Below the pieces are notes generated by a model. The model saw nothing but the letters and a program-made list of their open reading frames with translations. It ran no database searches and was not told the origin of the DNA. Below are positions 1-64,000 of a stretch of DNA of 64,000 bases, one piece after another. The stretch spans positions 1,674,001 through 1,738,000 of the forward strand of contig NZ_CP090371.1 of NCBI RefSeq assembly GCF_021431925.1. The letters are read 5' to 3'. The stretch is from Halobaculum sp. CBA1158. GTDB taxonomy: Archaea > Halobacteriota > Halobacteria > Halobacteriales > Haloferacaceae. A program made the position numbers and the translations under genes. Position 1 is the first letter of the stretch. Every line of letters starts with the position of its first letter.

Positions 1-1
1 C

Positions 2-463
2 GGCGGGACGGGACCGACGAGAGACCGAGGCGCGTTCGCCTGCGTCGGGGGACAGTTCGGCGGGCTGACGCGCGACCTGGACACGCCGGCGTCCGCGCCG
101 GCGTTGCGCGGGGCGGGGCTGGGCACGAACGGCTCGATCGAGCCGTTCGCCGAGGGCCCGGACGGCGGCTGTCCGGTCGTCGTCGCGGGCCGGCGGATGC
201 GCGTCGCCCGCGAGGACAACTGCGGTCGGTGCGTCCCGTGTCGCACCGGGAGCGTGCGGGCCCACGAACTGCTCCGGGCGGTGTACGCCGGCGAGTTCGC
301 CGAGTCGAGGCTGCGCGAGCTGGCGCGGACGATGGGTCGCACGTCGATGTGCGGTTTCGGCGGCGACGCCGCCCGACCGCTCGCGACCGCACTCGAGGAG
401 TTCGGGGGGGCCCTGCGTGCGCACGCCGAGGGCCGCTGCCCCGCGGGGGTGTGTGACCTGTGA
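2..463 (+). CDS. NuoF-like / formate dehydrogenase beta-type subunit, C-terminal part (5' end outside window)
   Basis: The frame is open from base 2, so the gene begins upstream of the window; about 153 C-terminal residues are visible. They resemble the end of the 51-kDa NADH-binding subunit (NuoF/HoxF/FdhB family). A 4Fe-4S motif with the family signature E-D-N-C-G-R-C-V-P-C-R is at 212-243, and a fourth cysteine (S-M-C-G-F) is near 350. The stop overlaps the GTG start of the next gene by four bases (GTGA), indicating translational coupling with the formate dehydrogenase alpha chain. The likely role is passing electrons between the molybdenum subunit and NAD(P) through FMN and Fe-S. The nucleotide- and flavin-binding parts are not in the window, so the electron partner is inferred. 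Confidence 0.8.
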   Translation, partial: GGTGPTRDRGAFACVGGQFGGLTRDLDTPASAPALRGAGLGTNGSIEPFAEGPDGGCPVVVAGRRMRVAREDNCGRCVPCRTGSVRAHELLRAVYAGEFAESRLRELARTMGRTSMCGFGGDAARPLATALEEFGGALRAHAEGRCPAGVCDL

Positions 464-3400
464 GCGCCGACGGAGCCGACGGGGTCGGCGGAAACGACGA
501 CCCCGACCCGCTCCCGCGCGTCCCGGACGCGTCGCGGGTGTCCGACCAGCGCACGTCGACGCCGCTGACCGAGACGTTCGCGCCGGGGACGGCGGCCGAC
601 CCGCCCGTCGGGACGGGCGAGAGCGGCGACGACGGCTGTGGCTGCGGGTCGTGCGACTGCGGGGGCGAGAAAGCGGCCGAGGACGGCGAAGGGAACGCGG
701 TCGCCGGCGGCGACGGCGACGGCGGAACGGTCACCGTCACCGTCGACGGCACGGCGGTGTCGGTGCCCGCGGACGCGACGCTGTTGGACGCGATGGAGCG
801 GGCGGAGTACGAGGGGACGGTCCCCGCGTTGTGTGCGTACGACCGCGACGGCGGCGACTGCTCGGACGACATCGGCCCGCGCTCGACGTGCCGGACGTGT
901 ACCGTCGAGGCCGACGGGGAACTGGTCCCGGCCTGCTCGCACCCCGTCGGGGACGGCGTGACGGTTCGGACCGACGGCCCCGACGCCCGCGAGGCGCGGG
1001 CGGTGAACCTCGACCTCGTCCTCTCGGACCACAACCTCCGGTGTACGACCTGCAACCAGAACGGCCGCTGCGAGCTACAGGACGCCGCGATCGAGGCGGG
1101 TGTCGAGGAGCCGCGGTTCGGCGTCTTCGACGAGCGCAGCGAGTACGAGCCGCTGGACGACACCTCGTCGTTCATCCAGATCGACCGCAACAAGTGCATC
1201 ACCTGCGCGCGCTGCGTCGACGCCTGCAACGACGTGCAGATGTCGGGCGTCCTCCGGATCGAGGGCACCGGCGAGGACACCGAGATCGGCTTCCAGTCCG
1301 ACGCCGAGACGATGGCCGACTCGGCGTGCGTCTCCTGCGGCCATTGCGCGACGGTCTGTCCGACGGGGTCGCTGACCGAACGGGGACTGGCGGGACTCGC
1401 GACGCTTCCGATCCCGGGGTTCTCCCACCGGAACAGCGTCGGGAAGTCGCTGACTGCGGACGCGGAGAAGGCGGCGCGGGCGACGAGCGAGACGGGCGGT
1501 TCGAGGGGTGGCGACGGCGGCGACGGGGGCGACCGCGGCGAGGCCGGCCGATCGCCGACCCGCGAGCGCGCCGAGTCGAACGGGCTCGCCTCGGCGTTCA
1601 GATGGGCGAAGCGGACGGCGGGCGACGCCGGTCGGTCGGCGTTGCTGGCGGGCGAGCACGCCGCCGAGTCGCTGGCGGCGCGGACGATGAAGGAGGGGTG
1701 GCTGTTCGACGTCGCGAGCCGGGTCGCCGACCACCGCCTGAAGGACGTGGAGTTCACCGAGACCACCTGCGGCTTCTGCGCGGTCGGCTGTCGCTTCCAG
1801 CTGGTCTCGAAGGACGACGAGGTGCTCGGGGCGGTCCCGACCGACGACCCGGCGGACGCGCCGGTGAACGACTTCTCGACGTGCGTGAAGGGGAAGTTCG
1901 GTTACGAGTTCGCCAACAGCGACGAGCGACTGACGACGCCGCTGGTGCGCGACGACGACGGCGAACTGCGCGAGGCGTCGTGGGAGGAGGCGCTCTCGCG
2001 GGTCGCCGAGGGGTTCGAGTCGATCCGCGAGCGCTCGGGGCCGGACGCGCTGGCGACGTTCGCCTCCTCGAAGTGCACCAACGAGGAGGACTACCTGATG
2101 CAGAAGTTCGCGCGCGGCGTCCTCGGCACCAAGAACGTCGACAACTGCGCGCGGCTGTGTCACTCCTCGACGGTCGCGGCGCTGAAGCAGACGCTCGGCT
2201 ACGGCGCGATGTCGAACCGGATCAACGAGGACATCGGCGAGGCGGACGCCTACCTCATCACCGGGTCGAACACGACCGAGAGCCACCCCGTGCTCGCGAC
2301 GCGGATCACGCGCAACGTCGACGCCGGCGCGGACCTGGTCGTGTTCGACCCCCGAGAGGTCGAGATCGCCGAGCACGCGAGCCAGTACGTCCGCACCGAA
2401 CCGGGGTACGACGTGGCGTGGATCAACGGCCTGATCCGGTACATCGTCGCCAACGATCTCCACGACGAGGCGTTCATCGAGGAGCGCACCCGGAACTTCG
2501 ACGCGCTGCGCGAGAAGGTGGAGCCGTTCACGCCCGAGGAGGTGGAGCGGCTGGCGGGGGTCCCGCCCGAGGAACTGCGGGAGGCCGCCGAGACGATCGC
2601 GACCGCGGACTCGGTCGTCTTCGGGTGGGCGATGGGGATGACCCAGCACGGCCACGGCACGCAGAACGTCCTCGCGTTGGCCGACCTCGCGCTCGTCACC
2701 GGAAACCTCGGCAAGCCCGGCGCGGGCGTCTCGCCGTTCCGCGGCCACAACAACGTCCAGGGCGGCGGCGGCGACATGGGGACCCTCCCGAACCTCCTGC
2801 CCGGCTACCGCGACCCGGGCGACCCCGACGTGCTCGACGAGTTCGAGGACGCGTGGGGCGTCCGTCCGCCGAGCGAGGAGGGGCTGACCGTGCCCGAGGT
2901 GTTCACCGAGGCGCTCGCGGGGAACGTCGAAGGACTGTACGTGATGGGCGAGAACCCCGCGCTGTCGGAACCCGACATCTCGCACGCCGAGGAGGCGCTG
3001 GAGGCCCTGGAGTTCCTCGTCGTGCAGGACGTCTTCCCGACGGAGACGACCGAGCACGCCGACGTGGTGTTGCCGGCGGCGACGTTCTCCGAGAAGGAGG
3101 GAACCTTCACGAACACCGAACGGCGCGTCCAGTTGGTCGGGCGGGCGACCGACCCGCCGGGCGACGCGCGCCAGGACTGGGCGATCCTCCGGGACCTCGC
3201 GAGTCGCATCGACCACGCCGGCGACCCATGGGCGTTCGACGGTCCGGCGGACGTGATGGACGAGATCGCGACGGTCGCGCCGATCTACGGCGGCATCAGC
3301 CACGAACGCCTCCGCGCGGAGGGGGGGCTGCAATGGCCCTGCGAGGACGAGTCGGACCCGGGAACGCCGTACCTCTACGAGGAGGGGTTCAACTTCCCGG

Positions 3401-3906
3401 ACGGGCGGGCGCGGTTCGTCCCCGCCGACACGGGCGAACCGGGCGACCTCCCGAGCGAGGAGTTCCCGCTCACCATGACGACCGGCCGCGTGCTGTACCA
3501 CTGGCACACCGGCACCCTGACCAGGCGGGTCGACGGGCTCATGGACCACGTCGGCGAGGCGTTCGTGGAGATCACCGCCGCGACCGCCGAGCGACTGGGG
3601 ATCGCCGACGGCGACCGCGTGCGCGTGGAGTCGCCCCGCGGGGCGATCGAGGTGCACGCGACCGTCAGCGACCGCCCCGGCGACGGGGTGGTGTTCGTTC
3701 CGATGCACTTCGCGGACGGCGCGGTGAACGAACTCACCGGCGAGCGTTTCGACCCCGACAGCGGCATCCCCGAGTACAAGGTGTCGAGCGTTCGCGTGAG
3801 CCCAGTCGACGCCGACAGTCGGGCGGGACGCGACGCCGCCCCCTCGTCGGGCCGCTCCGGAACGACCGGTCGGCCCGACCCGACGGGGTCGGTCGACGAC
3901 GACTGA
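460..3906 (+). CDS. fdhA: Formate dehydrogenase alpha subunit, NuoG-like N-terminus plus molybdopterin domain
   Basis: This 1148-residue protein would oxidise formate to CO2 at a molybdopterin centre. Order of domains: a Cys/Gly/Asp-rich N-terminal tail (about 1-85), a 2Fe-2S ferredoxin domain (about 85-165), a NuoG-type Cys/His cluster (H-N-L-R-C-x2-C-x5-C, about 190-205), two 4Fe-4S motifs (C-I-T-C-A-R-C and C-V-S-C-G-H-C), then the MopB domain. The MopB domain opens with a 4Fe-4S site (Cys437, Cys440, Cys444, about Cys472). The Mo ligand is Cys567, directly followed by His568, where E. coli FdhF has selenocysteine-histidine. A C-terminal molydopterin-dinucleotide-binding domain ends the protein. 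GTG start overlaps the upstream stop. Oxidation of another small substrate cannot be excluded from sequence alone, but the NuoF/NuoG-like pairing favours NAD-dependent formate dehydrogenase. Confidence 0.88.
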   Translation: MSADGADGVGGNDDPDPLPRVPDASRVSDQRTSTPLTETFAPGTAADPPVGTGESGDDGCGCGSCDCGGEKAAEDGEGNAVAGGDGDGGTVTVTVDGTAVSVPADATLLDAMERAEYEGTVPALCAYDRDGGDCSDDIGPRSTCRTCTVEADGELVPACSHPVGDGVTVRTDGPDAREARAVNLDLVLSDHNLRCTTCNQNGRCELQDAAIEAGVEEPRFGVFDERSEYEPLDDTSSFIQIDRNKCITCARCVDACNDVQMSGVLRIEGTGEDTEIGFQSDAETMADSACVSCGHCATVCPTGSLTERGLAGLATLPIPGFSHRNSVGKSLTADAEKAARATSETGGSRGGDGGDGGDRGEAGRSPTRERAESNGLASAFRWAKRTAGDAGRSALLAGEHAAESLAARTMKEGWLFDVASRVADHRLKDVEFTETTCGFCAVGCRFQLVSKDDEVLGAVPTDDPADAPVNDFSTCVKGKFGYEFANSDERLTTPLVRDDDGELREASWEEALSRVAEGFESIRERSGPDALATFASSKCTNEEDYLMQKFARGVLGTKNVDNCARLCHSSTVAALKQTLGYGAMSNRINEDIGEADAYLITGSNTTESHPVLATRITRNVDAGADLVVFDPREVEIAEHASQYVRTEPGYDVAWINGLIRYIVANDLHDEAFIEERTRNFDALREKVEPFTPEEVERLAGVPPEELREAAETIATADSVVFGWAMGMTQHGHGTQNVLALADLALVTGNLGKPGAGVSPFRGHNNVQGGGGDMGTLPNLLPGYRDPGDPDVLDEFEDAWGVRPPSEEGLTVPEVFTEALAGNVEGLYVMGENPALSEPDISHAEEALEALEFLVVQDVFPTETTEHADVVLPAATFSEKEGTFTNTERRVQLVGRATDPPGDARQDWAILRDLASRIDHAGDPWAFDGPADVMDEIATVAPIYGGISHERLRAEGGLQWPCEDESDPGTPYLYEEGFNFPDGRARFVPADTGEPGDLPSEEFPLTMTTGRVLYHWHTGTLTRRVDGLMDHVGEAFVEITAATAERLGIADGDRVRVESPRGAIEVHATVSDRPGDGVVFVPMHFADGAVNELTGERFDPDSGIPEYKVSSVRVSPVDADSRAGRDAAPSSGRSGTTGRPDPTGSVDDD

Positions 3907-3913
3907 TCGAGAC

Positions 3914-4783
3914 TCAGTCTCCGTCGGGGTCGCCGACGGTGATCACCGGAACCGGCGCGGTCCGGACCGTCTGCTCTGCGACGCTCCCCAGGAGGATCCG
4001 GTCGGTGTTGCGGCGGCCGGTGGTCCCCATCACGACGGCGTCGACGTCGTTCGACTCGACGTACTCGACGATCCCCTCGACCGGGGTTCCGTGGCCGACG
4101 TGGCGTCGGGTCTCGACGCCGGCGGCCTCCGCGTCGTCGACGAGGTCCTCGACCGCGGCCTCGGCGATCTCGTCGCCCGCGTCCGCGAGCGCCGCGCGAA
4201 CGCCCGCCGCGAGGCCGTCGTCGTCGACGATCGAGACCGCATGCAGCGTGGCGTCGAGCGTCGCCGCCAGCGACACGCCGTGGCGCTCGCCGCGGGCCGC
4301 GCCGTCGCTGCCGTCGGTGGCGACGACCACGTGCTCGTACGGGAACGAGAGCCGTTCGTCCGCCTTCATGCGCGCGGTAAGCACCGGCACCGACGAGAGG
4401 CGGACGACCCGCTCGGAGACGCTGCCGGCGAGGAACCGCGCGATCCCGCTTCGCCCGTGCGTCGCCATCGCGATCAGGTCCTGGTCGGTCCGGTCGGCGT
4501 AGGCGACGATCGTCGACACCGGGTTGCCCTGGATCACGTCGGTCTCGTGGTCGACGCCCAGCGACGCGAGGACGCCCGCGGCCTCGTCGACCACGTCCTC
4601 GCCCTCCGCGACGAGCGCGTCGATCGCCCGCCCCCGGACGACCGAGACGGAGTCGCGATCGGTGTCGGCGACGTAGAGCACGTGGACGGTCGCGTCGGTC
4701 CGCGTCGCGATCTCGCCGACGTGATACAGCACGCTCGTCGCGCCGTCGCTCCCGTCGAACGGGACGAGGATGTCGTCGTACAT
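3914..4783 (-). CDS. Tandem-domain universal stress protein (UspA family)
   Basis: The protein has 289 residues and two UspA folds in tandem, each about 140 residues. Both carry the ATP-binding signature G-x2-G-x9-G-S: the first around residues 110-122 (T-H-G-R-S-G ending L-A-G-S-V-S-E) and the second around 255-272 (T-T-G-R-R-N-T ending L-L-G-S-V-A-E). It is soluble, with no signal or membrane segment. It converges with fdhA with only 7 bases between stops, so the two are not co-transcribed. Usp proteins of this type are common and multiplied in haloarchaea; the specific role here is unknown. Confidence 0.9.
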   Translation of the reverse strand: MYDDILVPFDGSDGATSVLYHVGEIATRTDATVHVLYVADTDRDSVSVVRGRAIDALVAEGEDVVDEAAGVLASLGVDHETDVIQGNPVSTIVAYADRTDQDLIAMATHGRSGIARFLAGSVSERVVRLSSVPVLTARMKADERLSFPYEHVVVATDGSDGAARGERHGVSLAATLDATLHAVSIVDDDGLAAGVRAALADAGDEIAEAAVEDLVDDAEAAGVETRRHVGHGTPVEGIVEYVESNDVDAVVMGTTGRRNTDRILLGSVAEQTVRTAPVPVITVGDPDGD

Positions 4784-4863
4784 GCTCGCGCGTGGCTACG
4801 CGGCCCCGGGTGTAATCGTTTTGTGTCCGTCGGGGGGAGCGGCGGCCGGTCGTTCCCGGGGGG

Positions 4864-5718
4864 TCAGGGATCGCCGATCCCCTCGTCGGTGATCACCTGG
4901 TCGACGAGCGATATCGGCGTAGCGTCGTAGGCGGGGTTCTCGATCGCGATCCCGTCGGCCGGTTCGAGCATCACCTCGCTGGGCGGCCGGAACTCGTTCT
5001 CGAAGCGGAATCCCTCCTCGATCACTTTCGTCCCCGATCCGACGACGACGACCGGGACGCCCACCTCCGTCGCGGCGGCCGCGATCGGGAAGGTGCCGAT
5101 GCGGTTGTACAGCGTGTCGCCGACGATGCAGTCCATGCCGACGACGACGCGGTCGGGGTCGACCTCCCGGAGGAGGTGTCCGGCGGCGGCGTCGACCGCG
5201 AGGTGCGGGTCGACCCGGTCCAGCGCCGCGAGCGTCCGGGCCGTCTTGCGTCCGAGATAGCGCGGGCGCGCCTCGGTGACGTACGCGGTCAGGTGCGCGC
5301 CGCCCGCGGCGGCCGACTCCACCGCCTCCAGCACGGTCGAGGAGTAGTCGTGCGTGAGGAACGTCTCGCCGTCGCTGAAGGTTCGGGCGGCGTTCTCGGC
5401 CGCCTCCCGCTTGCCCGTCTCGACGCGCTCGACCTCTCGCTCGACGGCCGCATCGAGCAGGCCCTTCGCGTCCGCGACGCTTTCGGCGTCATCGAGGACG
5501 GCGTCGGTGATCGCGCGCATCGTCCGGTGGAGGCTGGCGTGAGAGGGGTTGGCCCGACGGAGCGCGCCGGCGTTGTGGTCGAGGTCGCGCTCGAACTCGT
5601 CCAGGGTGGCGTACTCGCGGCCGAGCAGGTCCCGCAGCGCGCGGGCGGCCTTCACCGCGACGACCGACGAGGAGTGCGTCTGCATCTCTCGTATCTCGGC
5701 GACCGTCTCGTCTATCAT
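4864..5718 (-). CDS. eIF-2B alpha-related protein, probable ribose-1,5-bisphosphate isomerase
   Basis: The protein has 284 residues from the ATG at 5718. An upstream in-frame ATG (5817) adds 33 Pro/Ser-rich residues that do not look like the family, so it was not used. The C-terminal half carries the family core: T-E-A-R-P near residue 155, then V-G-M-D-C with an essential Cys/Asp pair, and V-V-G-S-G-T-K-V near 235. In archaea this E2B2 group includes ribose-1,5-bisphosphate isomerase, which makes ribulose-1,5-bisphosphate in nucleoside degradation (AMP or pentose bisphosphate pathway). No AMP phosphorylase or RuBisCO lies nearby, so that role rests on family knowledge. A translation-factor-like eIF2B role is less likely. 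It stands between two unrelated genes and diverges from priS. Confidence 0.8.
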   Translation of the reverse strand: MIDETVAEIREMQTHSSSVVAVKAARALRDLLGREYATLDEFERDLDHNAGALRRANPSHASLHRTMRAITDAVLDDAESVADAKGLLDAAVEREVERVETGKREAAENAARTFSDGETFLTHDYSSTVLEAVESAAAGGAHLTAYVTEARPRYLGRKTARTLAALDRVDPHLAVDAAAGHLLREVDPDRVVVGMDCIVGDTLYNRIGTFPIAAAATEVGVPVVVVGSGTKVIEEGFRFENEFRPPSEVMLEPADGIAIENPAYDATPISLVDQVITDEGIGDP

Positions 5719-5852
5719 GGGTCGCGAGTCGGGGCTTTCGGGGTTAGGTGTTCCGGGACCCGGCGTGACGCTCGGCTGCGCGCTCGCCGGCGAGGCGGCC
5801 GACCCAGACGGCAACACTCATACCGCAGTCGCCACTATCAAGTCGTCGTCAG

Positions 5853-7019
5853 ATGAACCGTCGCACGCGCGAGTACCTGAAGGGCCGCTTCGGCGACTAC
5901 TACCGGAGCGCGTCCGTCTCCCCGCCGCCCGAGGCCAACGAGCGCGAGTGGGGACACATCCCCTTCACCGCGGGCGACGGCACCACGATGGTCCGCCACC
6001 AGTCGCTGCTCGACATCGGCGAGGTCGCCGAGTTCCTCGCGCGCGAGACGCCGCGTCACGCGTACTTCTCGGCCGCGCGCTACGACGACCCCGCCAACGG
6101 GAGCATGAGCGACAAGGGCTGGCGGTCGGCCGACCTCGTGTTCGACCTCGACGCCGACCACCTCCCCGGCGTCGACCCGGAGGCGACGAGCTACGGGGAG
6201 ATGCTCGCCGCCTGCAAGGAGGAACTCCTCGCGCTGCTCGACGTTCTGGAGACGGACTTCGGGTTCGACTCCGAGGAGCTGCAGGTCGTCTTCTCGGGCG
6301 GCCGCGGCTACCACGTCCACGTCCGCGACGACGCGGTCGCAGGGCTCGATTCCACGGCGCGTCGGGAGGTCGTCGATTACGTCCGCGCGGTCGACCTCAA
6401 CTACGACGGCCTCATCGAGAAGCGGCCGAACGAGCGCGGTACCCTCCAGAAGACACTTCGCACGGAGGGCGGGTGGGGGCGACGCGTCCACGAGGCGCTC
6501 GTCGCGTACGCCGAGGAGCTCCTCGCGATGGAGGAGTCCGACGCGCTGGCGGAGCTGCAGGAACTGGACGGCGTCGGCGAGAAGACCGCACGGACGATCC
6601 ACGGCGTGCTCGATCGCAACCCCGAGGGCGTGAAGGCCGGCAACGTCGAACTCGGGCCGGGCGCGTCCACGCTGGTTCGGGCGATCGCCGAGCGCGTCAC
6701 CGCCGAGCAGACCGCCCCGATCGACGAGCCGGTCACCACCGACCTCCGGCGGCTCATCCGTCTCCCGGGCAGCATCCACGGCGGGAGCGGCCTGCTCGTC
6801 GAACCCCTCGATCGCGGAGACATCGACGCGTTCGATCCGCTGACGGACGCGATCCCCGAGCGATTCCGCGGCCGCGACATCCTCGTCGACGTGACCGATC
6901 CGGGTCGCGTCGACGTGGGCGACGACAGAGATAAGGTGGAGGAGGGTATCATCTCAGTTCCCGAGTACGTCGGCGTGTTCCTCATGGCACGCGGGCGAGC
7001 GAAGAAGGCGAGGGAGTAG
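5853..7019 (+). CDS. priS: DNA primase small (catalytic) subunit
   Basis: PriS has 388 residues and makes RNA/DNA primers with PriL at replication forks. The catalytic acidic motif V-F-D-L-D-A-D-H gives Asp98 and Asp100 as metal ligands, and the second motif S-G-G-R-G-x-H lies at 148-154, as in archaeo-eukaryotic primases. A helix-hairpin-helix-like stretch (L-D-G-V-G-E-K-T-A) near 230 is an insertion also known in haloarchaeal PriS. Length fits the family. It lies 6 bases upstream of the GINS gene, a pairing conserved in Halobacteria. Its start is 134 bases from the divergent isomerase start. Confidence 0.95.
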   Translation: MNRRTREYLKGRFGDYYRSASVSPPPEANEREWGHIPFTAGDGTTMVRHQSLLDIGEVAEFLARETPRHAYFSAARYDDPANGSMSDKGWRSADLVFDLDADHLPGVDPEATSYGEMLAACKEELLALLDVLETDFGFDSEELQVVFSGGRGYHVHVRDDAVAGLDSTARREVVDYVRAVDLNYDGLIEKRPNERGTLQKTLRTEGGWGRRVHEALVAYAEELLAMEESDALAELQELDGVGEKTARTIHGVLDRNPEGVKAGNVELGPGASTLVRAIAERVTAEQTAPIDEPVTTDLRRLIRLPGSIHGGSGLLVEPLDRGDIDAFDPLTDAIPERFRGRDILVDVTDPGRVDVGDDRDKVEEGIISVPEYVGVFLMARGRAKKARE

Positions 7020-7025
7020 GAACGA

Positions 7026-8120
7026 ATGGATCTGGACGAACTACGCTCGGTACAGTCGAAGGAGCGCAGAAAGGACAGCCTCCAGCACCTGCGCGACTCC
7101 TTCTACGAGGACGTGGCGGCGTACCTCGACGAGCGGAAGCGCCGGCGCGACGAGCGCGCCGCAAGCGTCGACAAGCCGTTCGCCGACGAGCAGGTCCGCA
7201 AGCTCTCCGACGAGATCGAGACCGCAGAGGAGGTCGTCGAGTCCCTGTACGAGCGCCGCGTCGGAAAGGTCGTGAAGCTCGCGTCGTTCGCGGCCGCCGG
7301 CGCGCCCACAGACTCCGAGGGAATGACGATCCAGGAGGCGGAGCTGTTCGAGGACCTCGTCGTCCGCATCGAGCAGAACAAAGACCGCGTCCTCGACGTG
7401 CTCGAGGGCGGGTCGGCGGTGGACGTCGACGTGACGGGCGACGACGCCGTGACGGGCGACGCCGAGGCGTCGTCAACGCGGGAGGCGACCGCGACCGCCG
7501 AGGCGACGCCGGCGGCCGTCCCCGACTCCGAGCCCGGGTCGGCGTCCGACGCCGGGTCCGCGGCTCCGGGGGCAGACGGTCCCGGCGTTGGAACGAACGA
7601 CGACGGCGGCGTTCTCGCCGACGCGATGGGGGGCGCGAGCGACGCCGACGCCGGCGCGGACGACGACGGCGACGCCGCGACCGAGTCGTCCGCGACCCCG
7701 GCCGACGCCTACGCGGAGGAATCGGAAGAGTTCGTTCCGGGTTCGGAGCCCGACCGCGCCGGCGACGCGGGGGCGACAGACGCGACGTCCGGACCAGAGG
7801 CTGCGTCCGCGACATCCGGATCCGGGGCCGCGTCCGCGACATCCCGAGCCGAGACCGCGTCCGCGACGCCCGACGCATCCGGCGACTCCGGCGGTGGGCG
7901 CGACACGACCCGCGAGAGCGACACCCTCGGCGACGGCGGGGGCGACGGCGTCGCGGACGCGGACAGCGAGCGGCGAACGGTCCGGGTCACCCGCGACGTT
8001 GGCGAGATCCTCGGCGTCGACGACCGGGAGTACGACCTCGCGGCAGAGGACGTGGTGACGCTCCCGGCGGAGAACGCCGGTCCGCTCGTCGAGCGCGACG
8101 CCGCCGAGCCGATCGAGTAG
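7026..8120 (+). CDS. GINS complex subunit (Gins51/Sld5-Psf1 type) with long acidic linker
   Basis: The protein has 364 residues. Residues 1-125 form a helical domain that matches the GINS A-domain (start M-D-L-D-E-L-R-S-V-Q, many Arg/Lys/Glu heptads). Residues about 130-310 are a low-complexity linker rich in Asp, Ala, Gly, Thr and Ser. Residues about 318-364 are a small beta domain with T-R-D-V-G-E-I-L-G-V-D, matching the GINS B-domain. A-then-B order is the Gins51 type. GINS activates the MCM helicase and links it to primase; the 6-base spacing from priS fits that. The linker contains near-repeats of A-S-A-T-S and D-A-G and is much longer than in other archaeal GINS proteins. No second GINS subunit is in the window. 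Confidence 0.88.
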   Translation: MDLDELRSVQSKERRKDSLQHLRDSFYEDVAAYLDERKRRRDERAASVDKPFADEQVRKLSDEIETAEEVVESLYERRVGKVVKLASFAAAGAPTDSEGMTIQEAELFEDLVVRIEQNKDRVLDVLEGGSAVDVDVTGDDAVTGDAEASSTREATATAEATPAAVPDSEPGSASDAGSAAPGADGPGVGTNDDGGVLADAMGGASDADAGADDDGDAATESSATPADAYAEESEEFVPGSEPDRAGDAGATDATSGPEAASATSGSGAASATSRAETASATPDASGDSGGGRDTTRESDTLGDGGGDGVADADSERRTVRVTRDVGEILGVDDREYDLAAEDVVTLPAENAGPLVERDAAEPIE

Positions 8121-8186
8121 TCGTCCGCGGCCGGACTCGCGAGCGACACCGACACCGCTTTTCCGACCCCCGCCCCACGTCCGTTC

Positions 8187-8660
8187 GTGCTCGACCCAGG
8201 TACCGAGGCACCCGAGTTCTCGCTTCCCGACCACGTCGGCCGCGAGGTCTCCCTGTCGGAGTTCGAGGGGCGGCGCGTCGTCCTGTACTTCTACCCGCGT
8301 GCGGACACCCCCGGCTGTACGACGGAGGCCTGCGGCTTCCGCGACGCTCACGAGGAGTTCGAGGCGCGCGACACGGCGATCGTCGGCATCAGCGACGACC
8401 CCGTCGACGACCTCACCGACTTCGCCCGCAAGCACGACCTCCCGTTCAGCCTGCTGTCGGACGAGGACGGCTCCGTCGCCGCGGCGTACGACTCCTACGG
8501 CGAGAAGAACGTCTTCGGCAACGTCGTCGACGGCGTGTTCCGAAACACGTACCTCGTCGGTCCCGACGGGACCATCGAGCGCGCGTACGAGGGCGTTTCC
8601 CCCGAGGACCACGCCGAGGAACTGCTCGCGGACGTCGACGAACTCCGCGGCGAGTCGTAG
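8187..8660 (+). CDS. Peroxiredoxin, BCP/PrxQ type
   Basis: The protein has 157 residues with a thioredoxin fold and reduces H2O2 and organic hydroperoxides. The active-site segment Y-P-R-A-D-T-P-G-C-T-T-E-A-C carries the peroxidatic cysteine and, five residues on, the resolving cysteine, the spacing typical of PrxQ/BCP. The upstream F-x-L-P-D-H and the later V-G-I-S-D-D motif also fit. It starts with GTG at 8187, and the AT-poor spacer before it holds a short C-T-T-T-T-C stretch (8158-8163) as the only TATA-like sequence. The gene follows GINS in the same direction after 66 bases. No signal peptide is present, so it is cytoplasmic. Confidence 0.93.
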   Translation: MLDPGTEAPEFSLPDHVGREVSLSEFEGRRVVLYFYPRADTPGCTTEACGFRDAHEEFEARDTAIVGISDDPVDDLTDFARKHDLPFSLLSDEDGSVAAAYDSYGEKNVFGNVVDGVFRNTYLVGPDGTIERAYEGVSPEDHAEELLADVDELRGES

Positions 8661-8706
8661 CCGCGAGCGGTCCGGAGCGCGCCGTCGGTCGTTCGGCGAG
8701 GTCGAC

Positions 8707-9618
8707 TCACCAGGTGTGGCCGCGCAGCGCCCGGCGAACCGCCTCGCGCTTCACAAGGACGAACCCGACGACGACGACCGCGAACCCGACCACGGTGAGC
8801 GGCGTCACCGGCTCCGAGAGCAGAACCGCGCCCGACACAGTCGCGACGACGGGCACGACGTAGCTCACGAGGTTGATCTCGAACGGACCGAGCAGGTCGA
8901 GCAGGCCGAAGTAGATGGCGTAACCGACCGCGGAAGCGAAGACACCGAGAAAGGCGAGCGATGCGATTACCGCCGGCGACAGCGCGGCCGGCGACGGCTG
9001 CGGTTCGCCGATGGCGACGCTGAGTCCGTGGAGGATCACGGCACCCAGCGCCATTCCCCACGCCGTCCGCGGGAGCGCCTCCGAGTCGGGGTCGAGCCAC
9101 CGGGTGGCGACGCTGCCGAAGGAGACGGCGACGGCGGCGACGAACACCAGCGCGACGCCGACCGTCGTGTCGCCGGCCAGGTCCGACGGCGACGGCTGGG
9201 CCACGAGCGCGACGCCGAGGACGCCGAGGACGACGCCGGCGTAGCCGCGGGCGTCGAGGCTCCCCTCGCCGAGCAGCCAGACCGTGAAGAACGTCGTCAA
9301 GATGGGGTTGAGGCTGTAGACGATCGAGGCGATGCCGCCGGTGGTGTAGCGCTGGCCGTACGCGAGGAAGGCGATGTTGGCGACGACGAACAGCAGCCCC
9401 GCGACGAGGACCGCCCAGAGGTCGGTTCGCGAACTGGGGACCGGGTCGTCGCTGCGGGCGAACACGTACGCGAGCGCGACGGCCGCGCCGAGGTCGAAGC
9501 GGTACGCGCCCAACAGCAGCGGTCGAAGCTCGGTCAGCCCGACCTCGATGGCCGGGAAGCTCCCGCCCCAGCAGACGCCGAGGGCGAGAAACAGCGTCGC
9601 GTTGCGGGCGGAGCTCAC
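8707..9618 (-). CDS. DMT-superfamily (EamA) transporter
   Basis: The protein has 303 residues and about ten hydrophobic segments arranged as two five-helix repeats, the EamA/RhaT layout. Typical signatures are W-G-G-S-F-P-A-I-E in helix 1 and G-x-R-Y-T-T-G-G-I-A-S-I-V-Y-S-L-N-P-I in helix 4 (EamA proteins commonly have P-x-x-x-x near here). These carriers export metabolites or amino acids; the substrate cannot be read from sequence. It converges with the peroxiredoxin gene (46-base gap) and follows the isoprenyl synthase gene in the same direction after 108 bases, so it may be its own unit. Confidence 0.88.
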   Translation of the reverse strand: MSSARNATLFLALGVCWGGSFPAIEVGLTELRPLLLGAYRFDLGAAVALAYVFARSDDPVPSSRTDLWAVLVAGLLFVVANIAFLAYGQRYTTGGIASIVYSLNPILTTFFTVWLLGEGSLDARGYAGVVLGVLGVALVAQPSPSDLAGDTTVGVALVFVAAVAVSFGSVATRWLDPDSEALPRTAWGMALGAVILHGLSVAIGEPQPSPAALSPAVIASLAFLGVFASAVGYAIYFGLLDLLGPFEINLVSYVVPVVATVSGAVLLSEPVTPLTVVGFAVVVVGFVLVKREAVRRALRGHTW

Positions 9619-9726
9619 GGGCGACTCACGGTCTGATCGGGAACCCCCGACGACTTCCGCGTTTCCGTTCCGGCCGGGCCGGCCGGCTCCCGCGATGGCC
9701 CGCAGCGACGACTCGGGTCGGAACGG

Positions 9727-10782
9727 TCAGTAGCCGCGGGTGATGAGGTAGTCGGCCAGGTCGGCGAGCAGGTCGCGGGCCGGCCCCTCGGGGAGCACGT
9801 CGAGGCGCTCCTTCGAGCGTTCGGTCAGGTCCTCGGCCATCTCGCGGGCGTGGTCGATCGAGCCGGCGTCCTCGAGGACGGCGACGGCGTCGTCGACGGC
9901 GGCCTCGCTCACCTCGGCGGGCGTCTCCGCGCTCACGAGCCCGTCCACGTCGACGCCCTGCTGGCGGGCGTGAAGCGTGATGAGCGTCTCTTTCCCCTCG
10001 ACGAGGTCGGAGCCGCGCTGTTTGCCCAGCTTCTCCGAGGGGACCGTCAGGTCGAGCACGTCGTCTTGGATCTGGAACGCGCGTCCGGAGTCGACACCGT
10101 ACTGGTACAGCGCCTGCACGGTCTCTTCGTCCGCGCCCATGAGCACAGCCGGGATGGCCGCCGACGCGCCGTACAACACGGCGGTCTTCAGCTCGACCAT
10201 CTCCAGGTACTCCTCGGGCGTCACGTCGTCGCGGGTCTCGAACTCCACGTCGAGCGACTGCCCCTCACAGATCCGGGTGCACGCCGACGCGAGACGGTTG
10301 ACCGCCTCGACGGTGTTCTCCGGGGCCGCGCCGGTGTCCGAGAGCAGCTCGAACGCCTTCGCGTACAGCGTGTCGCCGGCGAGGATCGCCGTCTCCGTGT
10401 CGTACGCGCGATGGACCGCCGGCTCGCCCCGCCGGAGGTCGTCGTCGTCCATGATGTCGTCGTGGATGAGCGTGAACGACTGGATGACCTCGACGCTGAC
10501 AGCCGTGCGCATGAGGTCGAACGGCTCGCCGTCGAGCGCCGGGAACGACCGGTAGTCGGTCGCGTCGTCGGCGTCGACGCCGGCGAGCGCCTCGGCGACG
10601 AGGAGCGCCGCCGTCGGCCGGAGGCGCTTGCCGCCCGCCTCCAGGATGTACCGGCTGGCCTCGTACAGCCGCTCGGGCTCGGCCATCGGGAGGTCCTCGT
10701 CGATGGCGTCGTTGACGCGGTCGCGGCGCTGGCGAACCGCCGCGAGCACCCGTTCGGCCGTCGCGTCCTGTGTCATCGTCAC
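9727..10782 (-). CDS. Isoprenyl diphosphate synthase, probably geranylgeranyl diphosphate synthase
   Basis: This 351-residue all-alpha trans-prenyltransferase joins isopentenyl diphosphate to allylic diphosphates for archaeal lipids. The first Asp-rich motif is H-D-D-I-M-D-D (about 108-114) and the second is Q-D-D-V-L-D (about 237-242). Phe lies five residues before the first motif and Thr four before, a pattern linked to C20 (GGPP) products; C25 is also possible in haloarchaea. The GTG at 10782 overlaps the RNase J stop in a GTGA arrangement, and an ATG two codons later (10776) is an equally good start. It is therefore probably in one operon with RNase J. Confidence 0.92.
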
Positions 10783-12131
10783 TCGGTCAGCTGGATCATG
10801 TTCCCGTTCTGCGTGACGTGGAGGTCACGCCCCAGCTTGTACCCCTTTCGGCTCGCGAGGTCGACGTACGGCGAGAAGCCCTTCATGTCCTGGTGAGCCG
10901 GGATGACGTGCTGGGGCTCGAGCGCGTCGAGCATCTCGTAGTGTCCCTCCTCGCGGAGGTGGCCCGAGACGTGGATGTCGTCGTAGAGGCGCGCGCCCTG
11001 CATCTTGAGGAGGCGCTCGGACTGGTAGCGCTGCCCCTCGTTCGTCGGCTCCGGGATGACCCGCGCCGAGAAGACGACCTTGTCGCCCTCGTCCAGATCG
11101 TACGGGGTCTCGCCGCGACCCATGCGGGTGAGCATCGCGCGCGGCTCGCCCTGGTGACCCGTGACGATGGGGAGGTAGTTCTCCTTGCCCTCCTGCATGA
11201 TCCGCTTGAACGTCCGGTCGACCGACTTCCGGTGACCGTACATCCCGAGGTCGTCCGGGTAGTCGACGAAGTCCAGTCGCTCGGCGGTGCCGCTGTACTT
11301 CTCCATCGAACGGCCGAGAAGCACCGGCTCGCGGCCGATCTCCTGTGCGAACTCGACGAGCGAGGAGACGCGAGAGACGTGCGAGGAGAACGTCGTGGCG
11401 ACGATGCCGCCGTCGTAGTCCTCCATGCTCATGAGCGTGTCTTTCACGTGGTTTCGCGCGTGCGACTCGGAGGGCGTCCGACCCTTCCGGCCGGCGTTCG
11501 TGCAGTCCTCGATGTAACAGAGGACGCCGTTACCCTCGCGGCCGATCTCGCGGAACCGCTCCATGTCGATGGGGTCCTCGAGGACCGGCGAGTGGTCCAT
11601 CCGCTTGTCGAGGCCGTAGACGACCGCGCCTTCCGGCGTGTGGACGACCGGGTTGATCGCGTCGATGATGGAGTGGGTGACGTGGACGAACTCCAGTTCC
11701 ACGTTGCCCGAGTCGCCGATAGACATCGTCTCGCCCGCCTCCATCTTGACGAGGTCGTTGTCGACGTTGAACTTGTTCTCGCTTTTGACCTCCTGTTTGA
11801 CCAGTTCGATCGTGAACGGCGCGGAGACGATCGGCGCGTCGTAGCGGTGAGCCAGCTTAGAGATGGCTCCGATGTGGTCGAGGTGGCCGTGCGTCGGCAC
11901 GATGGCCTGCACGTCTCCCTCGAGGTCGCTCATGATTCGGTCGTCCGGAATCGCCCCCATGTCGATGAGGTCGAGGCTGTGCATCTTCTCCGTCTCGACG
12001 TTGTCGTGGATCAGGACCTGCGAGAGGTTGAGGCCCATGTCGAACACCACGATGTCGTCTCCCGCACGGACTGCCGTCATCTGGCGGCCGACTTCCTCGT
12101 AACCGCCGATCGTCGCGATTTCTACTTCCAT
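10779..12131 (-). CDS. rnj: Archaeal RNase J (beta-CASP metallo-beta-lactamase ribonuclease)
   Basis: The protein has 450 residues from ATG 12131; an in-frame ATG further upstream adds an Arg-rich tail unlike the family. The metallo-beta-lactamase signature T-H-G-H-L-D-H is at residues 80-86, and further metal ligands follow, e.g. V-H-V-T-H-S. The beta-CASP part carries T-F-S-S-H-V-S-R and the C-terminus has H-V-S-G-H and P-A-H-Q-D. Archaeal RNase J is a 5'-3' exonuclease that degrades or matures RNA. It overlaps the isoprenyl synthase by four bases. A candidate promoter lies about 190 bases upstream (TTTTAA near 12320), implying a long 5' leader with a hairpin, which is unusual for haloarchaeal mRNAs. 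Confidence 0.93.
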
Positions 12132-12476
12132 TGTGTTTCGTTGTCTGCGTTGCGAGCGTGAATCCCGCGCGTCGCGCGCGGCCGATGCTCGTACGGAAAG
12201 CCCCGGCACGGGTCGCTGTGGACCCCGGCGTCTTACAGCGCGTCGGTCCGCAATCCCGCTATACGGGGATGGTCCCCGTACTTACCCGCGGGCTCTGGTA
12301 CTCGTATCGTACAGCCCCGCTGTTAAAACTGCTCGGATTCGTGTCGCTTCCGCCAGACGGTCGACCTCGAATCGAGCGCGTCGCACCTCCCGGGATCGCA
12401 CGACTCACCGCGTGTCTTTCCCCGTTCGCGGCGAGCGTCCGGTACGCTTAAACCCGAATCGGCCGACGTGGCGAGC
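12132..12476. other. Divergent intergenic region rnj / lsm with hairpins
   Basis: No convincing gene lies here; reading frames covering it are Arg-rich shadows. It holds a strong inverted repeat (8-bp arms TACGGGGA / TCCCCGTA, 3-base spacer, 12262-12280), a small palindrome CCCGCGGG (12285-12292), a leftward TATA-like TTTTAA about 12319-12327 that could serve rnj, and a rightward TATA-like GCTTAAAC at 12446-12453 that fits leaderless transcription of lsm. Confidence 0.6.
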
Positions 12477-12692
12477 ATGACAGGCCGCCCGCTCGACGTA
12501 CTCGAGGAGGCTCTCGACACGCCGGTCACCGTGCAGCTCAAGGACGGTACCGCCCACTTCGGCGTGCTCGCAGGCTACGACCAGCACATGAACGTCGTCC
12601 TGGATCCCACCGATCTAGAGGGTTCGGCCGACGACGAGATCGAAGACACAACGATTATCCGTGGCGACAACGTCGTTTCCATCAACGTATGA
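12477..12692 (+). CDS. lsm: LSm (Sm-like archaeal RNA-binding) protein
   Basis: The protein has 71 residues and forms Sm-type rings that bind U-rich RNA and tRNA precursors. The Sm1 motif covers about residues 15-45 (V-T-V-Q-L-K-D-G, then G[13 protein letters not shown]) and Sm2 is I-I-R-G-D-N-V-V near 62-69. The ATG at 12477 was chosen because it gives the usual family N-terminus and sits about 25-30 bases after a TATA-like element; three extra upstream codons are possible. The stop overlaps the L37e ATG (ATGA), the classic haloarchaeal lsm-rpl37e pair. Confidence 0.95.
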
Positions 12693-12865
12693 CTGGAGCC
12701 GGTACGCCGTCTCAAGGGAAGAAGAACAAGACGACGCACGTCAAGTGTCGACGCTGCGGTGAGAAGTCCTACCACGTCAAAAAAGAGAAGTGCTCGTCGT
12801 GTGGCTTCGGCAAGTCGGCCAAGCGTCGCGACTACGCGTGGCAGTCGAAGGCGGGCGACAACTGA
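12689..12865 (+). CDS. rpl37e: Ribosomal protein eL37 (L37e)
   Basis: The gene encodes 58 residues, short and easily missed. The protein is basic with a zinc ribbon C20-x2-C23 ... C35-x2-C38 and the conserved ending around [11 protein letters not shown] (41-51), typical of large-subunit protein L37e. Its ATG overlaps the lsm stop, so it is translated from the same mRNA, presumably from the promoter before lsm. The basic composition contrasts with the acidic proteins around it, as expected for an rRNA-binding protein. Confidence 0.96.
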
Positions 12866-13000
12866 TCTCCCTCTCCTGTCGCGATCTCCTCTTTACGTAG
12901 CGACCGGTTCGCCGATCCCGAATTCGGTTCGGCGCGGCTCGGCGACGCGCTCGGCGAACACGTCCGATCGCTGGCGGTCCGCACGGCACCGCGCTGGGTA

Positions 13001-13016
13001 ATACATATTCGTGTAT
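13001..13016. promoter_or_regulatory. Inverted repeat upstream of purF
   Basis: ATACA-(6)-TGTAT, an AT-rich 5-bp inverted repeat in otherwise GC-rich DNA, 74 bases before the purF ATG. It may be a regulator site for purF; this is inference from position and symmetry only. Confidence 0.3.
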
Positions 13017-13089
13017 AGGATCGTCGGATCTTCAGGACACCTACGCACGATAACGAGGGTTTTTGTGGAGCGGGAACGCAGTAGCGGCC

Positions 13090-14628
13090 ATGCCACACGG
13101 CGACCCCGGAGACGGGGCGGCGGCACCGGTCACCTCGCTCACGGAACCGCTCGGCGACGGCTCGCACGAGCCGGCTCCGGTCGATGGACCGACCGAGAAG
13201 TGCGGCGTCGTCGGTATCTCGCTGGCCGACCGGGCGGTCGCCCGGCCGCTGTACTACTCGCTGTACGCGCTCCAGCACAGGGGTCAGGACTCGGCCGGGA
13301 TCGCAACCCACGACGGCTTTCAACAGCACAGCCACGTGGAGATGGGGCTGGTCGGCGACGCGTTCGACGGAGACGACCTCGACAGTCTCGCCGGCTCAGC
13401 GGGGATCGGCCACGTCCGGTATCCGACGGCCGGCGGCGTCAACGCCCGCTGTGCACAGCCGTTCTCGGTCTCGTTCAAGTCCGGTGCGCTCGGCCTCGCG
13501 CACAACGGCAACCTCGTCAACGCCGACGACATCCGCGACGAACTCGCGGCGTCGGGCCACGCGTTCACCTCGCAAGGCGACACGGAAGTCATCGCTCACG
13601 ACCTCGCGCGTAACCTCCTCGAGTCGGATCTCATTCGCGCGGTCAAGCGAACGATGGACCGCATCCACGGGTCGTACTCGTTGACGGTGATGCACGACGA
13701 CACGGTGATGGGCGTGCGCGACCCTCGCGGGAACCGACCGCTGTGCATCGGCGAACTGGAGGACGGCTACGTGCTCGCCTCCGAATCGGCGGCGATCGAC
13801 ACGCTCGACGGCGACCTCGTCCGCGACGTGAAGCCGGGCGAACTGGTCGTTCTGGAGGCGGACGGGAGCGGCTTCGACTCCTATCGACTGTTCGAGGAGG
13901 AGACCACGGCCAACTGTTTCTTCGAGCACGTCTACTTCGCGCGACCCGACTCCGTGATCGACGACACGCTCGTCTACGACGCCCGTCGACGCCTCGGACG
14001 CGCGCTGTGGGAGGAATCGGGCGTCGACTCCGACGTGGTGATGCCCGTCCCCGACTCGGGACGGGCGTTCGCATCCGGATACGCCGACGCCGCAGACGAG
14101 GACGACGCCGGCGTGGAGTTCGCGGAGGGGCTCATGAAGAACCGCTACGTCGGCCGGACGTTCATCATGCCCTCACAGGACGAACGCGAGCGGGCGGTGC
14201 GACTCAAGCTGAACCCGATCCGGTCGACGGTCGAGGGAAAGAGCGTCACTCTCATCGACGATTCGATCGTGCGAGGGACGACGTCGACGCAGCTCGTCGA
14301 GCTACTTCGGGACGCCGGAGCCGACGAGGTCCACGTGCGGATCGGCGCACCGGCGATCGTCGCCCCCTGCTACATGGGCATCGACATGGCGACGCGCGAG
14401 GAGCTCATCGCCGCCGGTCAGTCGGTCGAGGAGGTGTGCGAGGCCGTGGGCGCAGACTCGCTTTCGTACCTGTCGGTGGACGCCGTCGCCGACGCGCTCG
14501 CCTCGTCGACGGCCGACCTGTGTCTGGGCTGCGTCACCGGCGAGTACCCCTACGACATCGACGGCGAGGCCACCGACCGCGACGTGTCGCGACCGACCGT
14601 CGGTGAGCCGTCGCCGGCGGACGACTGA
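13090..14628 (+). CDS. purF: Amidophosphoribosyltransferase
   Basis: PurF makes phosphoribosylamine from PRPP and glutamine, the first committed step of purine synthesis. From the ATG at 13090 it has 512 residues. The N-terminal-nucleophile cysteine is Cys38 in E-K-C-G-V-V-G, so a 37-residue propeptide must be removed, longer than in most bacteria. The glutaminase part shows L-Q-H-R-G-Q-D-S-A-G, and the PRPP-binding loop V-T-L-I-D-D-S-I-V-R-G-T-T lies near residue 385. Cysteines compatible with the B. subtilis-type Fe-S cluster are present (C-F-F-E, C-Y-M-G, C-L-G-C). An in-frame ATG 27 bases upstream is less likely. It appears monocistronic. Confidence 0.95.
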   Translation: MPHGDPGDGAAAPVTSLTEPLGDGSHEPAPVDGPTEKCGVVGISLADRAVARPLYYSLYALQHRGQDSAGIATHDGFQQHSHVEMGLVGDAFDGDDLDSLAGSAGIGHVRYPTAGGVNARCAQPFSVSFKSGALGLAHNGNLVNADDIRDELAASGHAFTSQGDTEVIAHDLARNLLESDLIRAVKRTMDRIHGSYSLTVMHDDTVMGVRDPRGNRPLCIGELEDGYVLASESAAIDTLDGDLVRDVKPGELVVLEADGSGFDSYRLFEEETTANCFFEHVYFARPDSVIDDTLVYDARRRLGRALWEESGVDSDVVMPVPDSGRAFASGYADAADEDDAGVEFAEGLMKNRYVGRTFIMPSQDERERAVRLKLNPIRSTVEGKSVTLIDDSIVRGTTSTQLVELLRDAGADEVHVRIGAPAIVAPCYMGIDMATREELIAAGQSVEEVCEAVGADSLSYLSVDAVADALASSTADLCLGCVTGEYPYDIDGEATDRDVSRPTVGEPSPADD

Positions 14629-14813
14629 CGCGAGATAGCCGAGACACGCGCCGCTGTCGGGACGGAATGGCTGACAGGCGACACCCGTACGTCCCGCGGA
14701 CCGGCGTGTCGCGCACTCGCGTCTCGGCCCGCGGCATCGATCACCGCATCGGGCAGACTGGTGCCGCTCTCCGATATGAACCTTCGCGACGTTCGCGACG
14801 CCCGACGGCGTCG

Positions 14814-15407
14814 TCAGTACACGAGGTACAACAGCACGTACACGACGACGCCGAGGACGAACGAGACGACCCACAGCGACGCGGCGACGCGACCGACCCG
14901 GGCGTGGACGGTGTCGAACACGTCCCCGAGCGGACGGGTCCCCGCGAGCGTGAGAACGTACACGACCAGCGGTACGCAGACGATCGCGAGGAGGATGTGC
15001 ACCGCCAGGAGCGGGAGATAGACGAACCGCTCGACGGTCGCCGGCCCCGCGAAGTCGGTGGTGCCGACGACCGCGATTCGGTACAGGTACATGACGAGAA
15101 ACGCCGTGAACAGCGCCGTCGACGCGAGCATCAACCGACGGTGGCGGTCGTACTCGCCCGCGCGAGCGGCGCGAACGCCGGCGACGATCGTGACGATCGC
15201 GGCGAGGGAGACGACCGCGTTGAGCGTCGGGATCGCCGCGATCACCGTCGGCGGCGCTCGCGGGAGCACCGTCGACGGCACAGCCCCGCCGACGACCGCG
15301 AAGACGAGGCCGAGCGCGACGACCGAAACCACGCTGGCGACGCCGATGCTGTGCTCGCGAGCGAACCCGCGGAACCGGGAAAGCGGAGTCGAGGTGTCCG
15401 CGCTCAT
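14814..15407 (-). CDS. DUF420 family integral membrane protein
   Basis: The protein has 197 residues from ATG 15407; an upstream in-frame start adds 49 charged residues that do not fit. Five hydrophobic segments are visible at about 18-40, 48-68, 80-100, 118-145 and 172-195. Histidines (H-R-R-L-M, A-V-H-I-L-L, V-H-A-R) lie near membrane faces, as in the DUF420 family (YozB-like), which is often near haem-copper oxidase assembly genes. No oxidase gene is nearby here. Function unknown. It converges with purF (185-base gap). Confidence 0.8.
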   Translation of the reverse strand: MSADTSTPLSRFRGFAREHSIGVASVVSVVALGLVFAVVGGAVPSTVLPRAPPTVIAAIPTLNAVVSLAAIVTIVAGVRAARAGEYDRHRRLMLASTALFTAFLVMYLYRIAVVGTTDFAGPATVERFVYLPLLAVHILLAIVCVPLVVYVLTLAGTRPLGDVFDTVHARVGRVAASLWVVSFVLGVVVYVLLYLVY

Positions 15408-15613
15408 TGTCGAGTGAACGGGGGCGAGCCCCAAAGCCGTTGTCCGATCGGATCCGACGTTCGAGCGGATTCCACGTGCCCGCTCGCTTGGATCGTCTGT
15501 TCGATCGGACCACCGCACCCGGAACGGCGTGGGATCGGGACCCGGAGGCTCCACCGAATGGAAAGCCCTTTATCCGTAACCGGGATACAACGGATTGCGT
15601 ACTGACGCGTGGT

Positions 15614-15698
15614 GCGTGGGTAGCCAAGCCAGGCCAACGGCGCAGCGTTGAGGGCGCTGTCCTGTAGAGGTCCGCCGGTTCAAATCCGGTCCCACGCA
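15614..15698 (+). tRNA. tRNA-Leu (anticodon GAG)
   Basis: This class II tRNA has 85 bases with a 7-bp acceptor GCGTGGG/CCCACGC, a D-arm with the AGCCAAGCC...GGCC layout, and an anticodon stem CAGCG/CGCTG closing the loop TTGAGGG with anticodon GAG. It has a long variable arm and a T-arm CCGG-TTCAAAT-CCGG. The discriminator is A (15698), and CCA is not encoded. Its last 23 bases plus 14 bases of flank are duplicated 80 bases downstream. Confidence 0.96.
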
Positions 15699-15792
15699 TC
15701 CACCGCGATGCGTACACGAGCGGATTTGAGCCAGGGAGCGCGGAACGCGCGACCGCGGTTCAAATCCGGTCCCACGCATCCACCGCGATGCG
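15676..15792. repeat. Direct repeat of the tRNA-Leu 3' end, with an inverted T-arm copy between
   Basis: A 37-base perfect direct repeat is at 15676-15712 (within and just after tRNA-Leu) and 15756-15792. Between them, 15721-15732 (CGGATTTGAGCC) is an 11-of-12 inverted copy of GGTTCAAATCCG at 15757-15768, with an inner hairpin GCGCG-GAA-CGCGC. A further CCCACGCA occurs at 15830-15837. This looks like a scar of integration or of template switching at the tRNA. Confidence 0.85.
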
Positions 15793-15832
15793 GGTGCTGT
15801 GCGCCCTTCGGGGTGCCCTACAGACAGCACCC
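15792..15832 (+). terminator. Hairpin after tRNA-Leu (possible terminator)
   Basis: A perfect 9-bp inverted repeat, GGGTGCTGT (15792-15800) and ACAGCACCC (15824-15832), flanks a 23-base loop that can fold further (GCCC/GGGT). No T-run follows on the plus strand, so a terminator role is uncertain; it could also belong to the tRNA-derived scar. Confidence 0.35.
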
Positions 15833-15937
15833 ACGCACAATCCTTCCGACCGCTACACCGCACAGCTGACGGTCCGTCGCGCCGCCAGTCGACCGAGAGG
15901 ACAACGGTTTTGAGCGGAGCACTCGCCCGAGTCAGGT

Positions 15938-16525
15938 ATGCACGCCATCACCGGCTCCGGGTGGATCGAGGTCATCTCGGGGTCGATGTTCTCGGGGAAG
16001 ACCGAGGAACTCCTCCGTCGACTCAGGCGCGCGGAGATAGCCGGCCAGGAGATCGCCGTCTTCACGCCCGAACTCGACGATCGCTACGGGGACGCGACCA
16101 TCGGGACGCACAACGGCCGCTCGTGGGAGGCCCACGTCGTCGACAGCGAGGGCGACGGGTCGTGGGACCTCCTGGATCACCTGAACGGCGAGATGGTCGT
16201 CGCGATCGACGAGGCGAACTTCTTCTCGGACGCGCTCGTCGACGTGTGTCAGGCGCTCGCGGAGGACGACCGACGCGTCATCGTCTCGGGCACCGACCAG
16301 ACGTACCGCGGCGAGCCGTTTCATCCCCTGCCGGCGCTGATGGCCGTCGCCGAGTACGTCGACAAGCTCCAGGCGATCTGCGCGGAGTGCGGCGAGCCGG
16401 CGACGCGCAACCAGCGGCTCATCGAAGGCGAGCCCGCACACGAGAACGACCCCACGATACTCGTCGGCGCAGAGGAGAGCTACCAGGCGCGGTGTCGCGA
16501 CTGCCACGTCGTCAGGCGCGAGTGA
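15938..16525 (+). CDS. tdk: Thymidine kinase (type II)
   Basis: The protein has 195 residues and phosphorylates thymidine with ATP in the salvage pathway. The P-loop G-S-M-F-S-G-K-T is at 15-22, the Walker B/catalytic stretch I-D-E-A-N at 90-94, and the thymidine-binding loop near S-G-T-D-Q-T-Y-R (117-124). A lasso-type zinc site is formed by Cys148, Cys151, Cys186 and Cys189. Length and order match type II kinases such as human TK1 and bacterial Tdk. It follows the tRNA-Leu repeat region after about 100 bases and seems to be transcribed on its own. Confidence 0.94.
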   Translation: MHAITGSGWIEVISGSMFSGKTEELLRRLRRAEIAGQEIAVFTPELDDRYGDATIGTHNGRSWEAHVVDSEGDGSWDLLDHLNGEMVVAIDEANFFSDALVDVCQALAEDDRRVIVSGTDQTYRGEPFHPLPALMAVAEYVDKLQAICAECGEPATRNQRLIEGEPAHENDPTILVGAEESYQARCRDCHVVRRE

Positions 16526-16627
16526 GTATCGGTCGGAGGCGAGGGGAGACCCGGAGTGGCCGTCGTCCCGACGCCCACGCCGCTCCGCCATCGGAACCGT
16601 CATGTCTGCTCCGTCGAAAGTCCGGCC

Positions 16628-17230
16628 GTGACGACGTGGGTCGACAATCCCGAGGGAGGACGCGCACGCGGGCCGACCGCCGTCGCCCGCGCGTGGGCGG
16701 AGGTGCTGACGCGACCGACGCGCTTCTTCCGGAGCGGCGTCGCCCCCGGCGACCAGGCTCCAGGACTGGTGTTCGCCGTCTGCGTCGCCGTCGCGTTCGC
16801 GAGCGTCAGGTTCCTCTTCGACCCGACGACGATTCCCGGGGCGTTCGGCGGATCGGCCGTCTCGGCGCTCGTGTCGCTGCTGTTCGTCGCCGTGTTTCTC
16901 GCGCCGGCCGCGCTCCACCTGACAGCGGCGTTTCAGACGGTGTTGCTGATGGCGTTCGTGCGCGAGCGGGCGGGCGTGAGCGAGACCGTACAGGTCCTCG
17001 CGTACGCGAGCGCGCCGTGCGCGCTGGCCGGACCACCGATCCCGGAGCTTCGGGCGGCGTGTGCGCTCTACGGGGCCGGTCTGCTCGCGCTCGGCGTCCG
17101 TGAGGTGCACGACACGACGACCGGACGCGCGGTGGCGGCGACGACGCTCCCGGCGGCGCTGGTGTTCGGTGTGGGCTTCCGCGGCTTCGACGCCGCCGTG
17201 CAGTTGCTCGTCCGGTGGTACATCATCTGA
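16628..17230 (+). CDS. Yip1-like integral membrane protein
   Basis: The protein has 200 residues from GTG 16628 (M-T-T-W-V-D-N-P), the N-terminus seen in haloarchaeal Yip1-like proteins. An in-frame start at 16556 would add 24 residues of no family resemblance. The conserved opening R-P-x-R-F-F-R-S-G-V-A-P-G-D-Q-A-P-G-L leads into about five hydrophobic segments (about 43-63, 70-96, 100-118, 125-150, 160-185). Function is unknown; the family name comes from similarity to Yip1 membrane proteins. It trails tdk by about 100 bases. Confidence 0.7.
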   Translation: MTTWVDNPEGGRARGPTAVARAWAEVLTRPTRFFRSGVAPGDQAPGLVFAVCVAVAFASVRFLFDPTTIPGAFGGSAVSALVSLLFVAVFLAPAALHLTAAFQTVLLMAFVRERAGVSETVQVLAYASAPCALAGPPIPELRAACALYGAGLLALGVREVHDTTTGRAVAATTLPAALVFGVGFRGFDAAVQLLVRWYII

Positions 17231-17371
17231 ACCGGCCGATCGCGGCGGCGACGCGGCTCGCGTCGACGGAAACACGGCTCGCGTCGACGGTGGTCGACGG
17301 TCACGCGCTGGGCGGGCCGGGCGTCGACGTTTCGACAACCGTTTTAGGCAGGGGGCATTCGATTCACACAA

Positions 17372-19552
17372 ATGGGTAAGTGTATCATCTGCGGTACGTC
17401 CGTGGACGGACGTATCTGCAGGTCCCACCAGGAGGACGTCGTCTTCGAGTTCCGCGGAAACGACCCGAACCAACTCGTTCAGAACCGATTCTACACCGGC
17501 GTCGTCGACGGCTACGCCGACTTCGGCGTGTTCATCGACCTGTCGTCGAACGTCACCGGGCTGCTTCACCGGTCGGAGTTGGACCGCCGGATCGAATCGC
17601 TCGACTGGGAGCCCGGAGACGAGGTGTTCGTCCAGGTGAAGAACGTTCGCGACAACGGCGACGTGGACCTCGCGTGGTCGATCCGACAGTCCGAGCGGGA
17701 GTTCCGCGGCGCGCTCGTCCAGGACGGGACCGACGAGCGCGAGCGCGACGCCGACGACGGCGACGACGGCGACGGCGGGTCGGGCGTGACCCACCGGCCG
17801 ACTCCCGACACGCCCGGGGAGGGCGACGACGACGAAAGCGACGGCGAGAGCGGAGGCGATGAAACCGCGGACGACGGATCAGCAAATTCGACCGACTCGA
17901 GCGACTCGGGCGGCTCAGGAAGTTCCGAGGCCGCGACGGACCGGAGCGCCGGAACGTCGTCGGCGTCGGCGTCGACTGCGACGGACGACAGCGACGACGG
18001 CGACGACATCGACGCCGTTCGCGAGCGAAACCAGGCGACCCCGGACGGCGAGTACGAGCGGGTCGATATCGGCTCGCTGTCGAACCGCGTCGGCGAGACG
18101 GTCCGCATCGAGGGCGAGGTCGTGAGCGCGCGACAGACCGGCGGTCCGACCGTGTTCGAACTGCGCGACGAGACGGGCGTCGTCGACTGCGCGGCGTTCG
18201 TGAAGGCCGGCGTTCGCGCGTACCCCGACATCGAGTCGGGCGACATCGTTCGTCTGGAGGGCGAAGTCGAGGTCCGACGCAACGAGATCCAGGTGGAGAC
18301 GGAGGCGCTCGCGTCGTTAGAGGGAAACGAAGCTGAGGCGGTCCAGCGCCGCCTCGCAGAGGCCGTGACGGACGAGGCGCGACCCGACGAGGTGGCGACG
18401 CTGGGCGGCCACGACGCGGTCGCCGCCGCCGAGGACGACCTGCTCGACGCCGCCGAGACGATCCGCCGGGCGGTCATCGAGTCGCGTCCCATCGTCGTTC
18501 GCCACGCCGCGACCGCCGACGGCTACGTCGCCGGCGCGGCCGTCGAGCGCGCCGTGCTCCCGCTCGTGCGCGAGGAGCACGCGAAAAGCGACGCCGAGTA
18601 CCACTACTTCACCCGGCGACCGCTCGACGAGCCGGTGTACGACATGGACGCGGCGACGAAGGACGCCACCCGGATGCTCCAGGACCGCGACCGCCACGAC
18701 GAGAAGATCCCGCTGGTGCTTCTGGTCGGCACCGGCTCGACCGTCGAGTCCGAGGACGGCCTGGACCTGCTGGGCGTGTACGACGCCCAGCGCGTCGTCG
18801 TCGACGCCGCGACCGCGGACCCGGAGATCGCCGACGCCGTCGCGACGCTCGTCAACCCCGGACTCGCCGGGGCCGACGCCGGGGACCTGACCACGGGTGC
18901 GCTGGCGTCCGTGCTCGCGGCGACGGTCAACGACGAGGTCGCCGAGGACCTGTCGCACCTCCCCGCCGTCTCCTATTGGGAGGGCGCGCCCGAGGCGTAC
19001 ACCGACCTCGCGTCCGACGCCGGCTTCGACGCCGATCGGGTCGCGGCGCTTCGCGAGGCCGTGGCGCTCGAGGCGTACTACCAGAGCTATCAGGACAAGC
19101 GCGAGCTCATCACGGACATCCTCTTCGGCGAGGAGGGCGCGGACCTGGCGGACCACATCGCCGGGCAGTTCCGCGAGAAGCTGGAGACGGAACTCGACAC
19201 CGCCGAGGCCAACATCGCCGAGCGCGAGGTCGACGGCCGCACGTTCGCCACGCTGGACGCCGACGCGTACAGCCATCGCTTCGACTTCCCGTCGACGACG
19301 CTCCTGGCTGACGAACTCCAGCGCCGGGGCGAGCGCGACGCGACAGTCGTGTACGGCACCGACGAGCTGTACGTCCGCGCCGACGGCGACGTGGACGTGC
19401 GCTCGGCCGCCGGCGACGCCGCCATGTCGGTGCCCGACGCGGGCGTCACCGCCGTCGGCGTCCGCCAGGGCCGCATCGAGTACCTGGCCGGCCGCCGCGA
19501 CGAGGTCACCGACGCCGTCGTCGACGCGGTCGCCGGACAGCTGAACGACTGA
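17372..19552 (+). CDS. RecJ/DHH-superfamily protein with zinc finger, S1 and OB domains; DHH motif degenerate
   Basis: The protein has 726 residues. Residues 1-20 form a small zinc finger (C-I-I-C ... C-R-S-H), about 38-100 an S1 RNA/DNA-binding domain (F-Y-T-G-V-V-D-G-Y-A-D-F-G-V-F-I), about 118-215 an acidic disordered linker, about 228-310 an OB-fold (V-R-I-E-G-E-V ... V-F-E-L-R-D), and 330-726 a RecJ-like core. Motif I, normally H-x-D-x-D-G, reads H-A-A-T-A-D-G at about 375-381, and the DHH motif reads V-V-V-D-A-A near 474-479. Two metal-binding histidines are therefore missing, arguing against nuclease activity. The layout matches the haloarchaeal RecJ-like/COG1107 group. A non-catalytic, Cdc45-like or ssDNA/RNA-binding role is possible. 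Monocistronic, with TATA GTTTTAGG about 30 bases before the ATG. Confidence 0.82.
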   Translation: MGKCIICGTSVDGRICRSHQEDVVFEFRGNDPNQLVQNRFYTGVVDGYADFGVFIDLSSNVTGLLHRSELDRRIESLDWEPGDEVFVQVKNVRDNGDVDLAWSIRQSEREFRGALVQDGTDERERDADDGDDGDGGSGVTHRPTPDTPGEGDDDESDGESGGDETADDGSANSTDSSDSGGSGSSEAATDRSAGTSSASASTATDDSDDGDDIDAVRERNQATPDGEYERVDIGSLSNRVGETVRIEGEVVSARQTGGPTVFELRDETGVVDCAAFVKAGVRAYPDIESGDIVRLEGEVEVRRNEIQVETEALASLEGNEAEAVQRRLAEAVTDEARPDEVATLGGHDAVAAAEDDLLDAAETIRRAVIESRPIVVRHAATADGYVAGAAVERAVLPLVREEHAKSDAEYHYFTRRPLDEPVYDMDAATKDATRMLQDRDRHDEKIPLVLLVGTGSTVESEDGLDLLGVYDAQRVVVDAATADPEIADAVATLVNPGLAGADAGDLTTGALASVLAATVNDEVAEDLSHLPAVSYWEGAPEAYTDLASDAGFDADRVAALREAVALEAYYQSYQDKRELITDILFGEEGADLADHIAGQFREKLETELDTAEANIAEREVDGRTFATLDADAYSHRFDFPSTTLLADELQRRGERDATVVYGTDELYVRADGDVDVRSAAGDAAMSVPDAGVTAVGVRQGRIEYLAGRRDEVTDAVVDAVAGQLND

Positions 19553-19737
19553 GCGCGACGCGGACTGGCGGTTCTCTCGGGGCTCGTCTTCACCGGTGAC
19601 CGACCGGTCGGTTCACCCGAACGCTCACGCGGTGGCACGTGCAGGCGGATCTCCGTGTCCGCTGGACGCAGACGGTCGGATCGATCCGATCCTCACGAAC
19701 GAAACCCTTACCCTCCGAACGGGACCACTCACACGCA

Positions 19738-21498
19738 ATGAGCGGCACCGCGGAGCCGGACCCCGAGCTGTCGGCGTACGCCGAGAAGTCCGACGAGCCC
19801 GAGGCGTTCGAGCGCGCCTGCGCCCGGATCGTCGAGCGGATCCTCGAGGGGGAAATCGACCGCGACGACCTCGAGTCCGCCAAGCTGGACGCCTGTTCGG
19901 AGTTCTCCTCCCCGAAGGTTCCGCAGAACACCGACCTCCTCCAGCGTGCCCCCGAGGGCCGCCGCGAGGCGGTCCGCGAAGTCGTCCGTCGAAAGCCCGT
20001 TCGCACAGCCTCGGGCGTCTCGCCGGTCGCGATCATGACCTCGCCCCACACCTGTCCGCACGGGAAGTGCCTCTACTGCCCCGGCGGTCCCGCCTCGGAG
20101 TTCGACTCCTCCCAGAGCTACACCGGCCACGAGCCCGCCGCCGCCCGCGGCCAACAGAACGACTACGACCCGTACGGACAGGTCACCCTCCGGCTGGAAC
20201 AGCTGCGCCACATCGGCCACCCGGTCGACAAGGCCGAACTCATCCTCATGGGCGGGACGATGACGGCGCGCTCGCACGACTACCAGGAGTGGTTCGTCAA
20301 GCGGGCGCTGCAGGCGATGAACGAGTACGACACCGAGGCACGGCCGAACCCCGCCGAGGGACGCAGCTTCGCACAAGAGCCGGAGGCGTACGACTTCGAG
20401 TACCTGGAGGACGTGAAGAGCCGGAACGAAGAGGCGGACGTGCGATGCGTCGGGATCACCTTCGAGACCAAGCCCGACTGGTGCGACCCCGAGCAGATCG
20501 ACCGGATGTTGAAGCTCGGGGGGACGAAGGTCGAGGTGGGCGTTCAGACCACCTACGAGCGCGTGAACCGCGAGATGCACCGCGGCCACGGCAACCAGGC
20601 GTCGATCGACGCGAACCGTCGGCTGCGCGACGCCGCGTTCAAGGTGGGCTTTCACATGATGCCGGGACAGCCGGGGATGACGAGGGAGATGTGCCGCGAG
20701 GACTTCCGCCAACTGTTCGAGAACCCCGACTGGCGGCCCGACTACCTGAAGATCTATCCGACGCTCGTCGTCCGCGGGACCCGCGTGTACGACTCGTGGC
20801 GGCGCGACGAGTTCGAGCCCCTCTCGAACGAGGAGGCCGCCGACCTCGTCGCCGACGCGATGGATCAGATTCCGAAGTACTGCCGGCTCCAGCGCGTCCA
20901 GCGCGACATCCCCGCCGACTTCATCGACGCCGGCGTCTGGAAGTCGAACCTCAGGCAGTTGGCGGAGGAGCGCGCCGCGGAGAAGGGCCACGAGTTACGG
21001 GACATCCGCGCCCGCGAGGTCGGGCACAACGACGCCGACCCGCGCCCCGAGGACGTGGAGTTGGACGTGACGACCTACGAGTCCGGCGGCGGCCTCGAAC
21101 ACTTCATCTCCTTTGAAGACTCGAAACAGGACCTCCTGGTCGGTTTCTGTCGGCTGCGGTTTCCCTCCTACTCGCACGCCGCGCCGGGTGCCGGCCCCGT
21201 CGCCGACGGCGACGCCGTCCGTCGGGAGCTGGCTGACGCCGCGCTCGTTCGCGAGTTACACGTGTACGGGTCGCCGGCGACGTTCGACGGCGCGGACGGC
21301 GACGCGGGAGCCGAACGCGAGAGCGGCGACTGGCAGCACCGTGGCTACGGTCGACGACTGCTGCGGAAGGCCGAAGACCTCGCGGCCGACGCGGGCTTCT
21401 CGAAGCTCTCGGTCATCTCGGGGATCGGCGTTCGCGGCTACTACCGCGACAAGCTCGGCTATCACCAGGACGGTCCGTACGTGAGCCGACGGCTGTAG
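19738..21498 (+). CDS. elp3: Elp3, tRNA uridine-34 carboxymethyl-modifying radical-SAM acetyltransferase
   Basis: The protein has 586 residues from ATG 19738. It starts the cm5U modification at tRNA wobble U34. The radical-SAM cysteines are Cys106, Cys111 and Cys114 in C-P-H-G-K-C-L-Y-C-P-G-G. The GNAT acetyl-CoA domain occupies about 440-586 with W-Q-H-R-G-Y-G-R-R-L-L as the CoA loop and the family ending Y-Y-R-D-K-L-G-Y near the C-terminus. An in-frame ATG 99 bases upstream was rejected since it adds a tail absent in Elp3. A TATA-like CTTACC/AACCC tract lies 25-30 bases before the ATG. Single gene, as in other archaea, which lack the rest of Elongator. Confidence 0.95.
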   Translation: MSGTAEPDPELSAYAEKSDEPEAFERACARIVERILEGEIDRDDLESAKLDACSEFSSPKVPQNTDLLQRAPEGRREAVREVVRRKPVRTASGVSPVAIMTSPHTCPHGKCLYCPGGPASEFDSSQSYTGHEPAAARGQQNDYDPYGQVTLRLEQLRHIGHPVDKAELILMGGTMTARSHDYQEWFVKRALQAMNEYDTEARPNPAEGRSFAQEPEAYDFEYLEDVKSRNEEADVRCVGITFETKPDWCDPEQIDRMLKLGGTKVEVGVQTTYERVNREMHRGHGNQASIDANRRLRDAAFKVGFHMMPGQPGMTREMCREDFRQLFENPDWRPDYLKIYPTLVVRGTRVYDSWRRDEFEPLSNEEAADLVADAMDQIPKYCRLQRVQRDIPADFIDAGVWKSNLRQLAEERAAEKGHELRDIRAREVGHNDADPRPEDVELDVTTYESGGGLEHFISFEDSKQDLLVGFCRLRFPSYSHAAPGAGPVADGDAVRRELADAALVRELHVYGSPATFDGADGDAGAERESGDWQHRGYGRRLLRKAEDLAADAGFSKLSVISGIGVRGYYRDKLGYHQDGPYVSRRL

Positions 21499-21567
21499 CC
21501 GGTCGTCGGGACCGATCTCCGGCGCTCCCACCGCCGGAGTTTAATGCGGCCGTCGGTTCCCAGAGGT

Positions 21568-22764
21568 ATGCAGGTGAGCTTCCTCGCCGCCCTCCGGGAG
21601 ACGCTGGAGGGGTTCGTCACCACGGAGGCGCGGGTCTCCGCGACGGTCGTCCTGGTCACCGCGGCGACGGTCACAGCACTCGTTTTGACGCCGCGAGCGG
21701 TCCGGACGACTCACCGGATCGTCCGAGATCGCGTCCTCGGGCACGAACACGTGCCCGTGGAGGCGTCGACGTTCGACTGGGGCTTTCCGATCACGGCGGT
21801 CGTCAGGACGGTCCAGTTCGCGGTCGTGCTCGGGTGCGGACTCGCCACGCTCGTCGTGTGGGGGTACGTCGGCGTGGCGCTGGGCGTCCTCGACGCGATG
21901 GCCGCGACCGTGCCGGGGCTCGTTCGGCTGCTCGTCACCGTCGCGGTCGTCGCGGCCGCGCTCGTCGGTATCGACGTGCTGGAGCGTCGCCTGGAGGCGT
22001 ACGCGCGGGAGTCCGACAACATCAACCAACATCAGAAGGGGATCGTCTTTCGCGTCCTCCAGATGAGCGTGCTCGGGGCCGCCGTCGTCGGGAGTCTCAG
22101 CGTCTGGGGTATCGACCTCAGCGGACTGCTCATCGGCGCGGGATTTCTCGGTATCGTCATCGGCACGGCCGCCCGCTCGACCATCGGCTCGCTCATCGCC
22201 GGGTTCGTCCTCATGTTCTCGCGGCCGTTCGAGCTGGGTGACTGGGTCGAGATCGACGGCGAGGAGGGGATCGTCACGGACATCACCGTGATCAACACCC
22301 GGATGCGCTCTGCCAACGGCGAAGTCGTCGTCATCCCCAACGACCGCGTCGCCAACGCGACCGTCTCCAACCGCACCCGGATGGGCCAACTCAGGCTCTC
22401 CGTCGACGTGGGGGTCGACTACGACGCCGACCTGGAGACCGCGGAGTCGGTCGTCAGCGACGCGCTCGAGGACGTGAGCCACGTCGAGGACAACCCCCTG
22501 CCGCAGGTCGTCCCGAAGGCGCTCGGCGACTCGGCGGTCGTGCTTGAGTGTCGCGTCTGGATCGACACCCCGAGCGCGCCCAAGCGCGCGCTGGCGACGG
22601 CCGCGGTCGTCCGCGAGGTGAAGGCCGCACTCGACGACGCGGGGATCAAGATCCCCTACCCGCAGCGGGAGGTCACCGGCCGCGAGGAGACCGGCGGACT
22701 CCGGGTCGCCGATGGCGACGGCGACCCGCTTGCTTCGCCCCCACCGTCGACGACCGACGACTGA
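21568..22764 (+). CDS. MscS-family small-conductance mechanosensitive channel
   Basis: The protein has 398 residues from ATG 21568, chosen because TTTAATG at 21540-21546 is a TATA element 25 bases upstream, implying a leaderless mRNA. There are about five membrane segments; the pore helix region runs G-L-L-I-G-A-G-F-L-G-I-V-I-G-T-A-A-R near 190-208. The MscS beta domain follows with F-E-L-G-D-W-V-E-I-D-G-E-E-G-I-V near 224-240 and I-P-N-D near 268. It would open under membrane tension to release solutes on osmotic downshift. A second paralogue lies at 40489-41451. Confidence 0.9.
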   Translation: MQVSFLAALRETLEGFVTTEARVSATVVLVTAATVTALVLTPRAVRTTHRIVRDRVLGHEHVPVEASTFDWGFPITAVVRTVQFAVVLGCGLATLVVWGYVGVALGVLDAMAATVPGLVRLLVTVAVVAAALVGIDVLERRLEAYARESDNINQHQKGIVFRVLQMSVLGAAVVGSLSVWGIDLSGLLIGAGFLGIVIGTAARSTIGSLIAGFVLMFSRPFELGDWVEIDGEEGIVTDITVINTRMRSANGEVVVIPNDRVANATVSNRTRMGQLRLSVDVGVDYDADLETAESVVSDALEDVSHVEDNPLPQVVPKALGDSAVVLECRVWIDTPSAPKRALATAAVVREVKAALDDAGIKIPYPQREVTGREETGGLRVADGDGDPLASPPPSTTDD

Positions 22765-22857
22765 CGGCACCGCGGACGGCCGCGGTTCCGGGGACGCCGT
22801 CGCGCCCCCGTGGTCGGGTGACCCATACTTTTGTACCCCTCTCGCGGTGGTGTACCC

Positions 22858-23697
22858 GTGTTCGAGGGAGCGTTCGTCGATCTGGTCGGGACGGATCCCG
22901 TCGTGCAGGCGCTCGTCGCCGGGTGCGTCATCGCGGGGATCAACATGGTCGGGGCGCTGTTGGTGCTTTTCGTTCGCGATCCCAGCGAGCGACTGCTCGA
23001 CGGGGCGCTGGGCTTCGCCGCGGGCGTCATGCTCGCGGCGTCGTTCACGTCGCTCATCGTCCCCGGCATCGACCTGACGGAAGTGATCGTTCCCGGCGTG
23101 CCGGCGACCGGCCTGCTCTCGCCGGTCCCCGTCCTCGTCGGGATCGTTCTCGGCGTCCTCGTGCTCGATCAGGCCGACCACTGGGTGCCGCACGTGCACG
23201 TCCTCGTCACGGGCCGAGAGCGGTCAGATCAGACGGTCGCCAGCGCGACGGTCGCCCCGGTAATCCTCTTCATCGTCGCCATCACGATCCACAACATGCC
23301 CGAGGGGTTGGCCGTCGGCGTCGGCTTCGGCTCCGGCGAGGTCGCAAACGGGCTCTCGCTCATGCTCGCGATCGGTCTCCAGAACGTCCCGGAGGGGCTG
23401 GCTGTGTCGGTCGCCGCGGTCAACGCCGGCTTCGACCGCCGGACGCACGCCGTGCTCACCGGGATCCGCTCGGGACTCGTCGAGATCCCCCTGACCGTGC
23501 TCGGCGCGCTCGCCGTCGCGGTCGCGGCACCGATCCTCCCGTACGCGATGGGCTTCGCCGCCGGCGGTATGCTGTTCGTCATCTCCGACGAGATCCTCCC
23601 GGAGACGCACTCGCGGGGTCACGAGCGGGTGGCGACGCTGGGGACGATGGTCGGCGTCGTGGTGATGCTGTACCTGGACGTCGCGCTCGCGGCGTGA
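22858..23697 (+). CDS. ZIP family divalent metal transporter
   Basis: The protein has 279 residues from GTG 22858; a TATA-like ATACTTTTGT at 22825-22834 is spaced for leaderless transcription from this codon. About eight membrane segments are visible. The ZIP metal-path signature appears as I-H-N-M-P-E-G-L-A-V-G-V-G near 143-155 and N-V-P-E-G-L-A-V-S-V near 178-187. The variable His region (W-V-P-H-V-H-V) lies between helices 3 and 4. It belongs to the GufA/ZupT-like group importing or exporting zinc or related metals. Single gene. Confidence 0.9.
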   Translation: MFEGAFVDLVGTDPVVQALVAGCVIAGINMVGALLVLFVRDPSERLLDGALGFAAGVMLAASFTSLIVPGIDLTEVIVPGVPATGLLSPVPVLVGIVLGVLVLDQADHWVPHVHVLVTGRERSDQTVASATVAPVILFIVAITIHNMPEGLAVGVGFGSGEVANGLSLMLAIGLQNVPEGLAVSVAAVNAGFDRRTHAVLTGIRSGLVEIPLTVLGALAVAVAAPILPYAMGFAAGGMLFVISDEILPETHSRGHERVATLGTMVGVVVMLYLDVALAA

Positions 23698-23726
23698 GGC
23701 GACCGCTACGCTTCGGCGACGCCCCG

Positions 23727-24992
23727 CTACGTTTCCTCGACGCCAGCCGCGTCGGCGAACGCGCCCGCCAGCACCCGGGTCGCGGCCGCGCAGTCGTCCC
23801 AGTCGGTCCACTCGCGGGGGTTGTGGCTGATGCCGTCACGCGAGGGGGCAAAGAGGAGGCTCGCGTCCGTCACGTCGGCGACGTGCATCGTGTCGTGGGC
23901 CGCGCCGGAGTGCAGGTCCAGCGTCTCGATCCCGGCGTCGTCGCCGGCGCGATGGGCGGCCTCGCGGAGTCGCTCGGCCATCGGCGTCGGCTCGAGATCG
24001 AACGGCCGGGCGAACTCGGTGGCGACGCCGCGCTCGTCCTCGATGCGTCCGAGCGTGTCGCGGACGGCGTCGACGACCGTCTCCATCGACTCGTACTCGA
24101 TGTCGCGGATGTCGATTCCGGCGTCGACCCGCCCCGGCACCACGTTCGTCGCGTTCGGCGAGACGTCGAGGGAGCCGACGGTGCCCACGGCGGAGTCGCT
24201 GCTCGCGTCGACGACCTCGTTCGCGGCCGTCTCCACGTCGAGGACGACTTCGGCCGCGGCCGCGAGCGCGTCCGTCCGGTCGCGCATGTGGGTCGCGCCC
24301 GCGTGGTTCGCCTCGCCGCGGATCTCCACGTCGAGATGGGTGATCCCCGTGATCGTCGTGACGACGCCGACCGGGACGCCCGCCTCCTCCAGCGTCGTGT
24401 CCTGCTCGACGTGGAGCTCGTAGAAGGCGTCCCACTCGCCGGCGTCGAGTCGACCCTCGCCGCGGAAGCCGATGTCCTCTAAGGCGGCGTCGAGTGCGAC
24501 GCCCTCGTCGTCGGTCAGCGCGAGCGCCTCCTCGACGGTTCGATCGCCCACGGCGACCGAGGAGCCGAGCAGGCCGTCGGCGAAGCGCTGCCCCTCCTCC
24601 TCGGTGAAGGAGACGACGACGACTGGGCGGTCGGGGGAGACGCCGGCCTCCTGCATCGTCCGGACGGCCTCCAGCGCCGAGTAGACGCCGAGGGGACCGT
24701 CGAAGATGCCTCCCTCCGGTACGGAGTCGAGGTGGCTGCCGGCGGCGACGGCCGCGGCGTCGGGGTCCGCGGAGTCCGGCGTCCACGTTCCGGCGACGTT
24801 GCCGACGGCGTCCACGGTCACGTCGAGACCCGCGTCGTCCATGCGGTCGAGGAGATACCCGCGGGCGCGACGGTTCGCCTCGGTGCCCGCGAGGACCGTC
24901 CGGCCGCGGCCTTCGACGGCGTCGATGTCCCCGAACGCGGCCGTCGCCTCGATGTCGTCGCGGAGCCTGTCGGCGTCGACGGTGAGATCCAT
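23727..24992 (-). CDS. M20-family hydantoinase/carbamoylase-type amidase
   Basis: The protein has 421 residues from ATG 24992. It carries the M20 dinuclear metal motifs: G-S-H-L-D-S-V near 84-90, D-G-P-L-G-V near 97-102, and the general base in T-E-E-E-G-Q-R-F near 130-137; later H-V-E-Q and a C-terminal H-x-A-x-D/H pattern (S-G-A-A-H-D) complete the site. This subgroup contains N-carbamoyl-L-amino acid hydrolase, allantoate amidohydrolase and beta-ureidopropionase; exact substrate cannot be assigned. No hydantoinase gene is adjacent. It diverges from thrS, with 131 bases between starts. Confidence 0.85.
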
Positions 24993-25123
24993 GCTTCCGG
25001 GTTCGTCGCCGGCGGTGTTGGGTCTTTCCGAAGCGGCTACGCGAGGCCGGTTCCGGACCCCCGCCCGCGACGCTCTCGCACGGTTCGACAAGACTTATTC
25101 GCGCCCCCCGGCACCGAACGCGT

Positions 25124-27058
25124 ATGAGCGACATCGTCGTCACCCTGCCGGACGGGTCGGAGCTGTCCGTCCCGGAGGGTGCATCCGTCGAGGACGTGGC
25201 GTACGAGATCGGGCCGGGACTCGGGAGCGACACCGTCGCCGGCGTCGTCGACGGCGAACTCGTCGACAAGGCCGCTCCCGTGCACGACGGCGCGCGGATC
25301 GAGATCGTCACCGACCAAAGCGACGAGTACCTCCGGGTGCTCCGCCACTCGGCGGCGCACGTGTTCGCGCAGGCGCTTCAGCGGCTCTACCCCGAGGCGA
25401 AGCTCGCGATCGGTCCGCCGACCGAGGAGGGGTTCTACTACGACGTGGCGAACGTCGACATCGACGAAGACGACTTCCCGGCGATCGAATCGGAGATGGC
25501 CGACATCGTCGACGCCGACTACGACATCCACCGGGTCGAACTCCCACGCGAGGAGGCGCACGCCGAGTACTCCGACAACGAGTACAAAGCCGAGATCCTC
25601 GACGAGGAGGCCGCCGGCGAGGACCCCGTCTCCGTGTACGAGCAGGACGACTGGCGCGACCTGTGTAAGGGTCCCCACGTCGAGTCCACGGGGGAGATCG
25701 GCGCGTTCGAGCTGTTGAACATCTCCTCGGCCTACTGGCGCGGCGACGAGGAGAACGAGCAGCTGACGCGGGTGTACGGGACGGCCTTCGAGTCCGAGTC
25801 GGACCTGGAGGAGTTCCTGGAGCGACGCGAGGAGGCCAAAGAGCGCGACCACCGGAAGATCGCTCGGGAGATGAACCTCTTTTCCATCCCGACGATCACG
25901 GGGCCGGGCCTCCCGCTGTATCATCCGCCGGGCAAGACCGTGCTCTCGGAGCTCGAGGCGTACGTGAACGAGCTGAACGACGAGGCGGGCTACGGCGAGG
26001 TCGAGACCCCGCACGTGTTCCGGACGGAGCTGTGGGAGGAGTCGGGCCACTACGACAACTACCAGGACGACATGTTCCTCTTCGACGTGAACGACGAGGA
26101 ATACGGCCTGAAGCCGATGAACTGTCCCGGCCACGCCACAATCTTCGATCAGGGCTCGTGGTCCTACCGGGACCTCCCGGTCCGGTACGCGGAACACGGG
26201 AAGGTGTACCGCAAGGAGCAGCGCGGCGAGCTGTCCGGCCTCTCGCGGGTGTGGGCGTTCACCATCGACGACGGCCACCTGTTCGTCCGCCCCGACCAGA
26301 TCGAAGCGGAGGTCCGACAGGTGATGGACGGCATCGAGCGGGTGCTCGACACGTTCGACCTCGACGTGTCCGTCGACTTAGCGACGCGCCCGGAGAAGTC
26401 CGTCGGCGGCGACGAGGTCTGGGAGCAGGCCGAGTCCCAACTGGAGTCCGTGCTGGAGTCCTCGGCGCTGGACTGGGGGATCGAGCCCGGCGACGGCGCG
26501 TTCTACGGCCCGAAGATCGACTTCTCCTTCGAGGACGCCCTCGGGCGCTCGTGGGACGGCCCGACGGTCCAACTCGACTTCAACATGCCCGAGCGCTTCG
26601 ACCTGACGTACACGGGCGAGGACAACGAGGAGCACAGACCGGTGATGATCCACCGAGCGCTGTACGGCAGCTTCGAGCGCTTCTTCATGGTGCTGATCGA
26701 GCACTTCGGTGGCGATTTCCCGTTCTGGCTCGCCCCCGAACAGGTCCGAATCTTGCCCATCTCCGACGACAACCTCGGGTACGCCCATCGGGTGAAGAAC
26801 GAACTCTCGGAGTTCCGCGTCGAAGTCGAGGACCGAGACATGACCGTCGGCCGGAAGATCCGCGCGGCCCACGACGACCGGGTCCCCTACATGGTCGTCG
26901 TCGGCGGCGACGAGGAGGAGGCCGGGACCGTCTCCGTGCGCGACCGCTTCGAGAACGAGCGCAACGACGTCGACCCGAGCGCGTTCGTCGAGCACCTCCG
27001 CGGCGAGGTCGACGAGCGGACGGTGACGCCCGACTTCGTCACCGACCACGACGCGTAG
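25124..27058 (+). CDS. thrS: Threonyl-tRNA synthetase (bacterial-type domain layout)
   Basis: The protein has 644 residues and charges tRNA-Thr. An N-terminal TGS domain (1-62) is followed by an N2 editing domain with H-S-A-A-H-V near 73-78 and C-K-G-P-H near 184-188, both zinc/editing signatures of the bacterial/eukaryotic type. Class II motifs follow: motif 2 around [12 protein letters not shown] near 363-374 and motif 3 before the C-terminal anticodon domain (about 535-644). Many archaea instead have a DTD-like editing domain; this one does not. The promoter candidate is a TATA-like G-A-C-T-T-A-T-T at 25091-25098. Confidence 0.95.
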
Positions 27059-27147
27059 CGACGCCGCGGGCGACGGCCGACCATCGGGTGTCGCCGACGC
27101 GGGAGCCGTCGCCGACGCGGTCGATCCCCGCCGGCGGGCGTCGTCGG

Positions 27148-27783
27148 TCAGAAACAGGCGACGACCGTCCCGTCGCGGACGTTCGGGTGGTCGTTCGCGC
27201 CGCCGGTCGTCGACGCGCGCCGTGCACCCGCGTCGGTGACGAGGTACGTCGAGAGGTACACCGGGCTGTCGGCGTGAACGACCGTCGGCGAGGCCGTGCC
27301 GGTCCTCACGTCGCCGGTGTTGCTGTACCAACTCGCCCGAACGCGCACGACGTACCCGCCGTCGACGCGGGTGACGTTCTCCACCCCCGCGCTCGCGCCG
27401 AAGGAGACGGTGTCGCGGGCGAGGTTATCGTTCCGGAGGTACGCCTCCTCGAAGGTCTCCGCCCACTCTCCGGCCGCCTCGGCCGTCAGCTCCGCGGGTG
27501 CGTCGGGGTACGCCACGGGCGACACGTCGTCGCGGACCGGATCCACGCCCTCGGGGCGCGCGGGCGTGCAGTCGTCCGGGATCGTGCCCACGGTGGTCGT
27601 CGGGGCGGTCGTCGGCTCGGTCGGCGTCGCCGGCGATTCGGTCGGTGTCACCGTCGCCGGCGATTCGGTCGTCGCCGGTCCCGCGTCGGGCGTGTCGACG
27701 CCCGGCGTACCGAGACAGCCGGCCGACAGGAGGACGACCGCGACGGCGACGGCCCGGAGGGTCGCTGTGGCGTTCGGGGACAT
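27148..27783 (-). CDS. Putative lipoprotein of unknown function
   Basis: The protein has 211 residues from ATG 27783. A signal peptide ends in the lipobox L-S-A-G-C with the lipidated cysteine at 23. A Thr/Pro/Ser/Glu-rich linker with A-T-V-T-P-T-E-S-P repeats (about 35-66) would hold the domain away from the membrane, and residues about 75-211 form a soluble domain with few recognisable features (D-N-L-A-R-D-T near 118, Y-V-V-R-V-R-A-S-W near 145). It is exported, probably by the Sec route because no twin-arginine is present. Function is not recognised. It converges with thrS. Confidence 0.75.
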   Translation of the reverse strand: MSPNATATLRAVAVAVVLLSAGCLGTPGVDTPDAGPATTESPATVTPTESPATPTEPTTAPTTTVGTIPDDCTPARPEGVDPVRDDVSPVAYPDAPAELTAEAAGEWAETFEEAYLRNDNLARDTVSFGASAGVENVTRVDGGYVVRVRASWYSNTGDVRTGTASPTVVHADSPVYLSTYLVTDAGARRASTTGGANDHPNVRDGTVVACF

Positions 27784-27896
27784 CGACCGGTCGTGCTCGC
27801 GAACGCGGTAAGTGTCTTGGGGCGACCCGGTCTGAACACGGGACGGGGGAAGTTCCACGGTAACGTTTAACACGGTCGCACCCGAACTGTCGGTCG

Positions 27897-28016
27897 ATGG
27901 TCGGACGGTCATTCGTCTGTCGCGAGTGCGAGACGAGCGTCAGCGTCCTCTCCTACCGGGCGACGTGCCCCGACTGTGCGGGCCCGCTCGAACAGGTCAC
28001 GCGCTCGCGGGCCTGA
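27897..28016 (+). CDS. Small zinc-ribbon protein, 39 residues
   Basis: A short gene encodes a protein with two knuckles, C8-R-E-C11 and C24-P-D-C27, forming a rubredoxin-like zinc ribbon. The ATG at 27897 is preceded by a TATA-like G-T-T-T-A-A-C at 27865-27871, suitable for leaderless transcription. The stop is 7 bases before the GTG of the next gene, suggesting co-transcription. Similar tiny zinc ribbons are common in Halobacteria, with unknown roles, possibly RNA or protein binding. Confidence 0.75.
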   Translation: MVGRSFVCRECETSVSVLSYRATCPDCAGPLEQVTRSRA

Positions 28017-28023
28017 CCGACGC

Positions 28024-28440
28024 GTGTCCGACTCCGGCGACCCGGAGGGCTCCGATCGGGTCGACGACGGCGACGCTGGCGACGACGCCGACGACCCCGG
28101 AGCGACGGCGATCCGAACGCTTGCAGTCACGACTGACGACGTGATCGCCGCCCTCGAGGCGCGCGACCGTGGCCGTCGCGACGCCGTGCTCCGTGTGACT
28201 CCGCCGTTCTCCGGTCGAATGCGCGCGCGCCTCCACGTCGCCGGCGGCGAGGGCAAGTACGACGGCGACCGACGGCCGATCCACGTCGAGCCGCGGGCGT
28301 TTCTTCCCGAAGAGTTCCCGCGATTTCCCGGCGACGGTGCCGAGCGCTGGCGCTCTGCAGCGCGTGAGTCGCTCCAAGAACAGGTCGAGCTGTGTGGCTC
28401 CGACGGACCGATCTCGGTCCGGGTGCGATACCTCGGATAG
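28024..28440 (+). CDS. Conserved haloarchaeal protein of unknown function
   Basis: The protein has 138 residues from GTG 28024, 7 bases after the small zinc-ribbon gene. The first 28 residues are Asp/Gly-rich and disordered. The rest is a compact soluble domain with V-T-T-D-D-V-I-A-A-L-E near 37-47, R-V-T-P-P-F-S-G-R-M-R-A-R-L-H near 58-72 and the C-terminal I-S-V-R-V-R-Y-L. The composition is real-gene-like (third-position GC very high), and it converges with cspA after 5 bases. I do not recognise a characterised family. An ATG further upstream (27976) would overlap the zinc-ribbon gene and was not used. Confidence 0.7.
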   Translation: MSDSGDPEGSDRVDDGDAGDDADDPGATAIRTLAVTTDDVIAALEARDRGRRDAVLRVTPPFSGRMRARLHVAGGEGKYDGDRRPIHVEPRAFLPEEFPRFPGDGAERWRSAARESLQEQVELCGSDGPISVRVRYLG

Positions 28441-28445
28441 CGCCG

Positions 28446-28640
28446 TTACAGGCGCTGGAGGTTCGTCGCCCGTGGGCCCTTCTCGGCCTCCTCGATGTCG
28501 AACTCGACCTCCTGTCCCTCCTCGAGATCCGGACCGCCGACGTCCTCCATGTGGAAGAAGACGTCCTCGTCCGCGTCTTCGCTCTCGATGAATCCGTAAC
28601 CGCCCGTGTCGTTGAAGAATGCAACCGTGCCTGTCGCCAT
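28446..28640 (-). CDS. cspA: Cold shock domain protein (CspA family)
   Basis: The protein has 64 residues and is a single cold-shock OB-fold. RNP1-like G-Y-G-F-I is at 14-18 and RNP2-like V-F-F-H-M at 27-31. It binds single-stranded RNA and DNA and probably acts as an RNA chaperone. Acidic residues (E-D-A-D-E-D) around RNP2 are the haloarchaeal variant. A TATA element (minus strand TATTTATA, 28677-28684) lies about 37-44 bases upstream of the ATG. Confidence 0.96.
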   Translation of the reverse strand: MATGTVAFFNDTGGYGFIESEDADEDVFFHMEDVGGPDLEEGQEVEFDIEEAEKGPRATNLQRL

Positions 28641-29081
28641 TCGCGAATACCTCGATATCCGCTAACGCGACATCAGTATAAATATCTGTGGGTGTCGGTG
28701 GCACGCCGACGTGACGGACGTCCTACCGGCGCTACTGGCGATTTCGACCGCCGGTTCGGCCGCAATCGTTCCGAGGAACGTTCCTCGTCGTATGCCGCCC
28801 GGTCGTACAGGTCCCGAAGAACCGCGTCGTGGTCGTCGAGTGATGCGACGCCGACGGTTCGGATTCACGGCCCGCGAGTCCGATATCCCCTTCACGTCCG
28901 GCAGATCTCTGCGGTGTCGTTCGCCTTCCGTAACGCTGATAGGGGAGAGGTGTAACATCGCATATGCCTACGGTCGGCCGTTCCGTCGTGTGCCTCTCTC
29001 ATCCCCCCCAGGTACGACGTGGCCACCGTGGGCGTTTTCCGACACGCCGAGCCTCGCGGCCGCTCCCCGCGGGGCCCGGGT
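28641..29081. other. Intergenic region with 16-bp palindrome, no gene seen
   Basis: No supported gene. Frames here lack family resemblance and normal composition. Contents are the cspA promoter, a perfect 16-bp palindrome CGAGGAACGTTCCTCG at 28772-28787, and AT-richer patches near 28945-28965. Confidence 0.5.
28677..28684 (-). promoter_or_regulatory. TATA box of cspA
   Basis: ATATTTATA on the minus strand is the only AT-rich stretch before cspA. Spacing predicts a start of transcription near 28653 and a leader of about 13 bases. Confidence 0.6.
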
Positions 29082-30611
29082 TCACGCGGGCACGGCTTTC
29101 CGTCCGTAGCGGACGACGCCCTCCTGCTCGTACACGCGCCTGAACACGGCGCGGACCGCATCCCCCGCCGACGCGTCGTCGGGGTCGGCCGCGCACACCT
29201 GCATCGGAACCGAGACCGAGCGCCCGTCGCGCTCGAAGGCGACGATAGCGACCGCGTAGTCGCCGCCGCGGGCGGCCTGTCGGGCGAACTCCGGGGGCGC
29301 GCTTCCGGGCGTGACGCCGGTCACCGTCTGAATCGTCCCGACCGACGGAAGCGGGGCGGCCTCGTACTCGACGAGGCTGTGGCAGTCCGGACAGGCACCC
29401 TCGGGCGGGAACGCGAGCGCGCCGCAGTCGGGACAGCGTCCCGCCCGAAGTCGGTAGCGAGCGGGGATCGACCGTCGCCACGTCGGCACCGACACGGCCG
29501 CGCCGCCGCCGGCCGGCGGCTCGTCGGTCGTGATCTCACCGCGCAGTCGCAGCGCCTCCGGATAGCTCGCGGTCGCGTCCGGGTCGGCCTCGGTGTCGCC
29601 TTCGACGGGCGCGACGCCCGAGACGAGGAGGGCGTCAGCGCCCGCCCCGCTCCCCCACCCGACGAGGAGCGTCCGGGTCGCGCCGGCCCGCAACGCCGTC
29701 GCGAGTCCGACGAGCGGCCCGGCGGCACCCAGGTCGCCGAGGCGGTCGACGGGCGTGGCCACGGCGTCGGAGTCGATCCCGATCGCACGGGCCGCCCGCG
29801 CCGGACGGTCGCCGTCTGGGGCGGTGATCGCCAGCGCGTCGACCTCTGTCGGGTCGCCGATATCGGGAGCGGTATCGGACGGGTCGCCGTCGGCGGCATT
29901 CCCGCCCAGCACGTCGACCGCAGCCGCGACGGGTCGGACGAACGCGCGGCGGTCGTACGCCGACACGCCGAGCCCCTCCACCGTCTCGGTTCCCGGACGG
30001 CGAAATCTGGTCCCCGGGTAGTCGGCGGCGACCTCCGCGTCGCCGAGGAGACGTGCGCCCGGTGTGGCGGGGTCGCCGAGGACGACCGCCGCCGCGCCCG
30101 CCCCGGCGGCCTGTCCCTCGACCTCCCCGGGCTTCCCGCGCGGGCAGTCGGCCGCGACGACCAGCGTCGGGAACGCGCCGGCGTCGCGGGCGGCACGAAG
30201 CGCTCGCGTCCCGGCGCGGGTGCTCCGGCCCGCATACCGCGTCGTCGCGTCCGCGGGGACCCCCAGCGCGGCCCCCAGTCGGGGCGTCAGATCCTCCTCC
30301 GCGACCGGCGGCGTCGTGGTCGCGAACGCGAGTCCAGCGAGGTCAGCGCCGTCGACGCCGGCCGCCGACAGCGCGCGCTCACCGGCCGTCGCCGCCATCG
30401 TGAGCGCGTCCTCGTCGGGTGCGGGGACCGCGACCGCGTCGACGCCGCGAGGCTGGAACCGCCCCCACGCCTCCGCGACCGCGTCGCCCGCGAGTCGCGC
30501 ACGCGGTGCGTACGTCCCGGCCCCGAGGATCCGGGCATCCGCGTCCGTGTGAGTGTCCGCCTTCGGGTCCGCGCCCGCATCGGCGGTCGCGGCCGCGTCC
30601 GGGTCGCTCAC
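29082..30611 (-). CDS. HMG-CoA-synthase-like thiolase-fold protein fused to a DUF35 zinc-ribbon/OB domain; catalytic Cys absent
   Basis: The protein has 509 residues. Residues about 25-350 follow the archaeal HMG-CoA synthase pattern (A-T-T-T-P-P-V-A-E near 97-105, R-A-G-T-R-A-L near 132-138, A-A-D-C-P-R-G near 152-158). The position of the catalytic cysteine in archaeal enzymes (F-A-C-K-A-G-T) reads S-T-R-A-G-T, so Thr131 replaces Cys. The C-terminal domain (about 380-509) is DUF35: zinc ligands Cys393/396 and Cys407/410, then an OB-fold. The start overlaps the thiolase stop by four bases. In archaea thiolase, HMGS and DUF35 form a complex that channels acetoacetyl-CoA; here HMGS-like and DUF35 parts are fused and the former looks non-condensing. 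A structural or acyl-CoA-carrying role is inferred. Confidence 0.8.
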   Translation of the reverse strand: MSDPDAAATADAGADPKADTHTDADARILGAGTYAPRARLAGDAVAEAWGRFQPRGVDAVAVPAPDEDALTMAATAGERALSAAGVDGADLAGLAFATTTPPVAEEDLTPRLGAALGVPADATTRYAGRSTRAGTRALRAARDAGAFPTLVVAADCPRGKPGEVEGQAAGAGAAAVVLGDPATPGARLLGDAEVAADYPGTRFRRPGTETVEGLGVSAYDRRAFVRPVAAAVDVLGGNAADGDPSDTAPDIGDPTEVDALAITAPDGDRPARAARAIGIDSDAVATPVDRLGDLGAAGPLVGLATALRAGATRTLLVGWGSGAGADALLVSGVAPVEGDTEADPDATASYPEALRLRGEITTDEPPAGGGAAVSVPTWRRSIPARYRLRAGRCPDCGALAFPPEGACPDCHSLVEYEAAPLPSVGTIQTVTGVTPGSAPPEFARQAARGGDYAVAIVAFERDGRSVSVPMQVCAADPDDASAGDAVRAVFRRVYEQEGVVRYGRKAVPA

Positions 30612-31780
30612 GCGCCCGTCACCCCCTCGGCCTCGAACACGTGGACGACGGCCGCGCCACCGGAGCCGCCGACGTTGTGTGTCAGTCCCCGCTCGGGGTC
30701 GGTCAGCTGTCGGTCGCCCGCTCGGCCGGTGAGCTGGTCGAACGCCTCGACCGCCTGCCCCGCGCCCGTCGCACCGATCGGGTGGCCCTTGGACTTGAGA
30801 CCGCCGGAGGTGTTGACCGGGAGGTCGCCGCCGGCGGCGGTGACGCCGTCGGCGACGAGATCCGCCGCCTCGCCGCGGTCGCAGAAGCCGAGGTCCTCGT
30901 AGGCGAGCAGTTCGGCGATCGCGAAGCAGTCGTGAACCTCAGCGAAGTCGAGGTCCGCCCGCGGGTCGGCGATGCCCGCGGCGTCGTAGGCCCCCCGCGC
31001 GGCCGACTCGCTGGCCGGGATCGCGGTGTAGGCGTCACGCTGGAACAGGCCGACGCGGTCGGACGCCGCGCCGACGCCGGCGACGCGCACGCGGTCGTCG
31101 AACGACGCCGCGACCGTCTCGCTCGCGACCAGCACGGCGGCCGCGCCGTCGCTCGTGGGACAGCAGTGATACATCGTGAGGGGGTCGGCGACGACGGCCG
31201 CGGACTCGGCCTCCTCGACGGTACACCCGAACCCGAGGTGAGCCTTCGGGTTTCGCGCGCCGTTGGCGTGACTCTTCGCGGCGACCTGCGAGAGCGCCTC
31301 GCGGGGCGCGTCGTGCTCGCGGAGGTACGCGTCGGCCATCTGGGCGTAGACGCCCGCGAAGGTGGTGCCGGCCATGCGTTCCCACTCGGTCTCGCCCGAG
31401 ACGCCCAGCCAGTACTTCGTCGCCTCCGCGGAGGCGTCCGTCATCACCTCGACCCCGCCCGCGAGGACGAGGTCGGCCATCCCCGAGCGCACGGCCATCA
31501 CGGCCTGCCGGAGCGCCGAGCCGGAGGCCGCACAGGCGTTCTCGACGCGCGTGCAGGGGACGCCGTGCAGGCCGACGTGCTCTGTGACGGCCGGACCGGC
31601 GAGACCGAGCTGTCGGCCGCCCACGCCAAGCGTTCCAACGAACGCCTCGTCCACGTCGCCGGGGTCGAGATCCGTCGGGGCCGCTTCCTCGTACGCCTCC
31701 CGAAAGAGGGTCCGGTACGTCTCCTCGGGGAACGAGCCGAACGACGACTGGCCCGCGCCCACGACGTAGGCGTCGGTCAC
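30608..31780 (-). CDS. Thiolase family protein (acetyl-CoA C-acyltransferase, SCP2-like group)
   Basis: The protein has 390 residues and the thiolase fold. The nucleophile is Cys83 in E-N-A-C-A-A-S-G-S-A-L, the acid/base histidine lies in E-V-H-D-C-F-A near 301-305, and the C-terminal G-G-L-K-S-K-G-H-P-I-G-A-T-G carries the second His. This group, named SCP2/archaeal thiolase, makes or cleaves acetoacetyl-CoA or longer 3-ketoacyl-CoA. It overlaps the downstream HMGS-like/DUF35 gene (4 bases), so the two are coupled and likely form a complex. Confidence 0.92.
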   Translation of the reverse strand: MTDAYVVGAGQSSFGSFPEETYRTLFREAYEEAAPTDLDPGDVDEAFVGTLGVGGRQLGLAGPAVTEHVGLHGVPCTRVENACAASGSALRQAVMAVRSGMADLVLAGGVEVMTDASAEATKYWLGVSGETEWERMAGTTFAGVYAQMADAYLREHDAPREALSQVAAKSHANGARNPKAHLGFGCTVEEAESAAVVADPLTMYHCCPTSDGAAAVLVASETVAASFDDRVRVAGVGAASDRVGLFQRDAYTAIPASESAARGAYDAAGIADPRADLDFAEVHDCFAIAELLAYEDLGFCDRGEAADLVADGVTAAGGDLPVNTSGGLKSKGHPIGATGAGQAVEAFDQLTGRAGDRQLTDPERGLTHNVGGSGGAAVVHVFEAEGVTGA

Positions 31781-32084
31781 GCTCGAGACGGCTCCTCCCG
31801 GGACGGTAAGTGTTGCCCGTCCCCCGCGGAGGGCGATGCGTGGTCGGAACAGGATCGAGGCGTGGCCGGAACAGGATCGAGGTGGCGGTGTAGCCGTGTC
31901 GAGTCCGGACCGTGATCGGCTCCGGTGGCCGTCGTCACACGGATGATCCAGGCCCGCTCTGACGGAGGCGGCTGGAGCGAATCATTTTTACTCATACGAT
32001 CACGCAATACGGCTCGGTCGTAATCGACGCAATTCCCACCGTTCGCGGCTTCTCGGCGGTGTGTGCGGCCGAATCACGTCCACA

Positions 32085-32097
32085 AAAGTTTTAATAC
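32085..32097 (+). promoter_or_regulatory. TATA box of tfb
   Basis: AAAAGTTTTAATAC is a strong haloarchaeal TATA/BRE-like element. Transcription would start near 32120, giving a leader of about 60 bases, so this mRNA is not leaderless. Confidence 0.65.
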
Positions 32098-32135
32098 CTA
32101 GCGCTTCGTTACTACTGGTAAGGACGACACCTCCT

Positions 32136-32178
32136 CGGGAGCAGTTTTTCGCTCCCGGACCGGCGTCGATCCGGGAGC
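32136..32178 (+). promoter_or_regulatory. Mutually exclusive hairpins in the tfb leader
   Basis: Segment 1 CGGGAGC (32136-32142), segment 2 GCTCCCGG (32151-32158), segment 3 CCGGGAGC (32171-32178). Segment 2 pairs either with 1 (7 bp, 8-base loop) or with 3 (8 bp, 12-base loop). Segment 3 ends three bases before the ATG, so the second fold would occlude the start codon region. Confidence 0.5.
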
Positions 32179-32181
32179 ACC

Positions 32182-33210
32182 ATGAGCGAGTCAGAAACCA
32201 CCATCAGCCGCTACACCGAACGCGAGGACAGCACGAGCGAACGAACCGACGAGCGATCCGAGGAGCGAACCGAGGAGACGGAATCGGTACGCGCCTGTCC
32301 GGAGTGCGGCGGGAGCGTCCTGGCCGACGAGGAACACGGCGAGACCGTCTGTGAGGACTGCGGGCTCGTCATCGAGGAAGACGCTATCGACCGCGGTCCC
32401 GAGTGGCGGTCGTTCGGGCAGGACGGCGAGAGCAAGTCGCGCGTGGGCGCGCCGACGACCACGATGATGCACGACAAGGGGCTGTCGACGAACATCGGCT
32501 GGCAAAACAAGGACGCCTACGGCAACGCCCTGTCTGCCGAGCGTCGCCAGCAGATGCAGCGGCTGCGCACGTGGCACGAGCGCTTCCGCACTCGCGACTC
32601 CAAAGAGCGCAACCTCAAGCAGGCGCTCGGCGAGATCGACCGCATGGCGAGCGCGCTTGGCCTCCCCGAGAGCGTCCGCGAGACGGCGTCGGTCATCTAC
32701 CGTCGCGCGCTCGAGGAGGACCTCTTGCCGGGCCGCTCCATCGAGGGCGTCGCCTCCGCGAGCCTGTACGCCGCCGCCCGCCAGGCGAACACCCCGCGGT
32801 CGCTGGACGAACTGACGGCCGTCGCGCGCGTCGACCGGATGGAGCTGACCCGGACGTACCGGTACGTGGTCCGGGAGCTGAAGCTGGAGGTCGCGCCCGC
32901 CGACCCCGTGCAGTACGTGGGACGGTTCGCCTCGGAACTCGGCCTCTCGGACGAGGGCGAGTGGCGCGCGCGCGACCTGCTGAAGACCGCCCAGGAGACG
33001 GGCGTCACGAGCGGAAAGTCGCCGGTCGGCCTCGCCGCGGCCGCCGTCTACGCCGCCGCGCTGCTCACCAACGAGGCGCTCACGCAGAGCCAGGTGAGCG
33101 ACGTGGCGGGCGTCAGCGAGGTGACGATCCGGAACCGCTACAAGGAGCTACTGGAGGCCGGCGAGGTCGCCGACGGGCCGTCTGGCTCGCCCGACCGCGC
33201 CGACGCCTGA
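32182..33210 (+). CDS. tfb: Transcription initiation factor TFB (TFIIB homologue)
   Basis: The protein has 342 residues. An acidic N-terminal tail (1-35) precedes the zinc ribbon Cys39/Cys42 ... Cys57/Cys60, followed by the B-reader/linker with E-W-R-S-F and K-S-R-V-G, then two cyclin folds (about 135-230 and 235-325). The second cyclin fold ends with the helix-turn-helix S-Q-V-S-D-V-A-G-V-S-E-V-T-I-R-N-R-Y that reads the BRE. It recruits RNA polymerase to TBP-bound promoters. Haloarchaea have several TFBs; this copy's specificity cannot be told. Confidence 0.96.
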   Translation: MSESETTISRYTEREDSTSERTDERSEERTEETESVRACPECGGSVLADEEHGETVCEDCGLVIEEDAIDRGPEWRSFGQDGESKSRVGAPTTTMMHDKGLSTNIGWQNKDAYGNALSAERRQQMQRLRTWHERFRTRDSKERNLKQALGEIDRMASALGLPESVRETASVIYRRALEEDLLPGRSIEGVASASLYAAARQANTPRSLDELTAVARVDRMELTRTYRYVVRELKLEVAPADPVQYVGRFASELGLSDEGEWRARDLLKTAQETGVTSGKSPVGLAAAAVYAAALLTNEALTQSQVSDVAGVSEVTIRNRYKELLEAGEVADGPSGSPDRADA

Positions 33211-33353
33211 TCGGCCCGGCTCCCGCCCGGACGCGCTGACTCGTTCCGGGCGCTCCCGGTCCCCCGCCGCGAAGAACGCCGTGGCGTACCCGTTCGGTCC
33301 GCGCCTGGTCGGTGCGGCCGCGCGGCCCGCCGATCGTTCGCTCGACCGCCCTC

Positions 33354-33385
33354 CATGTGAACTGTCCACATGAGAACTGCCCACA
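33354..33385. promoter_or_regulatory. Palindrome and direct repeat upstream of a small zinc-binding protein gene
   Basis: CATGTG-(7)-CACATG at 33354-33372 and a 13-base direct repeat AACTGTCCACATG / AACTGCCCACAAG with 15-base period (33360, 33375). These sit just before the TATA-like CTTTATTGG (33388-33396), where haloarchaeal activators or repressors usually bind. Confidence 0.4.
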
Positions 33386-33420
33386 AGCCTTTATTGGCAC
33401 CACCGTCAACCCGACGCCGT

Positions 33421-33600
33421 ATGGTCGAGGCCTTCGTCCGGCTGATCTGCCCCGAGTGTTCGAACGAGTGGGAGGACGGTCCCCACAGTCTTCCGGGCCA
33501 CCGAGAGAACTTCTCGTGTCCGTCGTGTCACGCGACCCGCCGACTGGCGGAGTTCATGCGCACCGAGCGCGACCTCGACACCCTCAAACAGTTCACGTAG
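33421..33600 (+). CDS. Small zinc-binding protein, haloarchaeal (DUF7836-like)
   Basis: The protein has 59 residues with a zinc ribbon: C-P-E-C at 10-13 and C-P-S-C at 33-36, then H-A-T-R-R-L-A-E-F-M-R-T-E-R-D-L near the C-terminus. It resembles a family widely conserved in Halobacteria; I recall the domain name DUF7836 but cannot check it. A TATA-like CTTTATTGG sits 25-33 bases before the ATG, indicating a leaderless mRNA. Function unknown. Confidence 0.82.
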   Translation: MVEAFVRLICPECSNEWEDGPHSLPGHRENFSCPSCHATRRLAEFMRTERDLDTLKQFT

Positions 33601-33699
33601 CCGCGAGATCACGCCGACGGCGATGGCGGCAACGCGCGAGGCGACGATGATATCGTCGGAAGCGGTCAGAGCGCGGTCGGCCGACCGAGGCCGCCACCC

Positions 33700-34104
33700 T
33701 CACTCGCCGAGGCTCGTTATCGCACCGCAGGCGTCGCACTTGAGCACGTCCGCGCCGCCCTGCTCGACGATCCGCGTGTCCGGCAGTCCGCACTCCGAGC
33801 AGATGACGTAGCCGTCGGTGTAGGATTCGACCGCGTCGGCGACCCGTCGCTGCTTGAACTCGCCGGTGAGGCGAGCACGGCCGGACTCGTCGATCCGCGC
33901 GGCCGTTCCGAGTTCGTCCTGGAGGTACTTCAGCAGCTCCGACTCCTCGCGGTTGAGTCGGTCGACGAGGGTCTGAAAGTTCTCGATGACGGTGACGTTC
34001 CCTTCGGGACGAACCTCGGGGTCGGGCACCTCGAACCGGCTCCCGTGCTCGTCGATGTCGGGGGTCTCCTCGACGGCTCGATCGAGCATGTCGTCGTAGT
34101 CCAT
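33700..34104 (-). CDS. Translation initiation factor aIF2 beta subunit
   Basis: The protein has 134 residues from ATG 34104 (nine extra upstream codons are possible). Its core alpha-beta domain is followed by a C-terminal zinc ribbon with Cys102/Cys105 and Cys123/Cys126. It is part of the heterotrimeric aIF2 that brings initiator tRNA to the ribosome. The N-terminal region is short, as in archaea. It converges with the zinc-binding protein gene. Confidence 0.95.
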   Translation of the reverse strand: MDYDDMLDRAVEETPDIDEHGSRFEVPDPEVRPEGNVTVIENFQTLVDRLNREESELLKYLQDELGTAARIDESGRARLTGEFKQRRVADAVESYTDGYVICSECGLPDTRIVEQGGADVLKCDACGAITSLGE

Positions 34105-34338
34105 GTCCGGCCGTTGTGGCGTCGCGAGCAAAAATGTTCTCGGCCCGTTCGGGCGAGCGCGCGGGGCCGCCTGCGGCCGCCCCCTGACGGGGCCAGCGAC
34201 CGGGCTCAGCGCCGTAACCCGACCGTACTAATGTCAGCCAAAAGCTACGATATCCGCGAGTACCTAAATCCGTCGAGAAGCGTGCTAACGAGACTCAAGA
34301 TAAGTCTTTAACCCTTCGGTCGCAAGCCGAATTCGTCC

Positions 34339-34575
34339 ATGAAGAAGCAGGAGCTCATCCACCTGCACGGCCTTCTCAGCGAGGTACGAAGCGAGTTCGA
34401 GTCGGACGGAGCCGACCTCGACCTCAGCGAGTACGAAGACCTCGGCGTGAAACCGACATCGATCCACCGATCGAAGACGGACCACAAGGCGGCCGTGTTC
34501 AAGCTGGCGTCCGGTATCACATCGTCCACTAGCGAGGAGGCGACGAGCGAACCCGTCGCCCCCACCGCCGACTGA
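34339..34575 (+). CDS. UPF0058 family protein
   Basis: The protein has 78 residues. The N-terminal M-K-K-Q-E-L-I-H-L-H-G-L-L and the I-H-R-S-K-T-D-H-K-A-A-V-F-K-L block (47-61) are family hallmarks. It is a small soluble helical protein with an Ser/Thr/Glu-rich tail. Function unknown. A TATA-like TCTTTAACC at 34306-34314 precedes the ATG by about 25-33 bases. Confidence 0.9.
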   Translation: MKKQELIHLHGLLSEVRSEFESDGADLDLSEYEDLGVKPTSIHRSKTDHKAAVFKLASGITSSTSEEATSEPVAPTAD

Positions 34576-34661
34576 GCGACGACCGCGCGCTCCCCACGAA
34601 GCCACACTCCGGAGTGGCGACGCCGTTCTCCGCGACCGCGTTCGAGCCTCCGAGCCGCGGC

Positions 34662-35174
34662 TCAGCGCTCCTCCTCGACCATCTCCTCGAACTCCGGGAG
34701 GAGGTCGTCGTCCGCGTCGTCGCCGGCGCTCGTGGACCCGTGACCGTCACCGCGTGAGTCGTCGTCGCCGTCCCCGGGACCGCCGGTTCCGCTATCACGG
34801 CCTCCGGTATCGTCGTCCTCGTCGTCCCCGTCGTCCTCGTCTTCGAGCGGTTCGACGCTGAGCACCTTCAGCGGGATGTTCCGGAGTCGCTGGCCGATCT
34901 CCTTGCGAGCGATCCGGGAGGCGTGCTCCTCGCGCTCGACGTTGAACACGGACATCTCCAACTCCAGCGCCACGAGCGCCTCGTCGGCGGCGACGAACGC
35001 CGGCGGAAGCCGTTCTCCCTCGGGAGAGGTGCGCGAGCCCATCGATATCTCGACGTAGTTGAGGTCCGGGTTCAGCATCTCGCCCGTCTTCGAGATCGCG
35101 ATCCGAATCGCCTCGTCGGTCGTCTCGATGTCGTACACCGGCACCGCCGCCTCGACGACGACCCGACAGTCCAT
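34662..35174 (-). CDS. UPF0212 (DUF555) family protein with acidic tail
   Basis: The protein has 170 residues from ATG 35174 (M-D-C-R-V-V-V-E-A-A-V-P), the usual family start; an in-frame ATG 48 bases upstream was not used. The domain occupies about 1-113 (Y-D-I-E-T, A-I-S-K-T-G-E-M-L-N-P-D-L-N-Y-V-E-I, N-V-E-R-E-E-H-A). The remaining 55 residues are Asp/Gly/Glu-rich and probably disordered. Function unknown. It runs away from thi4 (93 bases between starts). Confidence 0.88.
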   Translation of the reverse strand: MDCRVVVEAAVPVYDIETTDEAIRIAISKTGEMLNPDLNYVEISMGSRTSPEGERLPPAFVAADEALVALELEMSVFNVEREEHASRIARKEIGQRLRNIPLKVLSVEPLEDEDDGDDEDDDTGGRDSGTGGPGDGDDDSRGDGHGSTSAGDDADDDLLPEFEEMVEEER

Positions 35175-35237
35175 GTGAGTACGTACCGCGAGCGCGGCCA
35201 TGAAAGTTCGGCCGTCGGGCACGCCGTGAGAAAAGGT

Positions 35238-35255
35238 TAATAGTGAGTGGTATTA
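35238..35255 (+). promoter_or_regulatory. thi4 promoter with overlapping palindrome
   Basis: TAATA-(8)-TATTA at 35238-35255; the left arm overlaps the TATA-like GGTTAATAG, 25-30 bases before the thi4 ATG. The position suits a repressor such as ThiR, known to control thi4 in haloarchaea. The regulator identity is inference. Confidence 0.45.
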
Positions 35256-35267
35256 CTAGGTGTTCGC

Positions 35268-36197
35268 ATGCAGTTCGACGGGTTCAGCGACGCCGGAGAA
35301 GCGACAGTCACCCGCGCCATCGCGGACGCGTGGCACGGCGAGTTCATGGGCGGCACCGAGGCGGAGGTGGTGATCGTCGGCGGCGGACCGTCGGGGTTGA
35401 CCGCCGCCGCCGAGTTGGCCGAGCGGGGCGTGGACGTGACGGTGATCGAGAAGAACAACTACCTCGGCGGCGGCTTCTGGCTCGGGGGATTCCTGATGAA
35501 CAAGCTCACTGTCCGGGAGCCGGCCGACCGGATCCTCGACGAGTTGGGCGTTCCCCACGAGGAAAGCGAGGAGGCCGACGGGCTCCACGTCGCCTCCGCG
35601 CCGCACTGTTCGTCGGCGCTGATCGAGGCGGCCTGCGCGAAGGGCGCGCGGATCCAGAACATGACGGAGTTCACCGACGTGGTCGTCCGCGAGAACCATC
35701 GCGTCGCGGGCGTCGTCGTGAACTGGACCCCGGTCCACTCGCTTCCGCGCGAACTCACCTGCGTCGACCCCATCGCGCTGGAGTCGGACCTGGTGATCGA
35801 CGCGACCGGCCACGAGGCGGTCGTCGTCTCGAAGCTCCACGAGCGCGGGGTCGTCGACGCCCCCGGGGTCGCACACGCCGCCGACGCCGACGCCGGGATG
35901 GACGCCAGCGCCGCCGACGAGTACGGCGCGCCCGGCCACGACTCGCCGGGGCACGACTCGATGTGGGTCGCCGACAGCGAGGACAGGGTCGTCGAGGAGA
36001 CGGGGTTCGTTCACGACGGACTGATCGCGGCGGGGCTCGCGACCGCGACGACCCACGGGCTCACCCGGATGGGGCCGACCTTCGGCGCGATGCTCGTCTC
36101 GGGCAAGCGCGCCGCGGAGGTCGCGCTCGAGGAGCTGGGCGTCGACGCCGCGCCCGTGGAGATCGGCGGCTCCGCGCCCGCCCCGGCCGACGACTGA
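35268..36197 (+). CDS. thi4: Thiamine thiazole synthase (Thi4)
   Basis: The protein has 309 residues and makes the thiazole precursor of thiamine from NAD and glycine. A Rossmann motif V-I-V-G-G-G-P-S-G is at 35-43. The sulfur-donor position of yeast-type enzymes is kept: Cys165 in E-L-T-C-V-D-P. Many archaeal Thi4 have histidine here and use sulfide; the cysteine suggests single-turnover sulfur transfer, as reported for Haloferax Thi4. An acidic insert (about 200-240) is haloarchaeal. It is followed after 3 bases by thiDN in one operon. Confidence 0.95.
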
Positions 36198-36200
36198 GCC

Positions 36201-37703
36201 GTGTCGGGGGACGCTCGGGACGGCGGCGACGCCGAGCACGACGACACCGCCGAGCACGACGACACCGCCGAGCACGACGACACCGTCGCACGCGACGGCA
36301 CGGTCGCCCGCGACCGCGACACGGACCACGGCTCGCCCGCGACCGCGCCCGCGACACCCGCGGCGTCCGCGCGCCGTCCGCCCGTCGCGCTCACGGTCGC
36401 TGGCACGGACAGCGGCGGCGGAGCGGGCGTCGCGGCCGACCTGAAGGCGATGGCGGCCCGCGGCGCGTTCGGGACCGCGGCGGTAACGGCGGTGACGGCG
36501 CAACACACCGCCGGCGTCGACTCGACGCATCCGGTCCCGCCGGCCGAGGTCCGAGCACAGGTGCGGGCCGTCGTCGAGGACCTCCCCGTCGCGGCCGCCA
36601 AGACCGGCATGCTCGGCGACGCCGAGCGCGTCGCGGCGGCCGCGGATGCCCTCCCGGCGTCGCTCCCGCTGGTCGTCGACCCCGTGGTCGTCGCCGCCTC
36701 CGGCGCGCGCCTGCTCGACGGGGCTGGCGTCGACGCGCTCGCCGACCGCTTCCTCGAGCGCGCGACCGTCGTCACGCCGAACGTCGCCGAGGCGGAACTG
36801 CTGACCGACCAGTCGATCGGGTCGCCGGCGGACGCGCTGGCTGCCGCGCGCGACCTCCGGGAACGGGGTTCGACCGCGGCGCTGGTCACCGGCGGCCACC
36901 TCGAGGGCGACCCGGTCGACGCCTACGTCGGTCCCGACGGCGAGCGACGGTTCGAGCGCGAGCGCGTCGACACCGACGCGACCCACGGTACCGGCTGTAC
37001 GCTCTCGGCGGCGATCGCGGCCGAACTCGCCGGCGGCGCGGAGCCGCGCGAGGCGGTCGCGGCCGCGGAGGCGTACCTGGACCGGACGCTCCCCCGCGGA
37101 CTCCCGTACGGGTCGGGAGCCGGACCGGTCCAGCACCTCGGCGCGACCCGAACGGACGCGGCGACACCGGCGGCTGGCGCGGCCCTGCGGGCAGAAATCG
37201 CCCGACTCGAACGCGCCGGTCCCCCCCTCGCCGACGCGGTTCCGGAGGTCGGGACGAACGTCGCAGTCGCGCCCCCCGGCGCACGCGACCCGGAGGAGGT
37301 CGTCGCCGTCGAGGGGCGACTCCGGGCGACCGACCGCGGAGTGCGCGCGGCCGCCGGCGTCGCCCGCGGCGCGTCCGACCACCTCGCGCGCCTGCTGTGT
37401 GGCGTCCGCGCGGTCGACCCCGAGGCGCGCGCGGTCGCGAACGTCCGGCCGACTGACTCAGCCGTCGACAGGCTGGCGTCCGTCGGCGACGTGGTTCGCG
37501 TGGACCGCCGCGAGGAGCCCGCGGACGCGGCGGGAACGATGGACTGGACGGCCGCGACCGCGATGGCCGGACGCGAGCGCGCCCCCGTCGCGATCGTGGA
37601 CGACGGCGCACACGGGAAGGAGCCGATGGCTCGGGTGTTCGGCGACTCCGCGGCCGAGGCCGTCGACCGAGTGTTGCTGGCGGCCGGCGTCGACGCGGAG
37701 TGA
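36201..37703 (+). CDS. thiDN: HMP(-P) kinase ThiD fused to thiamine-phosphate synthase ThiN
   Basis: The protein has 500 residues from GTG 36201, three bases after thi4. Residues about 60-315 are ThiD (V-A-G-T-D-S-G-G-G-A-G, A-K-T-G-M-L, V-V-D-P-V-V-V, and the phosphate-binding G-T-G-C-T-L-S), which phosphorylates hydroxymethylpyrimidine. Residues about 330-500 are ThiN (V-G-T-N-V-A-V-A, C-G-V-R-A-V-D-P, V-D-D-G-A-H-G-K-E-P), which joins HMP-PP and thiazole phosphate in place of ThiE. The N-terminal 50 residues are disordered and hold three perfect 18-base repeats (36231-36284) encoding A-E-H-D-D-T. Confidence 0.93.
   Translation: MSGDARDGGDAEHDDTAEHDDTAEHDDTVARDGTVARDRDTDHGSPATAPATPAASARRPPVALTVAGTDSGGGAGVAADLKAMAARGAFGTAAVTAVTAQHTAGVDSTHPVPPAEVRAQVRAVVEDLPVAAAKTGMLGDAERVAAAADALPASLPLVVDPVVVAASGARLLDGAGVDALADRFLERATVVTPNVAEAELLTDQSIGSPADALAAARDLRERGSTAALVTGGHLEGDPVDAYVGPDGERRFERERVDTDATHGTGCTLSAAIAAELAGGAEPREAVAAAEAYLDRTLPRGLPYGSGAGPVQHLGATRTDAATPAAGAALRAEIARLERAGPPLADAVPEVGTNVAVAPPGARDPEEVVAVEGRLRATDRGVRAAAGVARGASDHLARLLCGVRAVDPEARAVANVRPTDSAVDRLASVGDVVRVDRREEPADAAGTMDWTAATAMAGRERAPVAIVDDGAHGKEPMARVFGDSAAEAVDRVLLAAGVDAE
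36231..36284 (+). repeat. Three perfect 18-bp tandem repeats inside thiDN
   Basis: Unit GCCGAGCACGACGACACC repeated exactly three times in frame. It expands the disordered acidic tail. Probably slippage, likely variable between strains. Confidence 0.9.
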
Positions 37704-37711
37704 CGGGGGCG

Positions 37712-38629
37712 TTACTCCCCGCCTGCACGGAGGTAATAGAACACGTAGGTCTGCGCGTAGCCGGCGTACTCGCCGCCGAACCGGTCGCGGATCGCGCGAC
37801 TCGTCTCGGCGTAGCCGCCGGCGTCGCACTCTGGGTAGTAGTCCGCGATGGCCGTCCGGATCCAGGTGTCGAGGGGGACGGCCTCGAGGAACCCGAGCGA
37901 GAACAGGAGGACGCAGTCGGCCACCTTGTCGCCGACGCCGACGAACCGGGTGAGGTACTCGCGGGCGTCCTCGTACGCGAGGTCCCGAGCGTCGGCGGGG
38001 TCGGCCTCGCCGTCGGCGACCATCTCGGCGGTCCGACGGACGTACGGCGCACGGTAGCCCAGCGACAGGTCACGCAGTTCCTCCTCGGTCCGAGCCGCCA
38101 GTTGCTCGGGCGTCGGGAACGCGTGGAGCGTCCGCCCGTCGAGGGTGACGGGGTCGCCGAAGGACTCGGCCATCCGCATCTGCATGCCGTGGATCCGACT
38201 CACCCGCATCTGCGCCGAACAGATGAACGAGATCAGACACGCGAACGGCGGGTCGCGGACGAGCCGCATCCCGCGGTACTCCTCGTAGGCGCGGTCCAGG
38301 AGCGGCAGTTCCGGGGTCGCACCCAGGATCGCGTCGAGGTCGTCGTCCAGGCGCAGGAGGTGCGTGAGAAGCGGGACGGCGTCGGTGTTCGACTCCCACT
38401 CCAGCCGTTCGTCGACCTGGCGGACCCGAACGACGGCGCGCTCGTCGCTGACGCCGTCGATCGGCGGGACGACCGTCTCGTACCAGGCGTCGCCGCCGTA
38501 GGCTGACATCGTCTCGTACATCTCGCCGTCCCCGTCGGCGCGGTCCCAGAGGTAGGTCTGCCCGCTCTCGACGGTCGCCTGGAGGTCGAACGGTCCGATC
38601 GACTCGAGGGGGATCGCCCCGGATTCCAT
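37712..38629 (-). CDS. 8-oxoguanine DNA glycosylase / HhH-GPD superfamily
   Basis: The protein has 305 residues from ATG 38629 (seven more codons upstream possible). The N-terminal beta domain (F-D-L-Q-A-T-V-E-S-G-Q-T) and the helical core resemble OGG1/AlkA. The helix-hairpin-helix V-G-V-G-D-K-V-A-D-C holds the catalytic Lys near 241, and V-P-L-D-T-W-I-R the aspartate near 257. It removes oxidised guanine, possibly also alkylated bases; the catalytic lysine points to a glycosylase/lyase. It converges with thiDN after 8 bases. Confidence 0.88.
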   Translation of the reverse strand: MESGAIPLESIGPFDLQATVESGQTYLWDRADGDGEMYETMSAYGGDAWYETVVPPIDGVSDERAVVRVRQVDERLEWESNTDAVPLLTHLLRLDDDLDAILGATPELPLLDRAYEEYRGMRLVRDPPFACLISFICSAQMRVSRIHGMQMRMAESFGDPVTLDGRTLHAFPTPEQLAARTEEELRDLSLGYRAPYVRRTAEMVADGEADPADARDLAYEDAREYLTRFVGVGDKVADCVLLFSLGFLEAVPLDTWIRTAIADYYPECDAGGYAETSRAIRDRFGGEYAGYAQTYVFYYLRAGGE

Positions 38630-38661
38630 CGACGGACCCACGACCCCCACGGGGTTGCGGG

Positions 38662-40398
38662 TTACGGTTCCGGCCGTCGGTCGCGGGCGGGGGCGTCCTC
38701 GTTCGATGCGTTCGGGTCGCCGCCGTTCGACGGGGCCGTGTCGCCGCCGTTCGACGGCCCCGAATCGTCCTCCGACGACGCGGAGGCGGTCGCGGCGTCG
38801 TCCGCATCCAACGGCGGCAGCGTCGCGTTCACGGAGACGCGGTAGTCGGCGAGCACGAACAGCAGTCCGAGCCCGATCAGTTCCCAGACGATGATCGCGG
38901 GGATCACGCCCCCGAGGGGGTCGGAGACGAGTTCGAACTCGAACACCGCGAGCGCGACGCGATGGAGCGTCAGCCCGAGCGTCGTCGCGGGGTCGCTGGA
39001 GAACGTCACCGTCGCGAGCGTCGCGGCGACGGCGACCGCGGCCGCGAGCGCGAGGACGAGCGGAACCCGGACCCCGTCGGCGTCGACTTCCCCGGTCGTT
39101 CCGTCGCCGCGGTCGCCGTCATCGCCGCCGCCGCCGTGGTCGCTCGTGCCGTCACCGCGGTCGTCCCCGAGCAGGTCCGGCCGGCGCATGGCCGTCGCGA
39201 GCGCGGTGACGGCGACCGCCAGGTACGAGAACGCGAGCCCGGGCACGGCGACGTACAGCGCCGCGTCGACGATATCGGCGACCGCGAGCGTCGCCGCCGC
39301 GGCGTACACCACGGCCAGCGGGACGACCGGCGGCTCGTCGGGACCGCGGGCCAGCGGCGGGGCCAGCTCCGCGAGACCCGCGAGCGTGCGCGCGGCGGGG
39401 ACGCCGAGCGCGACGAGCGCCGCCAGGCCGGCGACGACGGAGACGAGCACCGTGAGCCCGAGCGGGTCGACCGGGAGGTACGCTCCGATCGCATCGGCCG
39501 CGGGGATGTCGGCGAGGGTGAGCCGCGCCCAGTTGATGACGCCCAGCGCGACGAGCGCCGTGAGCGCGACGAGCGCGCCCGCGACCGCCGCGGCGACGAC
39601 CGACCCGTCGCGCGCGCGGTCGCCGTCGACACCGTCGGCGTCGGTGTCGTCGTCACCGCGGTTCGAGCCGGTCGCCTCGGCCGCGTAGGCGGCCGACTCG
39701 ATTCCGACGAACGCGAACAGCGCGAGCGCGACGCCGCCGACGAGGGCCCCGACCGGGTCGGCCCGAAGCCCCGACGTGGGGTACAGCGGGTCGAAGTTCG
39801 CGGGGACGAACTCGCCGACGCCGGGGAGGAACGCCGCCGCCAGCAGCGCTCCGACGCCCGCGACGACTGCCCACGCGGGGACAGCAGCCGCCAGCGCCGC
39901 CCGCCGTCGGCCGAGGAGATGAACGGCGAACGCGAGCGCGCAGACGGCGACCGCGAGCGCGTCGCTCGCGAGCGCACCGGGCGGAGCGAGACCCAACACG
40001 GCGGCCGGTCCCGTCGGCTCGTCGAGGGTGCCCTGAACGTACGCGCCGGTTCCGGCCGGGAGCGGCGCGAGTCGACCGAGCCACTCGGCGAGCAGGCCCA
40101 GCAGTCCGACGTACCCGCCCAGGGCGGCCCAGGCCGCGAGAGCGCCGAGCCGACGCGAGCCAGACGCCCGTGCTATCGAGCCGTACACCGGGCCGCGCTC
40201 GCCGCCCACGCCGGCGGCGACGCCGAAGGCGACGGCGAGACAGACGGCTCCGCCGCCGGCGACGAGGTACGCCGCCGGGGCCTGCGGACCGGCCCCCTGG
40301 GCGACGCCGCCGGGGAGATACAACAGTCCGCCGCCGAGCGCCGCCGCCAGACCGACGCCGGCCGGCCGGAGCGCGCGCACGAGCCTCCCCCGATCCAT
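38662..40398 (-). CDS. APC-superfamily amino acid/polyamine permease
   Basis: The protein has 578 residues. About 12 to 14 membrane segments lie between 10 and 500. G-x-G-L-L-Y-L-P-G-G near 22-31 sits in helix 1, the usual substrate site, and F-A-F-V-G-I-E-S-A-A-Y near 224-234 in helix 6. Between the eighth and later helices is a disordered Asp/Gly stretch, and the C-terminal tail (about 545-578) has S-N-G-G-D repeats. It carries amino acids or related amines, not determinable here. It follows the OGG-like gene upstream with 32 bases between. Confidence 0.85.
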   Translation of the reverse strand: MDRGRLVRALRPAGVGLAAALGGGLLYLPGGVAQGAGPQAPAAYLVAGGGAVCLAVAFGVAAGVGGERGPVYGSIARASGSRRLGALAAWAALGGYVGLLGLLAEWLGRLAPLPAGTGAYVQGTLDEPTGPAAVLGLAPPGALASDALAVAVCALAFAVHLLGRRRAALAAAVPAWAVVAGVGALLAAAFLPGVGEFVPANFDPLYPTSGLRADPVGALVGGVALALFAFVGIESAAYAAEATGSNRGDDDTDADGVDGDRARDGSVVAAAVAGALVALTALVALGVINWARLTLADIPAADAIGAYLPVDPLGLTVLVSVVAGLAALVALGVPAARTLAGLAELAPPLARGPDEPPVVPLAVVYAAAATLAVADIVDAALYVAVPGLAFSYLAVAVTALATAMRRPDLLGDDRGDGTSDHGGGGDDGDRGDGTTGEVDADGVRVPLVLALAAAVAVAATLATVTFSSDPATTLGLTLHRVALAVFEFELVSDPLGGVIPAIIVWELIGLGLLFVLADYRVSVNATLPPLDADDAATASASSEDDSGPSNGGDTAPSNGGDPNASNEDAPARDRRPEP

Positions 40399-40488
40399 GG
40401 CTGTCCTGTGGTACCGAGTGGCAAAAGTCCGCGGGATGGATCCGCCACGGCCGGACGCGCGAGCGGCCTCAACGCCGACGGGACCGGG

Positions 40489-41451
40489 TCAGCGGTTCCG
40501 GCTGACCGGAAACGCCACGCGGTCCGGGTGGTCGTTGAACTCGGCGAGCACGCGCTCGTACAGGGCGTTGCGGACGCGGGTCGCCCGCCGGTGATGGACC
40601 AGATAGCGCAGGCGGAGTTCGACCCACGACTCCCGCTGGGTCACGTTCACCGACGGCCGCTCGTCGACCTCCAGGTCGACCGCCGTCTCCGCGAGGCGGT
40701 CGCGGTAGCGTTCGACCGCCGTCGCCATCTCCTCGCCCAGGTGGTCGGCGGCGACGGCGATCATGCGCTCGCGGGCGAACGCCAGGTCCGTCTCGTAGGC
40801 GACTTGGACCGACAGCTCGTTCCAGACGAAGGGAGTGTTGACGCCCGCGAAGTTCACCACCTCCGAGGAGAGCGCCTGGCTGTTGGGCACGGTGACGGTC
40901 CGGCCGGAGGGCTGGTTCGTCGAGACGAGCGGTCCGTTGATCTCCCACAGGGTCGTGACGAAGAAGTCCACGGCGATCACGTCGCCCCTCACCTCGCCCA
41001 TCTGGACGCGGTCGCCGACGGCGTACGGGCGCTCGATCATGAGGTAGAACCACCCGACGAGCGAGAGCAGCGGCTGTTGGAGCGCGAACGTGATCGCGAA
41101 GCCGACGATGCCGAGCGAGACCAGCAGACCCACCCAGCGATCGGTGACGACCCCGAGCACGCCGGCCAGCGCGACCACCCCGAACGCCAGCCTGAGGACG
41201 TTACGGATGTCGTGGGCACGCCGGCGGGTCGCCTGGCGGGCCGCGAGCGCGTACGTCACGAAGTACGCGCCGTTGGCCGCGAGCGCGACCGCCGCCGCCA
41301 AGAGCGCCGTCGCCGCCGCCTCGTCCGGCGTCGCCCCGCCGACCGACGGGAGATCGAACGTCGAGAGCGGCGTCGTCGTCCGGACGGCCGCCGCGGCCAC
41401 TCCCGAGACGAGCGCGAGCGCGAGCGAGACGTAACCGAGGGGACGTCGCAC
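40489..41451 (-). CDS. MscS-family mechanosensitive channel (second paralogue)
   Basis: The protein has 320 residues from GTG 41451; a longer ATG start at 41541 would leave only 9 bases to the divergent gene and add an atypical Gly/Arg tail. Four hydrophobic segments come first, then the MscS beta domain with Y-A-V-G-D-R-V-Q-M-G-E-V-R-G-D near 141-155 and V-P-N-S-Q near 188. The sequence is distant from the 21568-22764 channel. No large extra sensor domain is present. Confidence 0.86.
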   Translation of the reverse strand: MRRPLGYVSLALALVSGVAAAAVRTTTPLSTFDLPSVGGATPDEAAATALLAAAVALAANGAYFVTYALAARQATRRRAHDIRNVLRLAFGVVALAGVLGVVTDRWVGLLVSLGIVGFAITFALQQPLLSLVGWFYLMIERPYAVGDRVQMGEVRGDVIAVDFFVTTLWEINGPLVSTNQPSGRTVTVPNSQALSSEVVNFAGVNTPFVWNELSVQVAYETDLAFARERMIAVAADHLGEEMATAVERYRDRLAETAVDLEVDERPSVNVTQRESWVELRLRYLVHHRRATRVRNALYERVLAEFNDHPDRVAFPVSRNR

Positions 41452-41550
41452 GGCCGTTCCTGTCCGTCGGGAGGCAAAACCGTTCGCATCGGGCGGGCGA
41501 CCGCCTCCCGGCCGCCCACGCTTTTCACCGCCGGCGTCCAACCCCCGCCT

Positions 41551-42555
41551 ATGACGGAGACGCTGTTCCTGACGAGCGCCGAGGTCGACGGGCTCGCGAC
41601 GCCCGCCGAGTACGTCGAGGCGGTCCGCGAGGGGTACCGCCAGGTCGGCGAGGGCGCGCCGGCGGAGCCGCGGACGAAGCTCACGAACGCCGAGCCGCCG
41701 GGGATGCTCACCACCTACGCGGCCGTGCTACCCGAGACGGGCGCGATGGGCGGGTACATGTACGCCGCCGGCTTCGGCGAGCGCGACGCGTGGTTCGCGA
41801 CGCCGCTGTTCGACGCGGAGTCGGGCGAGCCGCTGGCGCTGCTCGACGGGGCGTCGATGAACCCCTACAAGACGGGCGCGGCCGGCGCGGTCGGGGTCGA
41901 CGCGCTCGCCCGCGAGGACGCCGCCTCGGTGGCCGTGATCGGCTCGGGCGCGCAGGCCCGGGGACAGCTCAAGGCCACCGCGACCGTGCGCGACCTCGAG
42001 ACCGTCTGGGTGTACTCCCCGACGAAGGAGAACCGAGAGGCGTTCGCCGGCGACCTGAACCCGCAGCTCGACGCCTCCGTCGCCGCAGTCGCCAGCGCCG
42101 CCGCCGCCGTCGAGGACGCCGACGTCGTCATCACGGCGACGACCGCGAGCGAACCGGTGTTCGACGGCGACCTCCTGGAGCCGGGCACACACGTCACCGC
42201 GATGGGGCAGTACGACGCCGACAAGCGCGAACTCGACCACGCGACCATCGAGCGGTCGGTGTACGTTCCGGACCTGCGCGCCCGCGCCGACCCCGGCGGC
42301 GACGCCGGGTCGTTCCTCTCGGCGCTGGAGGCTGGCGTCGTCGACGAGGACCACATCCACGCGGAACTGGGCGAGGTCGTCGCCGGCGCGGCCCCGGGGC
42401 GCGAGGACGACGACGACGTCACCGTCTTCGACTCCGGAGGCACCGGTATCGAGACGGTCGCGTCGGCGTACATGCTGTACGAGCGGGCCCGCGAGGCGGA
42501 CCTCGGACAGTCGATCGACTTCGCGCCGGCGAGCGAGGCGCTGACCGGCGAGTAG
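41551..42555 (+). CDS. Ornithine cyclodeaminase / mu-crystallin family protein
   Basis: The protein has 334 residues and the OCD fold. The N-terminal substrate part holds R-T-K-L (about 42-45), M-Y-A-A-G-F and M-N-P-Y-K-T-G-A-A-G (about 106-115). The NAD(P)-binding motif is V-I-G-S-G-A-Q-A-R near 129-137, followed by V-V-I-T-A-T-T-A near 191-198. Members are ornithine cyclodeaminase, alanine dehydrogenase or ketimine reductases; the sequence alone does not tell which. It diverges from MscS (99 bases). Confidence 0.87.
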   Translation: MTETLFLTSAEVDGLATPAEYVEAVREGYRQVGEGAPAEPRTKLTNAEPPGMLTTYAAVLPETGAMGGYMYAAGFGERDAWFATPLFDAESGEPLALLDGASMNPYKTGAAGAVGVDALAREDAASVAVIGSGAQARGQLKATATVRDLETVWVYSPTKENREAFAGDLNPQLDASVAAVASAAAAVEDADVVITATTASEPVFDGDLLEPGTHVTAMGQYDADKRELDHATIERSVYVPDLRARADPGGDAGSFLSALEAGVVDEDHIHAELGEVVAGAAPGREDDDDVTVFDSGGTGIETVASAYMLYERAREADLGQSIDFAPASEALTGE

Positions 42556-42609
42556 CCCGGGGTATCGACCCCGCAGTCACCGGCGAATCGGCGGTGTCGG
42601 TCGCCCGCG

Positions 42610-43923
42610 TCAGTCGTCGCCCGCGGCCGAGGCGGCGACCGCGTCGGCTCCCTCCCCTCGGCGGCGCTGTCGGACGTGGAGCGCGAGCGCGCAGACCGTC
42701 GCGACCACGCCGCCGGCGACGACGATCCCGAAGGCGACGCGGTAGCCCGCGGGGGTGTACGCCCGCGCGCCGTCGACGACGCGACCGGTCCAGTAGGCGT
42801 CCAGCGCCGCCCCGAGCACGGCCGGGAAGACAGCCGCGCCGAAGTACGCCATCCCGTTGACCGTGCCCGTGGCCGCGCCGCTGTCCTCGAGGTGGCGCTC
42901 CTTGGCGACAGTGTAAGCGACCGACGCGCCGCCGGTCATTCCCATGCCGAGGAACAGCACGAGCGCGACGACCGCCAGCGGCGGGGTGATCGCGACGAAG
43001 ATGACGCCGTACGAGAGGACGAACACGACGCAGGAGGCGACGATCACCTCGGTTCGCCGGCCCGTGCGGTCCGAGAGCGCGCCGAACGCCGGCGACCCGA
43101 TCGCGAAGCCGACGTTCGCCGCCAGCACGGCCGTCGCCGCCGTCGCCACCGGCACGTCGTACAGGTGGACGATGTACGGCACGCCCCACAGGCCGATGAC
43201 GGTGAAGTTGAGCCCGAAGATGAGAAACAGCGCCACGCCCATGAGCCACGTGTCCACGTCGCCAAGGACCCGGCGCGCGCCAGCCAGCACCTCCCGGAAG
43301 GAGTCGGTGTCCGTGCCCGAATCCGCGCCCGCGGGCCGGTCGTCGGGGTCGGCCGGACGGTCGCGGACGAAGACGCCGACGGCGAGGGCGGCGAGGAACA
43401 CCCCGGCGGCGGCGGCGTACAGGACGGTCCGCCAGCCCGCTGCTCCGGCGGCCAGCGCCAGCGGAGTCGTCGCCAGCACGCCGCCGATGCCCGCGGCCGC
43501 GATGGTGAATCCCGTCATCGTCGCGAACTCCTCGGGGGCGTACCAGTTCGCGCAGAACCGCAGGACAGCGACGTAGATCGCCGCGCCGCTCAGGCCGGCG
43601 AGAAAGCGCGCGGCGAAGCCGAACGCGAAGCTGTCGGCCGCGGCGAAGCCCGCGACGCCGACGGCCATTCCGGCGAGTCCGATCGAGACGACGCGGCGCG
43701 GGCCGTAGCGGTCGACGAGCAGCCCGGACGGGAGCTGTGCGGCCGCGTACACGTAGAAGAACGAGGAGTGCAACAGCCCGAGCTCGGCGGCCGTCGCGTC
43801 GAACACGGCCGCGAGGTCGCCCGCGAGCACCGCCGTCGAGTTGCGGAAGAAGTTCACGAACAGGAAGCCGAACGCGAGCGTCGCCCACATCAGGTGACGG
43901 CGGTACCGCGAGGGGATCGCCAT
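42610..43923 (-). CDS. MFS transporter
   Basis: The protein has 437 residues from ATG 43923, with 12 membrane segments. The MFS signature between helices 2 and 3 appears as L-L-V-D-R-Y-G-P-R-R near 64-73, and S-D-R-T-G-R-R-T between helices 8 and 9. A central loop has Asp/Ser residues near 195-215. It exports or imports small molecules; the specificity is unknown. It converges with the ocd-like gene. Confidence 0.87.
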   Translation of the reverse strand: MAIPSRYRRHLMWATLAFGFLFVNFFRNSTAVLAGDLAAVFDATAAELGLLHSSFFYVYAAAQLPSGLLVDRYGPRRVVSIGLAGMAVGVAGFAAADSFAFGFAARFLAGLSGAAIYVAVLRFCANWYAPEEFATMTGFTIAAAGIGGVLATTPLALAAGAAGWRTVLYAAAAGVFLAALAVGVFVRDRPADPDDRPAGADSGTDTDSFREVLAGARRVLGDVDTWLMGVALFLIFGLNFTVIGLWGVPYIVHLYDVPVATAATAVLAANVGFAIGSPAFGALSDRTGRRTEVIVASCVVFVLSYGVIFVAITPPLAVVALVLFLGMGMTGGASVAYTVAKERHLEDSGAATGTVNGMAYFGAAVFPAVLGAALDAYWTGRVVDGARAYTPAGYRVAFGIVVAGGVVATVCALALHVRQRRRGEGADAVAASAAGDD

Positions 43924-44004
43924 GGTGTGCCCTTGTGTCGTACATCGGGGCTTGTATCTTCGGGCCACGGCGAACGCCTCCGGGCGGGCCGTCCCGACTC
44001 CCGC

Positions 44005-44703
44005 TCAGAGCGTGCGGCGCATCCGAACGTGCTCGATCCCGTCCTCGTCGAAGGTGCCGACCCCGTCGTCGACGGCGTAGCCGAGTCCCTCGTAGAACCC
44101 CGCCGCCCGCGTCTGCGCGTGGAGGACGACCGCCGAGAGGTCGCGGTCGCGAGCGCGCGCCTCCGCGGCGCGCATCACGCGCGCCCCCCAGCCCTCGCCC
44201 CGACGCTCGCGGGCGACGGCCACGCGTTCGATCTTCGCGACCCGACCGTCGCCGTCGTCGCTCGCGGCGTCGCCCGCGCGGTACTCGTCGTCGCCCGCGC
44301 GGTCCTCGGCGTCGCCGACGGAGGTGCCGCCATCGCCGTAATCGCCGCCTCCGGCGTATTCCTCGGCGTCGACGGCGCGGAGGCGGGCGACTGCGACCGG
44401 GTCGCCCGGGGGGTCGTCCCCGTCCCTGTTGTCATCGTCCGCGTTTCCGCCGTCCGCGTCGTCTCCGTCTGCGTCGTCTCTCCCGGCGTCGCGAACGAGC
44501 AGGTGATCGACCGACGACTCGAGTGGGTCGGCGTCGTGTTCGTCGAGTTCCAGTTCCTCGGGGACGCCCTGTTCGTCGACGAAGACGGCCATGCGGAGCG
44601 CGACGACCGCCTCCCAATCGGTCTGGGTGTCGACGACCGTGACGGAGTAGTCGCCGTCGGACGGCCGACCCGGCCCAGCCTCGTCGGAGTTCCGCTCGGT
44701 CAT
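44005..44703 (-). CDS. GNAT acetyltransferase with acidic insertions
   Basis: The protein has 232 residues. The GNAT fold starts with A-L-R-M-A-V-F-V-D-E-Q-G-V-P near 35-48, and the CoA loop is R-R-G-E-G-W-G-A-R-V-M near 164-174, followed by L-H-A-Q-T-R-A-A-G-F-Y-E-G-L-G-Y near 191-206. Two Asp/Gly insertions (about 72-100 and 115-150) interrupt the fold and are not usual in the family. It is 2 bases from pelota, as the last gene of a leftward cluster. It could acetylate a small molecule or a ribosomal/translation protein; the substrate is unknown. Confidence 0.86.
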   Translation of the reverse strand: MTERNSDEAGPGRPSDGDYSVTVVDTQTDWEAVVALRMAVFVDEQGVPEELELDEHDADPLESSVDHLLVRDAGRDDADGDDADGGNADDDNRDGDDPPGDPVAVARLRAVDAEEYAGGGDYGDGGTSVGDAEDRAGDDEYRAGDAASDDGDGRVAKIERVAVARERRGEGWGARVMRAAEARARDRDLSAVVLHAQTRAAGFYEGLGYAVDDGVGTFDEDGIEHVRMRRTL

Positions 44704-44705
44704 CG

Positions 44706-45773
44706 TTACTGGAGTCGGTACCGCAGGAGCGCGGCGACGCCCCCCAGGTTCCGGAGCTGTTGGCCCGGCGCGAACTCCCCGGAGAAGACGACCACGTCGC
44801 CGCCCTTCTGCTCGGCCGTCTCGATCAGGTCGTTCACGTCCACGTCCCAGTCGCCCTCGCCTTGGCGCTCGGCCCGGAGTCGGTCGTCGACGATGAGCAG
44901 CGTCTCGATCGCGCCGAACTCGGCGGCCTCCATCGTCTCATCGACGCCGTAGGTCGCCTTCGCGCCCTCGGCGATGCGCTCGGTGAGCTCGTCGATCAGC
45001 TCCGCCTCGCGGGCGATGCGCGTCTCGCGCTGCACGTCGGCGACGGCACCGCGCTTGAGCACCTCGTGGACGCCGCGGTCGCCGGCGGCGGAGGTGTCGA
45101 CGACGCTGATCCGGTCGGGCAGGTCCCGGTACTCCTCGGCGATGTAGTCGCGGGCGTCGTTCTTCGTGAACCCCGGACCCGCGAGGATCACGGCCTCGGG
45201 GTCGAGGTGCGACAGCGCCGATCCCAGCTCCTCGAACAGTTCCTCGCGGGGGCGGGCGAAGTCGCCCTTTCCGGTCGGCTTGGTGAAGCTGGCGTACTCC
45301 TCGGTGCCGTACTGCTGGACCGTGTGAACGTACGCCGCTCCCTCCTCGACGGTCGCGATCGCCACGTCGGGGGCGTCGGTGGCCTCCTCGGCCTCCTCGA
45401 TGCGCTCGATCTGGTCGGGCTTGAACCGCTTCTCGATGACCAGGTCGGTGCGCTCCTCGACGTTGATCGTGTGGTGGTGACCGATCTCGTCCTCGCGCGA
45501 GCAGTCGACGATCAGGCCGCCCACGCGCAGTCGGTTCGCGAAGCGGGCGAACTCCACGTCCTCCACCTCGATGGTGACGCGCATGTGCTCGCGCTCGCCG
45601 CCTTTGTCCCTGAGTTGGTCGTCGTCGCGGGTGACCCGCCGGGTCGTGTCGGCCTCGACGTGGTCGCCCGGTTCGAGGACGTGCGAGAGGTGCCACAGGT
45701 CGTCCGTCGTCTCGGGGACGACCGTGAGGCGCTCGCGGCCCTCCTCGCCGCGGCCGCGCGAGTCGATTCGCAT
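44706..45773 (-). CDS. pelA: Pelota (Dom34), mRNA surveillance and ribosome rescue factor
   Basis: The protein has 355 residues from ATG 45773 (M-R-I-D-S-R-G), nine codons inside a longer frame. The three eRF1-like domains are visible: an Sm-like N domain (1-125; D-D-L-W-H-L, R-V-T), a central domain (about 130-260; I-L-A-G-P-G-F-T-K), and a C-terminal domain (about 265-355; L-L-I-V-D-D, V-F-S-G-E). It lacks the GGQ motif, as expected. With aABCE1 it splits stalled ribosomes. It lies downstream of rqcH through two DUF4013 genes in the same direction. Confidence 0.95.
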
Positions 45774-45884
45774 ACCCGCGACTCCGACCGGCGCGTACAA
45801 AGGCCCACCGAGACGATCGGCGGCGAGCCCGCACCGTCGACCGGGAGGGCGAGAGAACCCGGATGACCGGCGGCAAGAAGTCGC

Positions 45885-46598
45885 CTACAGCGTTTCTGTC
45901 GTCATCCGGGCGTCGCCGTCGTCCTCGCGGTCGACCCCGCCGTCGCCTCCGCCGTGGACGCCGGTCGCCTCGGCGAACCCGCGGCCGAAGCAGTAGTAGG
46001 TGACGACCTGGCCGTAGAACAGGAGCGGGATGCCGACGAGGAGGAACGCGAGCGGCGAGGCGACCGTGTTGATCACGCCCCCGAGCACGACGCCCAGCAG
46101 GACGCCGACGAGGTAGCGCGAGGAGAACGCCGCCTCGCGGATCGCCGCGAGGTCGAACGCCGCGCCGATCGACCCCTCCAGCGCGAAGTTCGTTATCGCG
46201 GCCGGCAGGACGTAGCCGACGACGATGGCGACGAGCGACGCGACGAGCAGGACCAACACGCCGAGGATCCCGAATGCCGCGAGACCGGCGTCGCTCCCCG
46301 TGAGTCCGCCCAGTCCGATGACGGCCGCGCCGACCACGAAGGGTATGGTGATCCCGACCCCGTAGATCACGGAGACCACGAGCAGTTTCAGTCCGTCCAC
46401 GAGCAGGTCGCCCCAGTCGGTGAACGACGGCGCTGCCGCGTCGCCGTTCGCCGACGAACGCAGCACGCGGAGGAGATATCCCTGGAGGACGAACGCCGGA
46501 AGGATCAGGAAGCTGAACACCAGCAACAGTCCGCCGATCACGAGCGTCGCGAGTCGGTCGTCGCTGTCGAGCGGATACCGGAGCGCGTCCTCTAGCAT
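45885..46598 (-). CDS. DUF4013 integral membrane protein (first paralogue)
   Basis: The protein has 237 residues from ATG 46598 (M-L-E-D-A-L-R-Y-P), the usual DUF4013 start. Five or six long hydrophobic segments are seen (about 17-40, 62-90, 95-125, 135-160, 175-205). The motif G-Y-L-L-R-V-L-R is conserved with the next gene. Function unknown. It lies between rqcH and pelA on the same strand, 25 bases after the second DUF4013 gene and 111 bases before pelA. Confidence 0.83.
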   Translation of the reverse strand: MLEDALRYPLDSDDRLATLVIGGLLLVFSFLILPAFVLQGYLLRVLRSSANGDAAAPSFTDWGDLLVDGLKLLVVSVIYGVGITIPFVVGAAVIGLGGLTGSDAGLAAFGILGVLVLLVASLVAIVVGYVLPAAITNFALEGSIGAAFDLAAIREAAFSSRYLVGVLLGVVLGGVINTVASPLAFLLVGIPLLFYGQVVTYYCFGRGFAEATGVHGGGDGGVDREDDGDARMTTETL

Positions 46599-46623
46599 AC
46601 CCGACCGGTCAGTTGCTCGGTGG

Positions 46624-47334
46624 TTAACGGTTTCCCCCGACGCCGCGGCTCCAGACGGCCGCGGCGGCGACCTCCAGGTAGAACAGCCCGAAGAAGCCGA
46701 CGAGGCTCGCGACCCTGTTTCCCGATCCGGCGAGGACCGTCCCCAGCAACAGCAGCGTCGCGCCGACGGTCCACGCGTAGAAGTACCGCCCAGTCGAGAC
46801 GGTCCCTCGGAGTTGCCGAGGCGACAGCGCGTCGCGAACCCGCGAGACCGTCCCGTCGGCCGGGTCGCCGCGGGCGTACGCCGCCAACACGGCCGGGAGC
46901 GGGTAGACCGTCGCGACCGCGAACAGCAGGGTAGCTGTCCCGCCGACGAGCGTCGCGCCGTACCCCAGCGGCGTCGTCGGGTCGATCCCCCCGCCGGCGG
47001 CACCGCCGATCGCGCCGGCGACGGTGACGACGAGGACGACCGTCGGGACCAGGAGGAACCCGACGACGAGCGCGGAGCCGACGAGGCCGTCGCGGACGAT
47101 CGCCGCCGGCGATCGAAACGATGGGAGCCGCCCCGGGTCGCTGGCGTCGCCGGCGACGCCGAGCACGCGCACGAGGTAGCCGACGACCGCGACGAGGGGG
47201 AACAGCGGCAGGGGAACGACCGGCCATGACACGGCAGCCAGCAGGTGGAGTCCGCCGCCGACCGCCAGCGCCTCGGCGGCCGCGCCGCGGTCTGCGGGGT
47301 CGCCGAGCGGGAACCGGATCGCCTCGGGGAGCAC
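46624..47334 (-). CDS. DUF4013 integral membrane protein (second paralogue)
   Basis: The protein has 236 residues with the same start type (M-L-P-E-A-I-R-F-P-L) and G-Y-L-V-R-V-L as the neighbour, but diverged elsewhere. About six hydrophobic segments are visible. It starts 3 bases after the rqcH stop, so is probably co-transcribed with it. The two DUF4013 genes look like an old tandem duplication. Function unknown. Confidence 0.83.
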   Translation of the reverse strand: MLPEAIRFPLGDPADRGAAAEALAVGGGLHLLAAVSWPVVPLPLFPLVAVVGYLVRVLGVAGDASDPGRLPSFRSPAAIVRDGLVGSALVVGFLLVPTVVLVVTVAGAIGGAAGGGIDPTTPLGYGATLVGGTATLLFAVATVYPLPAVLAAYARGDPADGTVSRVRDALSPRQLRGTVSTGRYFYAWTVGATLLLLGTVLAGSGNRVASLVGFFGLFYLEVAAAAVWSRGVGGNR

Positions 47335-47337
47335 GGC

Positions 47338-49464
47338 TTACCCCTCGTGCACGTCGCTCTCGCCCGGCGGAAGGAACTCCTGTATCAGGTCCGCCGAGGC
47401 GACCTTGCGGACGAACGTGTCGTCGGCGAATCGGTCCTTCAGGATTCGGTAGCACTTCATCGCCGCGTCGTTCTGCGCGAACCGTCCCGGCGTGAGCCGG
47501 ACGGTCGTCGCCGCCCGCGGCTCGACGGCCGACGGCGGCCCGCCGACGACCCTGGTCTCGGGTTCGGCCTGGACGCCGACGGCGACCTCCGCGGGCACGT
47601 CCCGGTAGTAGTCGCGGTCGCCGCGGATGACGAACCCGCCCTTCTCGATGTACTCGCCGGACTCGGGCGTCTTCGACACCTGATCGGGCGTGACGACGTA
47701 CGCGTCGCCCGCGCCGCGGCCGTCCTTCCACACCGACGAGTACGAGACGGCGAACTGGGCGGCTTCCTCGCGCGAGGACTCCGGGATCGTCACGTCGCGG
47801 GCGGCCTCCGACGGGTCGGTCGCCTTGATCAGGGTGACCGGGCCGCCGTGGGCCTGCGCGTGGCAGAACAGGTCGTCGCCCTCCATGTAGTTCTTCACGA
47901 GTTCCTCGTTCTGATCGGCGTTTCGCCCGCCGATCACGAGGAACCCGTCGCTCGTCTCGAACCACCGGAAGCGGTCGTACCAGTAGTCGTGCCGCTTGAC
48001 CGGGATCGACGACCGGGAGAGCCAGTCGGTCTCCGCGTCCTCGTCGCCGTCGGCGTCCGCCTCTCCGGCGTCGTCGGTCTCGCCGTCGCCGGCCGAGGAG
48101 TCGCCGTCTCCCTCCGCCCACTCCTCCTTTCGGCGTTTGACCGCTTCCAGTTCCTCGCGGGTGTTCTCGATCGCCTCGAGCGCGCCCTCTTTTTTCCCCT
48201 CGATGCGCTTCGCCTCCGTGTAGAGTCGGTCGGCGTTCTTCTCGGGGCCGGTCAGGGCGTCGAGCGTGACGACCGTCCCGTCGAGGTCGACCTCGACGGT
48301 GGCCGCGGAGCCGTCGACGCCCCGCACCGCCTCGGCCTCGGGGATGCCCCGGTCTGCGCCCTCGAGGAACGTCTCGTCGATCTCCTCCCAGCCGCGGCCC
48401 TCCTCGCGGGCGGCCTGGATCGTCGAGAGCACGTCGTCGACGAGGTCGTAGTGGGCGTAGACGGCCTCGGCCTTCTCGCGCTCCGCCTCCGCGCGCTCCT
48501 CGAAGTCGTCGATGGCCCCCTCCTGCTGGTCGATGATTCGCTGCTTCTTGGCGATCTCCGCCTCGAAGTCGGGGGCGTCGTCGACCTCCTCGTCCTCGGT
48601 GAGGTCGAGCCGGTGGAAGTACTCGTCGAGCGCGGCGTTGAAGTCGTCGTACGCCTCCGACTCGACGCCCTCGCGCTCCTCCAGCGGGAACGGCGTCACG
48701 TCGACGACCGCGTCGTCCTCCAGGTACACCCGAGGGTCGAGGTCGCCCGCGCGGAGCCGCTCGCCCATGCGCTCGATCGCGTCGTGGATCGGTCGGTACT
48801 GCTCCTCGTCGGCGTCGGCGATGTCGAGGGTCTTCTCGACGCCCGCGCGGGTGCAGAACTCCTCGGCGTAGAGGCCGCCCATGTTCAACTGCGTCGCGAG
48901 CGTTCGCACCACGTCGGTGTCGGACTCCTCCATCCGGGCCTCGAACACCTCGTAGCGCACGTCGAAGGGGTTCACCCGCGACTGCGGGAACTCGTACCGG
49001 CTGCCCGGCGCGACCGTCCGCGACTTCAGGCGGACCGTCTCGAGGCTGCGCTGGACCTCGCCGGTGTCGTCGAGGACGGCGACGTTCCCCTCGCCGAACA
49101 GCTCCGCGACGACGCGCGTGTTCTCGTCCGGGCGCTCGAAGTCGAAGGTGAGGATCCGGTCGAACTCGAACTGGGCTGCGTCGGCGAGTTCGCCGCCCGC
49201 CAGCCGCGAGCGGAGGGTCTTCGCGAACTCCGGGGGTCGACCGGGCGCGTCGGGGACGCGTGCGGGGTCGGCGACGTGACATCGCTTCACGTCGCCGGTC
49301 TCGACGAGGAGTTCGACCCGCCCGCGGTCGTAGTCGCGGAGCTTGAAGCGGACGAGGTCGTCGCCGTAGAGGTAGACCTTGTCCACCTTCGCGCCCTCGT
49401 ACCGAGAGAGCTCCCCGGCGAGGGCCGCGAGGTCGACGCTCGTCATCTCTGTTTTCGGGTCCAT
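47338..49464 (-). CDS. rqcH: RqcH/NEMF/Rqc2 homologue (NFACT, ribosome-associated quality control)
   Basis: The protein has 708 residues from ATG 49464; a longer frame upstream only reads a degenerate repeat. The N-terminal NFACT-N domain opens with M-T-S-V-D-L-A-A-L-A-G-E-L (about 7-19), and helix-hairpin and coiled-coil regions lie at about 240-430. The acidic linker (about 445-475) is followed by NFACT-R, starting W-F-x-T-S-D-G-F-L-V-I-G-G-R-N-A near 500-515. RqcH binds stalled large subunits and adds C-terminal tails (alanine in bacteria) to incomplete peptides. It is first in the cluster with DUF4013, DUF4013, pelA and the acetyltransferase. Confidence 0.94.
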   Translation of the reverse strand: MDPKTEMTSVDLAALAGELSRYEGAKVDKVYLYGDDLVRFKLRDYDRGRVELLVETGDVKRCHVADPARVPDAPGRPPEFAKTLRSRLAGGELADAAQFEFDRILTFDFERPDENTRVVAELFGEGNVAVLDDTGEVQRSLETVRLKSRTVAPGSRYEFPQSRVNPFDVRYEVFEARMEESDTDVVRTLATQLNMGGLYAEEFCTRAGVEKTLDIADADEEQYRPIHDAIERMGERLRAGDLDPRVYLEDDAVVDVTPFPLEEREGVESEAYDDFNAALDEYFHRLDLTEDEEVDDAPDFEAEIAKKQRIIDQQEGAIDDFEERAEAEREKAEAVYAHYDLVDDVLSTIQAAREEGRGWEEIDETFLEGADRGIPEAEAVRGVDGSAATVEVDLDGTVVTLDALTGPEKNADRLYTEAKRIEGKKEGALEAIENTREELEAVKRRKEEWAEGDGDSSAGDGETDDAGEADADGDEDAETDWLSRSSIPVKRHDYWYDRFRWFETSDGFLVIGGRNADQNEELVKNYMEGDDLFCHAQAHGGPVTLIKATDPSEAARDVTIPESSREEAAQFAVSYSSVWKDGRGAGDAYVVTPDQVSKTPESGEYIEKGGFVIRGDRDYYRDVPAEVAVGVQAEPETRVVGGPPSAVEPRAATTVRLTPGRFAQNDAAMKCYRILKDRFADDTFVRKVASADLIQEFLPPGESDVHEG

Positions 49465-49533
49465 CTGGTTGAGTCCGGGTAGTCGGGGCGGGTGTTTGGG
49501 CGTTGCGGGATCCGCACGGATCCCGAGGAATCC

Positions 49534-49618
49534 ACGGCGAACCCACGACGAGTCCACGACGAGTCCACGCAAATCCACGACGAGTCCGCGCAGATCCACG
49601 GCGTACCCACGACGAACC
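49534..49618. repeat. Degenerate 10-11-bp tandem repeats upstream of rqcH
   Basis: About seven units of ACGACGAGTCC and variants (exact copies at 49545-49555, 49556-49566 and 49577-49587). It lies in the gap between rqcH and the MFS gene, reads in frame as L-R-G-L-V-V-D on the minus strand, and is probably slippage or a local repeat, not coding. Confidence 0.7.
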
Positions 49619-49662
49619 GCGCTGAGAATCCGGGCCCCGACGGGGTACCGACGATCGACGGG

Positions 49663-50973
49663 CTACCGCCGCGACAGCACGACGCCCGCCCCGGCGGCGA
49701 CGAACCCGAACGCCGCGAGCACAGCGAACAGCGTCGGGGGGTTCGCGTACGTCAGCACGGTGCCGGCGACCGCGCCGCCGAGCGCGCCGATGCCGAACAC
49801 GCCGAGATAGGTGAAGCCGTACGACAGCCCGCGGGTGCCCGCGGGGGTGTACTCGGCGACGGTCGCCTGGTAGAACGGCTGGACGACGAACAGCGCGATA
49901 CCCAGCACGGCACCGAAGACGAGGAACGGCCCGAACCCGAGGTTCGCGACCGGGAGGAACAGCAGCGCGAGCACGCCCAACAGTCCGAAGCTCAGCGCGA
50001 TCCCGCGCTCGACGGGGATGCGGTCGGTGAGCTTCCCGCCGACGTACTGGCCGACGACGCCGATCATGAGCAGTCCGGAGTAGACGTAGTTCGCAGGCGA
50101 CACCTCTCGCGTCGCGAGGTCGCCGAGGAGGTCCGCGAGCCCGCTCGGCAGCAGCGACCCGACGACGACCGGCGCGAAGCCCGGGAGGTCGTCGAGCAGT
50201 TCGGGCATGAACGTGAGCACGCCCCGGTAGTACAGTCCGGACATCATCACGACGAGGAACACGAGCGCGAAGCTGCCAGTAAACAGCAGACGCGACTCGG
50301 AGACGAACTCCGCGAGCGAGTCGACGCCGGAGGACGCCTTCGAGTCCCCCGCGTCCACGTCCCCTCCGTCCGCGGCCGTCTCGACGGCCGCCGTCTCGTC
50401 GAAGCTCGCGCGGACCGCGTACAGCGCCGCCGCCAGCGCGGGCACCGCGAGGATCGCCGCGACCGTGCGCCACTCGAGAAACAGGAGCATGAGCGTGGTC
50501 ACGAGCGGGCCGAGTCCGATACCGAGGTTGCCCGCCATGCCGTGGTAGGCGAAGCCGGTGCCGCGTTCCTCGACGCCCTTCGACAGCAGCGCGAGACCGG
50601 CCGGGTGGTACACCGACGCGGCGACGCCCCACACGACCATCGCGAGCGTGACGGCGACGAGCCCCGGGGCGATCCCGAGCAGGAGGAAGGAGGCGGCCAT
50701 CCCGACGAGACAGGCGGTGATGAGTCGGCGGGAGCCGACGCGGTCCACGAGGATCCCGCCCGGGAGCGCGCCCAGGCCGAACAGGCCGTAGCCGACCGTG
50801 ACGAGTACGCCCAGCGTCGCCGAGGTGACCGCGATCTCGACGGGGCCCAGCGAGATCACGTCGAACTCGGCGAGCCAGATGGGGATGAAGATGGGGACCG
50901 AGAGTTCGTAGGTGTGGACCATGCCGTGTGCCAGCATGGTCAGGCCGACGATGGATCGGTCGTTCCGGTTCAC
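49663..50973 (-). CDS. MFS transporter
   Basis: The protein has 436 residues from GTG 50973 (M-N-R-N-D-R-S-I-V-G-L), the start typical of this haloarchaeal group; a longer ATG start at 51051 adds 26 residues without membrane character. Twelve membrane segments occur. The loop signature reads I-L-V-D-R-V-G-S-R-R near 74-83. A long central loop with Asp/Ser follows helix 6. The substrate is unknown. It lies upstream of the rqcH cluster on the same strand but with a 198-base gap and repeats. Confidence 0.86.
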   Translation of the reverse strand: MNRNDRSIVGLTMLAHGMVHTYELSVPIFIPIWLAEFDVISLGPVEIAVTSATLGVLVTVGYGLFGLGALPGGILVDRVGSRRLITACLVGMAASFLLLGIAPGLVAVTLAMVVWGVAASVYHPAGLALLSKGVEERGTGFAYHGMAGNLGIGLGPLVTTLMLLFLEWRTVAAILAVPALAAALYAVRASFDETAAVETAADGGDVDAGDSKASSGVDSLAEFVSESRLLFTGSFALVFLVVMMSGLYYRGVLTFMPELLDDLPGFAPVVVGSLLPSGLADLLGDLATREVSPANYVYSGLLMIGVVGQYVGGKLTDRIPVERGIALSFGLLGVLALLFLPVANLGFGPFLVFGAVLGIALFVVQPFYQATVAEYTPAGTRGLSYGFTYLGVFGIGALGGAVAGTVLTYANPPTLFAVLAAFGFVAAGAGVVLSRR

Positions 50974-51145
50974 ACACGAACGACTCGCCCCGATCGTGTT
51001 GTACGCGTCGGTGTCGGCACGACCGGCCGTCGCCTCGGGAGCGGGCAGCACTCGGGTGGGTGGCAGTCGGGTGGGGAGCCACCGGGCGGAATCACGGGTG
51101 CCCGGAACGAAACGACTAATCGGTCGCCGTCACAACCCCGCGGTA

Positions 51146-51475
51146 ATGAGCACGCAGGACTGGCCGCACGACCCCGACGGCGAGCAGGGAAGCGAGGGCC
51201 GCCGGAAGTACGGGCACGCGGTACTCGTGAAGAAGGTCGACGAGGAAGAGGACTTCCCGCTTCGCGCGGGCGACTACCGCGAGGAGTTCAGCGACCACCC
51301 GGTTCGGCTCGACGCCGACACCGTCGTCGCGGTCGACGACATCTTCGAACACATCGACGACGACACCGAGTTCGAGGACATCGTCACCTTCCACAAGGCC
51401 GTCGGCGAGGCGATGCGCGACAACGGCTACTGGACCTACGAGGGCGCAGAGGCGTTCACCCGCACTCGCGGGTGA
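51146..51475 (+). CDS. DUF5785 family protein
   Basis: The protein has 109 residues. The N-terminal W-P-H-D-P-D-G-E-Q-G-S-E-G-R-R-K-Y-G is highly typical of a haloarchaeal family, as are K-K-V-D-E-E-E-D-F-P-L (about 29-39) and F-H-K-A-V-G-E-A-M-R (81-90). It is acidic and soluble. Function unknown. A TATA-like CGACTAATCGG lies about 28-38 bases before the ATG. It diverges from the MFS gene. Confidence 0.88.
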   Translation: MSTQDWPHDPDGEQGSEGRRKYGHAVLVKKVDEEEDFPLRAGDYREEFSDHPVRLDADTVVAVDDIFEHIDDDTEFEDIVTFHKAVGEAMRDNGYWTYEGAEAFTRTRG

Positions 51476-51599
51476 CGCGGCGGGAATCGAGGGAGGGATC
51501 CGAGAACCGGGAGACGGACCTAAAGATCGCGAGACGGACCCGAGGACCGGGTGTGAACTGAGAGAAGCGTTCAGAAACCGGGGTTCGGACCGTCCGAGC

Positions 51600-52313
51600 C
51601 TACTCGGGGCCGGGGGCGGGCGTCGAGTCTCGGTTGGCGGCGCGCTCGCCGGCGACCTCCCGTTCGAGTTCCTCGCGCTCCCAGGTGCGGACCCCCTCGC
51701 CTTCCACCTCGTTTTGAAGCTTCTCCTCGAGGAGGTTGACGGCCATCGAGTTTGCGCCCTCGGGGATGATCAGGTCCGCGTGCTTCTTCGTCGGCTCGAT
51801 GAACTGCTCGTGCATCGGCTTCACCGTCGAGAGGTACTGGTCGATCACGCCCTCGAGGTCGCGGCCGCGGTCGACCACATCGCGCTCGATCCGGCGGAGG
51901 ATCCGCACGTCCGCGTCCGTCTCGACGTACAGCCGAAGGTCGAGCATGTCGTTGATCCCCTCGTCGTACAGCGCGAGGATCCCCTCCAGCACGATCACGT
52001 CGGTCGGCTCGACGGTCACGGTATCGTCCTCGCGGTTGTGGATCTCGAAGTCGTACTGCGGCATCTCGACGCTCCCGCCCGACAGCAGGGTCTCGAGGTG
52101 CTCGCGTAACAGCTCCCACTCGAACGCCTCCGGGTGGTCGTAGTTCACCTGACGGCGCTCCTCGAAGTCGAGGTGTGAGAGGTCGCGGTAGTAGTTGTCC
52201 AGCGGGATCCGGGTCACGGAGTCGGCGACGCGCTCGGTGATGAGCCGCGACACCGTCGTCTTGCCCGCGCCGGTCCCCCCGGCGATACCGACGACGAACG
52301 AGGGGTACGCCAT
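51600..52313 (-). CDS. udk: Uridine kinase
   Basis: The protein has 237 residues from ATG 52313 (M-A-Y-P-S-F-V-V-G-I). The P-loop G-G-T-G-A-G-K-T-T is at 12-20, and D-N-Y-Y-R-D near 39-44 and Y-D-F-E-I near 87-91 are the uridine-binding motifs. It phosphorylates uridine and cytidine in salvage. The C-terminal Glu-rich helix (210-237) is longer than in bacteria. It faces the substrate-binding protein gene divergently (187 bases). Confidence 0.92.
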   Translation of the reverse strand: MAYPSFVVGIAGGTGAGKTTVSRLITERVADSVTRIPLDNYYRDLSHLDFEERRQVNYDHPEAFEWELLREHLETLLSGGSVEMPQYDFEIHNREDDTVTVEPTDVIVLEGILALYDEGINDMLDLRLYVETDADVRILRRIERDVVDRGRDLEGVIDQYLSTVKPMHEQFIEPTKKHADLIIPEGANSMAVNLLEEKLQNEVEGEGVRTWEREELEREVAGERAANRDSTPAPGPE

Positions 52314-52443
52314 TGCAACACCGTCCCCCGCGCGAACGCTTGTGCGTGTCGGTCCGCGGTTCGCGCGTGTCGGTCCCCGTGCTTCCCCGGCAGTCGGTAT
52401 GGCCCGGATGACGAGGGCGAAGCCGGAGCGAGCCCGTCGATCC

Positions 52444-52478
52444 CGTGTGATCATTACACGTTCGGTCAACTTTATAAA
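52444..52478 (+). promoter_or_regulatory. Promoter of the binding-protein gene with adjacent palindrome
   Basis: The TATA element TTTATAAA is at 52471-52478, so transcription would start near the ATG 52501. CGTGTGATCATTACACG (52444-52460, 7 of 8 pairs) lies 10 bases upstream of the TATA and is a likely regulator site. Confidence 0.6.
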
Positions 52479-52500
52479 CGGGTACGGCAATGGGGGACAT

Positions 52501-53847
52501 ATGGCACGCGATATCGACCGTCGTGACATTCTGAAAGGCGTCGGAACGGCCGGCGTCGTCGGAATGGCGGGCTGCATCACTCAGAACGACTCCGGCGGCG
52601 GTGGCGACACCGAAGCCGACTCGGGCGGCGACGACACCGAAGCCGACTCCGGGGGCGACGACACCGAGACGGAGGCGTCCGACGACTCCGAATCGATGCG
52701 GACGGTCCGGCACTCGGTGCTGATGCCGCTCACCGGCGACCTTGCGTCGCTCGGCGGGGCCATCCGCGACGGCGGGACGCTCCCGGTCAAGCAACTCAGG
52801 GCCGCTGGCGACATGCCCGTCGAGTTCGACCAGACCGTCGAGGACACACAGACCGACCCGCAGGCAGGGATCCAGGCGGCCAACGGGCTCGCGAACGCCG
52901 GCTATCCGACGGTGTGTGGGCCGGCCTCATCGGGCGTTAACCTCCAGGTGACCCAGCAGGTGTTCATCCCCAACGGGATGGTCGGGATCTCCCCCTCCTC
53001 CACCTCGCCGGCGGTCACCGACCTCGACGACAACGGACTCATCTTCCGGACGGCCCCCTCGGACGCGCTGCAGGGGCAGGTGATGGCCGACGTGGCCACG
53101 AACAACCTCGGAGACTCGACGGCGTCGATCATGTACGTCAACAACGACTACGGCCAGAAGTTGGCCGAGGTGTTCGAGGAGTCATTCGTCGATACCCACT
53201 CCGGGACCGTCCAGGAGTCCATCGCCTTCGCGAAGGAACAGTCCAGCTATTCTTCGCCGCTGTCGACGGCCATGGGCGACTCGCCGAGTCTGCTCGTCGT
53301 GATCGGGTACCCCGCCTCGGGTATCCAGATCTTCCGCGACTTCTACGCGGAGTACAACAACGACACCCACATCATGGTGACCGACGGGCTGCGCGACTCG
53401 ACTCTCCCGGACGAGGTCGGGAACGACATGTCCAACGTCTACGGGACGGCCCCACAGGCGACCGGCCCCGGCCAGGAGGAGTTCGTCTCGCTGTACGAGG
53501 ACGAGTACGACCGCGCGCCCGGCGCGTTCAACGCCCACGCCTACGACGCCTCGGCGGTGTGTCTGCTCGCGAACGTCGTCACCGGCGAGAACGAGGGCGA
53601 CGCGATCAAAGAGAACATGACCGAGGTCGCCAACCCGAACGACGGGATGGAGGTCACGCCCGGCAATCTCCCCGAGGGGCTGCGTGCGGCCGCGGACGGC
53701 GAGGCCGTCTACTACCAGGGCGCGTCCTCGTCGGTCAACTTCGACGAGAACGGGGACATGACCGCCGTCACCTACGAGTACTTCAAGTTCAACACGGACG
53801 TCGAGGGCAACATCGAGTCGCTCGAGTCGATCGACTTCGAGGCCTGA
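52501..53847 (+). CDS. Tat lipoprotein, LivK-type periplasmic substrate-binding protein
   Basis: The protein has 448 residues. The twin-arginine R7-R8 precedes a hydrophobic stretch and lipobox G-M-A-G-C with Cys25, so it is exported by Tat and lipid-anchored. A linker with E-A-D-S-G-G-D-D-T repeats (about 35-60) follows, then a type I periplasmic fold (about 70-440), with M-P-L-T-G-D-L-A-S-L-G and V-C-G-P-A-S-S-G near 138-145. Members bind branched-chain amino acids, urea or similar. No permease or ATPase is nearby, so it may share a transporter or act alone. GC and codon use match the surroundings. Confidence 0.9.
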   Translation: MARDIDRRDILKGVGTAGVVGMAGCITQNDSGGGGDTEADSGGDDTEADSGGDDTETEASDDSESMRTVRHSVLMPLTGDLASLGGAIRDGGTLPVKQLRAAGDMPVEFDQTVEDTQTDPQAGIQAANGLANAGYPTVCGPASSGVNLQVTQQVFIPNGMVGISPSSTSPAVTDLDDNGLIFRTAPSDALQGQVMADVATNNLGDSTASIMYVNNDYGQKLAEVFEESFVDTHSGTVQESIAFAKEQSSYSSPLSTAMGDSPSLLVVIGYPASGIQIFRDFYAEYNNDTHIMVTDGLRDSTLPDEVGNDMSNVYGTAPQATGPGQEEFVSLYEDEYDRAPGAFNAHAYDASAVCLLANVVTGENEGDAIKENMTEVANPNDGMEVTPGNLPEGLRAAADGEAVYYQGASSSVNFDENGDMTAVTYEYFKFNTDVEGNIESLESIDFEA

Positions 53848-53990
53848 TCGGATCGACGCCCGTCGGGTTTTCCGTTCGTTCGCGTCCGTGACCGCTGTCG
53901 CTCGCGGCGACCTCGGAGCCTCGCTACGAAACACCCCCGTCGACCGCCGGCACCGCGGTCTTTAGCATCCCGGGAGCCGTCCGCCGCCGT

Positions 53991-55139
53991 ATGCACGTAC
54001 TCAGAAACGGCACCGTCGTCGATGCCGACGGCGTCCGCGAGGCCGACGTGGCGATCGAGGACGGCGAGATCGTCGCCGTCGGCGACGTTGGACGCGGCGA
54101 CACCGAAACGGATCTCAGCGGTCAGTTCGTCGCCCCGGGACTGGTCGACTCGCACGTCCACCTCATGATGGACGGCCGCCCCGACGTGGCGACCGCCCAG
54201 CAGGAGAGCAGCTACGACCGCTCGTACATCGCCGCGGGGAACCTCCGGGCGGCCGTGGAGGCTGGCGTCACGACCGTCCGCGACCTCGGCGCGCCCGGGA
54301 GCCTCGCGATCGACGCGGGTCGCGCCGTCGCCGAGGACCGACTGATCGGTCCGCGCGTGCTCGCCGCCGGCCAGAACGTCGTCATGACGGGCGGGCACGG
54401 CCATTGGTTCGGTCGCGAGGCCGACGGGCCCGACGAGGTCCGCAAGGCGGCCCGCGAACAGCTCAAACGCGGCGCGGACGTGGTGAAGTGCATGGCCACC
54501 GGGGGCGTGCTCACCGAAGGCGCACGGACGGGCGCGCCGGAGCTCACGCCCGAGGAGCTGGCCGCCCTCGTCGACGCCGCCGGCGCGAAGGGCGTCCCGA
54601 CGGCGGCGCACGCCCACGGAAAAGAAGGGCTCCTCAACGCCGTCGACGCCGGGATCACGAGCATCGAGCACGGGACGTTCATGGACCGCGAGGCCGCCGC
54701 CGCGATGGCCGACGCCGGCACCTACTGGGTGCCGACGGCGTCGGCGCTCGAGAACATCGTCGACAACCCCGACGCCGGGATCCCCGAGTCGGCGATGACG
54801 AAGGCCCTCGAGGCCGCCGACGCGTTCGCGTCGTCGTTCGACCACGCCGCCGAGGAGGGCGTTCGCGTCGCGATGGGTACCGACGCCGGGACGCCGTTCA
54901 ACCACTTCGAGGACATCCCCGACGAACTCGCCTACATGGTCGACTACGGGATGACGCCGGCGGAAGCGCTGGAGGCCGCCACCGTCACCGGCGCGCAGCT
55001 GTGCGGGCTCGACGACGTGGGGCTCGTCGCCGAGGGCTACCGCGCCGACCTCGTCGTGCTCGACGACAACCCCGCCGAGGACGCCGACGCCTGGGGCGAC
55101 CCCGTCGCCGTGTTCGCTGACGGCGAGCACGTGGTCTGA
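53991..55139 (+). CDS. Amidohydrolase family protein
   Basis: The protein has 382 residues with the metal-dependent hydrolase fold. Metal ligands are His55 and His57 (S-H-V-H-L), probable carboxylated Lys166, His207 or His209, His227 and an aspartate near 302 (M-G-T-D-A-G-T). It resembles Xaa-Pro dipeptidase-like and imidazolonepropionase-like amidohydrolases; the substrate is unknown. It follows the binding-protein gene by 143 bases in the same direction; whether they are functionally linked is a guess. Confidence 0.87.
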   Translation: MHVLRNGTVVDADGVREADVAIEDGEIVAVGDVGRGDTETDLSGQFVAPGLVDSHVHLMMDGRPDVATAQQESSYDRSYIAAGNLRAAVEAGVTTVRDLGAPGSLAIDAGRAVAEDRLIGPRVLAAGQNVVMTGGHGHWFGREADGPDEVRKAAREQLKRGADVVKCMATGGVLTEGARTGAPELTPEELAALVDAAGAKGVPTAAHAHGKEGLLNAVDAGITSIEHGTFMDREAAAAMADAGTYWVPTASALENIVDNPDAGIPESAMTKALEAADAFASSFDHAAEEGVRVAMGTDAGTPFNHFEDIPDELAYMVDYGMTPAEALEAATVTGAQLCGLDDVGLVAEGYRADLVVLDDNPAEDADAWGDPVAVFADGEHVV

Positions 55140-55224
55140 GGCGGCCGGCCGACCGCCGTCGAACGCGCGTGACGGCGGACGATCGGGAGTGCCTTTTTAT
55201 CGAAGAAGTGATTTGGTCCGAACG

Positions 55225-55380
55225 ATGCCGGAGTGTAACAACTGTGGTGGGTTCGTGACGGAGCGGTACGTGCGGGTGTTCGCGCCGGACGGCAGCGAGA
55301 ACGTTCGAGTATGTCCCAACTGCGAGGACAAACTCCGCGACGGAGCCGAGGTACGTGAGGCACGGTCCAAGCGGACCTGA
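55225..55380 (+). CDS. Small zinc-ribbon protein, haloarchaeal (DUF7563-like)
   Basis: The protein has 51 residues from ATG 55225 with C-N-N-C at 4-7 and C-P-N-C at 30-33. The F-V-T-E-R-Y-V-R-V-F motif and the C-terminal E-V-R-E-A-R-S resemble a widespread haloarchaeal family; I recall the name DUF7563 but cannot check. A TATA-like C-T-T-T-T-T-A-T (55193-55200) lies 25-32 bases upstream. It overlaps no other gene and sits 85 bases after the amidohydrolase. Confidence 0.8.
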   Translation: MPECNNCGGFVTERYVRVFAPDGSENVRVCPNCEDKLRDGAEVREARSKRT

Positions 55381-55436
55381 GTCGATACCGCCGATATTCT
55401 CCGAAGAACTACTACCGAGGGGCGGTAGCGACCGGC

Positions 55437-56804
55437 ATGACCGACGACCGATCCAACGACCACCATCGATCCGACGACAACCGTCGATCCGGCGAGCAGC
55501 TCGCAGACCTCGCGGCCGCGCTGCGCGCCGGCGATCGGGACCCTGCGGCGTACGCCGAGGAGATCCGCGACCGAATCGACGACCGCGACGACCGCGTCCG
55601 CGCCTGGGTCGACGGCGCGAAGAGCCGGTCGTGGGCGGCGGCGGAGGCCGAGGCGATGGCGGATCGACACCCCGACGGCTCGCGTCCGCCGCTGTTCGGC
55701 GTCCCGGTCGGCGTGAAGGACATCATTCACGTCGACGGCCTCGCGACGCGCGCCGGTTCCTCGCTTCCCCCGAGCGAACTCGTCGGACCGGAGGCGACCG
55801 TCGTGCGTCGGCTCCGCGAGGCCGGCGCGCTCGTCGCCGGCAAGACGCACACGACCGAGTTCGCCTACTTCGAGCCCGCCCCGACGCGCAATCCGCACGA
55901 CACCGATTACACCCCGGGCGGATCCTCCAGCGGCTCGGCCGCGGCGGTCGCGACCGGCACAGCCCCCCTCGCGCTCGGAACGCAGACCGTGGGGTCGGTG
56001 ATCCGACCGGCCGCCTTCTGCGGCGTCGTCGGCTTCAAACCCAGCTACGGCCGGGTTCCGACCGACGGTGTGATCCCCCTGTCGGCGTCGGTCGACCACG
56101 TCGGCGTCTTCACCCGAGACGTCGCCGGCGCGGCCCTCGCGATGTCGGTGATCGCGGACGACTGGAGCGGGGCCACCATCGGGGAGGGCCCCACCGTCGA
56201 GGCAGGCCCCGGCGGCCGGCCGACGCTCGGCGTGCCGGACGGGCCGTACCTCGACCAGGCGACCGAGGCGGGGCGGGCGGCGTTCGACGACGCGATCGCC
56301 GCGCTCGAGGCGGCGGGCTACGACCTCGTCCGCGCCGAGCCCTTCCCGGAGATCGACGCGATCAACGACCGTCACAACCGACTCGTCGCCGCCGAGGCCG
56401 CGCTCGCGCACGGCGACTGGTACGCCGCACACGCCGACCGGTACGCCGACGCGACGGCCGATCTCATCGAGGAGGGCCGCGACGCGCCCGTCGCGGCTCT
56501 CGTCGACGGGCGACGCGGTCGACACCGACTCCGCGAACGCCTCGCGAGCGAGGCAGACGACCTGGGCGTCGACGCGTGGGTCGCCCCCGCCGCGCCCGGG
56601 CCCGCGCCAGAGGGGATCGACGACACCGGAGACCCCGTGATGAACCTCCCGTGGACGCACGCCGGCCTCCCGACGGTCGGGCTGCCGGCGGGCGACGTCG
56701 ACGGACTCCCCGTCGGCGTGCAGGTCGCCGCCGGGTTCGACGCCGACGAGCGCCTCCTCCGGTGGGCCCGGGAGCTCGCATCCGCGGTCGCCGACGCCGC
56801 CTGA
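55437..56804 (+). CDS. Amidase signature family hydrolase
   Basis: The protein has 455 residues with the Ser-cisSer-Lys triad: Lys94 (V-G-V-K-D), the glycine/serine-rich G-G-S-S-S-G-S at 161-167, and Ser187 in G-T-Q-T-V-G-S-V-I-R-P. The usual G-T-D-T-G-G-S-I-R is changed to Q and V at two positions, as in some allophanate hydrolase or amidase subgroups. It is not in an operon with gatB, so glutamyl-tRNA amidotransferase is unlikely. The amide substrate is unknown. The N-terminal region has a His/Asp-rich tail. Confidence 0.86.
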   Translation: MTDDRSNDHHRSDDNRRSGEQLADLAAALRAGDRDPAAYAEEIRDRIDDRDDRVRAWVDGAKSRSWAAAEAEAMADRHPDGSRPPLFGVPVGVKDIIHVDGLATRAGSSLPPSELVGPEATVVRRLREAGALVAGKTHTTEFAYFEPAPTRNPHDTDYTPGGSSSGSAAAVATGTAPLALGTQTVGSVIRPAAFCGVVGFKPSYGRVPTDGVIPLSASVDHVGVFTRDVAGAALAMSVIADDWSGATIGEGPTVEAGPGGRPTLGVPDGPYLDQATEAGRAAFDDAIAALEAAGYDLVRAEPFPEIDAINDRHNRLVAAEAALAHGDWYAAHADRYADATADLIEEGRDAPVAALVDGRRGRHRLRERLASEADDLGVDAWVAPAAPGPAPEGIDDTGDPVMNLPWTHAGLPTVGLPAGDVDGLPVGVQVAAGFDADERLLRWARELASAVADAA

Positions 56805-56943
56805 CCGAGCGCGGCAGTCGGCGATCCGATTCTCTTCGACGGGGTGGCTCGCCACGGCAGATCCCCACACGGCGGCCCCGAACCGACACCGTTTTACTGG
56901 TAACAGGCATACGTTGGGACGCACTCAGGTAGTGCGTCACCGC

Positions 56944-57018
56944 GCTCCGGTGGTGTAGTCCGGCCAATCATATTGCCCTCTCACGGCAATGACCAGGGTT
57001 CAAATCCCTGCCGGAGCA
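56944..57018 (+). tRNA. tRNA-Glu (anticodon CTC)
   Basis: Seventy-five bases. Acceptor GCTCCGG/CCGGAGC, anticodon stem TTGCC/GGCAA with loop CTCTCAC (anticodon CTC), T-arm CAGGG-TTCAAAT-CCCTG, discriminator A. CCA is not encoded. No intron is seen. Confidence 0.96.
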
Positions 57019-57178
57019 GTTCTCGCCGAATTCGACGACGAGCAACTCGCTCGTCAGCTCTCGTCGCTACGGATCCCTCGTCGTAGACACGTCGTAACAA
57101 TGCCCGGGAATCGCGTATCGAAGCGACGTGCTTTCAGCAACTGTTGCCTCCAGCGTGACGGCGGCGTATCGACTCCCG

Positions 57179-57346
57179 ATGCAACTGTTCAGCGGAGAGT
57201 TTCTGCAGTACGCCGTCGTGTTCTTCGTGCTCGCGCTCGTCGCCGCCGTCCTCGGCGCGCGCGGCGTCGCGGGGGTGAGCATGACGATCGCGAAGTGGCT
57301 CGTGATCGTCTTCATCGTACTCGCCGTCATCTCGCTGGTCCTGTAG
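57179..57346 (+). CDS. DUF1328 family small membrane protein
   Basis: The protein has 55 residues with two membrane helices (about 9-30 and 36-55). The middle loop [13 protein letters not shown] is the family signature. The start at 57179 gives the usual length; an in-frame start 51 bases upstream adds an atypical tail. Function is unknown, possibly membrane stress. It converges with the rRNA operon. Confidence 0.82.
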
Positions 57347-57562
57347 CCGTCGGGAGAGTCGTCGCCGACGGCGTCCTTCCTCGCATTCGGTAGCACACAC
57401 CCCTGATGTGACCGTGCTCGTCCTCGACGTTCGGCGACGGATCTCGCGTACGGACCGGTGAGGAACGACCGGAGCTGACTCCGCTTGGTACCGGGTGTCG
57501 GATGGGGTGACGCGAAGTCGCTGTCACTGTGGGGACTCGCGTCTGTGGGTGTGTGTGTATAT

Positions 57563-57598
57563 GAAAACCGCCCACCGGTGTGGGGGCCGGTGGGCGGT
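57563..57598 (-). terminator. Terminator of the rRNA operon
   Basis: A perfect 12-bp inverted repeat ACCGCCCACCGG / CCGGTGGGCGGT (57567-57578 and 57587-57598, 8-base loop) is followed on the minus strand by TTTTCATATA. It lies 29 bases past the 5S gene. Long stem and T-run suit transcription termination. Confidence 0.75.
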
Positions 57599-57626
57599 GA
57601 TGTGTCTGGTTCGTGTGTGTGTATGA

Positions 57627-57749
57627 ATGGTGGGCGGCGAACCGGTGTTTCCAGAGGCTCGCGCACTCCAGGACTTGCCGGAACGCTGGCGGGCTTAACG
57701 ACCGTGTTCGGAATGGGTACGGGTGTTTCCCCGCCGCTGTGGCCGCCCG
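57627..57749 (-). rRNA. rrf: 5S ribosomal RNA
   Basis: About 123 bases. The minus strand shows GGCGGCC-A-CAGCGGCGGGG near the 5' end, CCCGTACCCATTCCGAACACGG in the middle, and the closing GGTTCGCCGCCCACC, all typical of halobacterial 5S. Ends are estimated from helix I pairing. Confidence 0.92.
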
Positions 57750-57936
57750 AATTCCGACCATCGGGAATGATCCGATGTACGCCGTCGTCGGTGGTGAATC
57801 GAACCCGGGGGTGATCCCGGGTTCGGATTCGGGTGTGGACCGTGTCGGGTCCGGTATGTGTGTGTGTGGTAACCGTGGTGTACGTGCAATCCAGCTAACG
57901 CCTGGACCCGTTCGTGGGTCCCAGTGCATATGAGTG
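57750..57936 (-). other. 23S-5S spacer
   Basis: The spacer includes a perfect 10-bp hairpin CGAACCCGGG / CCCGGGTTCG (57800-57825, 6-base loop) and a GT-rich tract (57858-57870). No tRNA lies here. The hairpin may be a processing element. Confidence 0.6.
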
Positions 57937-60858
<2,922 letters not shown>

Positions 60859-61212
60859 TTGACTGATGGTACACTGTGACCCAGTGAACGGGTCCAGTGG
60901 ACGTCTGGATTGCACGTACATACGGTCGTCATCGCACGTCCCGTGGGTGTCACGCGAGCGTGCTCAACCCTTCCCATTCCCGCTCTCGCGGAATGGTGCA
61001 TCGATCGTGTGTACCAGTTCATCTCCCCGTGCCACACTTAAGGGGCACGGTTCGAATCGCGGTACGAGAGTGACCCACAGGGAATCGAACCCTGTCGAGG
61101 TACCAACGAGGTCTGAAGACGAGCCCCGATAGTTCGAAGGTGTCTGGTCGCTTCCGCGAGCGCCACGAAGACCTCTAAGGTGGGCCAGGCGCGTCGGCCT
61201 GGTCCCGTTCTG
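60859..61212 (-). other. 16S-23S spacer without an intact tRNA-Ala
   Basis: The 354-base spacer has a 7-bp hairpin CCGTGCC/GGCACGG (61027-61050), the 23S processing stem near 60880-60900, and a degenerate tRNA-Ala-like piece (61070-61126). No complete tRNA gene was found on either strand by inspection. Confidence 0.7.
61070..61126 (-). pseudogene. Degenerate tRNA-Ala-like remnant in the 16S-23S spacer
   Basis: On the minus strand 61126 begins GGGCTCGT, then TCAG and TTGGTA follow, as in the 5' half of tRNA-Ala. It ends in a perfect T-arm hairpin ACAGGG-TTCGATT-CCCTGT. The anticodon arm and a matching 3' acceptor strand are absent. Confidence 0.4.
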
Positions 61213-62685
<1,473 letters not shown>

Positions 62686-62687
62686 GT

Positions 62688-62704
62688 CTCCCCCAAAGGG
62701 GGAG
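62688..62704 (-). other. Short hairpin just upstream of 16S
   Basis: CTCCCCC-AAA-GGGGGAG, a perfect 7-bp hairpin starting three bases before mature 16S. It probably takes part in precursor processing. Confidence 0.55.
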
Positions 62705-62849
62705 GGTTGGCGGGTCATATCGTGGCGACATCGTGGAACCGACCAGATGTCACCGAACTATCGGGGCTGACATCAGATACCGTCTTGCGGCGGACCGCAG
62801 GGGCGGAATCCTCATGGCGTGACGCCGCGCCGACCGCGGCGCGCTTCAC

Positions 62850-62885
62850 ATCACATCGGATGGCAGGGGTACGTAAAAGCCCGTC
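62850..62885 (-). promoter_or_regulatory. rRNA operon promoter
   Basis: Minus-strand TTTTACGTACCCC (62866-62878) followed by ATCCGATG matches the known halobacterial rrn promoter (TTTTATGTACCCC...TCGGATG). Transcription probably begins near 62852. Confidence 0.75.
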
Positions 62886-62958
62886 GTCTCGCCGTCGCCG
62901 AGTCACGTGTCCACGTGGGGGACGATCTCATCCCCGTTGACTCGGACGGCTTGTCGCG

Positions 62959-62985
62959 TAGCGTCACAAAGTATTCATCTGCGAG
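62959..62985. promoter_or_regulatory. AT-rich promoter element between rRNA operon and HTTM gene
   Basis: TCACAAAGTATTCAT (62964-62978) is the AT-rich spot between the divergent units. It may serve the rightward HTTM gene (about 25 bases before a GTG at 63004) and/or a second leftward rrn promoter (GAATACTTTG on the minus strand). Confidence 0.45.
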
Positions 62986-64000
62986 ATGGCTCGATGGGGT
63001 CACGTGTCCCTCCACGGCCGTGTTTGCGATCTCGTTCGATCGGGCCGATCGGCGGTTCGGGCCCGGTTCGGCGTCGATCCTCGGGCCCTCGTAGCGCTCC
63101 GGATATCGCTCGCGACGCTGGTGCTCGCTGATCTGTGCCTACGGGCTCGTTCCCTGCGGTTCTTCTACACCGACTCGGGGGCGCTCCCGCGGTCGCTGCT
63201 GGCGCTCCGGTATCCGCTCACGTCGCAGTTGTCGATTCACACCCTGTTCGGTGGGGCGTGGTGGATCGGACTGTTGTTCGCGCTCGCGGCTCTCGCCGCG
63301 CTGGCGCTGCTGACGGGGTATCGGACGCGACTGGCGGCCGTCTGTTCGTTCCTCCTGCTCGTCTCCCTGCACGCGCGCAACCCGATCGTGTTGAACGGCG
63401 GGGACTCGCTGCTGCGGCGGACGCTCCTGTGGAGTCTGTTTCTCCCGCTCGGAAGCGGGATGACGCTCGCGCGTGAGCCGACAGAGAGCAGCGGCGGCGA
63501 CGACGACCGCGTCCGCGACGGAAATGACGACAATTACGGACGGTATTACCATCCAGCGGCGGTCGGACTACTCGTTCAGCCGATTCTGCTGTACGTCGTG
63601 AACGCGATCATCAAGTTCAGAGGCGACGCGTGGCCGAGCGGCCGGGCGGTCAGGATGGTGTTCAGTATCGACGCGCTCACCGTGTTCCTGGGAGAGGAAC
63701 TGGCCGAGTACCCCACGCTGCTGGAGGTGCTCGGGATCGGTTGGCTCGCATTGCTGTGTGTCTCCCCCCTGCTCGTGCTCGCGACCGGTCGCCGACGGAC
63801 GCTGATCGTCGGAGCGTTCGTGGCCGCACACGTCGGAATGGCGCTGACGCTCGGTATCGGACTGTTCCCGCTCGTCAGCGTCGTCGCGCTGCTTCCGCTT
63901 CTCCCCCCGTCCGTGTGGGACGCTGTGCAACGACGGTGGGATCCTGCGGTCGAACGCGCCTGCGCGCTCGAAGCGGGGATAGCCGCGTCCGCGACCGCGA
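62986..64000 (+). CDS. HTTM-domain integral membrane protein (vitamin K-dependent carboxylase-like), 3' end outside window
   Basis: The frame is open from ATG 62986 through the last base, so at least 338 residues are coded and the gene runs off the window. A GTG at 63004 is an alternative start. Several hydrophobic segments (about 85-105, 108-128, 185-205, 245-265 and 270-300) and the motif F-F-Y-T-D-S-G-A-L-P-R-S (59-70) with H-A-R-N-P-I-V-L-N-G-G-D-S-L-L-R (129-144) identify the HTTM family, related to gamma-carboxylases. It may modify or transport something in the membrane; function is unknown. It diverges from the rRNA operon. Confidence 0.85.
   Translation, partial: MARWGHVSLHGRVCDLVRSGRSAVRARFGVDPRALVALRISLATLVLADLCLRARSLRFFYTDSGALPRSLLALRYPLTSQLSIHTLFGGAWWIGLLFALAALAALALLTGYRTRLAAVCSFLLLVSLHARNPIVLNGGDSLLRRTLLWSLFLPLGSGMTLAREPTESSGGDDDRVRDGNDDNYGRYYHPAAVGLLVQPILLYVVNAIIKFRGDAWPSGRAVRMVFSIDALTVFLGEELAEYPTLLEVLGIGWLALLCVSPLLVLATGRRRTLIVGAFVAAHVGMALTLGIGLFPLVSVVALLPLLPPSVWDAVQRRWDPAVERACALEAGIAASATA

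Follow-up and report, generated by a model that had tools for sequence, protein, structure and literature searches.

A conserved haloarchaeal rqcH-pelota gene neighbourhood with intervening DUF4013 membrane-protein genes

Genes and features of the locus

Five genes follow one another on the minus strand of the window, a 64,000-nucleotide stretch of the Halobaculum sp. CBA1158 genome (contig NZ_CP090371.1, positions 1,674,001 to 1,738,000; coordinates below are counted from its first base). In order, they are rqcH, two genes for DUF4013 membrane proteins (DUF4013-A and DUF4013-B), pelota and a GNAT acetyltransferase gene, separated by gaps of 3, 25, 111 and 2 bp. The original prediction had described this gene set and these spacings, and both are confirmed by family matches and by the gene coordinates.

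The rqcH gene (47338..49464) encodes a 708-aa member of the archaeal RqcH/Rqc2/NEMF family. Its product scores 806 bits against the NCBIfam model RqcH_arch (NF041120; cut-off 400), covers model positions 1-644 of 645, and carries both NFACT-N and NFACT-R domains (PF05833 and PF05670). When aligned to the references 7as8, 8aaf and 9gy4, it matches NEMF with 106 bits, and its NFACT-R domain also aligns to those of NEMF, Rqc2 and RqcH. Residues D102-R103, within the sequence FDRIL, align with the DRI of NEMF, Rqc2 and Bacillus subtilis RqcH (D97/R98). In the B. subtilis protein, this DR motif contacts tRNA and selects tRNA-Ala (PMC8373112).

The pelota gene (44706..45773) encodes a 355-aa aPelota/Dom34 protein, a family whose role is ribosome splitting (PMC8012679). 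It scores 293 bits against TIGR00111 (cut-off 177.65), and all three of its expected domains, eRF1_1, eRF1_2 and eRF1_3, are found. The aRF1 model gives only 74 bits, under its cut-off of 234.7, so the protein is distinct from aRF1. It is 89-93% identical to other Halobaculum pelota sequences and matches the solved archaeal pelota 3oby with 267 bits and human pelota with 107 bits.

Between these two genes lie DUF4013-A (46624..47334; 236 aa, GTG start) and DUF4013-B (45885..46598; 237 aa). Both proteins exceed the curated Pfam cut-off of 26.9 bits for PF13197, with scores of 46.7 and 115 bits, respectively, and they are the only two genes in the genome to do so. The last gene (44005..44703) encodes a generic 232-aa GNAT enzyme (Acetyltransf_10, PF13673, 44.8 bits; also PF00583) with two acidic low-complexity loops.

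The rqcH-pelota pair predates the haloarchaea

The coordinates of rqcH and pelota were compared in the same 145 haloarchaeal genomes, which represent 58 genera and 10 families. Both genes are present in every one. In 93 of the 145 genomes, from 42 of the 58 genera and nine of the ten families, rqcH lies upstream of pelota in the same orientation and within 5 kb. A same-strand upstream rqcH is at most 1 kb from pelota in 27 genomes, 1-5 kb away in 66, and 5-15 kb away in eight. In the remaining genomes the two genes are far apart or on separate contigs, and no other close arrangement of them occurs in any of the 145. The pair is wholly split in the group matching Halorubrum (g2).

Adjacency extends beyond the class. 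Elsewhere in the same phylum, rqcH directly adjoins pelota, at spacings of -1 to 201 bp, in 36 of 74 genomes from 12 families, and in the four genomes of one further family the genes are 1.5-1.9 kb apart. They are separated in families f14, f15, f23 and f25. Because the neighbourhood is also found outside the class, the rqcH-pelota pair is older than the haloarchaea.

The preservation of rqcH order relative to pelota across 42 haloarchaeal genera, a comparison that the original prediction had called for, supports its view that proximity suggests a link in quality control. Since the two genes are conserved codirectional neighbours both inside and outside the class, they are most naturally read as functionally paired in ribosome quality control. 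The alternative that unrelated housekeeping genes clustered by chance in one genome has a vanishingly small probability, given the recurrence of the arrangement in those 42 genera and in 13 families outside the class. Chance adjacency is ruled out by this conservation and by the excess of DUF4013 genes described below (58 versus 0.35 expected). No description of an archaeal rqcH-pelota neighbourhood was found in the open literature, and priority for the adjacency itself is not claimed.

DUF4013 genes are a haloarchaeal addition

In 100 haloarchaeal loci around pelota, genes were predicted by a caller based on codon bias, with the loci's own rqcH and pelota as its training set. The caller recovered the genes of the window and left pelota uncalled in three of the 100 loci. 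Haloarchaeal arrays carry one to three DUF4013 genes between rqcH and pelota in a fixed order. In the called loci, 58 of the 59 DUF4013 genes inside the gap are codirectional with the pair, whereas the other gap genes are of mixed orientation (36 plus, 52 minus). Family f4, for example, fills its gap mostly with opposite-strand genes and has no DUF4013 there. Because these other genes are heterogeneous and often on the opposite strand, they are ruled out as conserved partners.

An independent count used the best 150 matches to Pfam's DUF4013 model in the 145 haloarchaeal genomes. Fifty-six of these 150 lie between rqcH and pelota and two lie directly upstream of a split-off pelota. Of these 58, 57 are codirectional. 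About 0.35 would be expected at random in an 8-kb target, which makes the excess approximately 160-fold. It is therefore safe to say that DUF4013 is specifically associated with the rqcH-pelota locus. Another 88 of the best 150 matches lie far from it. In Halorubrum, DUF4013 still adjoins pelota even though the pair has been split.

In the other classes examined, DUF4013 occurs and is never beside pelota. The presence of these genes between rqcH and pelota is a haloarchaeal addition to the older pair. It is not a universal one: 29 of the 145 haloarchaea have no recognisable DUF4013 and keep both rqcH and pelota, which means that quality control does not depend on DUF4013.

Locus-linked DUF4013 types

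In a quick maximum-likelihood tree built from 125 DUF4013 proteins, of which 80 are encoded in pelota loci and 45 elsewhere, most of the locus copies form three groups, termed P, A and R, each of which consists of locus copies only. The P group (13 rows, SH-aLRT 83) includes DUF4013-B, the pelota-adjacent copy of the window. The A group (35 rows, SH-aLRT 91) spans six families and includes DUF4013-A. The R group has 15 rows and a support of 69, and the deep branches of the tree are weakly supported. All 17 loci with at least two typed copies have the order rqcH-R-A-P-pelota, with zero violations.

When an A-type profile was searched genome-wide, 27 of its 28 best matches were in the locus. Twenty of the matching rows had been used in the profile; seven of the eight outside it are also in the locus. 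Three genomes with a split pair still have an A-type copy beside pelota or rqcH. These patterns make it likely that the DUF4013 types are confined to the locus. This confinement is not proven, because the tree is quick, its deep support is weak and low-scoring copies elsewhere are unsampled.

The same observations can be weighed against a rival in which DUF4013 proteins are passengers of unrelated function, for instance in transport or envelope upkeep, that were inserted between the two genes once, early in haloarchaeal history, were duplicated in tandem and have been inherited since with no part in ribosome rescue. All locus copies could stem from one early insertion followed by later losses, with no function needed. 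In other families the gap has come to contain unrelated genes, often in the opposite orientation; DUF4013 copies exist elsewhere in the genomes; and the 29 haloarchaea noted above manage without any. However, passengers would not obviously share one orientation when other gap genes are of mixed strand, keep a fixed internal order, remain next to pelota or rqcH once these two have separated, or include one subfamily that is almost confined to the locus. Passive inheritance is a serious contender that we place somewhat short of an even chance.

Predicted structure of DUF4013 proteins

A confident AlphaFold2 model of DUF4013-B (mean pLDDT 92.7, pTM 0.84) predicts a membrane bundle of approximately six long helices, together with an amphipathic helix at the N terminus and a tail that is disordered. 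Among the conserved residues of DUF4013 are an N-terminal DD-WxxT motif, a GY within helix two, and a YxxPA motif; no catalytic signature is evident among them.

Structure comparisons give no fold link from DUF4013 to insertases, proteases or ribosome-binding proteins. A profile search of solved structures returned nothing under E 0.26, and a Foldseek search returned nothing under E 2.4. The best VIA-align match is 9f63 (CTL/PNS1), with a Z score of 9.2 over 208 residues at 9% identity, a value below the roughly 14 that helical bundles can score by chance. The second-best match has a Z score of 5.7, and Foldseek assigns 9f63 an E value of 4. An insertase fold was accordingly set aside, and no other known fold has profile, Foldseek or above-noise VIA-align support. 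The open literature searched holds a single mention of DUF4013, in a paper on an unrelated subject. The suggestion that DUF4013 may place rescue at the membrane is compatible with these being membrane proteins; it draws no support from an insertase or protease fold, and the haloarchaea without DUF4013 count against it.

Promoters and transcription units

Haloarchaeal leaderless promoters are expected to produce AT peaks at fixed distances from the start codon. Alignment of 100 pelota genes at their start codons reveals such a peak at positions -27 to -25 (AT fractions of 0.74, 0.87 and 0.77), and 70 rqcH genes have one at -28 to -25 (0.64, 0.87, 0.86 and 0.66). The start-codon-aligned base composition has an additional AT peak at -10. 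DUF4013 genes have no such peak (0.46-0.51 at -27/-26).

Conserved blocks upstream of both genes fit this picture. Among four Halobaculum genomes, the gap between DUF4013-B and pelota varies from 62 to 111 bp and has diverged except for a 25-bp block in which 24 of 25 positions are identical. In the window, this block is a probable pelota promoter (45790..45814, minus strand; GTCTCGGTGGGCCTTTGTACGCGCC) that extends from -41 to -17 and has TTTGTA at -28 to -23, a spacing of the leaderless type. A block before rqcH is likewise nearly identical in the four genomes, with diverged flanks. It represents a putative rqcH promoter element at -45 to -23 (49487..49509, minus strand; CCCGCAACGCCCAAACACCCGCC) and has no classic TATA box.

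Two A/T bases at -39/-38 occur in 64% of pelota genes, 31% of rqcH genes and 14-15% of control genes, as counted without correction for phylogeny. Because this pair of bases is enriched before both genes, the sequences suggest that pelota and rqcH share an upstream promoter element and might be co-regulated.

The original prediction treated the locus as a single unit of five genes. A co-transcribed quality control operon that includes the GNAT gene would account for the common strand and the short gaps, and the five-gene order is indeed kept in the four Halobaculum genomes. However, promoter-like blocks are conserved before both rqcH and pelota, and the promoter block alone is preserved in a DUF4013-B-pelota gap of otherwise variable length. 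One large family has opposite-strand genes between rqcH and pelota, and the Halorubrum group splits the pair altogether. The position of the GNAT gene is a further difficulty. It begins 2 bp after pelota in Halobaculum, the only genus with a GNAT gene directly downstream of pelota, and its homologues in Haloferax lie on the strand opposite to rqcH, upstream of that gene. A one-operon arrangement of all five genes is decidedly doubtful, and the locus is probably not one operon. Since rqcH and pelota each keep a conserved promoter-like element, the locus is likely to yield two transcripts, one of rqcH-DUF4013-A-DUF4013-B and another of pelota-GNAT.

With a position after pelota that is specific to Halobaculum, the GNAT gene falls outside the conserved core and is ruled out as a conserved member of the quality control system. 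Its two acidic inserts, previously singled out as unusual, are present, but they are missing from four Halobaculum-type relatives and overlie tandem repeats in the DNA. For these reasons they are ordinary low-complexity expansions, species-specific and recent, and are discounted as a functional novelty.

A tentative model for the locus

The locus can safely be taken to descend from an ancient rqcH-pelota pair, in a form specific to haloarchaea, and its sequence favours two promoters. The reading we favour as a whole, with a probability of roughly 0.4, adds that DUF4013 proteins serve RqcH as membrane-bound accessories. As judged from the protein families, splitting of the stalled ribosome would fall to aPelota, acting with ABCE1 and GTP-bound aEF1A. 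RqcH would next bind the 50S subunit that still bears peptidyl-tRNA, and its DR motif would recruit tRNA, leading to addition of a C-terminal tail that may mark the chain for proteolysis. From homology, we infer that pelota and then RqcH act in sequence in archaea.

Genomic context points to DUF4013 proteins as accessory membrane partners that may be produced together with RqcH. Their most plausible task would be to dock or clear, at the membrane, the 50S-nascent-chain complexes that arise when synthesis of membrane and exported proteins stalls. As a best guess from context, this partnership with RqcH competes almost evenly with passive inheritance. A more specific proposal is rather unlikely as it stands. 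It holds that archaeal ribosome-associated quality control has a dedicated membrane branch, formed by DUF4013 proteins that are produced with RqcH and act on membrane-stalled 50S-nascent-chain complexes. If it were true, DUF4013 might be a missing archaeal partner of RqcH for membrane-protein stalls. A yet-undiscovered cooperating factor is explicitly expected in archaea and eukaryotes (PMC8373112).

The question that the locus addresses is how archaea finish quality control after splitting, and with which partners RqcH does so. Linkage of the genes for the splitting and tailing factors across much of the phylum supports one archaeal pathway for pelota and RqcH. The repeated, ordered and codirectional DUF4013 genes between them provide a testable list of candidate partners in the genetically tractable Haloferax.

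Comparison with known systems

The RqcH (YloA) system of B. subtilis employs a protein from the same family, in which NFACT-N, NFACT-R and the aligned DR motif are likewise present. It differs from the window in that the splitting factor here is pelota, membrane-protein genes are interposed, and RqcP (Hsp15) is absent from the locus. Bacteria, to our knowledge, have no pelota.

In the eukaryotic pathway, Dom34/Pelota-Hbs1-ABCE1 is followed by Rqc2/NEMF, and both key proteins are homologous to those of the window. Unlike in that pathway, the archaeal rqcH and pelota genes are chromosomal neighbours. The eukaryotic pathway as described has no counterpart of DUF4013, and we know of no Listerin step in archaea.

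Relative to Pfam's DUF4013 family (PF13197), the copies in the window pass the cut-off, yet they belong to the locus-linked types A and P. The adjacent rqcH-pelota pair found in this phylum outside the haloarchaea (G146-G218) has the same gene order and orientation. Unlike the window, that pair has no DUF4013 genes between its members, and the distance between them, from -1 to about 200 bp, would permit a true operon.

Upstream regions of pelota and rqcH

Beyond the TATA position, some of the upstream regions of pelota and rqcH carry a pair of A/T bases at -39/-38. Across all haloarchaeal loci, both bases are A or T in 64% of pelota promoters and 31% of rqcH promoters, compared to 14-15% of controls (percentages not corrected for phylogeny). 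This pair may represent a factor-binding element that is shared by the two promoters. In the window, the non-coding stretch that precedes rqcH also contains imperfect ATCCACGACGAGTCCACG-like tandem repeats (49529-49615) with periods of 11, 21 and 32. No sequence matching these repeats occurs at the same place in three other Halobaculum genomes.

Variation in gene arrangement

In Halorubrum (pelota loci L010-L036), rqcH has been relocated, yet a DUF4013 gene still adjoins pelota, lying directly upstream of it. The encoded proteins are 340-415 amino acids long, and those inspected have C-terminal extensions rich in acidic residues. Loci L160 and L161, from genome family f9, carry an additional DUF4013 gene upstream of rqcH and two further copies in the rqcH-pelota interval.

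On the other side of pelota, a gene resembling ornithine cyclodeaminase or alanine dehydrogenase is found in the window (about 41580-42555, plus strand). Genes of this type are often convergent with pelota in genome family f1, where they are directly downstream in 15 loci. In other families, an RNase Z-like gene occupies the same slot; both names were judged from sequence.

The GNAT family of the window recurs at this locus in another arrangement, since Haloferax loci L052-L057 and L070 encode a related GNAT (at about 3.8-4.7 kb in these loci, minus strand) just upstream of rqcH and in the opposite orientation to it.
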